From Ignavibacteriales bacterium (GTDB lineage: Bacteria; Bacteroidota; Ignavibacteria; Ignavibacteriales; Ignavibacteriaceae): 64,000 nucleotides of DNA. Shown piece after piece: positions 1 to 64,000 of this stretch. The stretch is from assembly GCA_020061465.1 (NCBI GenBank), contig JAGUYG010000006.1:1-64000 (forward strand), read 5' to 3'. Both the position numbers and the translations under genes were made by a program. The notes under the pieces are model-generated. The model was not told the DNA's origin. It did not search any database and saw only the letters and a list, made by a program, of their open reading frames with translations. Numbering within the stretch: position 1 is the stretch's first letter; every line of letters begins with the position of its first letter.

Positions 1-386
<386 letters not shown>

Positions 387-618
387 AGTTTAATTTTTTT
401 GTAATCTTGGCGTTAGACGCTTTAGTTGAAACCATTTAACTGACTGGTTAAATGCACTCACTCTTTCAAAGAACTTTTCTCTTCTTCTTGTAAGAAGGGC
501 TTTAAATTTACCTTCTCTAATAAAGAATGTCAAGAGAAATGGTCATAAATTCAATTAGTAAATCCATATTAAATTATATATCTAATCAAATCAGAAACAT
601 ATTCAAAAATAGCCGTGC

Positions 619-647
619 TAAAATAAGGTTAATTAATTAAATGTCAA
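619..647 (-). promoter_or_regulatory. candidate rRNA promoter
   Basis: On the minus strand a perfect TTGACA (complement of 642-647) is followed after 16 bases by TATTTT (complement of 620-625). It lies about 230 bases upstream of the 16S 5' end and just past the end of the SLBB gene. The rest of the 387-660 leader is AT rich and contains a short hairpin (CTTCTT...AAGAAG near 484-495). The promoter is inferred from the hexamers only. Confidence 0.45.
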
Positions 648-660
648 GTTTTTTGCAAAA

Positions 661-2106
661 TTATTTACTTAGTTGAGTTATCAATAAAGCAATTGTTGCA
701 ACTGCACCAATAATACTTGTTGCTTGTCCAATTTGTTCTAGGTAAAACCAAAATGTTCGCGGAGTTTTTTTAGGAATCCAAATGTAATCACCTGCTTCGA
801 TATTCACTTCCTTTTTTGTAGCATTTATCCACTCCCTTGTTTTACCTTTTATTAAATAAACTTCTTCGCGTGCTTCCTCGCCTAAACCTCCTGCCTGGGT
901 AATATAATGATTGTATCCTTTCCCTTCTTCGAAGGGTAAATAACCGGCTTTACTTACCTGACCAAAAACATAAACCAAATTTCTCTTATCTGGAACTATG
1001 ATTATATCGTTATCCCTTACAATAGTTTTACTTTCAAGAGTAGTATCAGAATATAGCATACTGAAATCTACGTGAATATCAGCACGCCGGGTTCTTATCA
1101 TATTATCAACCATAAAGTAAACCGTATCCTCCTCGATCAAGTGTGACATTCTTTCCATCATCAGATCTCTTGGGTTTTGGGTTAATTCATAAGCTGCATA
1201 TAGGATATTTTCATAATCTACTCTATTATCAAATGCTTTATCAATTATATCTTTTTGAACATAAGCAAAAATATTTGTTCCTCTTAATAAGTCGGCTCTA
1301 TTTAAGTCGGCATTTTCTGTAAATCCACCTGCGTTGCGAATTACTTCGAACAAGGTTGTATTAGCTTTAGTGATATAAACATACCCAGGCTGCTTTACCT
1401 CTCCAATTACCAATACCTTAAAGTCTCTCTTTTGAGTTTCATCTGCAATGATCTTGATTCTATCTCCTCGTTGAATTGGAACATCTCGTTGATCAATCGA
1501 ATAGGTCAATTCTTCTAAATCTTTTCCATCATACGATAGTCTTGTAACTTTAATTTCTTCTAAGTTTTCGTAGGCTGGATCTAAACCCATTGCTAATTCT
1601 ATTGCATCGGAAATTTTGTCGCCCTCAACAAACAAATACTTGCCCCGTTTTTTAACTGCTCCATCTATCACAAAAAAGTTTCTTTCGATATCATAGGGAG
1701 GAAAAATTAATACATCATCATTTTTTAAATAAGGATTATTGACAAAATCCCCACTGTTTCTGAATTTGATCAAATCAAGTGTTAGTTCTTCTCCAAAACT
1801 TCTTTTCAGCTTTATTCCTCGCAAAGCATAATTATCTAATTTTTTCTTCATTCGTTCTGCCGTTTGTTCATCTTGAACGAAACTCAAAGCATTTTCTCTT
1901 GCTTGATTATAAATTCGTGTAACAAATTGATCTACTCTTTCGGTGATCAATGCGGGAAATGTTCCTGCAACGATGAAGCTTCCACCTATTGTGACGCTTA
2001 GAGTTGTAATGCCTAATAAATTTTCGTTAGAAGTCTTCTTTTCTGTTTGTGCTATAATGTTAAAGGCTAATACTAAAAATAAAAGAATGATCGTTACTTG
2101 TTTCAT
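661..2106 (-). CDS. SLBB-domain polysaccharide export-type protein
   Basis: This exported protein of about 481 residues belongs to the capsule/exopolysaccharide export (Wza-like) family. A signal peptide covers residues 1-20, ending near IIAQ. Three SLBB-like segments follow, each with a G-x-V-x-x-x-G-Y/K pattern (FVIDGAVKKRGKYLF, VLVIGEVKQPGYVY, VYVFGQVSKAGYLP). A hydrophobic helix at residues 460-478 closes the protein, a likely outer-membrane anchor. ATG 2106 is preferred over the in-frame GTG at 2118 because AGGTGG lies about 8 bases upstream. It sits directly downstream of the dTDP-glucose dehydratase on the same strand, consistent with a surface-glycan operon. The substrate cannot be read from sequence. 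Confidence 0.82.
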   Translation of the reverse strand: MKQVTIILLFLVLAFNIIAQTEKKTSNENLLGITTLSVTIGGSFIVAGTFPALITERVDQFVTRIYNQARENALSFVQDEQTAERMKKKLDNYALRGIKLKRSFGEELTLDLIKFRNSGDFVNNPYLKNDDVLIFPPYDIERNFFVIDGAVKKRGKYLFVEGDKISDAIELAMGLDPAYENLEEIKVTRLSYDGKDLEELTYSIDQRDVPIQRGDRIKIIADETQKRDFKVLVIGEVKQPGYVYITKANTTLFEVIRNAGGFTENADLNRADLLRGTNIFAYVQKDIIDKAFDNRVDYENILYAAYELTQNPRDLMMERMSHLIEEDTVYFMVDNMIRTRRADIHVDFSMLYSDTTLESKTIVRDNDIIIVPDKRNLVYVFGQVSKAGYLPFEEGKGYNHYITQAGGLGEEAREEVYLIKGKTREWINATKKEVNIEAGDYIWIPKKTPRTFWFYLEQIGQATSIIGAVATIALLITQLSK

Positions 2107-2135
2107 GTATTTTACCACCTATAAATTTTTAATGA

Positions 2136-3146
2136 TCAAAGTTGATATTGTTTAGAATAATAATTTTGATACTCTCCCGAAATAATATTTTCCCACCAAT
2201 TTCTATTGGCAAGATACCACTCGATTGTTTGAATAATCGCATCTTCAAAAGTATAAGCGGAAGTCCATCCCAATTCGTTTTTAATTTTTGATGAATCGAT
2301 GGCATATCGTCTATCGTGCCCCGGTCGATCTTTTACATATTGAATTAGCTCCTCTGATTTACCAAGATAATTAAGAATTAATTTCACTATTTGGATGTTC
2401 GGCATTTCAGTATTAGCACCAGTATTATATACTTCTCCGTCTCTTCCATTTTCCAGAACTAATTGAATTGCTTTATTATGATCTAAAACATATATCCAAT
2501 CTCTAACATTCAGTCCGTCACCGTAAACGGGAAGTTTTTTATCGTTTAATGCGTTAATAATCATTAAAGGAATTAATTTTTCAGGAAATTGATATGGTCC
2601 ATAATTATTAGAACATCTAGTTATTGTAACGGGAACGCCGTAAGTGTGGTGAAATGCAAGTGCCATCAAATCGGCTGCTGCTTTGCTTGCCGAATATGGA
2701 CTGTTAGGTGCCAAGGGAGTTGTTTCTTCGAAGTATCCGGATGGACCCAAGCTGCCGTAAACTTCATCAGTTGATATTTGAATAAACTTCTCAATCTCAT
2801 ATCGCCTTGATGCTTCTAATAAAACATTTGTTCCTATTACATTTGATCGAAAAAAAACTTCCGAGCCGAGAATGCTTCTATCAACATGAGATTCTGCTGC
2901 AAAATTTATAACATATTTAATTTTATATTTTTCAAAGATGTAGTTAATCAGTTCGGTATTAGTTATGTCTCCTTTAATAAAAGTATAATTTGGATTGTTT
3001 TCGGAAGGAGAGAGATTTTCAAGATTACCTGCATAAGTTAGTTTATCTATATTGATGATATTATAGTTTTCTCTTTCATTCAAAATGAAGTTTATATAAT
3101 TGCTTCCAATAAATCCGGCACCGCCGGTAACTAAAATATTTTTCAT
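2136..3146 (-). CDS. rfbB: dTDP-glucose 4,6-dehydratase
   Basis: An extended short-chain dehydrogenase of 336 residues that converts dTDP-glucose to dTDP-4-keto-6-deoxyglucose in the cytoplasm, the branch point of dTDP-rhamnose and other deoxysugars. The N-terminal NAD-binding motif is GGAGFIGSN (residues 8-16). The catalytic STDEVYG segment and the YSASK pair (near residues 150-155) are intact, as are the family-typical NYGPYQFPEKLIPL and RDWIYVLDH stretches. Length fits the family (330-360). It lies 30 bases upstream of the SLBB export gene, which suggests they serve the same surface polysaccharide. No rmlA or rmlC gene is nearby; a reductase-like gene is at 16840. Confidence 0.95.
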   Translation of the reverse strand: MKNILVTGGAGFIGSNYINFILNERENYNIINIDKLTYAGNLENLSPSENNPNYTFIKGDITNTELINYIFEKYKIKYVINFAAESHVDRSILGSEVFFRSNVIGTNVLLEASRRYEIEKFIQISTDEVYGSLGPSGYFEETTPLAPNSPYSASKAAADLMALAFHHTYGVPVTITRCSNNYGPYQFPEKLIPLMIINALNDKKLPVYGDGLNVRDWIYVLDHNKAIQLVLENGRDGEVYNTGANTEMPNIQIVKLILNYLGKSEELIQYVKDRPGHDRRYAIDSSKIKNELGWTSAYTFEDAIIQTIEWYLANRNWWENIISGEYQNYYSKQYQL

Positions 3147-3153
3147 TAAATCC

Positions 3154-3882
3154 TCAAAAAGAAAAGAAACCGAAGAAAATACCTGATTGTAAAAAGAAGC
3201 CTTTAGCGTTTAATTTTTCGGGTACATTTACTAAAGAGCGATCATTATCAACCGTCCAGTTTTCGCCGAATGTTAATTGATATCCGCCGCCTAACCTCAA
3301 CACAATAAATCTATTAATCGGAATATCAATGTTCAACATAGGTGAAAAAATCCAAAAATTATTCTGAATTTCTCTATGAAAATTTGCTGAATTATTGGAT
3401 GAAAATTCATCCCATAAATTTTCCCATGTAAAATTACCCGAATTCTTGTAAAGATCTATTTTTAACTGTCCGCCGCCTAATAATACACCTAACGAAATTC
3501 CAACGTCACTTATTATATTCAGAGAATATTCAACGGTTAAACCGCCGCCGCTTAAATTATAAACCGATTCATATCGCTCATTACCGATAAGCTTATCATT
3601 GGAAGCCGATCCGCCAAAACCCATTCCTCCAATTCTTAGATGCGGAATGAAGCCGATATAAATGAAACCACCCCCGCCGGTAGTAAATATACCGGAGGAA
3701 CTTAATTTGTCCAATCCTATGGTAGTTAAGCGGTTATTCAATTCATCGGCATTCGAAAAGAACCATCCCGGTATGAAACCACCCCCGCCGCCGAACGGAG
3801 CATCGAAATACTTTGTTTCCTGAGAATAAGAAATATTGCTTATGACAATAGCAAATAAAATAAAGAATGAAACTTTTTTCAT
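3154..3882 (-). CDS. glycine-rich exported protein of unknown function
   Basis: I do not recognise a named family. The 242-residue product starts with a signal peptide (residues 1-20, ending ISYSQ). A conspicuous FGGGGGFIPGWFF segment follows, then alternating hydrophobic strands such as FIYIGFIPHLRIGGMGFGG and GISLGVLLGGGQLKI, and it ends in aromatic residues (FFGFFSF). That pattern suggests a small outer-membrane beta-barrel or surface protein. It ends 7 bases before the rfbB start, so it is probably cotranscribed with rfbB and the SLBB gene. A role in the glycan export locus is only inferred from position. Confidence 0.7.
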   Translation of the reverse strand: MKKVSFFILFAIVISNISYSQETKYFDAPFGGGGGFIPGWFFSNADELNNRLTTIGLDKLSSSGIFTTGGGGFIYIGFIPHLRIGGMGFGGSASNDKLIGNERYESVYNLSGGGLTVEYSLNIISDVGISLGVLLGGGQLKIDLYKNSGNFTWENLWDEFSSNNSANFHREIQNNFWIFSPMLNIDIPINRFIVLRLGGGYQLTFGENWTVDNDRSLVNVPEKLNAKGFFLQSGIFFGFFSF

Positions 3883-4032
3883 GACGTCTCTTTTTATTTA
3901 ATCATTTAAAGAAAATTTAGTAAAGGCAATCAGAAAAACAAAATGTAAATTAATTTTGAGAGAATTAACTGCTGCACTAACTCAGTTTAACGGCACTTAG
4001 GTTAATATTTCTCGTTCGATTTTAATGAAGAA

Positions 4033-5469
4033 TTAATTTGACGGTATAGAATATTCAACCTCCATATTATAATCCCATTTGTCGAAGTAAAGATTTCCGC
4101 CGCGCCATTCCGCTTCACCTCTTTGGAAATCGACTGTTTCGCTCCGCGGATACATTTTGGCAGGAAACAATGGCTGTGAATAATCGTCATTTACTATTAA
4201 CCTGTATGAATCGATGCCGTTTGTATAAAAATACTTTATTTCGGGATTATCCGAATTTTGAATCCCAAAGTCAGGATCAACCGGTACCCAGCCGTATCCT
4301 TCAAAATAAACTTCAGCCCAATCATGAAGATTTACTTTATTAGGATGCATCATCCATCCGCTTTGCCATTTTGCAGGAATACCGTTAAATCTTGCAAGCG
4401 TAATTAGCAGAAGCGCTTTTATGCCGCAATCACCGTGCATATTGGTAATACAATACTGAGGAATGTTTTCAAGTGTGGAATATTCTCTTGCGCTTGCCCA
4501 AGGAATGTTATTGTAAATCCATTCGAAAATTCTTTTTAATTTGTTATAGGGATTAACTTCATCGCCGATTATCTTTTTTGACAATTGCATTATCTCATCT
4601 GTAAATACAATATGCGGAGCTCTTTCTCGTGTGTAATTTTTATAAACGGAAGAATTAATATCATAAGCTTTAATATCATCGGGATTAATATTATGCCATT
4701 CCGAATGCGAGATATATTCAACGCTCAACTGGAATGTCGTTGGTTTTCCTTGCTCGGCTATTTTTTCCAAATATAAAGTTCTCTGAAGATGCCGATTATC
4801 AGCAATAATATATTCATCACTGTTTACACTTAACAATTTAATTTCTGTTTGTCTCTCATGCCCTTCCCTCGGAAAAGGCAGCCAGCATCTTATAATTTCA
4901 CCTGCGGGTACTGACTCGGTATCTACGGTAAGTGTGTAATTGAATTTAATTTTTACGGGATTACCGATTTTCTTGCCTTCAGCTTTTATTTTTTGAATCG
5001 ATATTGGCAGATGTTCCTGCAAAAAAGTTTTTAGTTCGTCTTGTCTGACTCCGTCAACTTCCAATTTTCTTTTCTTAGCTTCTTTATCAATCCGGAAAAG
5101 ATTTGCAGCAGCATTATTGAAGTATTTTTTTTCACCGTCAATAATTAAATACTCAAGTGATTTTTCTTTTTCCCACTTTTGTATCATATCATCATTAACG
5201 TCGGGAAAATATTTTCGGATTACCGGCAAAATATCATCCAACGATTTTTTGAAATCTTTTTTAATTCTTTCCAATTTCTCTGCTTCGAAACTTAATGCCA
5301 GCCGTTCCTTATCATCCAATTGATTCGAATAAATCAGCTTTGTAATAAACTCCTTTGCTAAAGAATAATTTCCACCGGTTATAAACGTATTTAATTCCGG
5401 GAAATTTGTCTGAGCAAAACTGATATTCATCATAATCACTGACAAAAAAAATGTTTTAATAGTTTTCAT
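4033..5469 (-). CDS. secreted transglutaminase-like (papain-fold) protein
   Basis: A 478-residue protein starting at the ATG followed by KTIKTFFLS; the longer frame to 5499 would put ten polar residues before the signal peptide. The signal peptide ends near SFAQ. A helical N-terminal region (residues 25-170) is followed by a beta-rich domain and then a transglutaminase core. The catalytic Cys is in MHGDCG (about residue 347), the His in NLHDWAEVYFEG and the Asp in VPVDPDFG. Such proteins act as periplasmic proteases or amide-modifying enzymes; the substrate is unknown. A 650-base gap separates it from the next gene on the other strand. Confidence 0.85.
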   Translation of the reverse strand: MKTIKTFFLSVIMMNISFAQTNFPELNTFITGGNYSLAKEFITKLIYSNQLDDKERLALSFEAEKLERIKKDFKKSLDDILPVIRKYFPDVNDDMIQKWEKEKSLEYLIIDGEKKYFNNAAANLFRIDKEAKKRKLEVDGVRQDELKTFLQEHLPISIQKIKAEGKKIGNPVKIKFNYTLTVDTESVPAGEIIRCWLPFPREGHERQTEIKLLSVNSDEYIIADNRHLQRTLYLEKIAEQGKPTTFQLSVEYISHSEWHNINPDDIKAYDINSSVYKNYTRERAPHIVFTDEIMQLSKKIIGDEVNPYNKLKRIFEWIYNNIPWASAREYSTLENIPQYCITNMHGDCGIKALLLITLARFNGIPAKWQSGWMMHPNKVNLHDWAEVYFEGYGWVPVDPDFGIQNSDNPEIKYFYTNGIDSYRLIVNDDYSQPLFPAKMYPRSETVDFQRGEAEWRGGNLYFDKWDYNMEVEYSIPSN

Positions 5470-6035
5470 TGTATGAATCCTGTTGAGTATTCCCTGCAAT
5501 AATGGGCTGAAATATACAAAACTTAGATTAGAACTTAAGTTTATTCCTCAGATTTACACATTAGATATTGATTAAAGCATATCTATTTAAAATAATTTTA
5601 TCAGAAAAAATAAGGTAATTAGGTGAATAGTTTACGAGGATAGTTATTATTACTAAGGTTTTCAGAAATATAAAGAGTATTTCTGTTGAACTTTTTATCC
5701 GGTAATATATTATCGCGGTTGTCTGATAACTCATAAGGAGAATCAAAAACCTTAGTTACAAAAAGCAGCAATAAAATCACTTAAACCTTATAGCATTCTT
5801 TAAAGTTAAAAGGAAGTTGATTCCATATTAAACAGAGGGATTGAATTCAGTTAAGAAAAAAACTTATAGAATGATAGATTTAAAGAGAACCTTTTTCACT
5901 ATTTTAAAATTGTATTGGACGGCAATGGGTTGAAGAGCAGATCATATCGTTTTTTTCTTTTCATGAAATAAATGATCTTGATTAGCTATGCTTATCCTTA
6001 TAATGCTGAATCGTTTTGAATTTAATTATATCCAA
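5470..6035. other. intergenic region, no gene recognised
   Basis: AT-rich spacer between the minus-strand transglutaminase gene and the plus-strand seven-gene locus. Possible frames are short, lack ribosome binding sites and resemble no family. A small hairpin (AGAAATA...TATTTCT near 5666-5686) is the only structure seen. Confidence 0.6.
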
Positions 6036-6063
6036 TTGACAATTGTTAATTAAATTTGTTAAT
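6036..6063 (+). promoter_or_regulatory. candidate promoter of the seven-gene locus
   Basis: TTGACA at 6036-6041 is followed after 16 bases by GTTAAT (6058-6063), which matches four of six -10 positions. The first gene starts at 6123 with AAAGGA upstream. This is a weak consensus call only. Confidence 0.35.
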
Positions 6064-6122
6064 GAATTTAATCTTATAAATCGTAAATTTGAACGGGTTA
6101 ATTCAATTAAAAGGATAGAATC

Positions 6123-6965
6123 ATGCGGCTATTAGTCTTTATTGTTCTACTCACCTGGTTCAACCAAAATTATGTTTGGTCACAGTGGCAGCAAATTTGG
6201 TCATCTTCTTCTTTTCCTTACACAACAGGTTCGGGATGGATCAATTTTGAAAAAAATGGTGATGGCTGGAAAATGAGGCTTTATACAATCGACTCGCTTA
6301 AATTTCAAATAATGACCGATACCTACAGCCAAACTCCCGAATTTACTTACACGTTCAACGAAAGCGAAAAGCTTGCAGGTTTGCAAATATATTCGCTTCA
6401 AGCAGATTTGGACGGCGATAACATTGCCGAATTTTATATCCTTTCCTATTACGGAACTGCTACGCCATACAGGCAATCATTCAAAATCTTTAACATTACT
6501 AATAATAATATTTTGTTGGAAAAGAACGATCCCCTGCTATACTATTCATATCCCATTATTTGGGATCTTGACGGAGATGACAAATTAGAGTGCTTAGTGG
6601 TAAAGTATGATTATCCGCTGTTCCTCAATTACTCATACGAAATATATAGTACCGGTACAACCGGTGTTATGACGAAAGAATTTCCAAAAGATTTTTTATT
6701 AAAACAAAATTTTCCAAATCCGTTTAATCCTTCAACTAAAATAGTCTATTCAATAAAAGAGCAGGGATTTGTTCAATTGAAAATTTACGACATAAAAGGT
6801 GAGCTGATAAAAACATTAGTTAATGAGATAAAGGAAGCCGGAACGCACGAAGTTTTATGGGACGGCACAAACGATAAAAGTATAAAACAAGCAACCGGAA
6901 TTTACTTTTATGAGTTAACTAACAATTCTTTACGAGATACTAAAAAAATGGTTTTACTCAGATAA
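6123..6965 (+). CDS. secreted FG-GAP-like protein with C-terminal type IX-like sorting domain
   Basis: The 280-residue product has an N-terminal signal peptide (residues 1-20, ending VWSQ). The middle contains two Asp-rich calcium-loop repeats of the FG-GAP/VCBS type (DLDGDNIAEFYIL and DLDGDDKLECLVV). The last 85 residues form a Por-type sorting domain beginning NFPNPFNPSTKI and ending GIYFYEL...KKMVLLR, as in proteins exported by the type IX system of FCB bacteria. It is the first gene of a run of seven same-strand genes, 16 bases before the PqqD-like gene. It may be the exported product, a cargo carrier or merely a neighbour; its binding partner is unknown. Confidence 0.8.
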   Translation: MRLLVFIVLLTWFNQNYVWSQWQQIWSSSSFPYTTGSGWINFEKNGDGWKMRLYTIDSLKFQIMTDTYSQTPEFTYTFNESEKLAGLQIYSLQADLDGDNIAEFYILSYYGTATPYRQSFKIFNITNNNILLEKNDPLLYYSYPIIWDLDGDDKLECLVVKYDYPLFLNYSYEIYSTGTTGVMTKEFPKDFLLKQNFPNPFNPSTKIVYSIKEQGFVQLKIYDIKGELIKTLVNEIKEAGTHEVLWDGTNDKSIKQATGIYFYELTNNSLRDTKKMVLLR

Positions 6966-6981
6966 TAATTGGAGAAACTAA

Positions 6982-7236
6982 ATGACAAAGTTTGAAATAC
7001 CCGGCAATGTAGCCGTCAGCGATTCCGGGTTTTTATTCATGCCCACTACCGGCGAAACCTTCACAATGAATGAAATGGGAATATTTATTTTTAAGATGCT
7101 TCAGCAAAAATATACACGGAATGAAATTTTCGAAAAAGCTCTCGATGAATTTGACATCGACAAAACAACTTTCGAGAAGGATTTTGAAGATTTTATCGCT
7201 CAGCTTAAAAATTATTCCCTCATTAAAATATCATGA
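6982..7236 (+). CDS. PqqD-like protein (RiPP-recognition-element fold)
   Basis: The 84-residue product matches the PqqD pattern: an N-terminal strand pair with an aromatic/Gly turn (SDSGFLFMPTTGETFTMN), then helices with NEMGIFIFKML and a hydrophobic helical C-terminus. PqqD-like domains form a winged-helix fold that binds leader peptides and delivers them to tailoring enzymes. The stop overlaps the next start (ATGA), so it is translationally coupled to the ATP-grasp gene. No radical SAM gene and no separate small precursor gene is visible nearby. The decarboxylase two genes on carries a leader-like N-terminus that could be its ligand; this is inference. Confidence 0.8.
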   Translation: MTKFEIPGNVAVSDSGFLFMPTTGETFTMNEMGIFIFKMLQQKYTRNEIFEKALDEFDIDKTTFEKDFEDFIAQLKNYSLIKIS

Positions 7237-8267
7237 ATATAGCAGTAACCAGCTTAAACGCAACCGATAATCCCGGACCGGGCATACCCGTAATAAGAAG
7301 CATAAAAGAAGCCGAAGATTTTAAAGGAAATATAATCGGATTAATTTATGATTCGCTTGAACCCGGAATATATATGAAAGATATGGCGAAAAAATGTTAC
7401 GTCATTCCTTATCCTTCAAGCGGACTAACTCATCTTTACGACAGACTTGCATTCATACATGAAAAGGAAAAGCTTGATTTGATTATCCCCTGCCTCGATT
7501 CGGAATTATATGGTTTTGTTAAGCTGCAGGATAAGTTAGCATCTATAGGAATTAAAACTTATTTGCCCACCATTGAACAATTGAATATAAGAGCTAAAGA
7601 TAAACTGTTCGACTTTTGCGAAGAGAATGGAATTAAAGCTCCGAAAAATTTTATGCTAACTTCCCTTCGGGATATTTATTCCATTCCAAAAGAGTTCGAA
7701 TATCCGCTTGTGGTGAAAGGCATTTTTTACGATGCTTATATCGTTAACAACTTTGAAGAGGCATTGTCCGCATTCAATAAAATAAAAACAAGGTGGGGAT
7801 TTCCCGTAATCGTTCAGGAATATCTCAAAGGCGATGAGTTCAATGTTGTTGCCCTTGGCGATGGAACAGGTGAAACGATCGGTGCGGTTGCTATGCGAAA
7901 ATTATACATTACTGAAAAAGGAAAGGGCTGGGCAGGTACAACAATCGATGACAATATTCTTATGGAGCTTTCGCATAAAGTAATCGAAAAGCTAAAATGG
8001 AAAAGCGGAATGGAATTGGAATATATTAAATCATTAAAGACCGGCGAGTATTATTTATTAGAAATAAATCCGCGCTTTCCGGCTTGGGTGTACCTTGCAC
8101 CAAGTGCAGGACAAAACTTGCCCTTTGCGCTTGTAAAATTAGCAATGGGTGAAAAAGTTGAACCATTTACAAATTATAATATCGGCACAATCTTCGTCCG
8201 AAGTTCGTGGGATTTAATTACCGATATGAGCAAGTTTGAAAAAATTGCAACAATGGGAGAAATTTGA
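7233..8267 (+). CDS. ATP-grasp carboxylate-amine ligase
   Basis: The 344-residue protein has a pre-ATP-grasp domain (residues 1-110, starting NIAVTSLNATDNPGPG). An ATP-grasp core follows, with YPLVVKG (ATP-binding Lys), VIVQEYLKGDEFNV and the Mg-binding LLEINPRFP near residues 268-276. These enzymes join a carboxylate to an amine through an acyl phosphate. The overall look is closest to the carbamoyl-phosphate-synthase-like ATP-grasp proteins that accompany peptide or amino-acid conjugation pathways. It overlaps the PqqD-like gene by four bases and is followed two bases later by the decarboxylase, so the three are surely one operon. The substrate is unknown. Confidence 0.87.
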   Translation: MNIAVTSLNATDNPGPGIPVIRSIKEAEDFKGNIIGLIYDSLEPGIYMKDMAKKCYVIPYPSSGLTHLYDRLAFIHEKEKLDLIIPCLDSELYGFVKLQDKLASIGIKTYLPTIEQLNIRAKDKLFDFCEENGIKAPKNFMLTSLRDIYSIPKEFEYPLVVKGIFYDAYIVNNFEEALSAFNKIKTRWGFPVIVQEYLKGDEFNVVALGDGTGETIGAVAMRKLYITEKGKGWAGTTIDDNILMELSHKVIEKLKWKSGMELEYIKSLKTGEYYLLEINPRFPAWVYLAPSAGQNLPFALVKLAMGEKVEPFTNYNIGTIFVRSSWDLITDMSKFEKIATMGEI

Positions 8268-8269
8268 TT

Positions 8270-9628
8270 ATGGCAGAAAAGAAAAAATATGAACGTCCGA
8301 TTATCACAAAACATTACTCGGGTTTGATGAACAAATTCGGAAGCAGAGCAGCGGCTTCTCCTAAATCCGAAATTGACGGTGTACCGATTAAAAAATTAAT
8401 TTCGGAATTCGGTTCCCCATTATTCGTTTTTTCTGAAAGACAAATTCGAAGCAACCAACGGAATGCACTTCGCATTTTCAAGACAAGATATCCTAAAGTT
8501 CAATTTGCATGGTCATACAAAACAAATTACTTGAATGCAATTTGTTCGGTATTTCATCAAGAAGGTTCATGGGCTGAAGTAGTTTCCGAGTTTGAATATG
8601 ATAAGGCAAGAAGACTGGGAGTTAAAGGAGAAAATATAATCTTTAACGGACCACATAAAAGCAAAGAGGCTTTATTGAAAGCTATTAATGAAAAAGCAAA
8701 AATTCATATAGATCACTTTGACGAGTTATACGAAATCATCGAGATAACTACAGAGATGAATCTTAAAGCTAACGTTGCAATAAGAGTTAACATGGACACC
8801 GGAATTTATCCTAAGTGGGATAGATTCGGATTTAATTATGAAAACGGCGAAGCATGGCAAGCAATCAAAAGAATTTTATCTAACAAAAATTTGAAGCTGA
8901 TTGGCTTACACACGCACATCGGCACATACATGATGTCTGCCGATGCCTATAAAATTGCGGCATCAAAGCTTGTAAACCTTGCACGCGGGATAAAAGATGA
9001 ATTCGATCTTCTATTGGAATATATTGACATGGGCGGAGGTTTTGCTTCTCACAATACTTTGTTGGGTCAGTATCTTCCCGCTGAAGAAGTAGTTCCTTCT
9101 ATTGAACAATTCGCAGATGCAATCTCAACCGGATTGTTTGAACTCCCGCTGAAAATCGACGAGATGCCATTGCTTATTCTTGAAACAGGCAGAGCTTTGA
9201 TTGACGATGCCGGCTATCTGCTTACTACAGTTCTTGCAAATAAAAGATTATCAACCGGTCAACGTGCTATTATTGTTGATGCCGGAGTTAATTTATTATT
9301 CACAAGCTTTTGGTACAAACATCGAATTAGTCCGGCTCAGGAAAGCGGAATTCATGTGGAAGATGCCGCACTATTCGGTCCGCTTTGTATGAACATCGAC
9401 TGCCTGAGCGACGGAATATTACTACCCGCTCTCAAAAAAGGAGAGCATCTGGTTATTGAATATGTTGGTGCTTACGATACAACACAATGGATGCAGTTTA
9501 TCATGATGCGTCCCAATGTTGTAATGGTAATGGAAGACGGAACTGTAGAACTAATCAGGAAGTCGGAAGATTTAGATTACCTTTTAGACCGCGAAGTAAT
9601 TCCCGATAACCTTAAATCCGTTAAATGA
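8270..9628 (+). CDS. type III PLP-dependent decarboxylase with leader-like N-terminal tag
   Basis: A 452-residue enzyme of the diaminopimelate/ornithine decarboxylase and alanine-racemase-fold family. The PLP-binding Lys is in AWSYKTN, the phosphate-binding Gly run in DMGGGFAS, a variant of the EPGR motif is ETGRAL, and a Cys...Asp pair of the second active-site half is in FGPLCMNIDCLS. ATG 8270 is preferred because GGGAGA lies about 10 bases upstream. The first 35 residues lie outside the fold and contain YERPIITKHYSG, close to the YxxPxL leader motif bound by PqqD-like proteins. It may decarboxylate an amino acid or a conjugate made by the ATP-grasp enzyme; exact specificity is not readable. 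Confidence 0.88.
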   Translation: MAEKKKYERPIITKHYSGLMNKFGSRAAASPKSEIDGVPIKKLISEFGSPLFVFSERQIRSNQRNALRIFKTRYPKVQFAWSYKTNYLNAICSVFHQEGSWAEVVSEFEYDKARRLGVKGENIIFNGPHKSKEALLKAINEKAKIHIDHFDELYEIIEITTEMNLKANVAIRVNMDTGIYPKWDRFGFNYENGEAWQAIKRILSNKNLKLIGLHTHIGTYMMSADAYKIAASKLVNLARGIKDEFDLLLEYIDMGGGFASHNTLLGQYLPAEEVVPSIEQFADAISTGLFELPLKIDEMPLLILETGRALIDDAGYLLTTVLANKRLSTGQRAIIVDAGVNLLFTSFWYKHRISPAQESGIHVEDAALFGPLCMNIDCLSDGILLPALKKGEHLVIEYVGAYDTTQWMQFIMMRPNVVMVMEDGTVELIRKSEDLDYLLDREVIPDNLKSVK

Positions 9629-11754
9629 TGAAATACTTTATTGATTCCATTCTTTATTCGTATTCTCAAATCTTCTTTTGCAACAGAAGATGGTTCGGCG
9701 TTACGGCGCTGGCAGCTACTTTTTTAGCCCCTAAGATAGGTGCAATGGCGTTATGCGGAGTTGTTATTTCAAATCTGACTGCTCATGTTCTGCGCTTCGA
9801 TAAAGAAAAAATTAAAAGCGGCTTTTACGGCTTTAACGGAATTTTATTCGGTGCAGCAACCACATTTTATTTTGAGCTAGATCTTTTTCTGATATTCATT
9901 GCATTAATCTTTATGGTAATAACTTTTATTGTAGCAGCAGTGCTGGAAAATTACCTTGCAACGGCGTTTAACCTGCCCGGCTTAAGTTTACCGTTTATAA
10001 TAACTTTGTACATCTTTGTAATTTTCCTTACAAACTACAACCATATAGTTCCTGCTTTAACAACTGCTTCCGATTTAAAATTTTATGAATATCTTCCGCA
10101 GTCAATTAAATATTACTTTCAATCCTTTGCTTTAATTTTATTTCAACCTAATATAACCTCAGGAATATTAATAGCTTTAGGAATATTATTTTTCTCAAGA
10201 GTTCTCTTTCTTCTCAGTGTCGCTGCATTCGCTCTTAATTATTTTTTTCTTCATTTCATTCTTCCCGATCAGGCTGAAACCTTAATTATAATTTCAGGAT
10301 TTAATTCTATCTTAACCGCATTTGCTTTAGGCGGCAGCTTAATTATTCCATCAAGAAAAAGTTTTGTATTGGTTATAATTTCAATTTTGATGGTGGTGAT
10401 TATTACTGGATTTTTCTACCGCATTTTATTGACATGGTACTTACCGATACTTGTTTTGCCCTTTAATTTTGTAGTATTGTTTACAATCTACAGTTTAAAA
10501 TTCAGAAGTGAATATACCGATTTGGTTCTTCTTTATTTTAAGCCAGGTTCACCGGAAGAAAATTACTATTACCACCACATGAGAACTTCCAGGTTTGAAA
10601 GGTTTAAGCACACATTCGCCGAGCTTCCATTTTTCGGCGAATGGTTTGTCTCACAGGGATTCGACGGCAAGTACACTCATAAAGAAGAATGGAAATATGC
10701 GTGGGATTTTGTGGTAACCGATCGCGATCTGAAAGAATATTCAAACGAAGGGACCTCTTTAACCGATTATTATTGCTTCAGGCTTCCTGTTGCTGCACCG
10801 ATAGAAGGCGAAGTAGTAAAAGTAATAGACGGTATTCCAAGCAACAAAGTTGGCGAAGTAAATATATCGCAAAATTGGGGCAATACGGTAATCCTAAAAC
10901 ATAACGAAGAATTATATAGTACGTTATCTCATCTCGAAGCTAATTCAATTAAAGTAAAAGAAGGTAATAAGATTAAAAGAGGTGAAATAATCGGCGCATG
11001 CGGCAACAGCGGCAGATCACCTTATCCGCATTTGCATTTTCAATTTCAATTGACGGATAAGCTCGGCGATAAAACTTATAAATTTCCGTTTGCACAATTT
11101 CTAAAGAAAGAGAATAATCGGTATCATCTTAAAACATTTAATTATCCGGAAGAAAATGATATCGTACAGAATGTAGAAATTCATAAAACCGTTAAAGAGT
11201 TTTTCAACTTTAAATTGGGCAGCGAGCTTAAGTTTCAATTTGAACAGGATGGTGAAGTAAGAACTGAAAATTGGGAAGTAAAAATTAATCTCAATAATGA
11301 GTTTTATATCGAATCCTCATCCGGCGATATTGCTTATTTTTATATATCCGACAAGATTTTTTATTTCACTTCATACAACGGCAAAAAAAATTCCGCTTTG
11401 TATTATTTCTATCTTATTGCTCATCAAGTTCCAATGTGCTATCATCAAAATCTTTATTGGGAAGACGATTATTCTATTGCCCAGCTTCCAGCAGGAGTAA
11501 TACGATATTTATCAGAAATTTTTCTGATGTATAAAAGTTTAATTAACGCCAAAGGCAGCTTAAATTTCGAAGAGAAATCCGATCATTCAAATGATATAAT
11601 TTTTTCTAATTCAATTGAAATTAAAGGCGGTTTCCCATTCTCCTTCTATAGAAAAAATTTCTCCGGTAAAGTGATATTGAATGATGAAAGCAAAATATCT
11701 GAATTTAATTTTAGCAGAAACGGAAAGGTTATTTTCCGCGCAAAACAATTATAA
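9625..11754 (+). CDS. urea-transporter-family channel fused to M23 peptidase domain
   Basis: The 709-residue protein has about ten membrane helices in residues 1-300 that match the urea transporter family (FYGFNGILFGAATTF; LPGLSLPFIITLYIF; the repeat half NSILTAFALGGSL). A soluble half contains an M23/LytM domain at about residues 350-490: KYAWDF, APIEGEVVKVIDG, GNTVILKH, HLEANSIKVKEGNKIKRGEIIGACGNSG in sequence, and the HLHF zinc motif near residue 469. The residue four before the conserved Asp is Lys, not the usual zinc-binding His; a His lies nine before it. A C-terminal beta-rich region of about 200 residues is unassigned. The start overlaps the decarboxylase stop (ATGA). Whether it transports urea or another small amide is unknown. 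Confidence 0.85.
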   Translation: MMKYFIDSILYSYSQIFFCNRRWFGVTALAATFLAPKIGAMALCGVVISNLTAHVLRFDKEKIKSGFYGFNGILFGAATTFYFELDLFLIFIALIFMVITFIVAAVLENYLATAFNLPGLSLPFIITLYIFVIFLTNYNHIVPALTTASDLKFYEYLPQSIKYYFQSFALILFQPNITSGILIALGILFFSRVLFLLSVAAFALNYFFLHFILPDQAETLIIISGFNSILTAFALGGSLIIPSRKSFVLVIISILMVVIITGFFYRILLTWYLPILVLPFNFVVLFTIYSLKFRSEYTDLVLLYFKPGSPEENYYYHHMRTSRFERFKHTFAELPFFGEWFVSQGFDGKYTHKEEWKYAWDFVVTDRDLKEYSNEGTSLTDYYCFRLPVAAPIEGEVVKVIDGIPSNKVGEVNISQNWGNTVILKHNEELYSTLSHLEANSIKVKEGNKIKRGEIIGACGNSGRSPYPHLHFQFQLTDKLGDKTYKFPFAQFLKKENNRYHLKTFNYPEENDIVQNVEIHKTVKEFFNFKLGSELKFQFEQDGEVRTENWEVKINLNNEFYIESSSGDIAYFYISDKIFYFTSYNGKKNSALYYFYLIAHQVPMCYHQNLYWEDDYSIAQLPAGVIRYLSEIFLMYKSLINAKGSLNFEEKSDHSNDIIFSNSIEIKGGFPFSFYRKNFSGKVILNDESKISEFNFSRNGKVIFRAKQL

Positions 11755-11768
11755 CAAGGAGTTATAAA

Positions 11769-12404
11769 ATGAAACGATTCATCCTGCCAGGTGCATTACT
11801 TTTGATATTGGTACTTTCTTTTTTAGCATCCGGTGTAATACCACAAAACCTGAATAATAAAGTCAAAGTATTTCATAATTCATTAAGCTTCGAGGACTCA
11901 AATGATTATTCAAAAGCACTTAATGAAATGAAAAAAATTCACGATGAATATAAAGGCGATTACTTAATCAACATGAGAATGGGATGGCTGTATTACAATC
12001 TTAAAGATTATAACAGCTCAAAAAAATACTACAACATCGCACTGAGCATTAATAAAAACAGCATAGAAGGATACCTCGGTTTAACGTTGCCTTTGGCGGC
12101 ATTAAACGAGTGGGATAAAGTAAAAAATGCCTATAACGAAATTTTAAAATTAGATCCGAATAATTACACTGCCAATCTTAGATTAGGACAAATTTATTTG
12201 AACTCAAGCGATTTTAATTCTGCGAAAAAATATCTTGAGAAAGTATACAACCTATATCCAGGCTATTATGAACCTAACCTCTCGTTAGGTTACACTTATT
12301 ATTATTTAGGAGATAACAGCAGAGCAAAAAATCTTCTTACTACAGCTTTAATGCTTAGCCCCGGCGATCAATTAGCTTCGGAAGGATTGAAATTACTGAA
12401 ATGA
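11769..12404 (+). CDS. TPR-repeat exported protein
   Basis: A 211-residue protein with an N-terminal signal peptide or membrane anchor (residues 1-25) followed by four or five tetratricopeptide units, for example GDYLINMRMGWLYYNLKDY, NYTANLRLGQIYLNSSDF and YYEPNLSLGYTYYYLGDN, with the usual Y/L/G/A spacing. TPR proteins act as scaffolds. A ribosome site (CAAGGAG) precedes the ATG, and the stop overlaps the start of the barrel gene that follows. It probably sits in the periplasm and may link the M23 protein to the outer-membrane partner. Confidence 0.85.
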   Translation: MKRFILPGALLLILVLSFLASGVIPQNLNNKVKVFHNSLSFEDSNDYSKALNEMKKIHDEYKGDYLINMRMGWLYYNLKDYNSSKKYYNIALSINKNSIEGYLGLTLPLAALNEWDKVKNAYNEILKLDPNNYTANLRLGQIYLNSSDFNSAKKYLEKVYNLYPGYYEPNLSLGYTYYYLGDNSRAKNLLTTALMLSPGDQLASEGLKLLK

Positions 12405-13216
12405 AAAATTATTTGTTACTTGCATTAATATTTTTTCAGACAGCATCAGTAGCTCAGTTAAGCCAAACTATTTTAAGTCCATCGATTTACTATACTCATG
12501 GTGCATACTCTAATCAGAATTCGTCAAACTCAATTGCACTTTATACTACGCTAAAAACTAATAACGATATTTATTTCATTGCCGGTTACGATAATTTAAA
12601 TATCAATAATCCGGATTGGACTTATCTACAGCAGATGTTTGCAGCAGGAACAATTTTCGCAATAGAGTCATTTTATATTAAGGCGAATTATGCCCACATT
12701 AAAGGTGATTTCGATTATAAGCCATTTTTCTATCGCTATTCCGATTTTTCAAATCTTTACAATGCCGATTTATTCTATTACTTCGATGGAAATTACCTGG
12801 GTGCGGGATATACTCACTTAAATCAAATCGGCTTAAAAACTCAGCGTGTAAACCAGATGACTATAAGACTTGAAAGAATTTTTTTGTATGATTTTTTTGT
12901 TTCGGTAAAGCCTTCGGTTAGTTTATTAAGCGACAAAGGAGAATTATTTTCAGTTGCACTTAAGGTTCATTACTTAATCTCGCCCCAATGGCTTGCAAAG
13001 GCGGGAGGATTTGTCGGTAAGCGGGCTTATTACTTTGATTCCGATTTGCTTACAATCTTTAATCAGGATGATACACAAAAGTTTCAAGCGTTTGCTCAAA
13101 TTGAATACGTACTGAATTCTACTTTAAGATTAATCGGAAACTATCAGTATTCCAAATTCGCTGCATACTCAATAAACTACTTTGTCATTGGAATTCGAAC
13201 GAATTTTAATCTTTGA
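12401..13216 (+). CDS. YaiO-like outer-membrane beta-barrel protein
   Basis: The 271-residue product has a signal peptide (ending SVAQ) and many amphipathic strands alternating polar and aromatic residues (NDIYFIAGYDNLNI, NYLGAGYTHLNQIG, YFVIGIRTNFNL at the end), the signature of an outer-membrane barrel. The overall pattern resembles the YaiO family, which often follows TPR genes. It overlaps the TPR gene by four bases and closes the seven-gene run. A role as outer-membrane exit or anchor for the locus product is inferred from position. Confidence 0.72.
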   Translation: MKNYLLLALIFFQTASVAQLSQTILSPSIYYTHGAYSNQNSSNSIALYTTLKTNNDIYFIAGYDNLNINNPDWTYLQQMFAAGTIFAIESFYIKANYAHIKGDFDYKPFFYRYSDFSNLYNADLFYYFDGNYLGAGYTHLNQIGLKTQRVNQMTIRLERIFLYDFFVSVKPSVSLLSDKGELFSVALKVHYLISPQWLAKAGGFVGKRAYYFDSDLLTIFNQDDTQKFQAFAQIEYVLNSTLRLIGNYQYSKFAAYSINYFVIGIRTNFNL

Positions 13217-13253
13217 TGAACTGGAGACCGATCACTTTTTTAATTGAATTAGC

Positions 13254-13329
13254 CTCTGACAAATTTTATTCTCTTTACAGCTTCTAAAGGCATCTATTCA
13301 GTCTCATCTCCCAGCTTACAGATTAATTG
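13254..13329 (-). pseudogene. decayed 3' fragment of the small exported-protein gene at 15074
   Basis: These 76 bases align without gaps to 15079-15154 with about 13 differences. Read on the minus strand they encode LICKLGDETE-stop-MPLEAVKRIKFVRG, against LICKIGDETVVLPLEAVRKIKFVRE at the end of the intact gene. One internal stop is present and no upstream part remains. The fragment lies between the outer-membrane barrel gene and the AbiE pair, in the same orientation as the intact copy on the other side of that pair. Confidence 0.75.
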
Positions 13330-13446
13330 GAGGTGATTATTAACCGAAGTTGATAAATCATTATCTAAAAATTTAGAATTTATTCCTTTCAAATTGTTTT
13401 CGTTTCTATAATGCATTATTTTTGCTGCAAAATAGAAATAAAGTCG

Positions 13447-14067
13447 ATGAATTATCTCGAATTCAAAAATAAAATGCTCAACTTGGCTTGCTTCAGCATT
13501 GATCAGGTTTATGCCTGGCAGCCGGATTTTGATAGAAATAATCTAAGCAGGTGGACGAAGAAAGGCTTATTGATCAGGTTAAGACAAGGTTATTTTACTT
13601 TCCCGGAATATAAAGGTAAAAGGGATTATGTTTATTATTTTGCCAACAGAATTTACCGTCCCTCTTATATCAGTCTCCATACAGCCTTAGCATTCTACGG
13701 TATGATACCAGAAACAGTTGTGCAAGTAACAAGTGTTACTTCATTAAAAACAGCTTCGTTTTCAAATGAATTAGGAAATTACATTTACAAATCTGTAAAT
13801 AATAATCTGATGTTTGGTTATGATTTGAAGCCACTGGATGATGGCAGGGGGATGCAATTTGCAAAACCTGAAAAAGCTTTGCTCGATCTGTTTTATTTAT
13901 ATCCTGAATACAGTTCAGAACAAGATCTTTTGGACTTACGATTAGATGAAGATTTCTTGCAGAATGATCTGAATAAATCTTTGTTACTGGAATATACATC
14001 AAAATTTAAAAGTAAAGCTGTAGGGCATAGGGTTAAATTATTTTTAAATGCTTATAGATTATTTTGA
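13447..14067 (+). CDS. AbiEi-type antitoxin / transcriptional regulator
   Basis: A 206-residue protein starting MNYLEFKNKML. It shows an N-terminal helix-turn-helix region (FSIDQVYAWQPDFDRNNLSRWTKKGLLIRLRQGYF) and a C-terminal domain with RPSYISLHTALAFYGMIPE and FAKPEKALLDLFYLYP, typical of AbiEi antitoxins of type IV toxin-antitoxin systems. In that family the antitoxin represses its own operon and counteracts the nucleotidyltransferase toxin. The toxin gene starts 13 bases downstream. A longer frame to 13411 lacks support. The pair sits between two copies of a gene 3' end, suggesting insertion as a unit. Confidence 0.85.
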   Translation: MNYLEFKNKMLNLACFSIDQVYAWQPDFDRNNLSRWTKKGLLIRLRQGYFTFPEYKGKRDYVYYFANRIYRPSYISLHTALAFYGMIPETVVQVTSVTSLKTASFSNELGNYIYKSVNNNLMFGYDLKPLDDGRGMQFAKPEKALLDLFYLYPEYSSEQDLLDLRLDEDFLQNDLNKSLLLEYTSKFKSKAVGHRVKLFLNAYRLF

Positions 14068-14079
14068 AAGATCACTTTA

Positions 14080-14862
14080 ATGATTCAACTTGATGCAATA
14101 AAAAATTTCTATCCAAATTATTTGAGTGAAAACGCTGTTTTTCATAAATATATTTTGAAAGAGTATATTTTATTATTAATACTTGATTACTTATCCACTA
14201 CTCCTTTTATCAGAAAAATTAATTTTATCGGTGGTACAAGCATAAGACTTATAAAAGGTATTGATAGGTTCTCCGAAGATCTTGATTTCGACTGCAAATC
14301 ATTTTCAAAAGATGAATTTACAGAAATGTCGGATGGGATTATCAAATTTCTTAATAATTACGACTTGGATGTTGAAGTTAAACAGAGAGATGAAAAGAAA
14401 CTCAAAGCTTTTCGCAGGAATATTAACTTTCCTCAGCTTTTATTTAAAACCGGATTAAGCGGTTATAAAGAAGAAAGGTTCCCTATTAAAATAGAATGCC
14501 AGGATCAGTTAGTTGATTATAAACCGGAAATTGCAACTATAAAAGGATGCGGTTTCTTTTTCCCAATGCCGGTGCCGCCTGCGGCAGTGCTGTGTGCTAT
14601 GAAAATTGCTGCAATGCTGAATAGGCAGAAGGGACGTGATTTTTACGATGCATTGTTTCTACTTTCTCAAACACTTCCTGATTTAAATTTTCTTTCAGCA
14701 AAGTGTGGAATTTCAAATCTTAAGGAACTTAAGGAAGCAGCTAAAAAATTATTTTCAACCGTTGATCTGCAAATTAAAATGAAAGATTTCGAACACCTTC
14801 TTTTCAATAGAAATAACAGTATAAGGATACTTCAGGCACCTGAGATATTTAAAAATCTATAA
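14080..14862 (+). CDS. AbiEii-type nucleotidyltransferase toxin
   Basis: A 260-residue DUF1814-type protein. The nucleotidyltransferase active-site motif is FIGGTSIRL followed by RFSEDLDFDC, with the two metal-binding Asp residues. The C-terminal motif KIAAMLNRQKGRDFYDALFLL is characteristic of AbiEii toxins. In known systems the toxin modifies tRNA or other acceptors and aborts phage infection. It immediately follows the AbiEi gene, so the two form a complete pair. No frameshift or missing motif is seen. Confidence 0.88.
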   Translation: MIQLDAIKNFYPNYLSENAVFHKYILKEYILLLILDYLSTTPFIRKINFIGGTSIRLIKGIDRFSEDLDFDCKSFSKDEFTEMSDGIIKFLNNYDLDVEVKQRDEKKLKAFRRNINFPQLLFKTGLSGYKEERFPIKIECQDQLVDYKPEIATIKGCGFFFPMPVPPAAVLCAMKIAAMLNRQKGRDFYDALFLLSQTLPDLNFLSAKCGISNLKELKEAAKKLFSTVDLQIKMKDFEHLLFNRNNSIRILQAPEIFKNL

Positions 14863-14938
14863 TTGGAATTTGCATTATAAGCATACATTTATTCCTATTA
14901 CTAATGACTCTTATCTAAAAAGGTATTTTTATTTCCCG

Positions 14939-15017
14939 TCCGAAGGATCCTTTGGAACAGCAGTCGGGATCGTTCCGAAAGGAGATGTTTCGATTATTTC
15001 CGAAGGATCCGTTGGAA
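14939..15017. repeat. two copies of a palindromic micro-insert
   Basis: TCCGAAGGATCCTTTGGAA (14939-14957) and TCCGAAGGATCCGTTGGAA (14999-15017) lie 41 bases apart in direct orientation, with a related inverted piece (GGGATCGTTCCGA) between. The same 18-20 base motif recurs at least nine more times in the window, inside other repeat families. Confidence 0.7.
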
Positions 15018-15073
15018 AGAGTATTCGAATACAAAATTTTCAAATTAGACTTCTTTTGGATACGCCTTATGAA

Positions 15074-15457
15074 TTATTCTCTAACAAATTTTATTTTCCT
15101 TACAGCTTCTAAAGGCAGCACTACGGTTTCATCTCCAATTTTACAGATTAATTTGTTTTTTACTATATCAAGCTTGGTTTGTTTGCTGCTCATCCACTTA
15201 ACATTAGCCGTAATAGTAGTGTCTTTAGGCATGCCAAACGTAATCTCGGAAACTTTATTAAAGTGCAAATGAAAAAAACAACCTTTAATTATGGCGGGTA
15301 ATGTTTTAATCATCTTTCCGTCCGACTTTTCACTTCTTCCAATTTCTTCAAACTGCATTACTTTGCCGTCTCTACGCTCGATTTCAATTAGCTGATTATC
15401 GTCTTTTGTTTGATATGAATTAGTTAAAAGCAAGATGAGGGTAATTAGATAAATCAT
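15074..15457 (-). CDS. small exported protein of unknown function
   Basis: The 127-residue product has an N-terminal hydrophobic segment (MIYLITLILLLTNSYQ) that looks like a signal peptide. It then has short beta strands (QLIEIERRDGKVMQFEEIG; GCFFHLHFNKVSEITFG; LICKIGDETVVLPLEAVRKIKF). I do not recognise the family. The gene lies alone on the minus strand after the AbiE pair. Its last 76 bases are duplicated in decayed form at 13254-13329. Confidence 0.6.
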   Translation of the reverse strand: MIYLITLILLLTNSYQTKDDNQLIEIERRDGKVMQFEEIGRSEKSDGKMIKTLPAIIKGCFFHLHFNKVSEITFGMPKDTTITANVKWMSSKQTKLDIVKNKLICKIGDETVVLPLEAVRKIKFVRE

Positions 15458-15496
15458 TTCAGTCTCCCTTGATGTTGTTAATTTAAGTTAAATAAT

Positions 15497-15568
15497 TAGT
15501 GTTCATTCGTGTCCATTCGTGGCAGAAGAGGGGAGCCACTAATTAACACGAATTTTCACGAATAAAAC
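15497..15568. repeat. imperfect inverted repeat element
   Basis: The left arm (ATTCGTGTCCATTCGTGGC) and right arm (GCCACTAATTAACACGAAT, then TTTCACGAATAAAA) are inverted versions of one pattern around a short centre. This is a small intergenic palindromic element of the CGTG/CACG type, placed between the small exported gene and anmK. Confidence 0.55.
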
Positions 15569-15621
15569 TTCTGCATTTTTTTTATATTGCAATAAAGATT
15601 TAAAGATAAAACTTATTTGCC

Positions 15622-16815
15622 ATGAATATTTCCGATTTGCTTTCCATTCAAAAAAAATCCAAGCGTCTTGTTATAGGCTTGATGTCCGGTACTTCTCTCG
15701 ACGGAGTTGACACGGTATTATTAGAAATCAAAGGCTGCGGCACTTCTACAAAATTAAAACAATTAGGCTTCATTACTTACCCATTCCCGAAAGGAATGAA
15801 GCAGTTAGTATTAAACAACGTGGAATACAAAGGGGGAAATGTAACGGAAATTTGTCGGCTTAATTTTCTCATTGCACTTGTTTATGTAGATGCTATAAAA
15901 GCTTTGACAAAAAAATTACGCATCCCTCTTACAAAAATTGATCTGATTGGTTCGCATGGACAAACAGTTCACCATCTGCCGGATAAAACAAATCTGTTCG
16001 GATATAAATTCGGATCAACACTTCAAATAGGCGATCCTTCTGTAATAGCAAAGTTAACAGGCATCTTAACTATCGGAGATTTCAGAACAGGCGATGTTGC
16101 CTTAGGAGGACAAGGTGCACCACTTGTTCCTTACTTCGATTATATTCTCTTTCACTCAGAAAAGAAAAACAGAGCATTATTAAACGTCGGCGGCATTTCG
16201 AACATTACAATTTTAAATAAAAACGGAACCGCAAAAGATGTGATAGCCTTCGACACAGGTCCGGGTAATATGCTGATTGATTATCTCACCAGAAAATTTT
16301 TTAATAAAGAATACGACGAAGACGGCAAAATTGCCTTCAGCGGAAAGGTGAATGAAAATTTATTTAACGATTTAATTAAGACAGACAAATTCATTCACAA
16401 ACGTCCGCCAAAATCAACCGGAAGAGAACATTACGGAAAAGATTTTATAACTAAGCTTATACGTAAACATAAATCAATTCCTCATGCAGATTGGATTACT
16501 ACTATTACAAAGTTTACTGCATTTGCAGTATTTAACAATTACGATAAATTTATTAATGATGAAACAGTGATTGAAGAATTATTCGTAAGCGGCGGCGGCG
16601 CAAGGAATAAATATTTGATAAATGAATTAAAGAATTATTTCGGTAAAGATGTACAAGTGAAAAATGTGAAAAGTCTTGGCATTTCTTCCGATGCAAAGGA
16701 AGCAATTTGCTTTGCCGTATTAGCGAATGAAACTCTCAGAGGTAATCCTTCCAATATTCCAGGAGTGACAGGCGCAAAAAAACAAACTATACTTGGAAAG
16801 ATTTGTTTACCCTAA
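15622..16815 (+). CDS. anmK: anhydro-N-acetylmuramic acid kinase
   Basis: The 397-residue product phosphorylates and opens 1,6-anhydro-N-acetylmuramic acid during peptidoglycan recycling. Family motifs are present: GLMSGTSLDGVD near residues 20-30, IGSHGQTVHH, QIGDPSVIA, ADFR-equivalent IGDFRTGDVALGGQGAPLVP, NVGGISNIT, and FDTGPGNMLID. The C-terminal FVSGGGARN is also present. Length fits the family (370-400). It stands alone; no murQ homologue is nearby. The following RmlD-like gene is 24 bases away and may be cotranscribed. Confidence 0.95.
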   Translation: MNISDLLSIQKKSKRLVIGLMSGTSLDGVDTVLLEIKGCGTSTKLKQLGFITYPFPKGMKQLVLNNVEYKGGNVTEICRLNFLIALVYVDAIKALTKKLRIPLTKIDLIGSHGQTVHHLPDKTNLFGYKFGSTLQIGDPSVIAKLTGILTIGDFRTGDVALGGQGAPLVPYFDYILFHSEKKNRALLNVGGISNITILNKNGTAKDVIAFDTGPGNMLIDYLTRKFFNKEYDEDGKIAFSGKVNENLFNDLIKTDKFIHKRPPKSTGREHYGKDFITKLIRKHKSIPHADWITTITKFTAFAVFNNYDKFINDETVIEELFVSGGGARNKYLINELKNYFGKDVQVKNVKSLGISSDAKEAICFAVLANETLRGNPSNIPGVTGAKKQTILGKICLP

Positions 16816-16839
16816 TTTTTTAACCAAAAGTGTGATAAA

Positions 16840-17727
16840 ATGAAAATATTAATTACAGGCGGCAGCGGGCTGCTGGGTCAGTACCTCAATAAGGCATTAT
16901 CAGAGAATCACTCAATTCTAACTTTATTTCATAATCATATAGGCAATTGCAAAGATTATAGCTCCCGTCAGATTGATATAACTAATTCAAATCAGCTTAC
17001 AGAAACATTTCAATCGTACAAACCGGAATTAGTTATTCATGCTGCGGCGGTTTCAACCCCTGCTTTAATGAAAAAATTAACGAACAAATATGTCTACGAT
17101 ATTAATGTAAACGCGACACAAAAAATTGCGGGGCTTTGTGATAAGTATAAATCGAGGATGTTTTATTTATCTACCGATCTTGTTTATGCAGGTTACCGCG
17201 GCTCGATGTTAAAGGAAGACGCAAAGTTGATTCCAATTTCTCTTTATGCAGAAACAAAATTAATGGGTGAGGTTAAAATTCAACAGACAACCGATAATTA
17301 TGTTATACTCAGAACCGCGCTTCTCTACGGTTTCGGGTTGAATCATTCCAGATGTCATTTCCATTTTATGTATAACGAATTGAATAGAGGCAGCCAGGTA
17401 AAACTTTTCACGGATCAATTCAGAACCCCTCTTTCATTAAAAGAAGCAGCAAGAATGATAAATAGCTTAGTCGGGTTAGACGTTAAAAAAGAAATAATAA
17501 ATATTGGTGGTAAAGAAAGAGTTTCACGCTTTGAATTGGGCGAGAGATTATGTGAGAACGCAAAGCTTGACAAATCATTATTAATTCCTATTATGATGAA
17601 GGACAAGCCTGAGGTTCCCGCAGTCGAAGACGTATCGATGAACACCGATAAGCTTAAATCGTTTGGCATTAATCAACTTTCGATAGAAGAATCCATCTTG
17701 GATATAATTCGTGGGAATTATGTGTAG
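16840..17727 (+). CDS. RmlD-like sugar-nucleotide reductase (SDR)
   Basis: A 295-residue NAD(P)-dependent reductase. Its nucleotide-binding motif is GGSGLLGQYL (residues 7-16), with VIHAAAVS and the catalytic SLYAETK (Tyr-x3-Lys). The pattern matches dTDP-4-dehydrorhamnose reductase-like proteins. Whether it makes dTDP-rhamnose is uncertain because no rmlA or rmlC gene is adjacent; the rfbB gene lies about 14 kb away. The start ATG is preceded by AAGTGTG, a weak ribosome site. Confidence 0.82.
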   Translation: MKILITGGSGLLGQYLNKALSENHSILTLFHNHIGNCKDYSSRQIDITNSNQLTETFQSYKPELVIHAAAVSTPALMKKLTNKYVYDINVNATQKIAGLCDKYKSRMFYLSTDLVYAGYRGSMLKEDAKLIPISLYAETKLMGEVKIQQTTDNYVILRTALLYGFGLNHSRCHFHFMYNELNRGSQVKLFTDQFRTPLSLKEAARMINSLVGLDVKKEIINIGGKERVSRFELGERLCENAKLDKSLLIPIMMKDKPEVPAVEDVSMNTDKLKSFGINQLSIEESILDIIRGNYV

Positions 17728-17820
17728 TAATAAAATTATATTTGTAGAAATTATTAATTAAATATTCAATTAATACTGATTTTAAAAATTCGATTGATTT
17801 TAATGGAAACTGTAATTTTT

Positions 17821-18795
17821 TTAGTGACTTACTAATTGTTTGCCAATAAAATTTTTCAGTACTCTCGTAAGATGGTCTAAAATAGGATGGTATTGTGTGT
17901 AAAATTTTTCTTTTGATAATGATGTCATCTGCTCTCGCATATAGCCATATAAACTTTGATGTAAATCCCCGTCTTTCAAATCATTTGCAATATCTTTTAA
18001 GGCATTTTTAAACTGCTCGGCTTCACTTGGGGCTATTTTTCCTTTAGCTATATAAAATTTATCAATACGGTCATAACATTCTGATAAAGAACGGTTTATA
18101 ATGGTATCGATAAATAGGTTTTCGGACAAAATAATTTCATTATTAAAATATTCATTTCCCAGATACTTTGGTGTGGTTAAAATTTTAATTTGCTTTATTA
18201 GAGCATTTACCGGTATAGCGGGGAAATATACTGTGTTTTCAATAAGGTAAGTATGCAGGTCATTGAGGATTTTCTCGGGTTTGTGCATGAACAAATTTGC
18301 GGGGAGATATCTTAATTCTTCAGGTGGAATTAGCAGAACGCTTATCAGTTGCATTTGTTCTTTAACAAGATATTTAGTATTGCGATATGTTGCTTTTTTA
18401 AACCCAAGTTTTTTTGAATAATAATTAATGGTTCTATGTATGTAAGTATAGAAAGGATCGGCTTCTTTAAGCAAACTAATTATATGTTGTTCAAGTCTTT
18501 TGGAAACTATTATATATAGAAAGTATTCCGCATCAGTTTCCGTCTCAAGCGGATACTGCCAATTATTTATTGAACGCTGTAATCCCAATAAACCTTCGCT
18601 GCTTTCAATAAATAGCGGTGTAATAGCATCAATAACAACATCTCTTTGGTTTATGTAGCACTTGGTTGCCTTATTTATAGAGTAGGTTAAATGAGAGATA
18701 CGACCCAAGCCAATCTTAATACATGTTTCTATTAGTAAATTGTAATTCTCAACCTTATTGTTCCGTTTAATATTTTCAATTTTCTTTAACAACAT
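17821..18795 (-). CDS. protein of unknown function
   Basis: I do not recognise this 324-residue, mostly helical, soluble protein. It has no signal peptide or membrane segment. Visible features are a Lys-rich N-terminus, two Tyr-rich helices around TYIHRTINYYSKKLGFKKA, and a charged C-terminal half. It is transcribed away from the histidine kinase gene across a 370-base gap. Base composition is more AT rich than the flanking metabolic genes. It could belong with the curli regulatory genes or be unrelated. Confidence 0.6.
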   Translation of the reverse strand: MLLKKIENIKRNNKVENYNLLIETCIKIGLGRISHLTYSINKATKCYINQRDVVIDAITPLFIESSEGLLGLQRSINNWQYPLETETDAEYFLYIIVSKRLEQHIISLLKEADPFYTYIHRTINYYSKKLGFKKATYRNTKYLVKEQMQLISVLLIPPEELRYLPANLFMHKPEKILNDLHTYLIENTVYFPAIPVNALIKQIKILTTPKYLGNEYFNNEIILSENLFIDTIINRSLSECYDRIDKFYIAKGKIAPSEAEQFKNALKDIANDLKDGDLHQSLYGYMREQMTSLSKEKFYTQYHPILDHLTRVLKNFIGKQLVSH

Positions 18796-19167
18796 AATTT
18801 ATTAATCTAAAAATGCTTAATAAAATACAAAATCATTTATTTTTTTACTACTATTAGCTAATGTAAGCAATTTTGTTAAAATTGTGTTAAACTAGAAATT
18901 ATTATATATAAACATTGAACATCCAAATTTAAGTTGATCCGAATTGGCTAATTTATTCTAAAATAACCAATGTACATAAAAGAGGGAATTTATCATTTTA
19001 TGCAAAATTATAGTTTAACTTCTTATGAGAATTCATTTGCAATATAAGTTTATTGCTACTGAAAATCATATTTGTCTGACGAATAACTATTTTTTCAATT
19101 CAGATACTAATCCACCTTATATAGAAATGTGCAATTACTCGGGACAACATTCTTATCGGGTAAAAAA
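18796..19167. other. divergent intergenic region
   Basis: An AT-rich gap between the unknown minus-strand gene and the plus-strand histidine kinase. It must hold promoters for both, but no convincing consensus, RNA gene or repeat is visible. Confidence 0.5.
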
Positions 19168-20262
19168 ATGAAAAATTGTATCACCCGTGCAACCGGCTAC
19201 AAAAATTGCGTATTTAAAAATATGATCGATTCTCATAAGGATATGGTCATTATTTGGGATAAAAACTACAGGTATATTTATGTTAATAAAACATGTGAGG
19301 CTTTTTTTAATTCGCGGGGTTTGTCCTCTAAGAACAGAAAGATTCATGAAGTGTTCCCCCGGCATCCTGAATTGTGTCAAAAATGGGAAAAAAGAATTGA
19401 TAATGTTATAACCTCAGGCAAAGTAGCAAAATATGAAGATAGTGAACTGTTGTTTAACAAAGAGTTTTTCAGCGAAACAATCCTATTTCCAGTGTTTGAT
19501 GATTTAAACAATGTTAATGGGGCACTTTGTTTGTCAGAAGATATTGCTGAGAAAAAGTTTAATGAACAAGCCTTAAAATTCAATGAAAGATTGTCCGAAC
19601 TTGGCAAGATATTGGCCTACTTAGCTCACGAAATAAGAACACCTCTTAATTCGATAGTAATGAATGTTGCTATATTAAAAAATAATCTGACTCTCTCGGA
19701 ATCTGGAATGAAATCATTCGATATAATTCGACAGGAACTCCAAAGACTAACAAATATGATTCGAGAAATACTAAAATTTTCGCATTACGATAGTTCTGAA
19801 CAGTCTTTAATTAGCCTTACCGGGGTGTTAGAGAGTGTTAAGGATTTAATTTTTCCTGTGTTAGCAGCAAAGAACATAGTGCTTAAGATTAATATCCCGG
19901 ATACTTTTATTTTGGGTAATAAAAAAGAAATTCAATCGATTTTCTTTGCTCTTATTGGCAATTCAGCCGATGCTATCAAACAAAATGGATATATAAATAT
20001 CTACGCAAACGTTAACGAACAGTATAAAAAAATAAGCATATTCATTGAGGATTCCGGATCGGGAATTAAGGAACCCGATAAAATTTTTCTTCCGTTTTAT
20101 ACTACTAAAAAGGATGGTACAGGCATAGGACTTCCAACCGTTCTTAAAAAAATGATTGACATGAATTCTACCATAAGATTGGTTACTTCCAATCCTGGAT
20201 GCACCGTTTTCGAACTAATCTTTAATTTGGTTGATGATTATGAAGAAAATACTAATAATTGA
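19168..20262 (+). CDS. PAS-domain sensor histidine kinase
   Basis: A 364-residue soluble kinase. The N-terminal PAS domain (about residues 18-130) starts IDSHKDMVIIWDKNYRYIYV. The dimerisation helix carries the phospho-acceptor His in LAHEIRTPLNS (about residue 153). The ATP-binding domain has the N box GNSADAIKQNG, the G1 box EDSGSGI and the G2 box GTGIGLPTV. No membrane helix is seen, so it senses a cytoplasmic signal. ATG 19168 is chosen; a GTG at 19129 would add 13 residues. It overlaps the following response regulator by 23 bases, so the two form a coupled two-component pair just upstream of the curli genes. Confidence 0.9.
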   Translation: MKNCITRATGYKNCVFKNMIDSHKDMVIIWDKNYRYIYVNKTCEAFFNSRGLSSKNRKIHEVFPRHPELCQKWEKRIDNVITSGKVAKYEDSELLFNKEFFSETILFPVFDDLNNVNGALCLSEDIAEKKFNEQALKFNERLSELGKILAYLAHEIRTPLNSIVMNVAILKNNLTLSESGMKSFDIIRQELQRLTNMIREILKFSHYDSSEQSLISLTGVLESVKDLIFPVLAAKNIVLKINIPDTFILGNKKEIQSIFFALIGNSADAIKQNGYINIYANVNEQYKKISIFIEDSGSGIKEPDKIFLPFYTTKKDGTGIGLPTVLKKMIDMNSTIRLVTSNPGCTVFELIFNLVDDYEENTNN

Positions 20263-21589
20263 CGATGATAAAGCCACTAGTGATACGCTTAATTTATTCT
20301 TCTCAGAACTAAATTATAAAACTATTATTGCAAATGAGGGGGAACAAGGTCTTGAAGCCTTTTACCAAAAGCATCCCGATCTAATTATAAGCGATCTAAA
20401 AATGCCGGTTTTATCCGGCCTGGATATTTTAAAACATGTACATGCAATCGACCCGAATATCCCTGTTATTATTATAACTGCATTTGATGATTTATCTTCT
20501 ACTATCGAAGCCATGCACCTGGGCGCCTACGATTATATAGAAAAACCGCTTGACATCAACAGACTTAAATTCATAGTGCAAAGAGCGTTAAAAACTTCTG
20601 AATTAAGTAAAAGACTTGAGATAGTTGTTTCACAAACCGAGAGGGAATATCACCTTAACAATATTGTGCTGGGTAAATCTCAATTTATGAGGGAAATAAT
20701 AAAAAATGTTGGAAAACTTGCATCAAATAAAGTAAATATTTTAATTGAAGGAGAAAGTGGTACCGGAAAAGAATTAATAAGTAAAATTATACATTATTCG
20801 GGGATAACTAAAAACTGTCCCTTTATAGCAGTGAATTCAGCCGCCATTCCGGAAAACTTACTTGAGAGTGAATTATTTGGACACGTTAAAGGTGCTTTTA
20901 CCGGTGCAATCAGAGATAAGAAAGGTAAATTTGAATTAGCCGGTGGTGGCACAATTTTTTTAGATGAAATTACAGAGATATCAACTCATCTACAAGCCAA
21001 GCTTCTTAGAGTAATTCAGGAAAGAGAGTTTGAAAAAGTTGGCGCTGAATCAAGTATTCAAATGAATGCCAGAATAATTGCTGCTACAAATAAAAATTTA
21101 GAAAAAATGATTAGAGAAGGATTGTTTAGAGAAGATCTATTTTACAGGTTAAGCGTTTTTAAAATATCTGTTCCACCTTTGCGGGAGAGAAAAGAGGATA
21201 TTCCTGATTACGTGGTTTATTTTCTTTCAAAGATAAATAAACAATTACATAAAAATGTAACAAAAATTCCGTATGAGGTGATCGAATATCTACAGGATTA
21301 CGATTGGGTTGGAAATGTACGCGAATTAGAAAATATTTTATTGCAAGCAGTTGTCTTGTCAAAAGGAGAAGTTCTGGAAAAAGAAAATATATTACTGAAG
21401 AAAGACCACATGCAGCTAACTCACTATAATAACGATATAGAACTGAGCCTGGCAGAGATGGAAAAACTACATATCAAAAAAACGCTTGATAAAGTTGGCT
21501 GGGATAAAAACGAAGCAGCGCGTATATTAAAAATTACCAGACAGACCTTATATAACAAGATAAAAAAATATCTTATCCTGCATCCATGA
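20240..21589 (+). CDS. sigma-54-dependent response regulator (NtrC family)
   Basis: A 449-residue activator with a receiver domain at residues 1-120 (acidic DDD at 8-10, phospho-Asp in IISDLKMP near 52). A sigma-54 AAA+ domain follows, with Walker A GESGTGKE near residue 171 and the sigma-54 contact loop GAFTGA near 219. It ends with a Fis-type helix-turn-helix (WDKNEAARILKITRQTLYNKIKKY). Such proteins activate only sigma-54 promoters. The start lies inside the kinase gene. ATG 20240 gives MKKILIIDDD directly. The CheW-like/curli genes begin 240 bases downstream and are its most likely targets. Confidence 0.95.
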   Translation: MKKILIIDDDKATSDTLNLFFSELNYKTIIANEGEQGLEAFYQKHPDLIISDLKMPVLSGLDILKHVHAIDPNIPVIIITAFDDLSSTIEAMHLGAYDYIEKPLDINRLKFIVQRALKTSELSKRLEIVVSQTEREYHLNNIVLGKSQFMREIIKNVGKLASNKVNILIEGESGTGKELISKIIHYSGITKNCPFIAVNSAAIPENLLESELFGHVKGAFTGAIRDKKGKFELAGGGTIFLDEITEISTHLQAKLLRVIQEREFEKVGAESSIQMNARIIAATNKNLEKMIREGLFREDLFYRLSVFKISVPPLRERKEDIPDYVVYFLSKINKQLHKNVTKIPYEVIEYLQDYDWVGNVRELENILLQAVVLSKGEVLEKENILLKKDHMQLTHYNNDIELSLAEMEKLHIKKTLDKVGWDKNEAARILKITRQTLYNKIKKYLILHP

Positions 21590-21755
21590 ATTTGTTTCTT
21601 ATATGAGGGATATAATTCATGCAATTAAGTTGTCTTAACTCTTTATCTTTAAATAGAACTATTAAGATGTCAAATTTTTTTACTTTTCTATGTAAAAAAA
21701 TTACTAAATGGCTTAACCATTTCTTACCATTTCCTTAAAAAAAGAACATTATTTC

Positions 21756-21770
21756 TGGCACCATTCTTTC
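21756..21770 (+). promoter_or_regulatory. candidate sigma-54 promoter before cheW-like/csgEFG
   Basis: TGGCAC at 21756-21761 is a perfect -24 half. Five bases later TTTC stands at the -12 half, where TTGC is usual. Spacing is correct. It lies 60 bases before the CheW-like start and just after an NtrC-type activator gene. The -12 mismatch keeps this tentative. Confidence 0.4.
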
Positions 21771-21829
21771 ATTAATAATCCTAAAACTATTTTCTTATTT
21801 TTTTCTTTTGCAGCAAGAATAATTAAAAT

Positions 21830-22354
21830 ATGAATTTTCCCGCGGAAAACTATGGAAATTTTAAAGGAATATTGGCTTTCAAATTAGGAGAAATGGAGTT
21901 TTGCTGCGATCTTCAATCAATAATTAACATACTAAAAACTGATGAAATAAGGCGTGGTCAGCAATTCGTTTTCAAAAACAGCAAAACGGTTATATATGAC
22001 AAAACAAAATTTCGTCTAATTAATCTTAATCGAATTTTGCATGCGGCAGAAGCTCCCTTTGAAGAACTTACGAGACTTATTCTTCTGGAAGCCTATTCTA
22101 AAAAAATAGCGTTTTTCGTAGACCAAATACTCGAGATCTATGCCGTTGAAAATATATTACTAGATAAATCAATTGAACTAAAACCGGTAGTAAATATTAA
22201 ATATGGTAAATACTGCCTGGTGTACCATCAAAAGACTATGATCTGGCCTGATTATGAAAAAATTTGTAAAGATATAGACCGGCTTCCCGGTGTAGATTGG
22301 CAAATAATTAAACTAAAATATATTATTCAAGGGAATGTTAAAAAATATGATTAG
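21830..22354 (+). CDS. CheW-like adaptor protein
   Basis: A 174-residue single-domain protein resembling CheW: GILAFKLGEMEFCCDLQSIINIL near the start, then KFRLINLNRIL (the IPVIDL-like strand) and RLILLEAYSKKIAFFVDQILEIYAV (the core strand-turn segment with the usual V-D). CheW folds couple receptors to CheA kinases. No CheA, receptor or other chemotaxis gene is nearby. It overlaps the CsgE gene by 20 bases, so it is part of the curli operon. It might connect surface sensing to amyloid export, which is speculative. Confidence 0.75.
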   Translation: MNFPAENYGNFKGILAFKLGEMEFCCDLQSIINILKTDEIRRGQQFVFKNSKTVIYDKTKFRLINLNRILHAAEAPFEELTRLILLEAYSKKIAFFVDQILEIYAVENILLDKSIELKPVVNIKYGKYCLVYHQKTMIWPDYEKICKDIDRLPGVDWQIIKLKYIIQGNVKKYD

Positions 22355-23213
22355 AACTATCGTATTGATGCTGCTGCTTCATTCTGTTATAAATGCACAA
22401 GTAAATCTTGAGGAATATAAACACTTTTATCAGATGGTAACAGTTCTTGCTGAAAGCATTAATAATAAATTGGCTTCAAAAAATATTTTGCAAGAATCGT
22501 TAAATAAACTAAGTGAATCGGATTTAAGTACGCTTCCTGAAATTCAAAGTGCATTAAAAGGATTACAAAAAACTTTAGATCGATGGGAAGATAATCAACA
22601 ATCGACTTCAAACAACGAACCTAAAAAAACTCCAGTTACGAATTTGAATTCAAGCTCAAAGGTGAGAAAAACTGAAATGCCCGACACACTCTATACAGAT
22701 GAGGGTTTTATCATTAAAGATACTACTGCAAAAAATAACAAACTTACTCTAATCGACTCTATTCAAAAGATCATTATTAAACCAGATTTATTGCAAGATT
22801 CATCGGAAACGGATTCCATCAGACAAAAATTTGAACAAGAACAAAGATCGAGCCTGTTCACACACTCCCTTAAGGATGCAGAGCTTGAAATAGATAATTT
22901 AATTCTAAATGAGTCCATAACTAAAATCGGTAAGGATTTCTACGATATATTTTATAAAAATTGGGTGCCGCCGGAAAAAGTAGAAAACGTTACAATTATT
23001 ATTGGAGAAAAACCTCTTCCAACAATAGGAACAAGAGTAACTATAAGGGTTAACGATTATTATGTATTTCAGAGAGTACTGCAGCCAAGATATGAAGTAA
23101 TAGAGGCAGCAGCTCTGTCTGCTGTTAATACTGTTTTTGATTTTCTTAATAATTATGAACAAATCCAACAAAGCCTTCAAGGAGAGGATATGTTGGGAAC
23201 CGGTATTTATTAA
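22335..23213 (+). CDS. csgE: CsgE-type curli assembly factor, long form
   Basis: The 292-residue product has a signal peptide (ending VINAQ), a coiled-coil/low-complexity region (residues 25-175, Ser/Lys/Asp rich), and a C-terminal domain matching CsgE. That domain shows LILNESITKIGKDFYDIFY, ENVTIIIGEKPLPTIGTRVTI and VFQRVLQPRY. In E. coli CsgE caps the CsgG pore and gates subunit export. The E. coli protein is about 130 residues, so this form carries an extra 150-residue N-terminal region. An inner ATG at 22347 has better spacing to AAGGGA and is an alternative start. CsgF follows 16 bases on. Confidence 0.85.
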   Translation: MLKNMIRTIVLMLLLHSVINAQVNLEEYKHFYQMVTVLAESINNKLASKNILQESLNKLSESDLSTLPEIQSALKGLQKTLDRWEDNQQSTSNNEPKKTPVTNLNSSSKVRKTEMPDTLYTDEGFIIKDTTAKNNKLTLIDSIQKIIIKPDLLQDSSETDSIRQKFEQEQRSSLFTHSLKDAELEIDNLILNESITKIGKDFYDIFYKNWVPPEKVENVTIIIGEKPLPTIGTRVTIRVNDYYVFQRVLQPRYEVIEAAALSAVNTVFDFLNNYEQIQQSLQGEDMLGTGIY

Positions 23214-23229
23214 CCGAAAGGATAGTAAT

Positions 23230-23649
23230 ATGAAAATTATCAAAATTTTTATTTTTTCTGTTTTCATTTCATTATCTCCAAAGCTGATCGCCCAGGAACT
23301 CACCTATACACCTATAAATCCATCTTTTGGAGGCAGCCCGTTTAATGCCTCATGGTTAATGGCTTCTGCACAAGCACAGGACAAATTAACGGGTGATTTT
23401 AAGATGGTTAGCACCTTCAGCGCACGCGATGCTTTGGCTGATTTTGAGGAATCCATAAAAAGACAAATTCTGAACCAATTTTCCCGCCAGATAATTACCA
23501 ATATGTTTGGTGAAACAGAATTAGCTGCAGGGGAATATCAATTAGGAGATTTTTTCATCAGTATTTCTAAAACATTGGATGGAATTAACATTCAAATAAT
23601 TGATAATTCAACTGGAAGCGAATCAAACATTGTTATACCATATTTGTAA
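23230..23649 (+). CDS. csgF: CsgF-type curli assembly factor
   Basis: The 139-residue protein has a signal peptide (ending KLIAQ) followed by ELTYTPINPSFGGSPFNASWLMASAQAQ, the hallmark N-terminus by which CsgF inserts into the CsgG pore. Length equals that of E. coli CsgF (138). The C-terminal part (DFFISISKTLDGINIQIIDNSTGS) is also typical. In known systems CsgF is surface exposed and couples secretion to fibre nucleation. It lies between csgE and csgG, 16 bases from each neighbour. Confidence 0.93.
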   Translation: MKIIKIFIFSVFISLSPKLIAQELTYTPINPSFGGSPFNASWLMASAQAQDKLTGDFKMVSTFSARDALADFEESIKRQILNQFSRQIITNMFGETELAAGEYQLGDFFISISKTLDGINIQIIDNSTGSESNIVIPYL

Positions 23650-23665
23650 AACTGAAAGAACAGGT

Positions 23666-25045
23666 ATGATAAAATATATTATAGTAATTTTTTCGTCTAT
23701 CTTAATAGTTTTTACGGGATGCTATCCAAACTACTATTCGACTAAAACCACACCTGCTACACTTGGTCCGCGAACTGCCACTTACAAAGAGCTTAGCTCA
23801 CTTCCAAGACCGCAGGAAAAAATAGTTGCAGCCGTTTATAAATTTAGAGACCAGAGCGGTCAGTATAAAGCATCTCAGACAGGTACTAGCTGGTCAACGG
23901 CAGTAACGCAGGGCGCCACATCAATTTTAATTAAAGCTTTAGAAGAATCGGGTTGGTTTATACCTATTGAGCGTGAGGCATTGTCGGAGCTGTTAAATGA
24001 AAGAAAAATTATTCGCTCCAGCAGAGCAAATTTTGAAGCAGAAGGGACGGAGAACCTTCCGGCATTGCCTCCAATGCTGTATGCCGGAGTAATTTTAGAG
24101 GGGGGAATAATTTCTTACGAAACAAATATTGTAACAGGCGGAGCCGGTCTCCGGTATTTCAGTGCAGGGGCTTCCACTCAATACCGCGAAGACCAGGTTA
24201 CTGTCTATTTACGTGCTATTTCCACTTCAAATGGTCGCATTCTTAAAAGCGTGTACACAACAAAAAAAATACTTTCACAATTAGTGGATGTTGGTCTGTT
24301 TAGGTATGTAGAATTCAAAAGATTGCTGGAAGTTGAGACCGGTTTCAGCTATAACGAACCGCCGCAATTCGCAGTAACTGCAGCTATCGAAAAAGCCGTC
24401 CAAAGCTTAATCATCGAAGGAATTTTCAGCGGTATGTGGCTCCCTGCTAATGAAAGCGATTTAAACTCTGAAGCTATAAATAAATATAAAGAAGAAAAGG
24501 CACAGCAAGAGAGTCTCGACGTTTATGGAGATTTAATAAGTGATGCAAGGAATGCCAAAGGGATTGGTTTTACAATAGGAGGACAAAGTTATAGTGGAGA
24601 ATTTGATAATTCATTAGCAAAATACGGCAGTGAATTATTTATGAAGTATGATTTAAAACCCGGACTATTTTTAGCACCCGGCGTGGGCTTTGGTGAACTT
24701 GCAGTGGATAAACTTTTTAGAATTCTGCTTCTTAGCTTGAACCTGAATTTTCAGTATCATCTATTCCCGGAGAATTCCCTATCTCCGTTTTTTAAATTTG
24801 GTATAGGCTTAGATAAAAGATCCCCTATTAAACCTATGGTCAACAAACATTTCAGTATGGATGATAAGTGGCTTTTCTCCATTAACACAGGAGCCGGAAT
24901 AGAATATATGCTTTTTAACAGAATAGGATTCAATCTCATATTCACTTATAAATATTTCTTAACGGATGAACTGGATAATTTTAAAGCGGGCAAGTATAAT
25001 GATTATTATTTAGGCGCCGGAGCGGGATTAACATTTTATTTCTAA
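23666..25045 (+). CDS. csgG: CsgG-type curli secretion pore with C-terminal barrel-like extension
   Basis: A 459-residue lipoprotein (lipobox IVFTGC). The CsgG core covers about residues 20-285: VAAVYKFRDQSGQYK, TQGATSILIKALEESGWFIPIERE, LLNERKIIRSSRA, ILEGGIISYETN and a C-terminal GMWLP. In E. coli CsgG forms a nonameric outer-membrane pore. Here a further 170 residues follow, with alternating strands (GIGFTIGGQSYSGEF, LLLSLNLNFQYHLF, GAGIEYMLFNRIGFNLIFTYKYF) ending in LTFYF, which look like an outer-membrane beta-barrel. The longer frame to 23600 lacks a lipobox-compatible start. An intergenic inverted repeat follows the stop. Confidence 0.92.
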   Translation: MIKYIIVIFSSILIVFTGCYPNYYSTKTTPATLGPRTATYKELSSLPRPQEKIVAAVYKFRDQSGQYKASQTGTSWSTAVTQGATSILIKALEESGWFIPIEREALSELLNERKIIRSSRANFEAEGTENLPALPPMLYAGVILEGGIISYETNIVTGGAGLRYFSAGASTQYREDQVTVYLRAISTSNGRILKSVYTTKKILSQLVDVGLFRYVEFKRLLEVETGFSYNEPPQFAVTAAIEKAVQSLIIEGIFSGMWLPANESDLNSEAINKYKEEKAQQESLDVYGDLISDARNAKGIGFTIGGQSYSGEFDNSLAKYGSELFMKYDLKPGLFLAPGVGFGELAVDKLFRILLLSLNLNFQYHLFPENSLSPFFKFGIGLDKRSPIKPMVNKHFSMDDKWLFSINTGAGIEYMLFNRIGFNLIFTYKYFLTDELDNFKAGKYNDYYLGAGAGLTFYF

Positions 25046-25115
25046 AACTTAGTGTTTCTTTGAGCCTTCGAGGCTTAGTGGCGAAAAAACCGTTAGCCAC
25101 GAAGACACAAAGTTT
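25045..25115. repeat. inverted-repeat element after csgG, possible terminator
   Basis: The right arm GCCACGAAGACACAAAGTTT (25096-25115) is the complement, with a few differences and an insertion, of AACTTAGTGTTTCTT...AGTGGC (25046-25082). An inner hairpin AGCCT-TCG-AGGCT (about 25063-25075) lies in the left arm. The layout matches a small mobile palindrome and may also stop csgG transcription. Confidence 0.5.
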
Positions 25116-25239
25116 CTCTAAGAAAATTAAGATTATAGAGCTTTGCGGTAAAATACAGTAATAACTAACATTATTAATTAACAAAAATTATGAAAGGAGG
25201 TTTAAAGGAAGATGAGATTAAAAAAACAGGAAAAAAGAA

Positions 25240-25400
25240 GGCGATTTATTTTTCCCGGTTATTAACAGGCGGCGCCAGAGGGGTTGGTTCTTAACATAAA
25301 TTAAGAACCGGACCAAGGCACACTCTGAGCGCCACCTAAAACCGTATACGAAACTAATATATAAGCAGTATTAGTTGCAAGGGTTTTAGGAAAAATCGCC
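25240..25400 (+). ncRNA. candidate structured leader RNA upstream of the major curlin gene
   Basis: Five helices nest without major conflict. P1 is 25240-25247 with 25393-25400 (GGCGATTT/AAATCGCC). P2 is 25271-25280 with 25323-25333 (10 pairs, one bulged A). P2a is 25286-25294 with 25301-25309 (GGTTCTTAA/TTAAGAACC). P3 is 25335-25343 with 25382-25390 (CCTAAAACC/GGTTTTAGG). P3a is 25352-25359 with 25369-25376 (AACTAATA/TATTAGTT). Together they form a three-way junction ending 56 bases before the curlin ATG. I cannot match it to a known riboswitch class. It could also be a folded MITE with P1 as terminal repeat. Confidence 0.55.
25317..25330 (+). promoter_or_regulatory. weak sigma-54-like GG-N10-GC site
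   Basis: AGGCAC (25316-25321) with GG at 25317-25318 is followed after exactly ten bases by GC (25329-25330). The -12 context is GAGC instead of TTGC. It lies about 125 bases before the major curlin start. It also falls inside the folded leader candidate, so only one of the two readings may be real. Confidence 0.25.
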
Positions 25401-25455
25401 ATGTGCATTCTATGCTTAATAACAACTATTTTCTAATTAACATGGAGATCTTAAA

Positions 25456-26808
25456 ATGAAAAAGCTTTTTGCTTTAGTAGCAATTGTTCTTATGTGCAGC
25501 TTTGCGCTTGCGCAGAATAATACGGCTACAGCTAATCAGAGTGGCGGCGGAAATAATTCTTCAGTAGTTACACAGAGCAGTGGTGCTACTGTAGATATCA
25601 TTCAGCAAGGAACAGTCCAAAACAGTGCAACCACAACTCAAAGTGGTGCTACTGGTACTAATAATGAATTGTACATTAAGCAAATCGGTTTTACAAATTC
25701 AGCTATTAACCAGGTTGAAGCAATACAAACCGGTGATGCAAACCGTGCGGGTGTCGAGCAGACCGCTGCAGTAAACAACACTATTGTAGGTCCCTCACCT
25801 GGTATTATACAGAACGGCATTGGAAACCAGTTGTTACATGCAGTAGGTGATGCATGGGGTACCGCTGTTGCATTTGATCCTCTCAATCCACTTGTACAAA
25901 CTTCTTCCGCTGGTTCGAATAGTCTTTTTGCAAGACAGGAGGGAGATTATAATAAATTTGGACTATACCAGAATGCAACTGGCAACAATACAGCTAATGC
26001 CGAACAATGGGCTGGAAATAATGAATTAGATGTATATCAGGGTGGTCAATCACGTCCCAGTGCCTCAACTTCCAACAGCCTCTCCGCTATGCAGACGGGT
26101 GGTGATAACGTTGCAAAATTATCACAAGGAAAAAGCGTGAATTCTGCTACAATAAATCAGTTAGGTGGTAATAACCTATTGGGCGGTGCAGGTACAACCG
26201 GCGTTACTCCTGGTAATGCATATCAATATGGAGCTACAAGTGCTACTCTCACTTTGAATCAGGCTGGTGATGACAAGGCAGGAATTTACCAACGAGCCAG
26301 TGGTACTGCTAGCGCCACTGTATCCCAGGATGGTGATAACCTTCTTGCTGTTCGACAGGATACTGACTATATACGTAATGGTAGTATTAACGCAACCCAG
26401 AGTGGGCACACTAATATCGCACTTCTTGATCAAGACCCAAAATCTGGAAATGATGCTACCGCAAACATTACACAATCTGGTGGAGGTAACATACTTCGTC
26501 TTGCAAACGCAGATGGTACTATTCATGGAACAAATCGCGCACGGCAGCATGCTGGTTCCGGAGCAGGTAAATATGTAGAACTTGACCTTAATTCAACTGG
26601 AGGTTTAAACCAAGTTGGTCTATATCAGAGTGGGACAGGATATGCTGATGCTGATATCGTTCAGTCGCTCGGTGGCAACACTTTGGGTAGTTATCAGTCA
26701 ACCACAGCTGGCTTCAATTTTCTGGATGTTGACCAGCTGTCCGGTGGTGCAACTGCTACAGTAATTCAAACCGGTGCTGGCAACAACACCGCTACTGTAA
26801 CACAATAG
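25456..26808 (+). CDS. major curlin-repeat amyloid subunit
   Basis: A 450-residue secreted protein with signal peptide (ending FALAQ). The mature part consists almost wholly of curlin-type repeats of roughly 20-25 residues with the Q-x-G-x-x-N-x-A pattern (for example IKQIGFTNSAINQVEAIQTGDANRAGVEQ), more than a dozen in all, and no Cys. It ends with the repeat VIQTGAGNNTATVTQ. Such proteins exit through CsgG unfolded and polymerise into surface fibres. It is three times longer than E. coli CsgA. A strong ribosome site (ATGGAGATC) precedes the start. A 16-bp hairpin follows the gene, consistent with separate high-level expression. Confidence 0.88.
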   Translation: MKKLFALVAIVLMCSFALAQNNTATANQSGGGNNSSVVTQSSGATVDIIQQGTVQNSATTTQSGATGTNNELYIKQIGFTNSAINQVEAIQTGDANRAGVEQTAAVNNTIVGPSPGIIQNGIGNQLLHAVGDAWGTAVAFDPLNPLVQTSSAGSNSLFARQEGDYNKFGLYQNATGNNTANAEQWAGNNELDVYQGGQSRPSASTSNSLSAMQTGGDNVAKLSQGKSVNSATINQLGGNNLLGGAGTTGVTPGNAYQYGATSATLTLNQAGDDKAGIYQRASGTASATVSQDGDNLLAVRQDTDYIRNGSINATQSGHTNIALLDQDPKSGNDATANITQSGGGNILRLANADGTIHGTNRARQHAGSGAGKYVELDLNSTGGLNQVGLYQSGTGYADADIVQSLGGNTLGSYQSTTAGFNFLDVDQLSGGATATVIQTGAGNNTATVTQ

Positions 26809-26851
26809 GATTGCGAAGTTTATCAAACTAGTGTTAAAGTTCTATTTAAAA

Positions 26852-26889
26852 CTGAACAACTTATCCGGATTAACGGATAAGTTGTTCAG
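26852..26889 (+). terminator. strong hairpin after the major curlin gene
   Basis: CTGAACAACTTATCCG (26852-26867) and CGGATAAGTTGTTCAG (26874-26889) form a perfect 16-pair stem with a six-base loop. An A-rich, then T-rich stretch follows (AAATAAAAAATTTTT). It can act as a terminator/attenuator or 3' stabiliser between the major subunit and the lesser curlin genes. Confidence 0.75.
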
Positions 26890-26938
26890 AAATAAAAAAT
26901 TTTTGCTGTGAAAAAGACATAGTTAACGAGAGAATTTA

Positions 26939-27682
26939 ATGAGCATAAAATTTTACATATTAATATTTATTAGCTTCATAGCACTAAATTTCGCCGTAGC
27001 TCAAGATGCAAAAAATATTGTTTATGTTGAACAAGTGGGCAATGTCAATATTTTAGAGGCGGAACAAATTGCTTATGGAAATTTAGAACAATTAGGAGTT
27101 GATAATATTAATCAAGCTATTATACAACAAGCTGGCAATGAGAATTACGTTTCTATAAAACAAAGCGGTGAAAGCAAAGTTAAAGTTTCGCAACTCTCAA
27201 GAGCTGGAAAAAATAATCTAAATGTTTTGCAAGAAGGCATGATGTATGCTAAGATTAATCAAAATGTTGAACTTGATGGACAGGTTTCCGTTACCCAGGT
27301 TAACGGTAGAAACAATTATGTTAACATAGAAATATCCGGAACTTCTACGAAGCTTGATATTTTACAGGTTGGCTCAAATAATTACGCTGATCAGTATTTT
27401 ATTGTTGACAGAGTAGATGCTTCGATAAGCCAGCATGGGAATAATAATAAAGTGCAGCAAAAAGCAAGTTTAACAGGTGGCAGCATAGAATTAGTAACAG
27501 ATCAAATTGGGGAAAATAACCTTGCAAGTCAGGATATTAAATTTGCAGCGGACTGTAAATTAATAATACTGCAAAACGGAAATAATAATTCAGCCGTTCA
27601 AAATATTAACCAGAGTTTTGGTAAAGTTAGTACAAGCATTATCGGTCAAATAGGCAACAACAATAATGCAATAATTAAATAG
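26939..27682 (+). CDS. curlin-repeat protein (minor subunit or nucleator)
   Basis: The 247-residue product has a signal peptide (ending FAVAQ) and about ten curlin-like repeats, more irregular than those of the major subunit. Examples are YVEQVGNVNILEAEQ, NQAIIQQAGNENYVSIKQSG and SISQHGNNNKVQQ. The C-terminus IGQIGNNNNAIIK is a clean repeat that could template the major subunit. One Cys is present (AADCKL). In E. coli CsgB nucleates CsgA; by analogy this or the next protein may do so. The next curlin gene starts 30 bases downstream. Confidence 0.82.
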   Translation: MSIKFYILIFISFIALNFAVAQDAKNIVYVEQVGNVNILEAEQIAYGNLEQLGVDNINQAIIQQAGNENYVSIKQSGESKVKVSQLSRAGKNNLNVLQEGMMYAKINQNVELDGQVSVTQVNGRNNYVNIEISGTSTKLDILQVGSNNYADQYFIVDRVDASISQHGNNNKVQQKASLTGGSIELVTDQIGENNLASQDIKFAADCKLIILQNGNNNSAVQNINQSFGKVSTSIIGQIGNNNNAIIK

Positions 27683-27712
27683 AAGCGGGCTTAAAATAAA
27701 AAGAGGTATAAA

Positions 27713-28309
27713 ATGAAATTGTTTGTATTAACTGTGTTTATAATGTTAAGTTCATTTTCATTTTGTCAGGATAATAAGGCTGAAGAGTTACTTATGAATA
27801 GCTTAAATTTTGTTAAACCGGTTACGCTTCAGCAGCTTAACCAGATTATTGCCGATAAAAACTCAATATCTGAACTTGATCCTTCATTTATAATTAATAA
27901 CAGAGAGCTTATATATATAGGTCAGATTGGCAATGATAATTATGCCGTAATTGAACAAGAAGGAAATAATAATTCTATAACTATCGGGCAGCAAGGAAAT
28001 GGAAATAATGCGGCAATTAGTCTGCAAGGATTAAATAATAAAAATGCAGTCGTTCAAATGGGGAATTATAATATTTACTCGCTTGGGCAGAAAGGCAACA
28101 ACGCTGAAGTTTTAATAGAACAATACGGTTATAACAATAATTTGATGCAAAATTTTTCGGGTGATAAGTTTAAGTTTACTGTTTCTCAAACTGGAAATAA
28201 TCACGATATTATACAAATAGAAAATAGTGAAACAGCAAAGGAATATTCCATTTACCAGAAAGGTGAAGGAATGAAGCTGATAATAATTTACGGTGCAGTT
28301 TACCGGTAA
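27713..28309 (+). CDS. curlin-repeat protein with non-repeat N-terminus (nucleator candidate)
   Basis: A 198-residue protein with signal peptide (ending SFCQ) and about 45 residues of non-repeat sequence. Five or six tight curlin repeats follow (IYIGQIGNDNYAVIEQEGNNNSITIGQQGNGNNAAIS and neighbours). The repeat block lies in the middle, and the C-terminus (EYSIYQKGEGMKLIIIYGAVYR) is more hydrophobic and basic. That end resembles how CsgB uses a divergent last repeat for surface attachment. The stop lies 5 bases before the next gene, so the two are cotranslated. Confidence 0.8.
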   Translation: MKLFVLTVFIMLSSFSFCQDNKAEELLMNSLNFVKPVTLQQLNQIIADKNSISELDPSFIINNRELIYIGQIGNDNYAVIEQEGNNNSITIGQQGNGNNAAISLQGLNNKNAVVQMGNYNIYSLGQKGNNAEVLIEQYGYNNNLMQNFSGDKFKFTVSQTGNNHDIIQIENSETAKEYSIYQKGEGMKLIIIYGAVYR

Positions 28310-28314
28310 TAAAT

Positions 28315-29214
28315 ATGAAAAACGGTTTTATATTCATAGTGTTTTGTACCATATCAACATTATACTTTATGTATTTCTTTAATGTGTACGGAGCTATAAA
28401 GCCAGAAGATAAGACAATAAAATTGCCGCAAGAATTTTCTCATGATAAAAAGACAAATGAAGAGATTTTGTGTATTGCCAGGATTCCCAAAGTAATTATC
28501 TCGGAGCACAGAGCACCGATTATGACTAAGGATGATTATGATAATGCTGAGTTTGAACTTTACTTTAAAGAAGGTGGTTTAAAAGGAATAATATATTTAA
28601 CTAGAAATGTATTGGCTGGTACTATAGAAGGAAAAACACAAGATGGTACCGCAGTATGCAGTACAGGTTATGTAAAATTGAACAAAAAAAAGCCTGCTGT
28701 AATAAATTCACCCGATGAAGCAAAGTTACAAGTTAAAAATAATGAAAAAGATATAGAATCTTATGTTGTAGATGTTCCGGCAGGTGAAATCATCGATGAG
28801 AAAAAGATTGCCGGAAATATATCTGCCGAAAAAAAATCAAAATTAATTAATGAGCATGAACGGGAGCTTGTAGAGCTAAAAAATAGAAATGATTTTGCCG
28901 GGAAGACCGGAAATAATATCCAGCAGGATATCGCTGCAAATGTAAGCCATGTAGTATTGGACCCGGTAAATTCACAGAATAATAATCTTGCAATTCTCCA
29001 GGAGGGTGCGCTTAACCGGATTTATTTACTGATGAAAGGATTTGGTAATACGATTAACCTTAAGCAGTTAGGTGTAAGGAATTCCATGGATATTGAGTTC
29101 GACTTTGAACAAAATTTTATCCAGGTTTTACAGCTTGGTAAAGGAAACAGTGTTAAACTTTTCCAAAACGGTTTTAATAATAAAGTCAACATACAGCAAA
29201 GCAATTCTAATTAA
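28315..29214 (+). CDS. unknown N-terminal domain joined to curlin repeats
   Basis: A 299-residue protein with an N-terminal hydrophobic helix (residues 4-27). A beta-rich domain of about 110 residues follows (EILCIARIPKVIISEHRAP; ELYFKEGGLKGIIYLTRNVLAGTIEG) with two Cys. A charged coiled linker (KSKLINEHERELVELKNRND) leads to a C-terminal block of about four curlin repeats (NNLAILQEGALNRIYL; QVLQLGKGNSVKLFQNGFNNKVNIQQ). I do not recognise the N-terminal domain. Its position suggests a fibre-capping or anchoring subunit; it is not an obvious CsgC. Confidence 0.75.
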   Translation: MKNGFIFIVFCTISTLYFMYFFNVYGAIKPEDKTIKLPQEFSHDKKTNEEILCIARIPKVIISEHRAPIMTKDDYDNAEFELYFKEGGLKGIIYLTRNVLAGTIEGKTQDGTAVCSTGYVKLNKKKPAVINSPDEAKLQVKNNEKDIESYVVDVPAGEIIDEKKIAGNISAEKKSKLINEHERELVELKNRNDFAGKTGNNIQQDIAANVSHVVLDPVNSQNNNLAILQEGALNRIYLLMKGFGNTINLKQLGVRNSMDIEFDFEQNFIQVLQLGKGNSVKLFQNGFNNKVNIQQSNSN

Positions 29215-29240
29215 GAAAATCAATTTCAGGAGTTACAAAG

Positions 29241-30761
29241 ATGTCAAAGAAAATAATAAAACTGCTTTTCACCGTTTCTATCTGTTCAGTTATAATAATT
29301 ATTTCATCTTGTAAGGAAAGCGTAATAGAACCAACCTTCTATGGATCAATTGAAGGAACTGTAATGGATGCCGAGACAAGCACTCCAATCAGCGAGGCTT
29401 CAGTTTCCACAAGTCCGCCTACCAATGCTCTAATAACTGATTCAGAGGGAAAATATTTTATAGAAGATATTCCGGTAGGTGAATATACAATAACCATTAA
29501 AAAAACCGGTTACATAAAAAGCACTGTAAGCGTATCTGTAAGAGAAGGCGCGGTTGCAAAAGCATCGACATTTTTGGAAAAGGAAAAAAAGACAAATCTT
29601 CCTCCCTTAAAGCCGGATAATCCTGTTCCTGAAAATGGATCCACAAATCAGCCTCTATCAATAACATTAATGTGGCAGGCTTCCGATCCGGATAAAGACG
29701 ATTCCCTTTTCTTTGATGTTTACTTATATGCTTCAAATTCAATAGAACAAAACTTAATAGCATCAAATCACACAGATACATTTTTAGTTGTCCAGAACTT
29801 GAGTTTTAATACTAGCTATTTCTGGCAGGTAATTGCAAAGGATAATTCGGGGGCAGAAACCAGCGGCTATATCTGGAATTTTAGCACAATTGAAATGCCG
29901 AAATTTCCAATAGTATTCTCATCAAAACGAGAAGGTAACTACGAGATTTATGCTTCGGACACACAAAATTCATATAATATTAAACTAACAGATGACCCTG
30001 CAAGAGATTGGAGTCCACGTTTTAATCCTAAAACAAATCAAATAGCGTTTACTTCTAACCGCGATGGTCAAACACACATATACAGAATTGATACGGACGG
30101 ATCTAATTTATTTAAAATTACCGGTGTACCGGTCGCTGGATTTCATAATAATGGAGCAGGATTTTGCTGGTCAAATGACGGCAGTAAAATTCTCTATAGT
30201 AATTACGATAAGCTTTACACAATAGATTTAAATGGAGGAAATCTAACTCAAATTGCTACAGCACCTTCTGGAAGACATTTTAGAGAGAGTAGTTGGTCCC
30301 CTTTAGGCAATATGATCGCGGTATTAACAATAGGACAAAATATTTTTGATTCGGAAATTTATATAATGAATACGGATGGAACAGGTATGGCTTTATTGGT
30401 TGATAACTTACCGGGTATTATTGAAAGCCCGGTATTTTCTCATGACGGGAAATCTATTTTGTACACAAGAGATATTTCCGGTTTGGAAGCACAGGAAGGC
30501 AGGCAGCTTGATTCACATATCTTCTTGTTAAATATAGATACTAAAGTTCAAACAGATTTATCTCTTGAGAATAAGCCTGATGGAACTAATGATTTGTGGC
30601 CTAAATTTTCGCCCGATGGCTCTAAAGTAATTTTTACGAATGTGAATAATACCGGCTTAGGTTTAAAAGATGTTTATACTATTACAGTAAACGTAGATAT
30701 AAATAATTATCGAAGCAGAACTAAAATTATATCCGATGCAGAAATGGCAGATTGGAGATAA
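29241..30761 (+). CDS. lipoprotein with carboxypeptidase-like, fibronectin-like and beta-propeller domains
   Basis: A 506-residue lipoprotein (lipobox IIISSC, Cys near residue 24). Domains in order: a carboxypeptidase regulatory-like repeat (GSIEGTVMDAETSTPISEASV...IPVGEYTITIKKTGY); a fibronectin-III-like module (LKPDNPVPENGSTNQPLSITLMWQASDPDKDD); and a TolB/PD40-type propeller with repeated blades (FSSKREGNYEIYASD, AFTSNRDGQTHIYRIDTDG, YSNYDKLYTIDLNGG). It follows the last curlin gene by 26 bases and probably ends that operon. It may anchor or recognise fibres at the surface; function is inferred. Confidence 0.82.
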   Translation: MSKKIIKLLFTVSICSVIIIISSCKESVIEPTFYGSIEGTVMDAETSTPISEASVSTSPPTNALITDSEGKYFIEDIPVGEYTITIKKTGYIKSTVSVSVREGAVAKASTFLEKEKKTNLPPLKPDNPVPENGSTNQPLSITLMWQASDPDKDDSLFFDVYLYASNSIEQNLIASNHTDTFLVVQNLSFNTSYFWQVIAKDNSGAETSGYIWNFSTIEMPKFPIVFSSKREGNYEIYASDTQNSYNIKLTDDPARDWSPRFNPKTNQIAFTSNRDGQTHIYRIDTDGSNLFKITGVPVAGFHNNGAGFCWSNDGSKILYSNYDKLYTIDLNGGNLTQIATAPSGRHFRESSWSPLGNMIAVLTIGQNIFDSEIYIMNTDGTGMALLVDNLPGIIESPVFSHDGKSILYTRDISGLEAQEGRQLDSHIFLLNIDTKVQTDLSLENKPDGTNDLWPKFSPDGSKVIFTNVNNTGLGLKDVYTITVNVDINNYRSRTKIISDAEMADWR

Positions 30762-31180
30762 CGGATTAATAAATAAGATTTATCATTAAATAATCACTAT
30801 CATATCAAAACATAAATTGCTTTTTTGCATTTTGGGGTAATCACTAAATAGAATGTAATCCGAAAATAATTACTTAATCAATTAAGAATCTTAAACTACT
30901 TTGACCAGCACGTTTCTTGAAGTGCAAAATTTCGTGTAAATAGAAATTCTAATCTCTCCGCAATTAATGTTCAGAGGCTGAGTAAAATTATTTATTCAAA
31001 AAAAATCATGAATATGTTTCCCCTAATACCTGCCTGATGTAGACATGTTAAAATCTACTTTTTCGTTTATTTTAAAATATCGATTACGCATTTCCTTCAT
31101 GTACCAGCCAGCGTGAGAATATTATACGATTCTCATAATTTTGTACAGTATATAAAATCTTTATTAATTTTAATAATACT
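30762..31180. other. intergenic spacer, nothing recognised
   Basis: AT-rich sequence after the propeller lipoprotein with no open frame of note, no tRNA and no clear terminator. A MITE copy starts at 31181. Confidence 0.55.
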
Positions 31181-31376
31181 TAACTTACTCAAGTTGACCG
31201 TTTATAATGGGAAACCGTTCCATAGGATCCTTCGGATAAAACGGTTTATTATTTGAGCTTTTATTAAGCAACCCACGACTTAAGTCGTGGGCTGCTTAAA
31301 ACAAAACCTTGAGAATGAAACCGTTTAAACGGTTTTTGACTCTCAAAAATCTCAAGGGGTCAACTTTAGTAACTTA
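31181..31376 (+). mobile_element. 196-bp MITE with 19-bp terminal inverted repeats, copy A
   Basis: The left end TAACTTACTCAAGTTGACC (31181-31199) and the complement of the right end (31358-31376) differ at two of 19 positions. Inside are three palindromes. The first is AAACCGTT...AACGGTTT holding the 20-bp micro-insert. The centre is CCCACGACTTAAGTCGTGGG. The last is a plain AAACCGTTTAAACGGTTT. There is no coding capacity. A same-length copy lies inverted at 39247-39442. Confidence 0.8.
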
Positions 31377-31424
31377 AATATGTCCTTCAAAATATTCGGG
31401 AAAAGTGACTTATTTTTTTAAGTT

Positions 31425-32336
31425 GTGAATAGTTATGAAAACATATCTAGAATTAAGGATCATCTCTTGAATCATTTACTTGGCGCACATACATCCATCG
31501 CCGGTGGTGTTGACAAAGCAGTTGATCTGGCTAATAAACTTGGTTTTGCCGCTATGCAAATCTTCAGTAAAAACAACAACCGCTGGAATACAAAACCTTT
31601 GAGTGAAGAAGAAATAAACTCATTTAAAACGAAGCTTGAAAAATCCAAAATAAAATTTGTGGTTGTTCATGATTCTTACCTGATTAACCTTTGCGCTGCG
31701 GATAAATCAATACTTAAAAAATCGCGCGAAGCATTCATCGACGAACTATTCCGCTGCGGACAATTAGGTGTAAAATATTTGAACTTTCACCCCGGTGCAC
31801 ATGGCGGTAAAGGTGAAGAGGAAGGGATAAAGGTAATTGCAGAATCGCTGAACATTATCCATGAAAATACACCCAACCTCAATGTAAGCAGCATGCTGGA
31901 ATTAACCGCCGGACAAGGAACAGCAATTGGATGTAGGTTTGAACAGATTAAAAACATCATCGACTTAGTGGACGATAAACAACGGATGTCTGTTTGCATA
32001 GATACCTCCCACATTTTTGCAGCGGGATACGATATAAAAACACGGGCTAATTATAAAAAAGTTATAAAAGAATTCGACGACATAATAGGGCTGGCTAAAT
32101 TAAAGTGCATCCACATGAACGACAGCAAAAAACCGTTAGGTTCTCGGGTTGACAGACATGAACACATCGGAAAAGGATTTATAGGCAAAGAAGGCTTCTC
32201 GAACATAATGAACGACAAAAAGCTTGAACACGTACCCAAAATACTCGAAACACCAAAGGGAAAAAAGCAGTTGGAAGATAAAAAGAATATCAGAACATTA
32301 AAGAGTTTGATACAGAAGCGGCAGAATAGAAACTAA
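31425..32336 (+). CDS. nfo: endonuclease IV
   Basis: The 303-residue product is an AP endonuclease for base-excision repair. The TIM-barrel metal-site motifs are in place: LLGAHTSIAGG, MQIFSKNNNRW, VVVHDSYLINL, NFHPGAHGG, LELTAGQG, CIDTSHIFAAGYD, IHMNDSKKPLGSRVDRHEHIGKG in order, and ILETPKG. Length is normal (about 280-300). The start is set at GTG 31425; an in-frame TTG at 31467 would begin at LNHLLGAH and is close to the usual family start. A MITE ends 48 bases upstream. Confidence 0.95.
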   Translation: MNSYENISRIKDHLLNHLLGAHTSIAGGVDKAVDLANKLGFAAMQIFSKNNNRWNTKPLSEEEINSFKTKLEKSKIKFVVVHDSYLINLCAADKSILKKSREAFIDELFRCGQLGVKYLNFHPGAHGGKGEEEGIKVIAESLNIIHENTPNLNVSSMLELTAGQGTAIGCRFEQIKNIIDLVDDKQRMSVCIDTSHIFAAGYDIKTRANYKKVIKEFDDIIGLAKLKCIHMNDSKKPLGSRVDRHEHIGKGFIGKEGFSNIMNDKKLEHVPKILETPKGKKQLEDKKNIRTLKSLIQKRQNRN

Positions 32337-32389
32337 ATCATATAAAAATTCTTCTGCCGGTTAATGTCGAAAGATATAATTTTTTAGTA

Positions 32390-33577
32390 TCATTCAAATA
32401 ATTTTACAACATCGAACTCTAAAAATTCTTGCCATGGTAATGAATCGCTGCTAATGAGGATATTCTTATAAGTCTTGTATTTCTCACTGAATATTTGCAA
32501 TCCTGTGTGGAATTTAGCACGGGATGTTTTTACCTCTAAAGCAATAATTTTCTTCTTCTTCTTTAATACAAAATCTACTTCTTCATTAACATCGCGCCAG
32601 TAATAAAGCTCAAAATCGTTAATACGTGCCTGGTTAAGCAGATAAGCACCGACGGCTTGTTCAATACGCCTTCCCCATAAATCTAATTGTTTAACGGATT
32701 CAACAAAATTACTTTCAGAATAAACTGACGAAAGTGCGGTGTTGAATACCAACCATTTCGGTATACTGGATTTCACGGAAACATTCGAACCGGAAAATTT
32801 TTGGATGCCTGAAATCATCCAGGTTTTATTAAGCAGCTCTTGATAATGTGCAAGAGTAGTGGTATTGCCGGCATCGCGAAGCTGCCCCAACATTTTTGTA
32901 TAAGAAAGAATTTCTCCCGAATATCTGCACGCTAATTCAAAAAGATTTTTCAGCAAAGCAGGTTTTTGTATGGCTGTAAGCTGTAAGATATCTTTAGAAA
33001 TTGTAGTTTCAATTATTGAATTGAGAATATAATCTTTCCATCTTCCTTCATCATTTATCAATTCAGCCGCTCCCGGATACGAGCCATAATAGACATATTG
33101 TTCCGGTGTAAAGCCGAATGCATCACCCATTTCTTTTAAGGTCCAATGAGGTAACTGAATAATTTCGAATCGTCCGGCGAGAGACTCTGTTAATCCTTTT
33201 TGAATTGTTAACGTTGAAGAACCTAACAGAAGTACTTTTATAGGGGTTTTATTCCGGCTGTCAAGGTCCCAATTTTTTTTAATTACCTCACTCCAATTTT
33301 GAATTTTTTGAATTTCATCTATGATGAGCAGAATTTCCTTCGATTTTAACGTGCTAAGTTTTATCCGTGCATTTTCCCATTGCTGATCAATCCAAATTGA
33401 ATTTGAAGGAGGAACTGTATCGGTGGAAACTAAAATGAAAGGAATCGATAGCTGCTCAGATAACTGCTGTGCTAAGGTAGTTTTTCCTACTTGTCTTGGA
33501 CCTAAAAGCACCTGAATAAATTTTCTCGGTTCTTTCAGTCGCTTTTTTAGATGATATAGCTGCTTACGTTCATACAT
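32390..33577 (-). CDS. AAA+ ATPase of the DUF4143 family
   Basis: The 395-residue protein starts MYERKQLYHLKKRL. It has a Walker A (LGPRQVGKTTL), a Walker B (ILLIIDEIQ) and a sensor-like LLLGSSTL, followed by the C-terminal DUF4143 nuclease-like region with YYWRDVNEEVDFVLKKKKKIIALEVKTS. The Asp...Glu-x-Lys there resembles a PD-(D/E)xK core. Function is not settled for this family; genes scatter in genomes and are often laterally moved. The start is overlaid on a run of palindromic repeats (33581-33633), probably an operator. Confidence 0.88.
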   Translation of the reverse strand: MYERKQLYHLKKRLKEPRKFIQVLLGPRQVGKTTLAQQLSEQLSIPFILVSTDTVPPSNSIWIDQQWENARIKLSTLKSKEILLIIDEIQKIQNWSEVIKKNWDLDSRNKTPIKVLLLGSSTLTIQKGLTESLAGRFEIIQLPHWTLKEMGDAFGFTPEQYVYYGSYPGAAELINDEGRWKDYILNSIIETTISKDILQLTAIQKPALLKNLFELACRYSGEILSYTKMLGQLRDAGNTTTLAHYQELLNKTWMISGIQKFSGSNVSVKSSIPKWLVFNTALSSVYSESNFVESVKQLDLWGRRIEQAVGAYLLNQARINDFELYYWRDVNEEVDFVLKKKKKIIALEVKTSRAKFHTGLQIFSEKYKTYKNILISSDSLPWQEFLEFDVVKLFE

Positions 33578-33580
33578 AAT

Positions 33581-33633
33581 TTTACTCAACCCATTGAGCA
33601 ATTTTACTCAACCGACTGAGCAAATTTACTCAA
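33581..33633 (-). promoter_or_regulatory. tandem palindromic operator-like repeats
   Basis: Two and a half copies stand at 33581-33601, 33603-33624 and 33625-33633. Each full copy is a palindrome TTTACTCA-N6-TGAGCAAA, and the last is a half site. They fill the ribosome-binding and 5' untranslated region directly before the DUF4143 ATPase start on the minus strand. They may bind a repressor, possibly the gene product itself. Confidence 0.55.
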
Positions 33634-33960
33634 TTCACTTTTTGAAACCAAGTTATTAACCGAAATTTTCGGAGAGAGACGAGGGAATGATCATGGTATT
33701 TGATAGTTGGGGAAGATTAGCGCTGCTTCTGAGTGAGGAACAGTTCAGGTAAGAATTTATTGTCAGATCTGATTGAAATATTCTTTTAAGCGGGGTGTAA
33801 TTGTATCCTTTGAGAATGAACAGAAATTTGGCTATTAAATCAATGGTACTAATGAAAGAGTTGGGATCATAATTCCTAAGTTGATATCTTTATAATTGGC
33901 TCCATCTTTAAACTAAGTGTACAGTTATGTACATTTACACACAGAAATCGGAGACAAGAA
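33634..33960. other. intergenic spacer, nothing recognised
   Basis: Between the ATPase operator and the Phd-like antitoxin. No open frame with a ribosome site, no RNA gene and no known repeat was seen. A promoter for the antitoxin probably lies near 33900-33960, where ACAGTTATGTACATTTACAC contains a short GTACA palindrome. Confidence 0.5.
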
Positions 33961-34191
33961 ATGACAACTATTAAATTCACAGAATTCAGAAATAATGCAT
34001 CATTTTATCTAACCCGTGCAGAAAAAGGTGAAATTATTAGAATAATCCGGCATGGAAAAGTAATAGCCGAGATTACGCCCCCTTCATCAGAAACTGATAA
34101 AACATCAGTCTGGAAGAAAAAAGGGCTGCAGTTAGAGGTTAAAGGGAAAAGTCTATCTTCTGCAATTTTAGAAGAGAGGAAAATTGACTAA
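33961..34191 (+). CDS. Phd/YefM-type antitoxin
   Basis: A 76-residue protein with the Phd/YefM fold pattern: an N-terminal DNA-binding part (MTTIKFTEFRNNASFYLTRAEKGEIIRIIRHGKVIAEITP) and a disordered C-terminus that would bind the toxin. The last base of its stop overlaps the first base of the next start. The partner PIN toxin is broken by an element insertion, so this antitoxin may be an orphan. Confidence 0.85.
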   Translation: MTTIKFTEFRNNASFYLTRAEKGEIIRIIRHGKVIAEITPPSSETDKTSVWKKKGLQLEVKGKSLSSAILEERKID

Positions 34192-34575
34192 TGCGTATTT
34201 TTCTTGACACTTCCGCTTATGCAAAACGATTTATAAAGGAGGAGGGAAGTGAAAAGATTGACGAAATATTGGCTTCAGCCGATGAATTGAGCCTTAGTAT
34301 TATATGTGTTCCGGAATTATTATCGGCGATGAATAGAAGATTAAGGGCACCTCTAAAATCTCAAATGACAAGCACCAAAAGACAAATAAATTCCAAATTC
34401 AAAAAACGAAATTTCAAATCCGAAGGATCGTTCCGACAAATACAGTTTTTGCTTTGTTTTGGTCATTTGTATTTTGGTTATTGGCTCTTATTTGAGATTT
34501 GTTTTTTGTGATTTGAGTTTTTAGAGATTCTCTAAGGCTGCAAAAAAAGTAATTCCGAATGTTAAATTTGTTTAA
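34191..34575 (+). pseudogene. VapC-like PIN toxin, disrupted
   Basis: Residues 1-54 are a PIN-domain start (MRIFLDTSAYAKRFIKEEGSE, with the first acidic Asp; later VPELLSAMNRRLR). At 34353 the frame runs into an AT-rich inverted-repeat element. After the element ends at 34524, a C-terminal PIN-like tail AAKKVIPNVKFV-stop appears in another frame (34538-34575). The middle third, with the other catalytic acidic residues, is gone. The toxin should be inactive. Confidence 0.75.
34353..34524. mobile_element. 172-bp AT-rich inverted-repeat (MITE-like) element
   Basis: The ends CTAAAATCTCAAAT (34353-34366) and ATTTGAGTTTTTAG (34511-34524) are inverted repeats with one mismatch. The arms continue as CAAA/TTTG-rich complementary stretches. 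TCCGAAGGATCGTTCCGA, a form of the micro-insert, sits near the centre (34419-34436). The element splits the VapC gene. A related element is at 46090-46310. Confidence 0.7.
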
Positions 34576-34605
34576 TTGTGCTTTTATCAGAACTACACTA
34601 AAAAA

Positions 34606-35463
34606 TTACGGCTCCACCGCTCTCAACACAATTACTCCCGTATGCTTTTTAATTTTTGCTAAATACTCCGGTAATGGTTCTTCACTTATCTGCACCTTTG
34701 CCCCAACCAATGGTGCGTGCATAAAATGGATTCTCCCGTTATCCACTTTAACTGCTATTCCTACATGACCAATATCTAAACCTTCGATGTTTGTTGTGAT
34801 GGCAATTAAATCGCCATTCTGAATTTTACTCTCATACAGATGAACTTTTTGCTTTGGAATGTAATAATACTCCCGTTCATTAATTTCTTTTTCCTGCTGT
34901 TCAATGATTGGAATGAACTTCGGATTTTCAGACAGGTGTAAATATTTATCCGGATTTTTTGACATGAAACCAACTTTGAATTGAATCTTCTCTCCCCCTA
35001 TTTCTTTTGTAACGTCTTCAACTATTCCCTTTTTAACATTATCAAAAATCCAATCGCTAAAGTAATGCAGCCGGGATGGATATTCGTCAATAATGCCGTT
35101 ACGATATCTTACTTTTATCAATTCACTTTGATAATCTTCAAAAGAGGATTTGTTTTGTTTAATCAATCTGGCAAAGGCAAGTGCATTTTCCAGGAATGTA
35201 GTACAATCCAATCCGGTTAAATTGATAATTAACTGTTCGCCGCCGCTTTTTTCTATTCCATGAGCTAAATAATCACCGCCTAAAAAAGTCTTCCCGATTT
35301 CTGCAATCACATCGCCAATCGGTTTTTGAGAAAGATTTTTATTGGCAGCAAACTCAAATTTTGATTCGCAAATTTGAACATCTTCAGCGGTATAAAATTG
35401 AGCATTTAAATTACTCAAACACGATATGAACAAGAAGATTACTTTAACCATCCGAATTTTCAT
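34606..35463 (-). CDS. DUF1460 / amidase-like exported protein (NlpC/P60 superfamily)
   Basis: A 285-residue exported protein (signal peptide ending NLNAQ). The conserved Cys is in GLDCTTFLENALAFARL, and the His pair in DIGHVGIAVKVDNGRIHFMHAPL. This is the pattern of DUF1460 N-acetylmuramoyl-alanine-amidase-like enzymes, which cut peptidoglycan stem peptides or related amides in the periplasm. ATG 35463 is chosen; an ATG at 35469 is also possible. It lies 59 bases after dnaB on the same strand and may share its transcript. Confidence 0.87.
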   Translation of the reverse strand: MKIRMVKVIFLFISCLSNLNAQFYTAEDVQICESKFEFAANKNLSQKPIGDVIAEIGKTFLGGDYLAHGIEKSGGEQLIINLTGLDCTTFLENALAFARLIKQNKSSFEDYQSELIKVRYRNGIIDEYPSRLHYFSDWIFDNVKKGIVEDVTKEIGGEKIQFKVGFMSKNPDKYLHLSENPKFIPIIEQQEKEINEREYYYIPKQKVHLYESKIQNGDLIAITTNIEGLDIGHVGIAVKVDNGRIHFMHAPLVGAKVQISEEPLPEYLAKIKKHTGVIVLRAVEP

Positions 35464-35521
35464 TAACATCAACTAATTTTTAATCGAATTTACTTTTATC
35501 CTTTTACTTTAATCTTTTATC

Positions 35522-36949
35522 TTAAATTATGTCTTCATCGATCTGTGCAACGGAGTAAGCCTCAATTTGCCTTGCGTGTGCAAGATTTTCAAAACGCGCA
35601 TACTCCTTAATAAATGCTAATTTAATTTCGCCTGTCGGACCGTTTCTTTGCTTGCCGATAATTACTTCGGCAACGCCTTCTAACGAGTTACCGTTCTCAT
35701 CTTTTAAGAGACCATAATATTCCGGTCGATTTAAGAAAAGAACAACATCGGCATCCTGTTCAATGGAGCCGGATTCACGGAGATCGGATAATTGAGGGCG
35801 TTTAACGGTTCGGGTTTCAACCGCGCGGTTTAATTGGGCTAATGCAATCACGGGAATTTTTAACTCCTTAGCTAATGACTTTAGTGAACGTGAAATATGT
35901 GAAATTTCCCGTTCGCGGCTTTCAGCTTTTGCCGGTCCTTGCATCAACTGAAGGTAATCGATAACAATAAGCCCTATATCTCTTTCGGCTTTCAATCTTC
36001 TTGCTTTTGCCCTAATTTCAAGCACCGATTGTGCCGGAGTGTCGTCGATATACAGCGGTGCAGCTATTAGCTTATGAGCATTCTTGGATAATTTCACGCC
36101 TTCTTCCAAAGGCAGCTTTCCTGTTCGAACCAGATGCGCATCGAGCCTGCCTTCGGCACAGAGCAATCTTATTACCAATTGCATTGTTGCCATTTCAAGA
36201 CTAAAAATACCGACGGGCACTTTGTGATCAACTGCCGCATTACGTGCAACTGAAAGCGCGAATGCAGTTTTTCCCATGGAGGGCCTAGCAGCAACAATTA
36301 TCAAATCGGATTTTTGGAATCCGCCTAAAAGTTCATCCAATTCATAAAATCCTGTGGGAACAGAAAACTTTTGCGGAGATTTTGTGTGAATGGCTTCAAT
36401 ATATTCTAACGCTTCCCGCACTGCCCTATCCATACCCGTAAAAGTTCTTTTCAAATGCGTTTCGGTTATATCGAATATTTTTCTCTCTGCCCGGTCTAAA
36501 ATATCAAAGGCATCTTCAGTTCCTTCATAAGCAGATCTTGCAATATCGTGAGAGTTGGTTATTAAGTTGCGAAGAATTTCTTTTTCCAAAATAATTTTTG
36601 CATGATACTCGATATTGGCAGCCGAAGAAATGTTTTGTGAAAGCTTGCTTAGATAAACCGCTCCTCCAACTTCTTCAACTTGCTCTCTCTTTTTTAACTC
36701 TTCATAAAGAGTTACCGTATCGATTGGTTCGCCTTGCTGAAAAAGACTTATCATCGCTTCGTAAATTTTTTGGTGTTCGCTAAGATAAAAACTTTCAGGA
36801 CGCAGAAATTCAAGAGCTTTGGGCACCGCTTCTTTTTCGATCATCATAGCGCCCAACACTGCCGCTTCTATTTCCGGTGCTGCCGGTGGTTTAACATCTG
36901 CGGGGATGAGTTTTTCAACGTTGCTGACGGTATTTTTTTTCCGTGCCAT
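35522..36949 (-). CDS. dnaB: replicative DNA helicase
   Basis: The 475-residue hexameric helicase of the replication fork. The N-terminal domain (PPAAPEIEAAVLGAMMIEKEA) binds primase. The C-terminal RecA-like core has Walker A ARPSMGKTAFAL (about residue 218), Walker B LIVIDYLQLM and the arginine-finger region SREREISHISRSLK. RDEXXQ-like RLSDLRESGSIEQDAD is matched by QLSDLRESGSIEQDADV. No intein is present. Length is normal. It is followed by the amidase-like gene. Confidence 0.97.
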   Translation of the reverse strand: MARKKNTVSNVEKLIPADVKPPAAPEIEAAVLGAMMIEKEAVPKALEFLRPESFYLSEHQKIYEAMISLFQQGEPIDTVTLYEELKKREQVEEVGGAVYLSKLSQNISSAANIEYHAKIILEKEILRNLITNSHDIARSAYEGTEDAFDILDRAERKIFDITETHLKRTFTGMDRAVREALEYIEAIHTKSPQKFSVPTGFYELDELLGGFQKSDLIIVAARPSMGKTAFALSVARNAAVDHKVPVGIFSLEMATMQLVIRLLCAEGRLDAHLVRTGKLPLEEGVKLSKNAHKLIAAPLYIDDTPAQSVLEIRAKARRLKAERDIGLIVIDYLQLMQGPAKAESREREISHISRSLKSLAKELKIPVIALAQLNRAVETRTVKRPQLSDLRESGSIEQDADVVLFLNRPEYYGLLKDENGNSLEGVAEVIIGKQRNGPTGEIKLAFIKEYARFENLAHARQIEAYSVAQIDEDII

Positions 36950-37111
36950 CGTAATATTAAAATAAAAATGAATTAATCGTTGTTGAATCTACTAACTTAA
37001 TTTAACTGAAATTTACTTACGAAAACATTCATTTACAAAAGTATCACTAATTGAATTTAAAGCGGAAATAATTTGAAAGGAACATTTAAAAACTAAATTA
37101 TATAATTTTTA

Positions 37112-37852
37112 TCAGTTTCCCTTCATCTCATCATACAGCTTTCTAAATTTTTGCACATCCTCCCAGCAGCCGCGTTTCCAATTCGGATTTCTAAGCAAAG
37201 CAGCCGGATGATAAGTAACCATCACTTTTACTTTACCAAGTTCAAATATTTTTCCGCGTAAAGCCGAAAGCGAATCTTTCTTTTTTAGCAATCCCTGTGC
37301 TGCCGTTAAACCTAAACATAATATTAGTTTTGGCTTGATAAGCTGTATCTGTTTGGTTAAATAAGGAAGACATGTTTCCATTTCTGAAGGCAGGGGTGTG
37401 CGGTTGCCCGGCGGGCGGCATTTAACTACATTGCCGATATAAACTTCCTGCCGGGTGAAATGAATTGCTTTTAGAATATCATTTAATAGTTGTCCTGCCC
37501 GACCAACGAACGGTTCGCCAAGCCTGTCCTCATCCGCACCGGGTCCTTCACCTATCAGCATTACATCGGCATTCGGGTTTCCTACACCGAAGACAAATTT
37601 ATTTCGTCCCTTATGTAAAACGCATTTTGTACATTCGTAAATTTTATCATACAGCTCATCTAACGACTCAGCCATTTCCCAGGTTTCAATGGCTTCTAAA
37701 GCCGGATTATGTGATGAGTCTGATGATGAGTCTGTTCTCACCTCAGTTTTTCTTAATGATAAAGAAGACGTAAAAAGTTCATCGCCGTAAATTTCTTTCT
37801 GTTCTTTTAATGCTTCGATGATTTTTTCTTTTAGTGTGTATTCGGATTTCAT
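37112..37852 (-). CDS. uracil-DNA glycosylase, family 4 (Fe-S type)
   Basis: A 246-residue repair enzyme that removes uracil from DNA. Motif A is [20 protein letters not shown], and motif B is [12 protein letters not shown]. Four cluster-ligand Cys are at [13 protein letters not shown] and METCLPY, as in the 4Fe-4S family 4 (UdgA) enzymes. An N-terminal charged extension of about 70 residues precedes the core. It lies 125 bases downstream of coaBC on the same strand, with a hairpin between. Confidence 0.93.
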
Positions 37853-37899
37853 GAAAGGCTCAGCAGTAATGAATCATAAAAATAAACCAAGTATTTATG

Positions 37900-37940
37900 G
37901 CACAGATTCCGATACTCGCACGCCACCGTATAATCTGTGC
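37900..37940 (-). repeat. hairpin between coaBC and the glycosylase gene
   Basis: GCACAGATT (37900-37908) and AATCTGTGC (37932-37940) form a nine-pair stem with a 23-base loop. There is no T run, so it is more likely a small palindromic repeat than a terminator. Confidence 0.45.
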
Positions 37941-37977
37941 TGCAAAAATTTAACGTTTCGAAAAACGATTTAATAAA

Positions 37978-39189
37978 TTATTTCAACTTCAAAATTTCAG
38001 AGAGGATTTTATTTGCAGCCTGGAATTTAGACTGCAGCGGGTAGTCAACTTCTTTACCCGATCGATGAAATATTGTAATCTTATTCGTGTCATATTCAAA
38101 GCCGCTGCGTTCATCGCTTAAAGAGTTTAACACAATCATATCCAAATTTTTATCTTTCAGCTTCTTTAATGCATTTGCTTTCTCTTCATCTGTTTCCAGA
38201 GCAAAGCCTATTATTTTTTTTCCGCGCTTATTTATCGATGCTAATATGTCAACAGTTTGTTTAAGCTTCAAGTTTTTAAGATGCTCTTCTTTTTTTATCT
38301 TTTTAATAGCCGCCGATTCCGGTTGGTAATCAGCAACTGCCGCAGACATTATCAATATTTGGTTATCCTTTAAATATTTTTCGACTGCTTCTTTCATTTC
38401 AAAAGTAGAACGAACTTTGACCGTATTTATTTCAGGATAAATTTTTTCATAAACCGGACCTGAAATCAAGGTTACCTCGGCACCGCGTAGATAAGCTGCT
38501 TTTACAAGGTTAAATCCCATTTTGCCTGATGACCTATTTCCTATAAATCTAACGGGATCAATGTCTTCGAAAGTAGGACCTGCCGTTATCAAAATTTTTT
38601 TGCCCGATAAATCTTTGGTATAACCGCTAAGAATTAGTTCGACTGCGTCGATAATTTTTTCCGGTTCGGGAAAACGCCCAATGCCGCTCAATCCACTTGC
38701 AAGGCTTCCAACCTCGGCTTCAATAACGTAATGCCCTAATTCGGACAGCTTGTTCAAATTTTGTCGTGTAATTGGTTTTTCATACATATCGGTATCGGCA
38801 GCCGGTGCTATAATTAAAGGGCATCGAAGGGCTAAAGCAAGAATGGTTAAAGCATTATCGGCAAAACCATGTGCAATTTTAGCCGCTGTGTTAACTGTGG
38901 CAGGCGCAATAATCATCAGGTCAGCCCAGAGTGCATAATCTATGTGCCATGTTTTAAGACCGGTGCCATCTTGCTGCGATTCAGGGAACACATTAACTAT
39001 TACTTCATTGCCGGATAGAGAAGAAAACGTTAGTGGTGCTATAAACTGAAGTGCGGAAGGAGTCATTACAACTCTAACTTCCGCACCTCTTTCTCTTAAT
39101 TCTCGTGTTAGATAACATGCTTTATAAGCTGCGATACATCCGGTAACGCCGAGAATGATTTTTTTACCGGATAATATATCATTAAGCAT
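37978..39189 (-). CDS. coaBC: phosphopantothenoylcysteine decarboxylase / phosphopantothenate-cysteine ligase
   Basis: A 403-residue bifunctional coenzyme A enzyme. The flavin-binding decarboxylase half (residues 1-185) shows GVTGCIAAYKAC, the APATVNTAAKIAHGFADN substrate motif and PADTDMYE. The ligase half shows ITAGPTFEDIDPVRFIGNRSSGKMG and the SAAVADYQP segment. Length is normal. It follows the rpoZ gene of the yicC-gmk-rpoZ group; a MITE lies between. Confidence 0.96.
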   Translation of the reverse strand: MLNDILSGKKIILGVTGCIAAYKACYLTRELRERGAEVRVVMTPSALQFIAPLTFSSLSGNEVIVNVFPESQQDGTGLKTWHIDYALWADLMIIAPATVNTAAKIAHGFADNALTILALALRCPLIIAPAADTDMYEKPITRQNLNKLSELGHYVIEAEVGSLASGLSGIGRFPEPEKIIDAVELILSGYTKDLSGKKILITAGPTFEDIDPVRFIGNRSSGKMGFNLVKAAYLRGAEVTLISGPVYEKIYPEINTVKVRSTFEMKEAVEKYLKDNQILIMSAAVADYQPESAAIKKIKKEEHLKNLKLKQTVDILASINKRGKKIIGFALETDEEKANALKKLKDKNLDMIVLNSLSDERSGFEYDTNKITIFHRSGKEVDYPLQSKFQAANKILSEILKLK

Positions 39190-39246
39190 GTTTAAAAGAC
39201 TTGAGTTTAATTAAAGAATCAACATAGAGAAAAAATCTATGTATTT

Positions 39247-39442
39247 TAGTTTACTCCAGTTGACCCCTTGAGTTATTTACGAATCATAAACCGTTAAAAC
39301 GGTTTCACTCTCAAGGTTTTGTTTTCAGCAGCCCACGACTTAAGTCGTGGGTTGCTTAAGAAAAGCTCAAACAATAAACCGTTTTATCAGAAGAATCCTA
39401 TGGAACGGTTTCCATTTTAAACTGTCAACTTGAGTTAGTTTA
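39247..39442 (-). mobile_element. 196-bp MITE with terminal inverted repeats, copy B
   Basis: Same length and structure as the 31181 element but inverted. The ends are TAGTTTACTCCAGTTGACC (39247-39265) and the complement at 39424-39442. The plain AAACCGTTAAAACGGTTT palindrome is now on the left, CCCACGACTTAAGTCGTGGG at the centre, and the palindrome with a decayed micro-insert on the right. It is placed between rpoZ and coaBC. Confidence 0.8.
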
Positions 39443-39471
39443 CAATAGAGACTACATGTCAAAAAATTTCT

Positions 39472-39768
39472 TTAGTTTGGTTTTTTGTATTCATATTCAA
39501 TCTTCGATTCAAGCAGTTCATTCAAAGCTTGAATGTGAGGTTTTTCTCTGGTTTCGAAGTCCAGCGAAATTTTTAATTGAGCCGGATTTTCGATATCCTC
39601 GCTTTCATCATCGGTACCTGTAGTTGGTATAGTACTCAACAAAGCGTTGAACTCTATTTTATTCTCATCGTTAATTTGACGTGACCGTTTAGAGGCTACA
39701 ATTATAGCTTCGTACACATTTGCTGCACGTTCGTCAATCACTCTTAAATCAATCGGATTTATTTCCAT
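39472..39768 (-). CDS. rpoZ: RNA polymerase omega subunit
   Basis: A 98-residue protein that starts MEINPIDLRVIDERAANVYEA and contains IVASKRSRQIN, as in omega subunits of the FCB group. The tail is long and acidic. It overlaps the gmk gene by 20 bases in the conserved order yicC-gmk-rpoZ-coaBC, which strengthens the call. The subunit helps assembly of the beta-prime subunit of RNA polymerase. Confidence 0.88.
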   Translation of the reverse strand: MEINPIDLRVIDERAANVYEAIIVASKRSRQINDENKIEFNALLSTIPTTGTDDESEDIENPAQLKISLDFETREKPHIQALNELLESKIEYEYKKPN

Positions 39769-40345
39769 CCGTGTTCACTCCTTTTATTATTTTAGAAATT
39801 AAAATTTTTGCTTCGTTAATTGCAGTGTTTAAATCTTTGTTGATGATAAAATAATTAAATTTATCTTTTAAGCTCAATTCCATTTTTGCGCGCTCAATCC
39901 TTTTGTTAAGGTCTAACGCGCTTTCAGTCATTCGGTTTTTTAGCCTTTTAACCAATTCTTCGAAGCTCGGAGGCAAAATGTAAATAAGCACTGCATTCGG
40001 ATAGCTTTTCTTAATTGCGAGTGCTCCCTTTACGTCTATTTCAAGTATTACCGACTTTCCTTCGTGAATCGTATCATCAATAAATTTTTTTAATGTGCCG
40101 TAATAATATCCGTAAAATTTTTCCCACTCGGCAAATTCATTTTGTTCAATCTTCTTTTTGAATTCTTCTTCGCTAATAAAGTAATAATGAACTCCGTCAA
40201 TTTCATTTTCTCTTTTTTTTCTTGTAGTAGCCGAAACGGAAAAAACTAATTCTGGAAACTCATTTAAGATGCTTCTTACAATTGTGGTTTTACCCGTACC
40301 GCTCGGTGCGGATACCGCTATAATCTCTCCTAACTTACCGCTCAA
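39749..40345 (-). CDS. gmk: guanylate kinase
   Basis: The 198-residue enzyme makes GDP from GMP and ATP. The P-loop APSGTGKTTI is near residue 14. The GMP-binding segment SATTRKKRENEIDGVHYYF and the lid ILPPSFEELVKRLKNR are intact. It lies four bases after yicC and overlaps rpoZ. Length is normal. Confidence 0.97.
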   Translation of the reverse strand: MSGKLGEIIAVSAPSGTGKTTIVRSILNEFPELVFSVSATTRKKRENEIDGVHYYFISEEEFKKKIEQNEFAEWEKFYGYYYGTLKKFIDDTIHEGKSVILEIDVKGALAIKKSYPNAVLIYILPPSFEELVKRLKNRMTESALDLNKRIERAKMELSLKDKFNYFIINKDLNTAINEAKILISKIIKGVNTDGNKSD

Positions 40346-40349
40346 ACAA

Positions 40350-41225
40350 TTACTCGATGTTTTGAATTTGTTCGCGTATTTTTTCTATTTCTTCCTTTAT
40401 CAGAACAGTGTTATGTGTTATCAAAGTTGAAACGGATTTTGACGAAATCGTGTTCGCTTCTCTGTTCATTTCCTGACAAAGAAAATTTAACTTTCTTCCG
40501 GGTTCATCTTCGTTGTATAAACTTTCAAGAAAAAATTTCAAATGACTTCGGAGCCTAACACACTCTTCGGTTGCATCGGCACGGTCGGCAATAAGCGCTA
40601 ATTCCGCTTGAAGCCTTTCGTTATATGGTGTCAAGTCAGCTATAAGAATCTTAATTCTTTCCTTCAGAGTTTCAAAATATTCGGCAACCGAAACAGCGGC
40701 ATTTTTTTCAATCACATCAAGTTTTTCTTCAATTATTTTAATTCTGTTTGCTAAGTCGGCGGCTAATTCATGTCCCTCGTTTTTTTTCATCACCAAAAGC
40801 TCATCAATTGCAGCAGCCAGAGCTTTTTTAATCAATTCAAATTCGTCTTCCGAATATAGCTGTTCAATTGGTGCAAAAATATCTTTACTTTGAAGCAAAT
40901 GATCAAGTTTTATTTTATCGGTAAGCTTAGCGGCTTTCTTAATTCCCTTCAGAAGGGAAACGTAAGTTTTTAACTTTTCCCTATCTATAGTAAGTTCTTC
41001 GTCTTCCGTACCGTTTCTTTTTAATTGAATGGAGATTGATATTTTTCCTCTTTTTACACTTTTTTTAATTAATTCTCTCAGCTCGTACTCTTTATTTAGT
41101 AAAGAAGAGGGCAGGCGAAGAGAAATGTCTAAGTACCTGCTGTTCACGCTTCGAACTTCTATCTCAACACTTATTTTATTGTGGGCTGCGGTGCCTTTCC
41201 CGTAGCCTGTCATGCTGTAAATCAT
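40350..41225 (-). CDS. yicC: YicC-family endoribonuclease
   Basis: A 291-residue protein with the family N-terminus MIYSMTGYGKG, SVNSRYLDISLRLP, and the C-terminal GRKLNFLCQEMNREANTISSKS. Family members are RNA endonucleases conserved next to gmk and rpoZ. All the hallmark segments are present and length is normal (about 290). Confidence 0.95.
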   Translation of the reverse strand: MIYSMTGYGKGTAAHNKISVEIEVRSVNSRYLDISLRLPSSLLNKEYELRELIKKSVKRGKISISIQLKRNGTEDEELTIDREKLKTYVSLLKGIKKAAKLTDKIKLDHLLQSKDIFAPIEQLYSEDEFELIKKALAAAIDELLVMKKNEGHELAADLANRIKIIEEKLDVIEKNAAVSVAEYFETLKERIKILIADLTPYNERLQAELALIADRADATEECVRLRSHLKFFLESLYNEDEPGRKLNFLCQEMNREANTISSKSVSTLITHNTVLIKEEIEKIREQIQNIE

Positions 41226-41400
41226 CTATAAACCTAAAAAATAGTTGCGAAAAATAACCATTTTCTAAAGGTAAACAAAATGTTATTCTTCTCAATACAA
41301 ATTCGAGTATGCGGGTTTCACATTGGAATTCATGCGAATTAATGAAGCTGTAAAAAATTTATTTTACCGTGGTTTAGACGAGGGTTGGCTTTAAGAATTA

Positions 41401-43407
41401 TTAAAATGCCTCCCCTATTCCAAAATGAAATTCAAGATTACTCCAAATGCTTTTATCACGATCTTGCCAGATGAATTTTTTAGATGATGGATCGTAAAAC
41501 TTAAAACCAAAATCGATACGGAATGGAGCAATCGGAGTGTAATATCTGAAACCTATACCGGCAGCCATGGCTAATTCGTCGTACCGAAAATCTTTATAGC
41601 CTATCCATGTATTCCCGTAATCATAAAAGAGCACTGTTCCAAGTTCTTCGATAAAACGGTAGCGCAGTTCAAAATTACCTTCCAATAAAAATGTTCCGCC
41701 TTTTACATTTTCGCCTATTATACCCCTGACGGTGTCTGCATCTGAAGGTCTCAATTCATTTGAACGCCAGCCGCGAACCGAGTTGCTGCCGCCTGCAAAA
41801 AAAGTTCTGTTAAGAGGAATACCGGCATAATCACCATGGTAAGCTTGCAGATGACCGGAACGAATCTTTATTGCAAATATCGAATTTTTTTTCCGGTTCA
41901 TCGGTATATAAAACGAACCGGTAGCAAGCACCTTATAAAATAACGCCCCCTCAAATTTATAATTCAATATTTTCGATATTAAATGAGGAATGGAATTAGC
42001 TTCTTCCATATTGAGTGATAGATTTAATCCCTGTGTAGGAAAAAGGATATCGTCGGCAGTGGTTTTGCCTATATCCACACCTAAAATTGAAAGCAGCTTG
42101 TTGGAGAGGCTGTCGTTGCGGGTTCTATAAAGTTCATGGGTTCTTTCAACATTATAAGATGTGCTTAAAAAATTGACGAATGTGTATCGCGGAAGCTCAA
42201 ATTCGAATGTAGCTTTAGAACCGTAAGTTGTTATGTTAAAATTCCTTTGTTTATTTATAGTTGCATAATTTTCCCATGTACCTAGTATCGGTCTGTTGAA
42301 AAGAAACGGCTGCTCAATTTTAAGCCTCGCATCAATGTAGCCTAACAGAGTAGTATCGCGAAATGAAAATCGTTTAATTAGTTTATCATAATCGATATTA
42401 AAAAAATCCTGCACACCGAACGATGACCCTATAGTTAGCTTTCGCGCTTCTCCCAGAAAATTCTTTTTAATAAACGCTATTCCCAAACCTACGTTTAACG
42501 CACTTTGCTGATTGTTCAGTATTACTTCGGGGGATAATTCGTTCATTCTTCCGATGCTTCCGTCTATTTTCAGCGGCACCCGATTGCCCGCAGTATCCTC
42601 TTCAACAGGATTGACAACCACCAAGTTAAACAAACCGGTTCTAAAAAGACGAACCTGACTCCTCTTAATTTTTTCGAAGTTATAAATTTCCCCCGGCGAT
42701 ATACCTGTAATTTTGCTCAAAAGATCTTCCTCAACAAAAGGTGCACCTTCTCCTCTCTTCTCTACAACTACGGTATCAATTACGAATTGCTGGTGAGTGG
42801 TGAAATAGATTTCCTGTTCTGCCTTTTGGTATAAAGTATCCTGATAAATTATCGTGCTGTCGAACGAAGCAAGCATGTATCCATTATTTAATAGAATGGC
42901 TAACGCTTTTTCGATTTTTAACTCCATATTTTTTTGAGAGAAATGGTCTGTTGTGTCGACTGCAATTTCTTGCTGAATTGACCAGGCAACTGCAGAAGGT
43001 ACCTTCTCAATCCCCTTTATTTGAACATTTCCGTAGTAGGATGGAGGTCCCTCAATAATTTTATAAATCAGATTCACTCTTTTAGCAGTAGAATCAACAT
43101 CATACTCATAAGAGAATTGTGCAAGGAAAAAACTATTTGCGTTATAAAAATCTTTTAGCGCGGTTAGATCGATTGCTGTGCTTGAAGAATCGAAGTAAAC
43201 GGGTTCGCTGCCTAATGGAGTAAATGAATTTAAAAATTTCCAAAACCACCATGGAGTTTCTTCCGAAAGAATAATATCTCTCAGTACCGATGAAGAGAAC
43301 TGATTATTTCCTTCAAACTTAATTGAATATAATTCATACTTGTCATCCTGTGCTAAAGAAGCGGAAGAAAATAAAAAAGCTAATGTAATTACTAATATTC
43401 GGGGCAT
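41401..43407 (-). CDS. BamA/TamA-like outer-membrane protein (POTRA plus barrel)
   Basis: A 668-residue protein with signal peptide (ending SLAQ), three POTRA-like modules at about residues 25-270 (YELYSIKFEGNNQFSSSVLRD; GPPSYYGNVQIKGIEKV) and a C-terminal 16-strand-type surface-antigen barrel. The barrel has the family loop GGSNSVRGWRSNELRP, equivalent to VRGF/Y. It ends LEFHFGIGEAF, with aromatic residue at the end as usual. It is likely an outer-membrane assembly or translocation factor, closer to TamA by size. No essential bam partners are adjacent. Confidence 0.88.
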   Translation of the reverse strand: MPRILVITLAFLFSSASLAQDDKYELYSIKFEGNNQFSSSVLRDIILSEETPWWFWKFLNSFTPLGSEPVYFDSSSTAIDLTALKDFYNANSFFLAQFSYEYDVDSTAKRVNLIYKIIEGPPSYYGNVQIKGIEKVPSAVAWSIQQEIAVDTTDHFSQKNMELKIEKALAILLNNGYMLASFDSTIIYQDTLYQKAEQEIYFTTHQQFVIDTVVVEKRGEGAPFVEEDLLSKITGISPGEIYNFEKIKRSQVRLFRTGLFNLVVVNPVEEDTAGNRVPLKIDGSIGRMNELSPEVILNNQQSALNVGLGIAFIKKNFLGEARKLTIGSSFGVQDFFNIDYDKLIKRFSFRDTTLLGYIDARLKIEQPFLFNRPILGTWENYATINKQRNFNITTYGSKATFEFELPRYTFVNFLSTSYNVERTHELYRTRNDSLSNKLLSILGVDIGKTTADDILFPTQGLNLSLNMEEANSIPHLISKILNYKFEGALFYKVLATGSFYIPMNRKKNSIFAIKIRSGHLQAYHGDYAGIPLNRTFFAGGSNSVRGWRSNELRPSDADTVRGIIGENVKGGTFLLEGNFELRYRFIEELGTVLFYDYGNTWIGYKDFRYDELAMAAGIGFRYYTPIAPFRIDFGFKFYDPSSKKFIWQDRDKSIWSNLEFHFGIGEAF

Positions 43408-43455
43408 TAATTAATATCACGTTCGAGAATTATAAATAACATTACTTCGATTCGA

Positions 43456-44091
43456 TTAATTCTGGTTTAATTCTTTATCTGCCTTAACCACTTGAAGAGC
43501 AGGGTATTCTCTTTTGAAATTGCTAATGAAGAAATTTCTTACTTCAGGCATGGTGATATTTTCCGACAAAAATAAAGCAGCCGCCTGCCCGGGTTCCGAA
43601 ATTAAATGTGAATAAAAAATTTCTTTCTGATTGAAGTTGACAAGATACGAAAATACCTCCCCTCCTCCGGAGCCGATAAAGTAATCCAACGAACTATAGT
43701 AGACTAATTCATAATCAAACGAAGGAAATTTAATTTTTTGAACGAGACATTCTTTGAATGATCCATCCAGCAGATTGGATTCGAATACATTTTCAAATTT
43801 TTTTCCGGATTTTTTGAGATGAACAAATTTGATTCCCCATTGTTCGCTGTCCAATATTTCAATTCCGGAAGCAATTTGAATAACCGTATCTGAATCGAAA
43901 GTTCCTTTGTATGCGAATTTAATATCATCGCCCAATAATGCTTTAGCCTTCTGAAGAACGAACTCAGGATTATTAAAATCTTCCGTCGAGCCTTCGTCAC
44001 CGTCGGGCTGAGAATCTTTTTCTCCGCATGAAATATATGCGAGGGAAAAAATTAAAATAAACAAGCCGATAAAAATTTTACTTGATAACAA
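43456..44091 (-). CDS. lipoprotein of unknown function
   Basis: A 211-residue lipoprotein (lipobox LAYISCGEK, Cys near residue 22) followed by an acidic linker and a mixed alpha/beta domain. I do not recognise the family. Its start overlaps the end of the L,D-transpeptidase-like gene by 14 bases, and the BamA-like gene follows 48 bases on, so it may belong to an envelope operon. Confidence 0.65.
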   Translation of the reverse strand: MLSSKIFIGLFILIFSLAYISCGEKDSQPDGDEGSTEDFNNPEFVLQKAKALLGDDIKFAYKGTFDSDTVIQIASGIEILDSEQWGIKFVHLKKSGKKFENVFESNLLDGSFKECLVQKIKFPSFDYELVYYSSLDYFIGSGGGEVFSYLVNFNQKEIFYSHLISEPGQAAALFLSENITMPEVRNFFISNFKREYPALQVVKADKELNQN

Positions 44092-44770
44092 CTTTTGTCC
44101 CTTTCTTTACTACGGATAATAATTCGTCAATGCTTTCGTTGCTTAGTGCAATCGAACCGTCTGTCCAATTATAAACAAACGGCAAATTTTTTAATAAGAA
44201 ATTCAGCCTTCCGATGCCGTGAATACCGACATCGCTGCCAAGAATAGTTTTTAGTTTCGGGCAGTCGTCGTAATAAAATTCAAATTTTAATTGGTCAAAT
44301 TCTTTTTGATTGATAATTCCTTTTCTCAGGGCTTCCGAAGCATCTTTGAGATTTGGATAATTCAGCTTAAAAAATTTATAATATTTATGGCTTGTATCTA
44401 TTTTGCAAATCTCATATTCGCCTATTGGTGTACTGTTATCGCTTCTTTGCTGCTTCGGAGTATTTACATTTCTTCCGAAACTTGCTCTGTATTCTTTTAT
44501 AATAACGGTGTCCTCAAAAAGCTTGAGAACAAATGCCTTTCTTTCAACCAGGATATTCACATTATTAAGTGCCGAAAAACCTTTTTCTTCCATTGCTTCG
44601 GCTAAAGAAATTTCCCTTAAATTTAAAAGAATTCCGTAAACAATTACTCCCACTACAAAAATAACGATGCCGCCGCCGAAAAATAAAATATTTTTTAACG
44701 TTCCAAGATTTATTAAAGAGAACAACCTGCTCTTTTTTAATTTATTTCGAACATTGGTAGAATTATTCAT
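44078..44770 (-). CDS. L,D-transpeptidase-like (YkuD) protein, catalytic Cys replaced by Ser
   Basis: A 230-residue protein with an N-terminal membrane helix (residues 28-50). A YkuD domain follows, with NTPKQQRSDNSTPIGEYEI, the GIHGIGR stretch containing the catalytic His, and NWTDGSIALSNESIDEL. In this family the last motif is normally WT-x-GCIALSN with the catalytic Cys; the codon here is TCG (Ser), near 44152-44154. The enzyme may be inactive or use Ser. It is the first gene of a three-gene envelope group. A role in peptidoglycan crosslinking is inferred from family. Confidence 0.8.
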   Translation of the reverse strand: MNNSTNVRNKLKKSRLFSLINLGTLKNILFFGGGIVIFVVGVIVYGILLNLREISLAEAMEEKGFSALNNVNILVERKAFVLKLFEDTVIIKEYRASFGRNVNTPKQQRSDNSTPIGEYEICKIDTSHKYYKFFKLNYPNLKDASEALRKGIINQKEFDQLKFEFYYDDCPKLKTILGSDVGIHGIGRLNFLLKNLPFVYNWTDGSIALSNESIDELLSVVKKGTKVVIK

Positions 44771-44924
44771 CTATTAAAAATATTCTTGCTATTCGGGTAA
44801 CTTTAAGAGAATACTCATTTATATTTAAGTGTTGTAAGTTTTTAGATTAATTTTATTCTTTTATAATTTAACTAAAAAAACATTAATTTTTTATTGAAAT
44901 CATTCATAAAGAAGAATAAACATT

Positions 44925-46070
44925 GTGCGGGATAGATTCAACAGAACCATATTAAATTATTTATTCGTTGTATTTCCGCTGATTTATTCGACCATCGAAG
45001 CTCAAGTGAAAATAAAAGCCGCGGGCGATATTATGCTTGGTTCTGTTACGCCAAAAAGAATTATCCCCCCCGACAGCGGCAGAACATTCATTAATTCCGT
45101 TGCACCGTTAACAAAAAATGCACACATAATAATCGGAAATCTTGAAGGAACATTTATAAAAAATGGTATGAAGCCGCAAAAATGTTCCGAACAGTCGCGA
45201 AGCAAAAATACTTGTTACGAATTCGGGATGCCGCATTATCTTGCCCCTTCATTAAAAGAAATGGGATTTAATGTCCTAGGATTAGATAACAATCATTCCG
45301 AAGACTATGGCACTTCAGCATATAAATTTACCATCGACTTGTTAACCGATTTAGGAATTTCTGCTATACCAAAGAAAGGATTTAAAGAATTTTTAATAAA
45401 CGATAAAAAAATAATCGTGGTCGTTTTCGGTTTTTCTAACAATTCGTTCAAAATTACAGATATTGCTTTAGCCGATTCTCTAATCATCGGATTGAAATCA
45501 ACCTGCGATATTCTAATCGTGTCTTTTCACGGCGGTGCTGAAGGAAAGGATGCCGTTCATGTATCGAACGATGATGAATTTTTTCTTGGAGAACAGCGCG
45601 GAAATGTTTATGCATTTGCCCGCCGCGTAATTGATGCAGGAGCCGATTTGGTAATCGGACACGGTCCGCATGTACTCAGAAGCCTTGACTATTATAAGAA
45701 CAAACTTATCGCTTATTCGTTAGGTAATTTCTTAACATACGGAAACATAAGCATTACAGGAATTAACGGTGCAGCCGGCGTACTGGAAGTTGAACTTGAT
45801 GAAGATAACGGAAATTTTATTAGGGGAAAATTTATTCCGACAAGGCAGATTGACCGCGGATATCCTATTTACGACAAACAAAAAGAGGCGATTGGTCTGC
45901 TGACGAATTTATTAATGAAAATCAAACCGAAGCCAAAACTTTTAATAACCAATAATGGATTGATATATCCGATTGAACTGCTCAAACCAAAAATAAAACC
46001 TTGGAAGAGGTTAGGGAAAGAAAGATTAAAGCAAATGATTTTTCCGATGATTAGTATATTGGGAGATTAA
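44925..46070 (+). CDS. CapA/PgsA-family metallophosphatase-like exported protein
   Basis: A 381-residue protein with N-terminal hydrophobic signal (residues 8-27), then the CapA motifs AAGDIMLG, NLEGTF, LDNNHSEDYG, VSFHGGAEG and IGHGPHVLRSLDYYKNKLIAYSLGNFL. This family adopts a calcineurin-like fold and acts in poly-gamma-glutamate synthesis in some bacteria and in other envelope roles. The start is a GTG (44925) with AAGAAG upstream. It stands alone on the plus strand between two minus-strand groups. Confidence 0.87.
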   Translation: MRDRFNRTILNYLFVVFPLIYSTIEAQVKIKAAGDIMLGSVTPKRIIPPDSGRTFINSVAPLTKNAHIIIGNLEGTFIKNGMKPQKCSEQSRSKNTCYEFGMPHYLAPSLKEMGFNVLGLDNNHSEDYGTSAYKFTIDLLTDLGISAIPKKGFKEFLINDKKIIVVVFGFSNNSFKITDIALADSLIIGLKSTCDILIVSFHGGAEGKDAVHVSNDDEFFLGEQRGNVYAFARRVIDAGADLVIGHGPHVLRSLDYYKNKLIAYSLGNFLTYGNISITGINGAAGVLEVELDEDNGNFIRGKFIPTRQIDRGYPIYDKQKEAIGLLTNLLMKIKPKPKLLITNNGLIYPIELLKPKIKPWKRLGKERLKQMIFPMISILGD

Positions 46071-46089
46071 AATTAATAGCTAACCAAAA

Positions 46090-46310
46090 ATATCTGTCAA
46101 ATGACTCTTGGAGAAATTTTAATTTTGAATAAAGCACCAAATAATCCGAAGGATACTTTGGACAAAATCCAAATTATCCGTAGGATTTATGCTTGGTTTT
46201 CAACTATTTTGTTTATTGATATTTGAGTATTGTCCGAAGAACTCCTTGAGAGAATATTATTTGTGTTTTGTTTTTTGCAATTTGGAATTTTATATCTAAG
46301 ACACTTATCT
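46090..46310. repeat. AT-rich palindromic element with micro-insert
   Basis: A decayed relative of the 34353 element: CAAATGACT and CACCAAA near the left end, then TCCGAAGGATACTTTGGA (46145-46162), then TTTG-rich arms ending TTTTGCAATTTGGAATTTT. It fills most of the 330-base gap between the CapA-like gene and frr; no gene is seen there. Confidence 0.55.
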
Positions 46311-46346
46311 CAATTTAATTCTAAAAAGAATCTACATAACAACAAA

Positions 46347-46368
46347 TCCTTCATGAAAAACTGAAGGA
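46347..46368 (-). terminator. weak hairpin after frr
   Basis: TCCTTCA (46347-46353) and TGAAGGA (46362-46368) form a seven-pair stem 35 bases past the frr stop on the minus strand. The following bases are only moderately T rich, so termination is tentative. Confidence 0.4.
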
Positions 46369-46402
46369 CCTCCGAACATTCTCACCCAAAATAAAAGAGG
46401 AG

Positions 46403-46957
46403 TTAAACCTCCATAATTTCCTTCTCTTTGTGTTTAACAATCTCATCAATTAAGTGGATATGATCGTCGGTAAGCTTTTGAACTTCATGTTCGCCTGTTT
46501 TTAATTCGTCTTCGGAAATCTTTTTTTCTTTTTCTCTTTTTTTAAGATGCTCATTAGCATCCCGTCGAATATTCCGGATAGCAATTTTTGATTCTTCACC
46601 GAATTTCTTTATTAATTTAACGAAATCTCTTCGCCGCTCTTCGGTTAATGGAGGAACCGGTATTTTCAAATTTGTACCGTCACTAATCGGATTATATCCG
46701 AGGTTTGCTTCAAGAATTGCTTTTTCGATAGCCTGAACAACCGATTTATCCCACGGAGTTATCGACAAAGTATGGGAATCCAAAACCGATATATTTCCAA
46801 CCTGATGCAAGGGAGTGGGATTGCCATAATATTCTACCTTTACTCCATCCAACAAAGTAGTGGTTGCTTTGCCAGTTCTTACCTTTGCTAATTCACTTCT
46901 GAGAGCTTCGATCGATTTATCCATTCTGTGTTTAGCGTCTTTCAGTATTTCTTGCAT
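46403..46957 (-). CDS. frr: ribosome recycling factor
   Basis: The 184-residue protein dismantles the ribosome after termination. Family segments are intact: MDKSIEALRSELAKVRTGKAT, LLDGVKVEYYGNPTPL, ISVLDSHTLSITPWD, and the C-terminal LTEERRRDFVKLIKKFGEESKIAIRNIRRDAN run. It closes the conserved order rplM-rpsI-rpsB-tsf-pyrH-frr, 70 bases after pyrH. Confidence 0.98.
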   Translation of the reverse strand: MQEILKDAKHRMDKSIEALRSELAKVRTGKATTTLLDGVKVEYYGNPTPLHQVGNISVLDSHTLSITPWDKSVVQAIEKAILEANLGYNPISDGTNLKIPVPPLTEERRRDFVKLIKKFGEESKIAIRNIRRDANEHLKKREKEKKISEDELKTGEHEVQKLTDDHIHLIDEIVKHKEKEIMEV

Positions 46958-47027
46958 GTTGACCTCATCATTTTATTTTTGATCGAGCATAAAGAAATAA
47001 AGGAACAAGTTAATTGCGTAAAATTGA

Positions 47028-47774
47028 TTAATCCGGTTCTACTGTTTCAGCAGCTTCCTTATCGAAGATATAAGTTCCGACATTTTCGCCGCGTACAAGT
47101 CTAAGCAGATTATCCGGTACGTTCATATTGAATACAACCATAGGAAGATTATTTTCGCGGCATAAACTTACGGCAGTTAAATCCATCACCCGCAAATTTT
47201 TCTTAAGTATATCGATATAAGTAATGTTCTGAAACTTAAATGCATCGGGATTTTTTTCTGGGTCTGAGTCATAAACACCGTCAACCCTGGTTCCCTTGAT
47301 GATTACATCAGCTTGAATTTCAACAGCTCTTAAAGAAGCAGCCGTATCAGTGCTAAAATAAGGATGCCCTGTACCGGCACCAAAGATTACTACTCTTCCC
47401 TTTTCGAGATGTCTTTGTGCTCTTCGTCTAATATAAGGTTCGGCAATTTTTTCCATATTAATTGCGCTCATTAATCTGGTAAAAACTCCTTTTTTCTCAA
47501 TTGCATTTTGAAGCGCTAAGGAATTAATCATAGTAGCGAGCATACCCATTTGATCGCCGGTAACTCTGTCAATTCCCTGATCTCCGGCGTTTAAACCTCT
47601 GTAGATGTTTCCGCCGCCGATCACTATTCCAATTTGAACACCGGCATCGTGGACTTTTTTTACTTCGGTTGAAAAAAAGTTCAACACTTGCGGGTCTATT
47701 CCGTATCCTTTATCACCCATCAACGATTCCCCGCTTAGCTTTAGCAAAATCCTTTTAAACTTCAGTTTTTCCAT
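47028..47774 (-). CDS. pyrH: uridylate kinase
   Basis: The 248-residue hexameric amino-acid-kinase-fold enzyme makes UDP from UMP. Motifs [59 protein letters not shown] and [13 protein letters not shown] are all present. It sits between tsf and frr, with a terminator hairpin between tsf and pyrH. Confidence 0.98.
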
Positions 47775-47895
47775 AAAATATTTTGAGTTGTAAGAAATTG
47801 TTTACTATTTAATATTTTCCCCGCAAAAGAAGATGTTGGGAAAAAACCGACGGAAAAATCAATAAACTATTTAAGAAATTAGTTTAAATATAAAA

Positions 47896-47922
47896 AAAGG
47901 TCTCAAATAATTTAAGACCTTT
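47896..47922 (-). terminator. rho-independent terminator after tsf
   Basis: On the minus strand AAAGGTCT (complement of 47915-47922) pairs with AGACCTTT (complement of 47896-47903) around an 11-base loop. TTTTTAT follows. It lies about 10 bases past the tsf stop. Confidence 0.8.
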
Positions 47923-47931
47923 GTATTAGTT

Positions 47932-48789
47932 TTATTTTTTTTCATCACCTAAGTGGAAGCGATGAAACGAGCTTATTTTAACCTCCACACCATGCTTCGA
48001 ATTGTATTCTTTCAGCAGCTCGCCGATAGATTTGGAATTATCTTTTATATAGGCTTGTTCAATTAAACAATTTTCCTGGTAAAATTTATTAAGCCTGCCG
48101 AGAGCAATTTTTTCAAGCATTGCTTCCGGTTTTCCTTCCTTTCGCGCCAGTTCTTTATAAATTTCTATTTCTTTATCAATAACCGGCTGTGGTACTTCTT
48201 CTCTATAGATACAAATCGGTTTCATGGCAGCAATTTGCATCGAAACATCTTTTGCAACTGCAGCGAAATCATTGGATGGATTTATCAGATTATCAAATTT
48301 AACAAGTACGCCTAACTTAGATCCTGGATGAACATAGTCAACTATGAAACCGTTGGGAGCCTCTGCAATTGCAAAGCGGGTTATTTGGGTTTTTTCACCG
48401 ACTTTTCCTATTACTTCGGTCAGCAGAATTTGCAGATCTTTGTTTTTTTCTAATAAATCTTCAACACTGGAGGGATGGTTTTTGAAAACGGCGTTAACTG
48501 TTTCCTTTCCGAAGTGTATGAAATCTTCGCTGTTAGCCACAAAATCAGTTTCGCAGTTAACTTCAACAATTACACCGGATTTTGCGTCATCCGATACCTT
48601 TGTAACGATCAGTCCTTCATTAGCGGTTTTCTCTGCTCTTTTTGCAGCTACGGCTGCGCCTTTCTTTCGAAGTATTTCGATAGCTTTTTCCACATCGCCG
48701 TCTGCTTCAACCAGCGCTTTTTTGCAATCCATCATACCGGCGCCGGTCTTCTGTCTTAATTCATTTACTTGTGCGGCAGTAATTACCAT
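47932..48789 (-). CDS. tsf: translation elongation factor Ts
   Basis: A 285-residue nucleotide-exchange factor for EF-Tu. The N-terminal UBA-like part VNELRQKTGAGMMDCKKAL and the VEVNCETDFVA motif (EF-Tu contact) are clear. The C-terminal region is typical (ALGRLNKFYQENCLIEQAYI). It starts 17 bases after rpsB. Length is normal. Confidence 0.98.
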   Translation of the reverse strand: MVITAAQVNELRQKTGAGMMDCKKALVEADGDVEKAIEILRKKGAAVAAKRAEKTANEGLIVTKVSDDAKSGVIVEVNCETDFVANSEDFIHFGKETVNAVFKNHPSSVEDLLEKNKDLQILLTEVIGKVGEKTQITRFAIAEAPNGFIVDYVHPGSKLGVLVKFDNLINPSNDFAAVAKDVSMQIAAMKPICIYREEVPQPVIDKEIEIYKELARKEGKPEAMLEKIALGRLNKFYQENCLIEQAYIKDNSKSIGELLKEYNSKHGVEVKISSFHRFHLGDEKK

Positions 48790-48806
48790 AAGTTTACCTC
48801 TCGAAT

Positions 48807-49670
48807 TTAGTTTTTGGAAGGAGAATCAGCCTCTGCCGGCTTTGAACTTTCTTCCTTCGGTTCTTCTTTTAATTTTCTTCGTCGTACTTCCGGTTTTTTC
48901 TCCGGTTTAGTTTCGTCTTTCATCTCTACTTCGCGTTCTTTTCTAATTCTTTCGGCTTCCGCAGCTTCTTCAGCCTTTATTTCTTTTGCTTTGGCGTTTC
49001 CTTCAATAACGGAGTCTGCCATAAATTTAATTATGAGTTCAATAGTTTTAACGGCATCGTCATTTGCGGGAATAATGTGGTCAACCTCATCGGGATCACA
49101 GTTTGTATCAACAATTGCAAAGACGGGGACATTCAACCGCTTTGCTTCTTTGATTGCGATTGATTCTTTCTTAATATCAACAACGAACATTGCCCCCGGT
49201 AATTTCGTCATTGTTTCAACGCCTTCAAGAACTTTTTTCAGTTTATCTTTTTCTCTTGAAAGAAACAGTCTTTCTTTCTTTGTTATTTTGTCGAAAGTAC
49301 CGTCTGTTTCTTGCTTTTCTATATTATTTAATCTTTTAATGCTTTTTCTGATTGTAGAGAAGTTAGTGAGCATACCGCCAAGCCACCGTTCGCAAACCCA
49401 GTTCGAATCGCATCTTTTTGATTCTGTTTCGATAATGTTCTTTGCCTGTTTCTTGGTACCGACAAAAAGAACTTTTCTTCCTTCAGAGACTAGTTTGCTT
49501 AGCTCTTCAGCACTTGAGGTTAATAAAGATTGAGTTTTTTTTAGGTCGATAATATGAATCCCATTTTTTTCCATGAAGATGTAAGGCTTCATTTTAGGAT
49601 TCCAGCGGCGGGTCAAATGACCAAAGTGGGCACCAGCTTCAATAAGCTGGGTCAGATCTATTTTTTTCAT
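48807..49670 (-). CDS. rpsB: 30S ribosomal protein S2
   Basis: A 287-residue protein starting [19 protein letters not shown], the family start; 21 upstream in-frame residues have no family match, so ATG 49670 with AGGAGA upstream is chosen. Motifs [38 protein letters not shown], and [26 protein letters not shown] appear in order. The last 55 residues are a Lys/Glu-rich tail that makes it longer than E. coli S2 (241). Confidence 0.97.
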
Positions 49671-49687
49671 TATGTCTCCTGTTTTTA

Positions 49688-49749
49688 TCCCGTTTTTGCG
49701 GGAACTTCTACTTTCGTCATCTTTACCTTCCATCCCGATTTAACCGGGA
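49688..49749 (-). repeat. two small CCCG/CGGG hairpins upstream of rpsB
   Basis: TCCCG-N6-CGGGA at 49688-49703 and TCCCG-N7-CGGGA at 49733-49749 lie in the rpsI-rpsB gap. They could be an rpsI terminator/attenuator or part of an autoregulatory S2 leader; no known leader class is matched. Confidence 0.45.
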
Positions 49750-49791
49750 CACAGGGGATAAATCAGAAAGTATGAATGATTAGTTAAATAA

Positions 49792-50178
49792 TTATCGTTT
49801 AGAAAATTGAAATCTTTTTCGTGCTTTGGGCTGTCCGTATTTTTTTCGTTCAACCATACGCGGATCTCTTGTTAAAAGCCCTTCTTTTCTTAGAACCGGT
49901 TTTAAATCGGTATTTAGATCTACCAAAGCTCTCGCAATCCCTAATCTTATCGCCTGAGCCTGCCCTGTCGTTCCACCGCCACGAGTATTCACTAATACAT
50001 CATAGCTGCCCATAGTTTCGGTTACTTTGAACGGTTTTAAAATATCTTCACGACTTAGTAATTGGGGAAAAGCCTTTTCAAATTCTTTTCCGTTTACAGT
50101 AATATTTCCGCTGCCCGGTCTTAATATTACACGTGCTACAGATGTTTTTCTTCTTCCAACTTTGATATTATCAGCCAT
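49792..50178 (-). CDS. rpsI: 30S ribosomal protein S9
   Basis: A 128-residue protein starting near [17 protein letters not shown] and ending in the basic [17 protein letters not shown] tail that reaches the P-site tRNA. Hallmark [20 protein letters not shown] is intact. It follows rplM by 10 bases. Confidence 0.98.
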
Positions 50179-50188
50179 TTTCTCCTCG

Positions 50189-50614
50189 TTATAAGCTTAA
50201 TAGTTCGGGCTTTTGTGCCGAATGGGGATGTGATTCCCCTCTGTATACTTTTAATTTTTTTATGAGCTTTCTCCCAAGCCGGTTTTTGGGAAGCATTCCT
50301 TTTACAGCGCTGTGAATTACATATTCTGGTTTTTTCGCCATAAGCTCTTCAAAACTTTTTACTTTCAAACCGCCCGGATAACCGGAATGATGAGTGTAAG
50401 TTTTAAGTAATTCCCGCTTGCCTGTTACTTTAACATGAGATGCATTCACCACAACAACAAAATCGCCGGTATCTGTATTAGGCGTAAAAATTGATTTGTT
50501 TTTACCCCTAATTACCCTTGCAATTTTTGAAGCTAAGCGACCCAAAATTTGATCCTTGGCATCTACCACATACCATTTTCTGTCGGCATCCTCGGTCTTA
50601 ATAAACCTTGTCAT
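50189..50614 (-). CDS. rplM: 50S ribosomal protein L13
   Basis: A 141-residue protein starting [19 protein letters not shown]; an in-frame ATG at 50629 would add five residues. Family segments [43 protein letters not shown] and the C-terminal [11 protein letters not shown] are present. It is the first gene of the ribosomal-protein group. Confidence 0.97.
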
Positions 50615-50777
50615 TTTCTCTTGTTTCACGCTGTATTTTCCTCCAAAAACCTATAATATTTTCAAAAAAAGTGTGGAAATTTAAGCCTATGTCTTCACAA
50701 AGTCAAGAAAAGTAAATAAGCAAATTTTCGAAACAAATATCATAACCTTTACTAAGCTGGTATTTGGGAGCGGTAAG

Positions 50778-51500
50778 TTAAAATATCGTTTCCCTAAATT
50801 TGAATGTCTTCAACATACCTAAAAAAACAAGAAGAAATGAATTGAAGCTATCTCTTCCCTTCACAATAAGTTTTAGGGTGAAGTCTTCATTGCTTTCAGT
50901 TCTGAAATAAAATATTTGTGAAACCTGTCCCTCTAATTCTTCTGGATCATTATAGTACACAGTGGCTCGTCTTAATTTAATATTGTGACTATACCTGTTA
51001 GGATTAAAGAGGAACTTTTCCCTCACCTCAAGATGGACGTAAGGGGGAGGCGATATACTGCTGCCTGCAGCCCAAAATGTTACTCCGTCTAATTTATTTT
51101 TTACATTCTGATCCAGATAAGTCCAGCCTGCAGGGTATTTAATTGAAACGTTGAGCGTACTCTCGCTGTAAATGTTTTGAAGTCCCGTAGTATCCGCTTC
51201 AGCTTCAATAAATATGGGGCGGTTTAGATTTACATTCTCCGGTCGTTCACTGGCTTCATTTGATTTTAGCGGTTCTTCTTTTATTCTATCTTCTGTTTCT
51301 CCGCTTGTTATTTTAGCCTCACCACCTTCCTGAATATAATTGGTAGAGATTTGCACATAAGGACTAACAACCGACGAAGGCTGAATAACCTTTTCGAACA
51401 AAAACGCCGCAGCCAAAAAGATAATTAAATGAAGAAGCAGCGAACCTGCAAATCCAAGCGGCAGAGTATTTTCACTATTTAGATTAATTAGAAAATTCAT
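50778..51500 (-). CDS. TonB-like anchored protein of unknown function
   Basis: The 240-residue product has one N-terminal membrane helix (LGFAGSLLLHLIIFLAAAFLF, residues 16-36) with the LLLHL pattern of TonB-type anchors. A disordered acidic linker (residues 55-95) and a periplasmic beta-rich domain follow. The C-terminal domain does not match the TonB TxD box family well. It stands alone between rplM and the plus-strand epimerase gene. It may be an energiser- or envelope-linked protein; no ExbB/ExbD is adjacent. Confidence 0.65.
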   Translation of the reverse strand: MNFLINLNSENTLPLGFAGSLLLHLIIFLAAAFLFEKVIQPSSVVSPYVQISTNYIQEGGEAKITSGETEDRIKEEPLKSNEASERPENVNLNRPIFIEAEADTTGLQNIYSESTLNVSIKYPAGWTYLDQNVKNKLDGVTFWAAGSSISPPPYVHLEVREKFLFNPNRYSHNIKLRRATVYYNDPEELEGQVSQIFYFRTESNEDFTLKLIVKGRDSFNSFLLVFLGMLKTFKFRETIF

Positions 51501-51645
51501 TGCAGTTAAAACTTAAACTAACATTCTTTTTATATCAAGATAGCAAATTATTCCGATTTATCTTTTCTGTCTTTTTACTCTTTTTTTTGAAGCCTTTAGC
51601 ATTTTATTTAATTTTGTTCATCTAATATTATCATTTTCAACCTAA

Positions 51646-52683
51646 ATGAAATTTTTAATAACAGGAGGTGCCGGATTCTTAGGAATAAATTTAATCCGGT
51701 ATCTTTACGGTAAAGAGCATGAAATAGTCTCGCTTGATATTGCCGATTTTGATTATCCCGATATGCTATCAAAAATAATAGCCGTTAAAGGTGATATCCG
51801 GAATGCAAGATTAGTCAATGACATAATGAAAGATATTGATATTGTTGTTCATTGTGCAGCGGCACTTCCGCTTTATAAACCTGCAGATATTTATTCTACA
51901 GATGTAGACGGAACGCGTACTCTTCTTGAGGCATTCGAAAAAAATAATGGACAGCGATTTATTCATATTTCTTCAACTGCAGTTTACGGTGTACCGGACC
52001 ACCATCCAATTTTCGAAGAGGATAAATTGGATGGTGTTGGAGACTATGGAAACGCAAAAATTTTAGCCGAAGAAGAATGTCTGGAACTTCGTTCGAAAGG
52101 TTATTGCGTCCCTATACTTCGACCAAAATCGTTTATCGGACCTGAAAGATTGGGCGTATTTCACTTGCTATATGATTGGGCAAAAGATGGTCACGGTTTC
52201 CCGATGATAGGCTCAGGGAATAACCGCTATCAATTGTTAGATGTAGAAGACCTATGCGAGGCAATTTATCTATGCGCAACACTCGATACAAAAATCGTAA
52301 ACGATACTTTTAACATCGGAGCCGAGGAATTTGAATCGATGAAAGAAGATTATCAGGCTGTATTGGATTATGCGGGATTTGGGAAAAAGATCGTCCCCTT
52401 GCCTGAAAAACCTGCAATCGCAATGTTGAAAATTTTGGAGTACCTGAAACTATCACCGCTTTATAAGTGGGTCTATGAAACAGCTTCTAAGGATTCTTTC
52501 GTCTCAATTGAAAAAGCAAAAAAAATATTGGGATTCAATCCTAAGTATTCTAATAAAGAAGCTCTGATTCGAAATTATAAGTGGTATATCGAACACTTAG
52601 ATGAATTTAAAAATAGAAGCGGAATTTCACATCGCGTACCATGGAAACAAGGAATTCTTTCCGCTGCAAAGCGGTTTTTTTAA
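51646..52683 (+). CDS. NAD-dependent sugar epimerase/dehydratase (extended SDR)
   Basis: A 345-residue protein with [10 protein letters not shown] (NAD site), [16 protein letters not shown] and the catalytic DYGNAK pair (Tyr-x3-Lys). It likely acts on a nucleotide sugar; the exact product cannot be read. It has no family partner beside it; the next gene (a deoxyhypusine-synthase-like enzyme) follows after 146 bases. ATG 51646 has no strong ribosome site. Confidence 0.87.
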
Positions 52684-52829
52684 GCAAAAGAAATTAATTT
52701 AAATGAAGAAACAATTTTTAATCAAAATCATTTATACCTCTTATCTTGATGTTATTTTATGGGGAAGTTATCGTGATTTGAACAAGAAAAATAATTTTGA
52801 AATTAATTCTTAAAAGAAAGGAAGAGAGT

Positions 52830-53873
52830 ATGAATACCAAAAAAGATTTATTAAAAGAGGTAATCCGGCATATCGACATAAAGCAGCACAACGTTGTTGC
52901 ATTAGTCGATGCGATGGAACACATGGCATTTTCTGCGCGGGATTTAAACAGAGCAGCAAAAATTTATGAGATGATGCTGCAGGATAAAGAATGCGGCGTT
53001 ATTTTAACTCTTGCCGGAAGTTTATTCAGTGCAGGCTTGAAGAGAGTGGTTTACGATCTTGTAATGAATAATATGATCGATGCCATCGTTTCAACAGGCG
53101 CTATCATGGTCGACCAGGATTTCTTTGAAGCGTTAGGATTCAAACATTATAAGGGAACTCCTTACAGCGACGATAATTTACTTCGCGAGCTTCACATCGA
53201 TAGAATTTATGATACGTTCATCGACGAGGATGAATTAAGAATTTGCGACGATACTTGCGCTAAAATTTTCGACAGCCTCGAGCCAAAGCCGTATTCTTCA
53301 CGCGAGCTTCTTTGGGAATTTGGGAAATACCTTGAGAAGAATGGTGGACCTAAAGCTGATGATTCGGTTATTTGGGCTTGCTACAAAAAGAATGTACCAA
53401 TCTTCGTACCTGCTTTTTCAGACTGTTCGGCAGGATTTGGCTTTATAGTTCATCAAACTCAAAATCCCGACAAGCATGTATCGGTTGACTCGGCAAAAGA
53501 TTTTCTTGAGTTAACCAGGATTAAATTGAATTGTAAAGAAACAGGTATTTTCATGGTTGGCGGCGGCGTTCCGAAGAATTTTACGCAGGATATTGTTGTA
53601 GCGGCTGACATCCTGCAGGAAGATGCACCTATGCACAAGTATGCAATTCAAATTACTGTTGCTGATGTTAGAGACGGCGCTTTATCAAGCTCTACTTTAA
53701 AAGAAGCAAGCTCATGGGGAAAAGTTGAAACTACATTCGAACAGATGGTTTACTCCGAAGCAACTCTTGCTATGCCTTTGATTGCCGGATATGCTTATCA
53801 CAAAGGAGCTTGGAAGGAAAGAAAAGCAAGAGAGTTTCAAAAAATTTATCAAACAGAAACAATAGGGACTTAG
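52830..53873 (+). CDS. deoxyhypusine-synthase-like enzyme
   Basis: A 347-residue protein starting MNTKKDLLKE (AAAGGAAGAGAG upstream); the longer frame to 52797 is not supported. Family hallmarks are LTLAGSLFSAGLKRVV, AIVSTGAIMVDQDFFEALG, VPIFVPAFSDCSAGFGF, and the Lys-containing GGGVPKNF where the family's catalytic Lys sits. Bacterial members do not serve eIF5A and may make other polyamine products, such as homospermidine. A strong terminator follows the stop. Confidence 0.88.
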   Translation: MNTKKDLLKEVIRHIDIKQHNVVALVDAMEHMAFSARDLNRAAKIYEMMLQDKECGVILTLAGSLFSAGLKRVVYDLVMNNMIDAIVSTGAIMVDQDFFEALGFKHYKGTPYSDDNLLRELHIDRIYDTFIDEDELRICDDTCAKIFDSLEPKPYSSRELLWEFGKYLEKNGGPKADDSVIWACYKKNVPIFVPAFSDCSAGFGFIVHQTQNPDKHVSVDSAKDFLELTRIKLNCKETGIFMVGGGVPKNFTQDIVVAADILQEDAPMHKYAIQITVADVRDGALSSSTLKEASSWGKVETTFEQMVYSEATLAMPLIAGYAYHKGAWKERKAREFQKIYQTETIGT

Positions 53874-53890
53874 AAATAAAAAAAATCAAT

Positions 53891-53917
53891 GCCCGGATAA
53901 TCATATCCGGGTTTTTT
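53891..53917 (+). terminator. rho-independent terminator
   Basis: CCCGGATA (53891-53898), loop ATCA, TATCCGGG (53903-53910), then TTTTTTT. It lies just past the deoxyhypusine-synthase-like stop and separates it from trkA. Confidence 0.93.
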
Positions 53918-54027
53918 TCTTTTAAATCAACCGGCACAAAAATTTAATTAAATTTTATTCAATTGTTTTTACAATAATAAATAATGATTTTTGTGCCGTC
54001 TTTTAGAATATTTTGTACAAGGAATAT

Positions 54028-55368
54028 ATGCGAATCATATTAGCAGGCATGGGAGACGTTGGATACCACCTCGCTAAACAGCTTTCAAGCGAAGCACACG
54101 ACATTATTGCCATCGATATAGATCAGGAAAGATTATCTTATTCCGATTCCATGACCGATATCATGACAATAAACGGTTCATCAACTTCTATAAAAATTCT
54201 GCGGGCTGCTAAAGTTGAAAAAGCCGACCTGTTGGTGGCTGTAACTTCATCTGAAGAAGTAAACCTAACAACAGCAATTCTTGCCAAAAAACTAGGTGCA
54301 AAGAAAACTATTGCACGAATAGGCAACGGCGAATATTTACAGCCTGATATAGGCGTAAATTTCGGTGAGCTTGGGGTAGATTTTATGATCTATCCGGAAG
54401 AACTTGCCGCTTTGGAAACCGTGAACTTAATAATGCGTACCGCAGCAACCGATGTTCTGGAATTTGAGGGAGGAAAACTTTCGGTTATTGGATTAAAGCT
54501 CGATAAGAATGCACCTGTAATGCATCAAAGATTAGCCGAAGTAGCTAAGCAGTATCATACCATTGATTTTAGAATAGTCGCTATCCACAGGAACTTTAGA
54601 ACTATCATTCCTTCAGGCAATGACAAATTTATCCCCAATGATCAAGTGTTTGTTATTACTACTCCCGGCGGCTCGGAGACGATTCTTAAATTAGCCGGAA
54701 AGGAGAATCTTAAGTTTGAAAATATAATGATTTTAGGCGGAGGCAGAATCGGCAGACGGGTTGCAAAACTCTTGGAAGACTCAATGAATGTTAAACTAAT
54801 TGAATCCAATACAGAAAAAACTTATGAGCTTGCCGATTACCTGCAAAAAACTCTTATCATTCAAGGAGATGGACGTGACATTGATCTGCTTGCGCAGGAA
54901 AGCATAATCGATATGGATGCATTTATTGCACTAACCGAAGATGCGGAAACGAACATAATAACCTGTCTAATGGCTAAACATCTTGGAGTCAAAAAAGCAA
55001 TTGCTCTTGTTGATAAAGCAGATTACATACCGCTCACACAAACTATTGGTCTTGATTCCCTAATAAACAAAAAATTATTAGCAGCTAATAGTATCTCCCG
55101 TTTTATCCGTAAAGGCGAAATAGTTGCAATGGCTACTCTTGAAGGTATCGATGCTGAAGTGTTAGAATACATTGCTCAGCCCGGTTCAATAATTACAAAG
55201 AAAAAAGTAAAAGACCTGGGTTTTCCCAAAGAAGCCATAATAGGCGGAGTGATTAGAGGAAACGAAAGCGTTATAACAATCGGAAATTCTCAGATTAAAG
55301 AGAACGATAAAGTTGTTGTGTTTTCCCTGCCGGGTGCAGTAAAAAAGATTGAAAAATATTTCCGCTGA
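54028..55368 (+). CDS. trkA: Trk potassium uptake protein, NAD-binding subunit
   Basis: A 446-residue cytoplasmic subunit that gates TrkH. Two RCK units are present: the first with GMGDVGYHLAKQLS (residues 7-20), the second with LGGGRIGRRVAKLLE (near residue 240), each followed by an RCK-C part. ATG 54028 gives MRIILAGMG; a five-residue longer start is possible. The stop overlaps the trkH start. It is the sole TrkA in the window. Confidence 0.95.
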   Translation: MRIILAGMGDVGYHLAKQLSSEAHDIIAIDIDQERLSYSDSMTDIMTINGSSTSIKILRAAKVEKADLLVAVTSSEEVNLTTAILAKKLGAKKTIARIGNGEYLQPDIGVNFGELGVDFMIYPEELAALETVNLIMRTAATDVLEFEGGKLSVIGLKLDKNAPVMHQRLAEVAKQYHTIDFRIVAIHRNFRTIIPSGNDKFIPNDQVFVITTPGGSETILKLAGKENLKFENIMILGGGRIGRRVAKLLEDSMNVKLIESNTEKTYELADYLQKTLIIQGDGRDIDLLAQESIIDMDAFIALTEDAETNIITCLMAKHLGVKKAIALVDKADYIPLTQTIGLDSLINKKLLAANSISRFIRKGEIVAMATLEGIDAEVLEYIAQPGSIITKKKVKDLGFPKEAIIGGVIRGNESVITIGNSQIKENDKVVVFSLPGAVKKIEKYFR

Positions 55369-56816
55369 TGAATATTAAAATTATCCTGCACATTATCGGC
55401 TTCCTCCTTTTGCTCACCGGTTTTTTTATGCTTACGGGAATTCTCTTCTCAATATACTACGGCAGCAACGATATTCCGGCTTTGTTAATCTCCGGTTTAA
55501 GCACAATTATTATCGGCTTAATAATTTGGAGAGCCACTAAAGAGGCACGTTATACCGAAATCTCCAAAAGAGAGGGTTATCTAATTGTAACTGCCGGCTG
55601 GATTATCATGTCCCTCTTTGGTGCTGTTCCATTCATGCTTCATGGTGCAATTCCAAAATTTACCAATGCATTTTTTGAAACCATGTCCGGTTTTACCACC
55701 ACGGGTGCCTCTATTCTAACCGATATTGAATCGATGCCGTATGGTTTGTTGTTTTGGAGAAGCATGACTCACTGGATTGGAGGTATGGGAATCATTCTTC
55801 TATCAATAGCAATTTTGCCAATTTTGGGTATTGGCGGGATGCAGCTTTACACCGCCGAAGTACCGGGAGTTACTAAAGATAAGCTGCATCCGAGAGTGCA
55901 AGAAACTGCGAAAAGACTTTGGGGAATTTATGTAATATTAACAGGACTTGAAGCAATATTACTTTTAGCCGGTGGTATGAATTTATTCGATTCGCTGTGT
56001 CATTCTTTTGGAACTGTAGCTACGGGGGGATTTTCTACGAAGAATGCAAGCATTGCGGCTTATCAATCACCCTTTATTGAATACGTAATAATCGTTTTTA
56101 TGATTTTGAGCGGTACTAACTTTACACTGCACTATCATGCCCTGCACGGAAAGTTCAACAGCTATTTTAAAGATGACGAATTTAAATTTTATTTTTTCTT
56201 TATTGTAATTGTGGTAGTAAGTATTGCTCTTTACTTAATTTTTTCAAATTCACGAGCTGTTGAATCGGGTTTTAGGGATTCTGCATTCAGCGTTATTTCG
56301 ATTCTAAGTTCTACAGGATTTGCCACTGTAAATTATGAGGCGTGGGCACCGTTTTTTAGCCTGGCGTTCTTACTCCTTTTGCTTTTTGGTGCATCAACCG
56401 GTTCAACCAGCGGAGGGATTAAAATGCTGCGCCACATGGTTATGTTCAAAAACAGTCTTTTAGAATTAAAAAGATTAATACACCCGCAGGCGGTTATTAC
56501 GGTTAAATATAATGACAAGTCAATACCTCACGATGTAATTTCAAAAATATCCGCATTTGTATTACTATATTTAATAATATTTGCAGCCGGTTCGGCGCTG
56601 ATGGCTGTATTAGGATTAGAAATAAAATCTGCAATGGGAGCTGTTGCTGCATGTTTGGGAAACATTGGTCCGGGTTTAGGCTCAACCGGTCCGGTTTCAA
56701 ATTACAACGAAGTTCCCTGGATTGGGAAATGGGTGCTGAGTTTTATTATGCTGTTAGGCAGATTAGAGTTGTACACCGTTCTTATAATCTTATCCCCTTC
56801 GTTTTGGAAATCATAA
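55368..56816 (+). CDS. trkH: Trk potassium transporter, membrane subunit
   Basis: A 482-residue membrane protein with about ten helices and four selectivity-filter loops. Pore loop signatures include TMSGFTTTGASIL, TVATGGFSTKNASI, STGFATVNYEAW, and CLGNIGPGLGSTGP. It is overlapped by trkA upstream, so the pair forms a complete system. A second trkH copy follows 140 bases on. Confidence 0.96.
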   Translation: MNIKIILHIIGFLLLLTGFFMLTGILFSIYYGSNDIPALLISGLSTIIIGLIIWRATKEARYTEISKREGYLIVTAGWIIMSLFGAVPFMLHGAIPKFTNAFFETMSGFTTTGASILTDIESMPYGLLFWRSMTHWIGGMGIILLSIAILPILGIGGMQLYTAEVPGVTKDKLHPRVQETAKRLWGIYVILTGLEAILLLAGGMNLFDSLCHSFGTVATGGFSTKNASIAAYQSPFIEYVIIVFMILSGTNFTLHYHALHGKFNSYFKDDEFKFYFFFIVIVVVSIALYLIFSNSRAVESGFRDSAFSVISILSSTGFATVNYEAWAPFFSLAFLLLLLFGASTGSTSGGIKMLRHMVMFKNSLLELKRLIHPQAVITVKYNDKSIPHDVISKISAFVLLYLIIFAAGSALMAVLGLEIKSAMGAVAACLGNIGPGLGSTGPVSNYNEVPWIGKWVLSFIMLLGRLELYTVLIILSPSFWKS

Positions 56817-56956
56817 CTCTCCAAATAATTCGATTATTAGTGATTCTTAATTTGCACCTGTTTATTTTTCACCATAAATGATTTACGTTTTATTGTTCGA
56901 ATAAAAATTAGTAAGCCGTAAATATTTGTGTAAAGTAAGTTCTGGAAATTTCTAAA

Positions 56957-58405
56957 ATGAATTATAATATAATTTTTCACATCATCGGTTTTTTATTATC
57001 CCTTACGGGCTTATTAATGTTAGGCGGTATCCCCTTTTCTATTTACTACGGCACCGATGATATTTATGCAGTTGTGATATCCGCAATAATTACTTCCGGT
57101 ACGGGCTTGCTGCTTTGGCTGTTAACCAGAAAAAAATCCGGAATCGAAATTACAAAACGGGAGGGTTATATAATTGTTACGCTTGGGTGGATTGCAATGT
57201 CGCTTTTCGGAGCTTTGCCTTTCATCATCCATGGTTCGATACCAAATTATACCGATGCTTTTTTCGAAACCATGTCTGGCTTCACGACTACCGGTGCAAG
57301 CATCTTAACCGATATAGAAGCGGTTCCGCCGGCACTTCTTTTTTGGAGAAGCCTAACTCAATGGCTAGGAGGAATGGGAATCATAGTTCTTTCATTAGCA
57401 ATCCTTCCGATATTAGGCATTGGAGGAATGCAATTATTTATTGCCGAAGTACCCGGACCAACTAAGGATAAAATACATCCGCGTATTAAAGAAACCGCAA
57501 AGAGGTTGTGGGGTATCTATTTCATTTTTACAGTGGTTGAGGCTCTATTACTGTTAATTGGAGGAATGAATCTTTTCGATGCCATTAATCATTCGCTAAC
57601 AACAATGGCAACCGGAGGATTCTCAACTAAGAACGCTAGTATTGCGCACTTCAATTCACCCTTTATTCATTACGTGATTATTGTATTCATGTTTTTAGCC
57701 GGTACTAATTTTACTCTGCATTACTTTGTGCTGCACGGTAAATTTGACGTGTTGAAGAAAAATAATGAATTTAATTTTTATACAATCTTCATCCTCGGTT
57801 GTACGGCTTTGATAATTCTGATTCACTTACCGCACGATCTTTTTCATTGGGAAGAGTCTATCAGACATTCCCTTTTCAATGTTACTTCACTAATCACTAC
57901 TACCGGATATGTTACATCCAATTATGAGTATTAGGCTCCGTTTTCGCGTATGATTTTCTTCATACTTTTATTTTTCGGCGGATGCGCAGGTTCTACCGGC
58001 GGCGGGATAAAAAGCATAAGACATCTTCTTCTTTACAAAAACAGCGTACTTGAGTTAAAGCGATTGGTTCACCCCAGAGCAATAATTCCGGTTCGAATAA
58101 ATGAAAGAGCAATTAGTCCTGAAATCATAAATAACGTTCTTGCGTTTTTTCTGCTTTACATTTTAATCTTTGTATTTGGATCGGTTGTTATGTCGCTGCT
58201 CGGTCTTGATTTCATCACAGCTTTCGGATCGGTTGCAACATGTTTAGGCAACGTTGGTCCGGGTATGGGCACTGTAGGTCCGATTAGTAATTTTGCACAC
58301 CTTCCAGATGCCGGGAAATGGTTTTTAACTTTTCTGATGTTATTGGGAAGACTGGAATTGTTTACGGTGCTGATAATTTTCTCTCCGTCGTTTTGGAGGA
58401 AGTAA
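56957..58405 (+). pseudogene. trkH: second trkH with a single in-frame stop codon
   Basis: The frame is clean and homologous to the upstream trkH along its whole length: TMSGFTTTGASIL, TMATGGFSTKNASI, TTTGYVTSNYEY, then TAG at 57932-57934. It continues in the same frame with APFSRMIFFILLFFGGCAGSTGGGIK and ends WRK at 58405. The TAG sits where the first copy has Trp (NYEAW / NYEY-stop), i.e. TGG to TAG. No frameshift is needed. It would be about 482 residues if the stop were read through. It may be a recent pseudogene, a suppressed gene or a sequencing error. Confidence 0.85.
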
Positions 58406-58764
58406 AATATAATTTAACAAGAAAATATTACAACGATTGAGTAGTGGTTAGATAAATCCTTCGGAATAATAAAAGTTCAACTATCTGCTTATCAGGAGTT
58501 GTGTAACCACTCTTCCAACTGAACCTTATCAATTAAAACAACACAGGCGATGCTATCCTATTACGTTATCATACTTTGTTTTTTTTTGTAATAAAATTTC
58601 GAAGGAGGTAATAAGGTTTATGTTATTGGAGTGCCGTGTGGTTACTAAGATTCTGAAAGATGAAAATCTTTTTCTCTATCAGATTGCACTTTCTGTCGTG
58701 AACTGTCGGCAAACATTACATCGTCCGTTCGGGACTTTGATTAATGTTGGTATATTTTTACCAT
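58406..58764. other. intergenic, no firm gene; one weak 48-codon frame
   Basis: GGAGG at 58603-58607 precedes an ATG at 58620 and a frame of 48 codons to 58766, but the product matches nothing and its end enters a repeat. A half micro-insert (ATCCTTCGGAAT) is at 58456-58467. Confidence 0.4.
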
Positions 58765-58880
58765 AAATATTTTATCCCTAAAGAAGCATTGATAATTGTT
58801 AATCCCGAAGGGATGAAATATTTATAGATACGAATAAAACGGAAAAATATTAAATCCCTTTAGGGATGACATATTTAAGC
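58765..58880. repeat. three units of an ATCCC/GGGAT palindromic repeat
   Basis: AATCCC-GAA-GGGATGAAATATTTAT near 58802, AAATCCC-TTTA-GGGATGACATATTT near 58853, and a partial unit AAATATTTTATCCCTAAAG near 58765 repeat the same core with an AT-rich tail. This is a different family from the AAACCGTT repeats beside it. Confidence 0.65.
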
Positions 58881-58989
58881 CTCGGTTATTTCTCCCCCCT
58901 CTCGTTAGTTTTAACCGGTATTTAAATAAACTGCCTACAACTTTAACTGTTGAAAAATAAAGTGACATAAAAAAATAATCGACATTTAA

Positions 58990-59150
58990 ACCGTTCCATG
59001 GATTCTTCGGATAAAACGGTTTTTGTTTTGGGAATTTATTTTTATTCTCCATAATTTAAGCTATGTGCTGCTTTTTCCCCTTAACTATTTTACTATTGTA
59101 TCAAATTTGGCAGCCCACAGTTTCAACTGTGGGTAAGTATTTCGAAAATA
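58990..59150. repeat. REP-type hairpin cluster left of the transposase
   Basis: AACCGTTCCATGGATTCTTC with GGATAAAACGGTT (58990-59022) is the AAACCGTT palindrome holding a decayed micro-insert. Next come TTTAAGCTATGTGCTGC and then GCAGCCCACAGTTTCAACTG with TGGG. The same hairpin pair recurs twice right of the transposase. Confidence 0.7.
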
Positions 59151-59157
59151 AAAACAG

Positions 59158-59308
59158 CAAGTTGACCGTTTATAATGGGAAACCGTTTAAACGGTTTATT
59201 ATTTGAGCTTTTCTTAAGCAACCCACGACTTAAGTCGTGGGCTGCTGAAAACAAAACCTTGAGAATGAAACCGTTTTATCCGAAGGATCCCTATGGAACG
59301 GTTTTTTT
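59158..59308 (+). mobile_element. truncated copy C of the 196-bp MITE
   Basis: CAAGTTGACC begins at 59158 (terminal repeat incomplete), then the plain AAACCGTTTAAACGGTTT palindrome, CCCACGACTTAAGTCGTGGG, and the second palindrome, which here holds the micro-insert (59277-59299). The right terminal repeat is missing. Compared with copy A the micro-insert is in the opposite palindrome. Confidence 0.75.
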
Positions 59309-59383
59309 ACACAGCCGCTCCAACCACAGAAAAAGTGAATAAATAAATTTAAGAACCGTTTATCATAAGGAGTGTTATGAAAA

Positions 59384-59824
59384 TCATGTTATAATTTTTA
59401 GTCCGTATTTTTTTATGAACAAATCAATTTCTTCTTTATACGTAATCTTTTTATGGTGCTCTTTCTGATTAGCTATATATTTTTCAACTGCTTTTACCAT
59501 TGACTCACTCACTGAAAAAGCGCCGTAGCCTGTCTGCCATGTAAACTTATAATTGATAAAATCGGATAGGTTAATCCAATGCGAAGATTCTCCCTTCATC
59601 TGTTTGAATATATCTTTCAAAGCGAAGTTCGGCGATAATAGAAATAAGACATGGATATGGTCTTCTGTTCCATTGATTATCCTTACTTTGCAGTCAAGGT
59701 CTTCTTCTAAATTTGCCTTTATGTGCGCGTGTAATTGCGGTTCAAATGTTCTTTTGATTAATGAGTACTTGTCTTTCGTACCGAAGATTCCATGTATCCA
59801 TACTTTCAATAGTGAGTGTGACAT
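59384..59824 (-). CDS. IS200/IS605-type single-Tyr transposase (TnpA/RAYT-like)
   Basis: A 146-residue Y1 transposase. The metal-binding His-x-His motif is in TEDHIHVLFLL (about residue 57), and the catalytic Tyr is in MVKAVEKYIANQKEHH (about residue 114). The N-terminal WIHGIFGTKDKY is family typical. These enzymes act on hairpin ends as single strands. No TnpB gene is present. Hairpin-forming palindromes crowd both sides, and the gene's 5' end is duplicated just upstream. It is the most likely mobiliser of the AAACCGTT/REP families here. Confidence 0.92.
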   Translation of the reverse strand: MSHSLLKVWIHGIFGTKDKYSLIKRTFEPQLHAHIKANLEEDLDCKVRIINGTEDHIHVLFLLSPNFALKDIFKQMKGESSHWINLSDFINYKFTWQTGYGAFSVSESMVKAVEKYIANQKEHHKKITYKEEIDLFIKKYGLKIIT

Positions 59825-60322
59825 ATTACCTCCTTTAAACCGTTGAAACGGTTTTTGTTTTTACGATTTGTTTTTTATTCCCCATAGCTGAAGCTATGGG
59901 CTGCTTTTTCCCTCCGCAATTTAAACCTTTGTATCAAATTTGGCAGCCCACAGTTTCAACTGTGGGTAAATATATCGAAAATAAAAACATTGAAACCGTT
60001 TTATCCGAAGGATCCTATGGAACGGTTTCTACTTGCCTTTGATTAATGAGTACTTGTCTTTCGTACCGAAGATTCCATGTATCCATACTTTCAATAATGA
60101 ATGTGACATATTGCCTCCTTTAAACCGTTGAAATTGTTTTTGTTTTTGCGATTTGTTTTTTATTCCCCATAGCTGAAGCTATGGGCTGCTTTTTCTCTCC
60201 ACAATTTAAATCTTTGTACCAAATTTGGCAGCCCACAGTTTTAACTGTGGGTAAATATATCGAAAATAAAAACATTGAAACCGTTTTATCCGAAGGATCC
60301 TATGGAACGGTTTTTTCACACA
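59753..60322. repeat. 285-bp tandem duplication carrying the transposase 5' end
   Basis: TTTGATTAATGAGTACTTGT starts at 59753 and again at 60038, an exact 285-base offset. The whole block repeats with few changes: the first 24 codons of the transposase, CCCATAGCTGAAGCTATGGG, the CCCACAGTTT hairpin, and the AAACCGTT palindrome with the micro-insert (60001-60022 and 60286-60307). The second transposase start is an orphan fragment. Confidence 0.88.
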
Positions 60323-60332
60323 GCCTCTGAAG

Positions 60333-63161
60333 CTATGGGCTGCTTTTTCCCTCCACAATTTTGATTTCTTCTTCCGTTAAGCCGTAAAGCTGGTAAACAA
60401 GCTGGTCTATTTCTTTATCGAGTCTTTCGCATTTACGTTTTAAGTAGTTTTTGTCGCTTTCGGTTTTGGCTTGTTGGAGTTGTTTTTTCGTGGTAAGCAT
60501 TTGATCGACTAGGTTAATTACCTTTTTATATGAATCACTTTCTATTTCGTTATTAAGATCAATATTGGGAATAGGTAGTTGTTCATAATGAAATATTCGT
60601 GCTTTGATAAATGCCCCTGTGGAGTTATCAAAACATAATTGTTGCATATAAAATTGTGAGGCATTTGAATTTATTACACCTAATACAAACTTAATATCAG
60701 CCGTCGAATTATCTTTTAAAAATAAACTGTAAACAGAACTAAGAAGATAATATTGTTCATTATCATAAGTTGCGGTTATTCTTTTACCAGTTTCTCTTAT
60801 TAATATTTTTTCTTTTACTTCGTAAATATAAGGGTCACGTGGACATGCTAAATGAGAGCCATAATCAACATAACGGCCAGAGTATTTTAGCAAATACCTT
60901 TCCATTTCACTTCCACCAATTACAGGCTTATAATTTTTCTTTCTCTTTTTATTTGAGATATATTTTTTATCATCACCTGTTTTTATTGCTTGCCTAATAT
61001 TTGCAATTTGTTTTAAGAGGATACCATTTGATTTCATTCTATTTAAAATCGATGCATACTTACCGAAGAATCGAATTTCAAAAGCATAATTTTCTATTTT
61101 GTAAAATTCATTTTGATTAACTTCAAAGCTTTCTACTGAGTCCTTTGCAACCTGTTTAATCGTAGTCATTGGCTTATTTAACTCGCTGTCTAAAATTAAT
61201 ACCATCGAGTGGACAACAGCCTGCTTAAATACTTTGAACTTATAATTTGATATTTCCGCAATGTGAGTTTTTTCCAATAATAATTTTCTTAGCTTTCTAT
61301 CAGTTAAGTTTGATAATAAGGTATTAGGAATTATAAACCCTAATCTTCTAAATCCAAGCGATATGCTTTTTTCAATAAATAGTGTATAAATATCTAACTT
61401 AAATTCTGGTGTAGAATATTTACTTATAAAATATTCGCTTGCTTGATTATCTGCATCAATTCTAAAGTACGGCGGATTTCCTACAATCGCATCAAAGCCA
61501 CCGGACTTCATTACTTCGGGGAATACGTTTTCGAAATCCATTGGCTTTAGCTTTTTCTCTTCTTCAAAATCGAAGAGACTATTTTCAAGAATGTCGGTAC
61601 CGATAAGCGAGTTGCCGCAGATAATGTTTTTATTTAGGTCGGGTAAAAGCTGCTCTTTAAACATTACCCACGTATCGTTTGCCGTTGCGGTTGTTTCATC
61701 TTCAAGCAGCTTTAAGTAAAGTGAAAGCTGCGTTACTTTAACAGCCTGCTGGTCGAGATCGACTCCGTAAATATTGTTCAACAAAATATTTTGCTTTTGC
61801 TTTAACGAAAGCCGGTAAGCGCCTTCATACAAAATGCAGCCGTCCTTTTTTGCCTGTGCAGTATGCTGCTGATACCATTGTTTGTGGTAATCGATAAGCC
61901 GTTCATAAACGGTGATAAGAAAAGAACCGCTTCCGCAGGCAATATCCGCAAAACGCATCTTTGCAATTTCTTTGGGAGTTTTTCCTTCAATAAGCTTTAC
62001 CACAGTGTTATCGACAATGTAATTGACAATGTACTGCGGTGTGTAATAAACTCCGCCTGCTTTACGGACTTCGGGCTTTTCTTCAATGGTTACGCGCTTA
62101 TCCGTTGCATTAACAACCTTGCCTAAAAACCTTTCGTAAATTGAGCCTAAAATGTGAATTGGTATTGCATCAAAGTTATACGGAGAATTTTCGTGCGACA
62201 ATTCTTCGCAGATAGAAGAGAATGTTTTATCATCAGGCTCAACTATGTTTCGGGAGTCAATATTGCTTTTCTTAAATACTACCCCGTTATACTTTGCATC
62301 CAGCGTGCGGGATGCCGTTATAAAATCTTCCCATGCGTTTCTGCGTTTGCCAAAATCGCTTAGATAATGATGCGGCTCGATCAGTTTATCTTCAAGAAAT
62401 CTGATAAAAACTAATCTGTCAATTGTACGTTGTGTAGCCTCTGTCAATTCTTCGCTTGAAAGATGCGTGTTAATTTTTTTAAACGATTTTGCAAGCCTGG
62501 TTCTTATCTCATCAAGCTCTTCGAGAAATGCTTCATCTATGTTTTGATATCTTTCTGTTATACGAGCTTTCTTTTTCCCTTTGGGTTTTGGAAGCGCCCC
62601 GGCAAATTTTTCTATTGAGTTATCGGCAGCCGCTTCCCGGGAAAGCAGGTAATAAATTTCTTTCAGCTTATCTTCATCTGCATAGTCTGTATAGTGGAAG
62701 CTTTTTATTTTATAGCTGAGAATATCCTGAATGTTTGGTCTGAAGCGGCAGTCTAAAATAATGAACTCCTCAAAATCGGTAAGCACGGCAACGGGAGTAT
62801 TTGCATTCCATCCGTAACGGACTGTCTGGAAAAAGTAATCTTTGTTCTCAAGGTCGTGCGAAGGTTTCTTAGCTTCAACAAAAAACTTTACGTCGCGGAA
62901 ATTCGGTGCAAGATAAAAAGTATAATCGGCGCGCTTCTGCGCTTTTGCAACAAGCACGGGCTTTTCAACTCTTACTTCCTGTTCGTAAGGATTCTTTTGT
63001 GTTTCGTGTCTTACATCCCAGCCAAGAGCAATAAAAAATTTATTTATGAAATCATTCCGTACATCCGCTTCGGAGTAAGAGGGATTTAGATATTGTTTCT
63101 CGTTCGCTTTAAAGTCCTTTATTAGAGAGGATATTAAGCGGAAAGCTTCTTGAAAACCCAT
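60333..63161 (-). CDS. Eco57I-like fused restriction-modification enzyme (type IIG)
   Basis: A 942-residue protein starting MGFQEAFRLISSLI (GAGGAG upstream); 60 extra in-frame residues before it lack support. An N-terminal nuclease domain (about residues 10-130) has the PD-(D/E)xK pattern in KRADYTFYLAP and FFVEAKKP. The methyltransferase core has motif I FADIACGSGSFLI and motif IV IVGNPPYFR. The C-terminal part is a TaqI-like specificity region (ISNKKRKKNYKPVIGGSEMERYLLKY). The last nine codons and stop (VEGKSSP-stop) are repeat-derived sequence. No separate methylase or specificity gene is adjacent. Confidence 0.93.
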   Translation of the reverse strand: MGFQEAFRLISSLIKDFKANEKQYLNPSYSEADVRNDFINKFFIALGWDVRHETQKNPYEQEVRVEKPVLVAKAQKRADYTFYLAPNFRDVKFFVEAKKPSHDLENKDYFFQTVRYGWNANTPVAVLTDFEEFIILDCRFRPNIQDILSYKIKSFHYTDYADEDKLKEIYYLLSREAAADNSIEKFAGALPKPKGKKKARITERYQNIDEAFLEELDEIRTRLAKSFKKINTHLSSEELTEATQRTIDRLVFIRFLEDKLIEPHHYLSDFGKRRNAWEDFITASRTLDAKYNGVVFKKSNIDSRNIVEPDDKTFSSICEELSHENSPYNFDAIPIHILGSIYERFLGKVVNATDKRVTIEEKPEVRKAGGVYYTPQYIVNYIVDNTVVKLIEGKTPKEIAKMRFADIACGSGSFLITVYERLIDYHKQWYQQHTAQAKKDGCILYEGAYRLSLKQKQNILLNNIYGVDLDQQAVKVTQLSLYLKLLEDETTATANDTWVMFKEQLLPDLNKNIICGNSLIGTDILENSLFDFEEEKKLKPMDFENVFPEVMKSGGFDAIVGNPPYFRIDADNQASEYFISKYSTPEFKLDIYTLFIEKSISLGFRRLGFIIPNTLLSNLTDRKLRKLLLEKTHIAEISNYKFKVFKQAVVHSMVLILDSELNKPMTTIKQVAKDSVESFEVNQNEFYKIENYAFEIRFFGKYASILNRMKSNGILLKQIANIRQAIKTGDDKKYISNKKRKKNYKPVIGGSEMERYLLKYSGRYVDYGSHLACPRDPYIYEVKEKILIRETGKRITATYDNEQYYLLSSVYSLFLKDNSTADIKFVLGVINSNASQFYMQQLCFDNSTGAFIKARIFHYEQLPIPNIDLNNEIESDSYKKVINLVDQMLTTKKQLQQAKTESDKNYLKRKCERLDKEIDQLVYQLYGLTEEEIKIVEGKSSP

Positions 63162-63357
63162 ATAAGTTTGTACTCCTCGAGAATTGATGTTAAATTTAAT
63201 GAAAAGAGGAGTGAAATTAAAAATGGAAAGTAATGCTGTTATAAAATTATTTAAGGGATTACAGCAACAATTGGAAAATCTCCTAAAGATCGTTTTGATG
63301 TCTTTCGGATAGAAGTTTAATTCTTGTAAAGACAATATCAAAAAATAAATTTCATAC

Positions 63358-63387
63358 CTCGTAGAGGTTTGATAAATGCTCTACGAG
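63358..63387 (+). promoter_or_regulatory. hairpin in the divergent ppk1 upstream region
   Basis: CTCGTAGAG (63358-63366) and CTCTACGAG (63379-63387) form a perfect nine-pair stem with a 12-base loop. It lies between the divergent restriction gene and ppk1, about 100 bases before the ppk1 start. The rest of the 63162-63486 gap shows no gene. Confidence 0.5.
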
Positions 63388-63486
63388 AAAAAATGATTTA
63401 TGAGCACGCTTACACCATTTCTTTCTTCACAGCAAATAGATTCTAATTATATTATATTTGCCCCTCAATGCATTGGTTCTATAATT

Positions 63487-64000
63487 ATGGCCTGGAAAGA
63501 ATTGCTGAAAAAATATAACAATCCCGTCAATTTCTTTAACAGAGATTTGAGCTGGGTGGAATTTAACCGTAGAGTGCTGGAGGAAGCGCTTAATCCAGAT
63601 TTACCCCTGCTCGAAAAGGTGAAATTTATCTCAATCTTTCACTCAAACCTCGACGAGTTTTACATGATAAGAATTTCCGGCTTGAAAGAACAAATTGCCG
63701 CAAATGTTTCAGAACCGACTATCGATGGTCTTACACCGCTGGAACAACTCCAGAAAATAGAAAAAACTCTGCAGCCGATGCTCAATCAAATTATGGATTT
63801 GTGGCTAAACGAAGTTGTCCCGTCATTAAAAGTGCATAACGTTGAAATTGCAGAATACGATACCTTATCCGACGAAGAAAAAACAAAACTAAATGAGTTT
63901 TTCAAGAAAGAAATTTTCCCTGTTCTTACTCCATTAGCATTCGATCCCGGCAGACCGTTTCCATATATATCTAATTTGAGCTTAAGTCTGGCTATCCTTG
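63487..64000 (+). CDS. ppk1: polyphosphate kinase, N-terminal part (runs off the window)
   Basis: The first 171 codons of a PPK1. The family N-terminus FFNRDLSWVEFNRRVLEEA, LPLLEKVKFISIFHSNLDEFYMIR in two adjoining parts, and ISGLKEQIAA are clear, as is FPVLTPLAFDPGRPFPYISN. PPK1 makes and breaks inorganic polyphosphate. ATG 63487 is chosen because the conserved region starts 15 residues later; an in-frame ATG at 63400 is possible. The catalytic His residues lie beyond the window. Confidence 0.95.
   Translation, partial: MAWKELLKKYNNPVNFFNRDLSWVEFNRRVLEEALNPDLPLLEKVKFISIFHSNLDEFYMIRISGLKEQIAANVSEPTIDGLTPLEQLQKIEKTLQPMLNQIMDLWLNEVVPSLKVHNVEIAEYDTLSDEEKTKLNEFFKKEIFPVLTPLAFDPGRPFPYISNLSLSLAIL

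Follow-up and report, generated by a model that had tools for sequence, protein, structure and literature searches.

What does a strongly folded leader RNA do just ahead of an amyloid gene? The window, by which we mean the whole stretch of 64,000 nucleotides analysed here, contains a csgEFG locus (profile matches PF03783 at 1.6e-64, PF10614 at 2.9e-35 and PF10627 at 2.3e-21) and a gene for a major curlin-repeat protein, and the element in question sits between the end of csgG, at 25045, and the start of the curlin gene, at 25456. An initial annotation, made by eye, had described it as a candidate multi-helix leader RNA with a three-way junction, and had named a folded MITE as its main alternative. 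The features of the locus and of the predicted fold are the following:

22335-23213, csgE, followed by 23227-23649, csgF, both 5' of csgG (profile matches)
23672-25045, + strand, csgG, upstream neighbour of the leader (profile match)
25240-25247, + strand, 5' strand of P1, GGCGATTT, eight pairs with 25393-25400 (RNAfold; matched against permuted P1 helices in 15 leaders, p 5e-5)
25268-25336, + strand, P2/P2a arm, with a conserved core GGCGGCGCCAGAG ... CTCTGAGCGCCACC, an asymmetric 3' bulge and an apical hairpin (fold and covariation)
25271-25280 with 25323-25333, + strand, P2, ten pairs with a bulged A at 25328, plus two outer G-C pairs (RNAfold)
25285-25310, + strand, P2a, apical hairpin of ten pairs (25285-25294 with 25301-25310) and a 6-nt loop (RNAfold)
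25335-25390, + strand, P3/P3a arm, 9 + 9 pairs (RNAfold; two-sided change from G-C to A-U in P3 of relatives)
25335-25343 with 25382-25390, + strand, P3, nine pairs (RNAfold)
25352-25360 with 25368-25376, + strand, P3a, nine pairs (RNAfold)
25393-25400, + strand, 3' strand of P1, AAATCGCC (RNAfold)
25456-26808, + strand, major curlin-repeat protein of 450 amino acids (PF07012, E 9e-10)

The three-way junction of P1, P2/P2a and P3/P3a is borne out by RNAfold. The minimum free energy of 25240-25400 on the + strand is -58.9 kcal/mol, against -34.9 +/- 3.8 for shuffled sequences (z -6.29), and none of 200 shuffles folds as low. The pair counts made by eye hold for P2 (ten and one bulge) and P3 (nine); P2a and P3a, then given nine and eight pairs, are each one pair longer. 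The element does lie just before the amyloid ATG, at a distance of 55 bases rather than 56. The - strand of the element folds equally well (z -6.83), so that the strand cannot be told from the energy of the fold by itself; in all homologues, the element has the same orientation with respect to the curlin gene.

The surroundings have some features of their own. CsgG (23672-25042) carries an additional C-terminal outer-membrane beta-barrel-like domain (PF13505). A PAS-like sensor kinase and an NtrC-type response regulator (19129-21589) lie just 5' of csgE, and a response regulator resembling the latter is likewise upstream in locus L006. A lipoprotein-like CarboxypepD_reg/PD40 protein is encoded at 29241-30758, and genes like it adjoin the csg loci L006, L048, L049 and several of flavobacterial type. 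The edge of the window holds a fragment of 16S rRNA on the minus strand (1-384).

Nucleotide similarity searches gave no homologue of the element, either in 59 relatives (three weak unrelated matches) or in 294 genomes of the class (chance-level matches). Consequently, csgG was taken as a landmark and the sequence from there to the following curlin gene was read: homologues were found through this synteny and through covariance models. The same three-way junction is present in 24 leaders from 22 genomes, some belonging to the class of the window and the others to a single distant family of its phylum, labeled f43. In their common plan, a P2 of the form GGCAGCG...GAG / CUC..AACGCCRCC, with conserved mismatches, bulges asymmetrically on its 3' side and carries a long apical hairpin; a P3 arm follows, and P1 closes the junction. 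A P2a-type apical hairpin is predicted in seven of eight cores, each folded singly. In the class, the element is carried by L008, L029, L030, L031, L033, L035, L045 and L046, and also by L009 and L044, both cut by contig ends. In f43, the plan is found in L064, L065, L067, L075-L077 and L094, the last having three curlin paralogues with one copy of the element before each. The homologues stand before a curlin gene and after csgG or csgF, with the curlin ATG more than 400 nt past the element in L031 and L045, a distance that speaks against the translational switch considered below. Since the gene that precedes the leader in L075-L077 is csgF-like, not csgG, the element is to be assigned to the curlin gene rather than to the csgG 3' end.

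Searches that ignore protein context lead to the same genes. From nine P2 cores a model, R2, was built; run on 92 f43 genomes, it yields ten matches in eight genomes at E <= 0.1, all just 5' of curlins: four are at new loci, L099-L102, each directly before a curlin ORF, and the others are known curlin leaders. Model R1 finds curlin leaders only in 391 genomes of the class; in 12 whole genomes searched with looser filters, all matches with E < 5 are curlin leaders, one of them matched antisense too, and the next matches come at E 6-7. Among significant matches, the leader is thus fixed 5' of one gene class, curlin, in the same orientation. Elsewhere in the phylum, the element is missing from many curlin leaders: L050, L052, L078-L082, L084, L086, L087, L090 and L091, the 45-nt gap after csgG in L032, and one Bacteroidetes MAG obtained from a curlin-protein look-up. 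Such absences reflect the sensitivity of the models, because R1 misses those in f43 and the window gets a poor score from R2. Locus L034 looks related, but its core fold is unconvincing (z -0.43), and it was left out of the count.

The initial annotation had looked to homologous leaders for covariation, and it is found there. For P2, compared over 17 stems of ten pairs, 81% of the cells pair and seven of the ten pairs show two-sided change; the covariation score is 0.317, against 0.191 +/- 0.021 for shuffled stems, a value that no shuffle out of 500 reaches, and slid stems score at most 0.18. In an alignment of seven f43 leaders (g237), pairing over P1-P2-P2a-P3 is 86.5%, against at most 53% when slid, with two-sided changes in P3 (G-C to A-U) and in P2, and mostly one-sided variation in P1. 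The sequence of P1 is wholly different between the two lineages. Per-leader tests of long-range duplexes are uninformative for this stem, and a permutation across leaders was used instead: in 15 leaders, matched halves pair better than permuted ones, with p 5e-5, a value that, like our other permutation p values, is somewhat optimistic because some leaders in the sets are kin.

No match to the window element or to nine other loci is reported at gathering scores by Rfam 15 (4227 families), and a permissive E-value threshold returns chance-level matches only; the early statement that the element fits no known riboswitch class therefore stands as far as Rfam reaches. Full-text searches of open-access literature turned up no such curlin leader; a 2010 structured-RNA survey does not mention curli, and a large 2017 survey may contain one beyond the Rfam test. 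With covariation, no Rfam match and no second copy in the genome, the description of a structured, riboswitch-like curlin leader is upheld. That a conserved structured RNA family exists at curlin genes is near certain, and this family is undescribed in Rfam and in the open-access full texts searched.

How could such an RNA act on the curlin gene? Three further features are needed here:

25192-25200, + strand, GAAAGGAGG, a perfect anti-SD complement, STAB-SD-like or SD mimic, with no second exact copy in the 64 kb
25395-25404, + strand, candidate anti-SD strand ATCGCCATGT (also given as AUCGCCAUGU), overlapping the 3' strand of P1 (complementarity)
25440-25449, + strand, SD region of the curlin gene, ACATGGAGAT (also given as ACAUGGAGAU), with GGAG at 25444-25447

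The last two pair at nine of ten positions, in a duplex of -11.1 kcal/mol (shuffle p 0.01); in the cross-leader control alone, the pairing of the window is not significant (p about 0.19). Several other leaders have a P1 3' strand, or bases just 3' of it, complementary to the curlin SD region: GGAGUAA, both P1 5' strand and SD, with UUACUCC in L094a, ACAUAGGGGU with GCUCCUAUGU in L076, ACCUGG with CCAGGU in L029, and AACAGGA with UCCUGUU in L067. Over 14 leaders, matched SD/anti-SD strands exceed permuted ones, with p 0.002 for perfect helices and 0.00025 for duplexes. In about a third of the leaders (L030, L046, L033, L035, L064, L102, and L101, which has no recognisable SD), the pairing is weak or absent, and for this reason the switch that we infer may not be universal. 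When the window leader is forced to close P1 (ON) or to cover the SD (OFF), the two folds come to -73.4 and -72.0 kcal/mol, 1.4 apart; the unconstrained minimum, at -75.3 kcal/mol, is a third fold, neither ON nor OFF.

With moderate confidence, we take the element to be a conserved leader RNA that regulates in cis and serves curlin genes alone, most likely as a translational ON switch. Pairing statistics lead us to infer that the 3' strand of P1 doubles as anti-SD, and the family probably acts as a translational switch. A signal, which might be a metabolite, a protein or the status of the ribosome, would stabilise the junction; the closed P1 would hold the anti-SD strand, leaving the curlin SD free and translation on. 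With P1 open, that strand would pair with the SD and turn curlin translation off. Ligand sensing or translation control is here a working hypothesis, and the evidence for an expression platform, read from sequence, is moderate. The likeness to translational riboswitches with SD-sequestering platforms lies in the conserved multi-helix junction, in the strict tie to one pathway, and in a P1 closing stem that would compete with an anti-SD:SD helix close to the start codon; unlike those, the curlin-leader core matches no Rfam family at gathering scores and occurs only before curlins.

The motif upstream of the junction allows other readings. Class-level leaders have AAGGAGG or a close form, often GAAAGGAGG, 44-90 nt 5' of P2: AAGGAGG, AGGAGG or AAAGGAG is present in nine of the ten scanned, and L035 has AGGAG only, near P2. 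Two copies of the motif, or of a close form, are present in L044 (2862-3022), L045 (2808-2966) and L009 (2874-3055). Leaders of f43 have a shorter GGAG on the same side, whose partner in P1 is CUCC. Each of the two motifs might act as an SD mimic, competing for the anti-SD. Our guess is that the GGAG of f43, SD-like and 5' of P2, would pair with the anti-SD, and that GAAAGGAGG in the class would bind the 30S subunit and protect the mRNA.

We take GAAAGGAGG to be the STAB-SD sequence of the cry3A mRNA of Bacillus thuringiensis. There, binding of the 30S subunit blocks a 5' exonuclease and so protects the mRNA (PMC5371835). This function on record suggests an alternative that we consider unlikely: the RNA would be an mRNA stabiliser and not a switch, with GAAAGGAGG as STAB-SD and the three-way junction as a constitutive barrier, so that a processed curlin mRNA would stay more plentiful than that of csgEFG. 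The motif, a single exact copy in the window, is kept in class-level leaders that have no conserved start codon and no conserved ORF after it, as in the cry3A leader. A strong 16-pair hairpin stands directly 3' of the major curlin gene (26852-26889), and could be a terminator or protector of a monocistronic curlin mRNA. However, f43 leaders are without a strong purine motif, having GGAG inside P1 only, and a barrier needs no conserved core with specific mismatches. STAB-SD also differs from the curlin leader in having no large junction.

Improbable, too, is that the partner of the RNA is a protein, such as a dedicated repressor or a ribosomal protein, and not a small molecule, so that curlin translation would be under autogenous or export-coupled control. 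Control of one gene class fits feedback by a pathway product, and the CsgD regulator is generally missing from the curli systems of Bacteroidetes (PMC3521004). Nevertheless, the analysis turned up no candidate protein, and a conserved three-way junction with mismatch-rich internal loops is equally typical of small-molecule aptamers.

In other bacteria, c-di-GMP governs curli. Glycine/c-di-GMP tandem riboswitches precede csgG genes there (PMC9481103), and GGDEF proteins, one or more per genome, are encoded in 10 of the 12 class-level genomes that were tested. That the element is a new class of c-di-GMP riboswitch, linking amyloid output to the biofilm signal, is still very unlikely: no Rfam riboswitch matches, and none of the 11 element-bearing f43 genomes has a GGDEF match (E <= 1e-10), which makes c-di-GMP probably not the common ligand. 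The glycine/c-di-GMP-I tandems (PMC9481103) also control curli genes from a 5' leader RNA, but they sit before csgG and the present element before curlin subunits; neither of their Rfam families matches it. We can go further only tentatively, and with somewhat more doubt than belief, in suggesting a new riboswitch class in two distant lineages, whose sole regulon would be the amyloid subunit, whose signal would not be c-di-GMP, and which would stand in for CsgD.

Equally far-fetched as a c-di-GMP sensor is a peptide attenuator, in which a short leader ORF (ATG at 25212 in the window, MRLKKQEKRRRFIFPGY) would steer RNA folding: an ATG does follow the SD-like GAAAGGAGG in the window, L008, L033 and L009, but none follows it in L029, L031 and L044, and the peptides share no common sequence. 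A folded MITE, or another repeat inserted in the leader, is rejected in spite of a terminal 8-bp inverted repeat and of other repeat elements in the window, since many dispersed copies would be expected and 25240-25400 has one full match in its own 4.2 Mb genome, the same single site that a covariance-model search returns there, with no target-site duplication seen and the same position kept, with covariation, in distant genomes. Elements bounded by AAACGG/CCGTTT, with internal inverted repeats and up to 98% identical, lie at 31210-31378, 39245-39413 and 59000-60361; some are in tandem at a spacing of 285 nt, and they have a MITE-like look, unlike the leader.

The translational switch that we favour has to be placed among the known controls of curli. 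A survey of curli operons found the systems of Bacteroidetes to be without csgC and, one exception aside, without csgD (PMC3521004); therefore no regulator is known for them. In E. coli, the 5' UTR of csgD mRNA is structured and is the target of trans-acting sRNAs (PMC3695526). In both cases a structured 5' UTR would set curli output, but that of csgD acts on a transcription factor; the leader described here is carried by the subunit gene itself, and CsgD is generally missing from the curli systems of its phylum. The leader is short and easy to transcribe, and the RNA could control the amount of amyloid protein that a cell makes. Its ligand or binding partner could reveal which signal sets the production of amyloid and biofilm. 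If this reading is true, a conserved RNA before the curlins of two lineages would be an RNA-level answer to the control of amyloid in this phylum.
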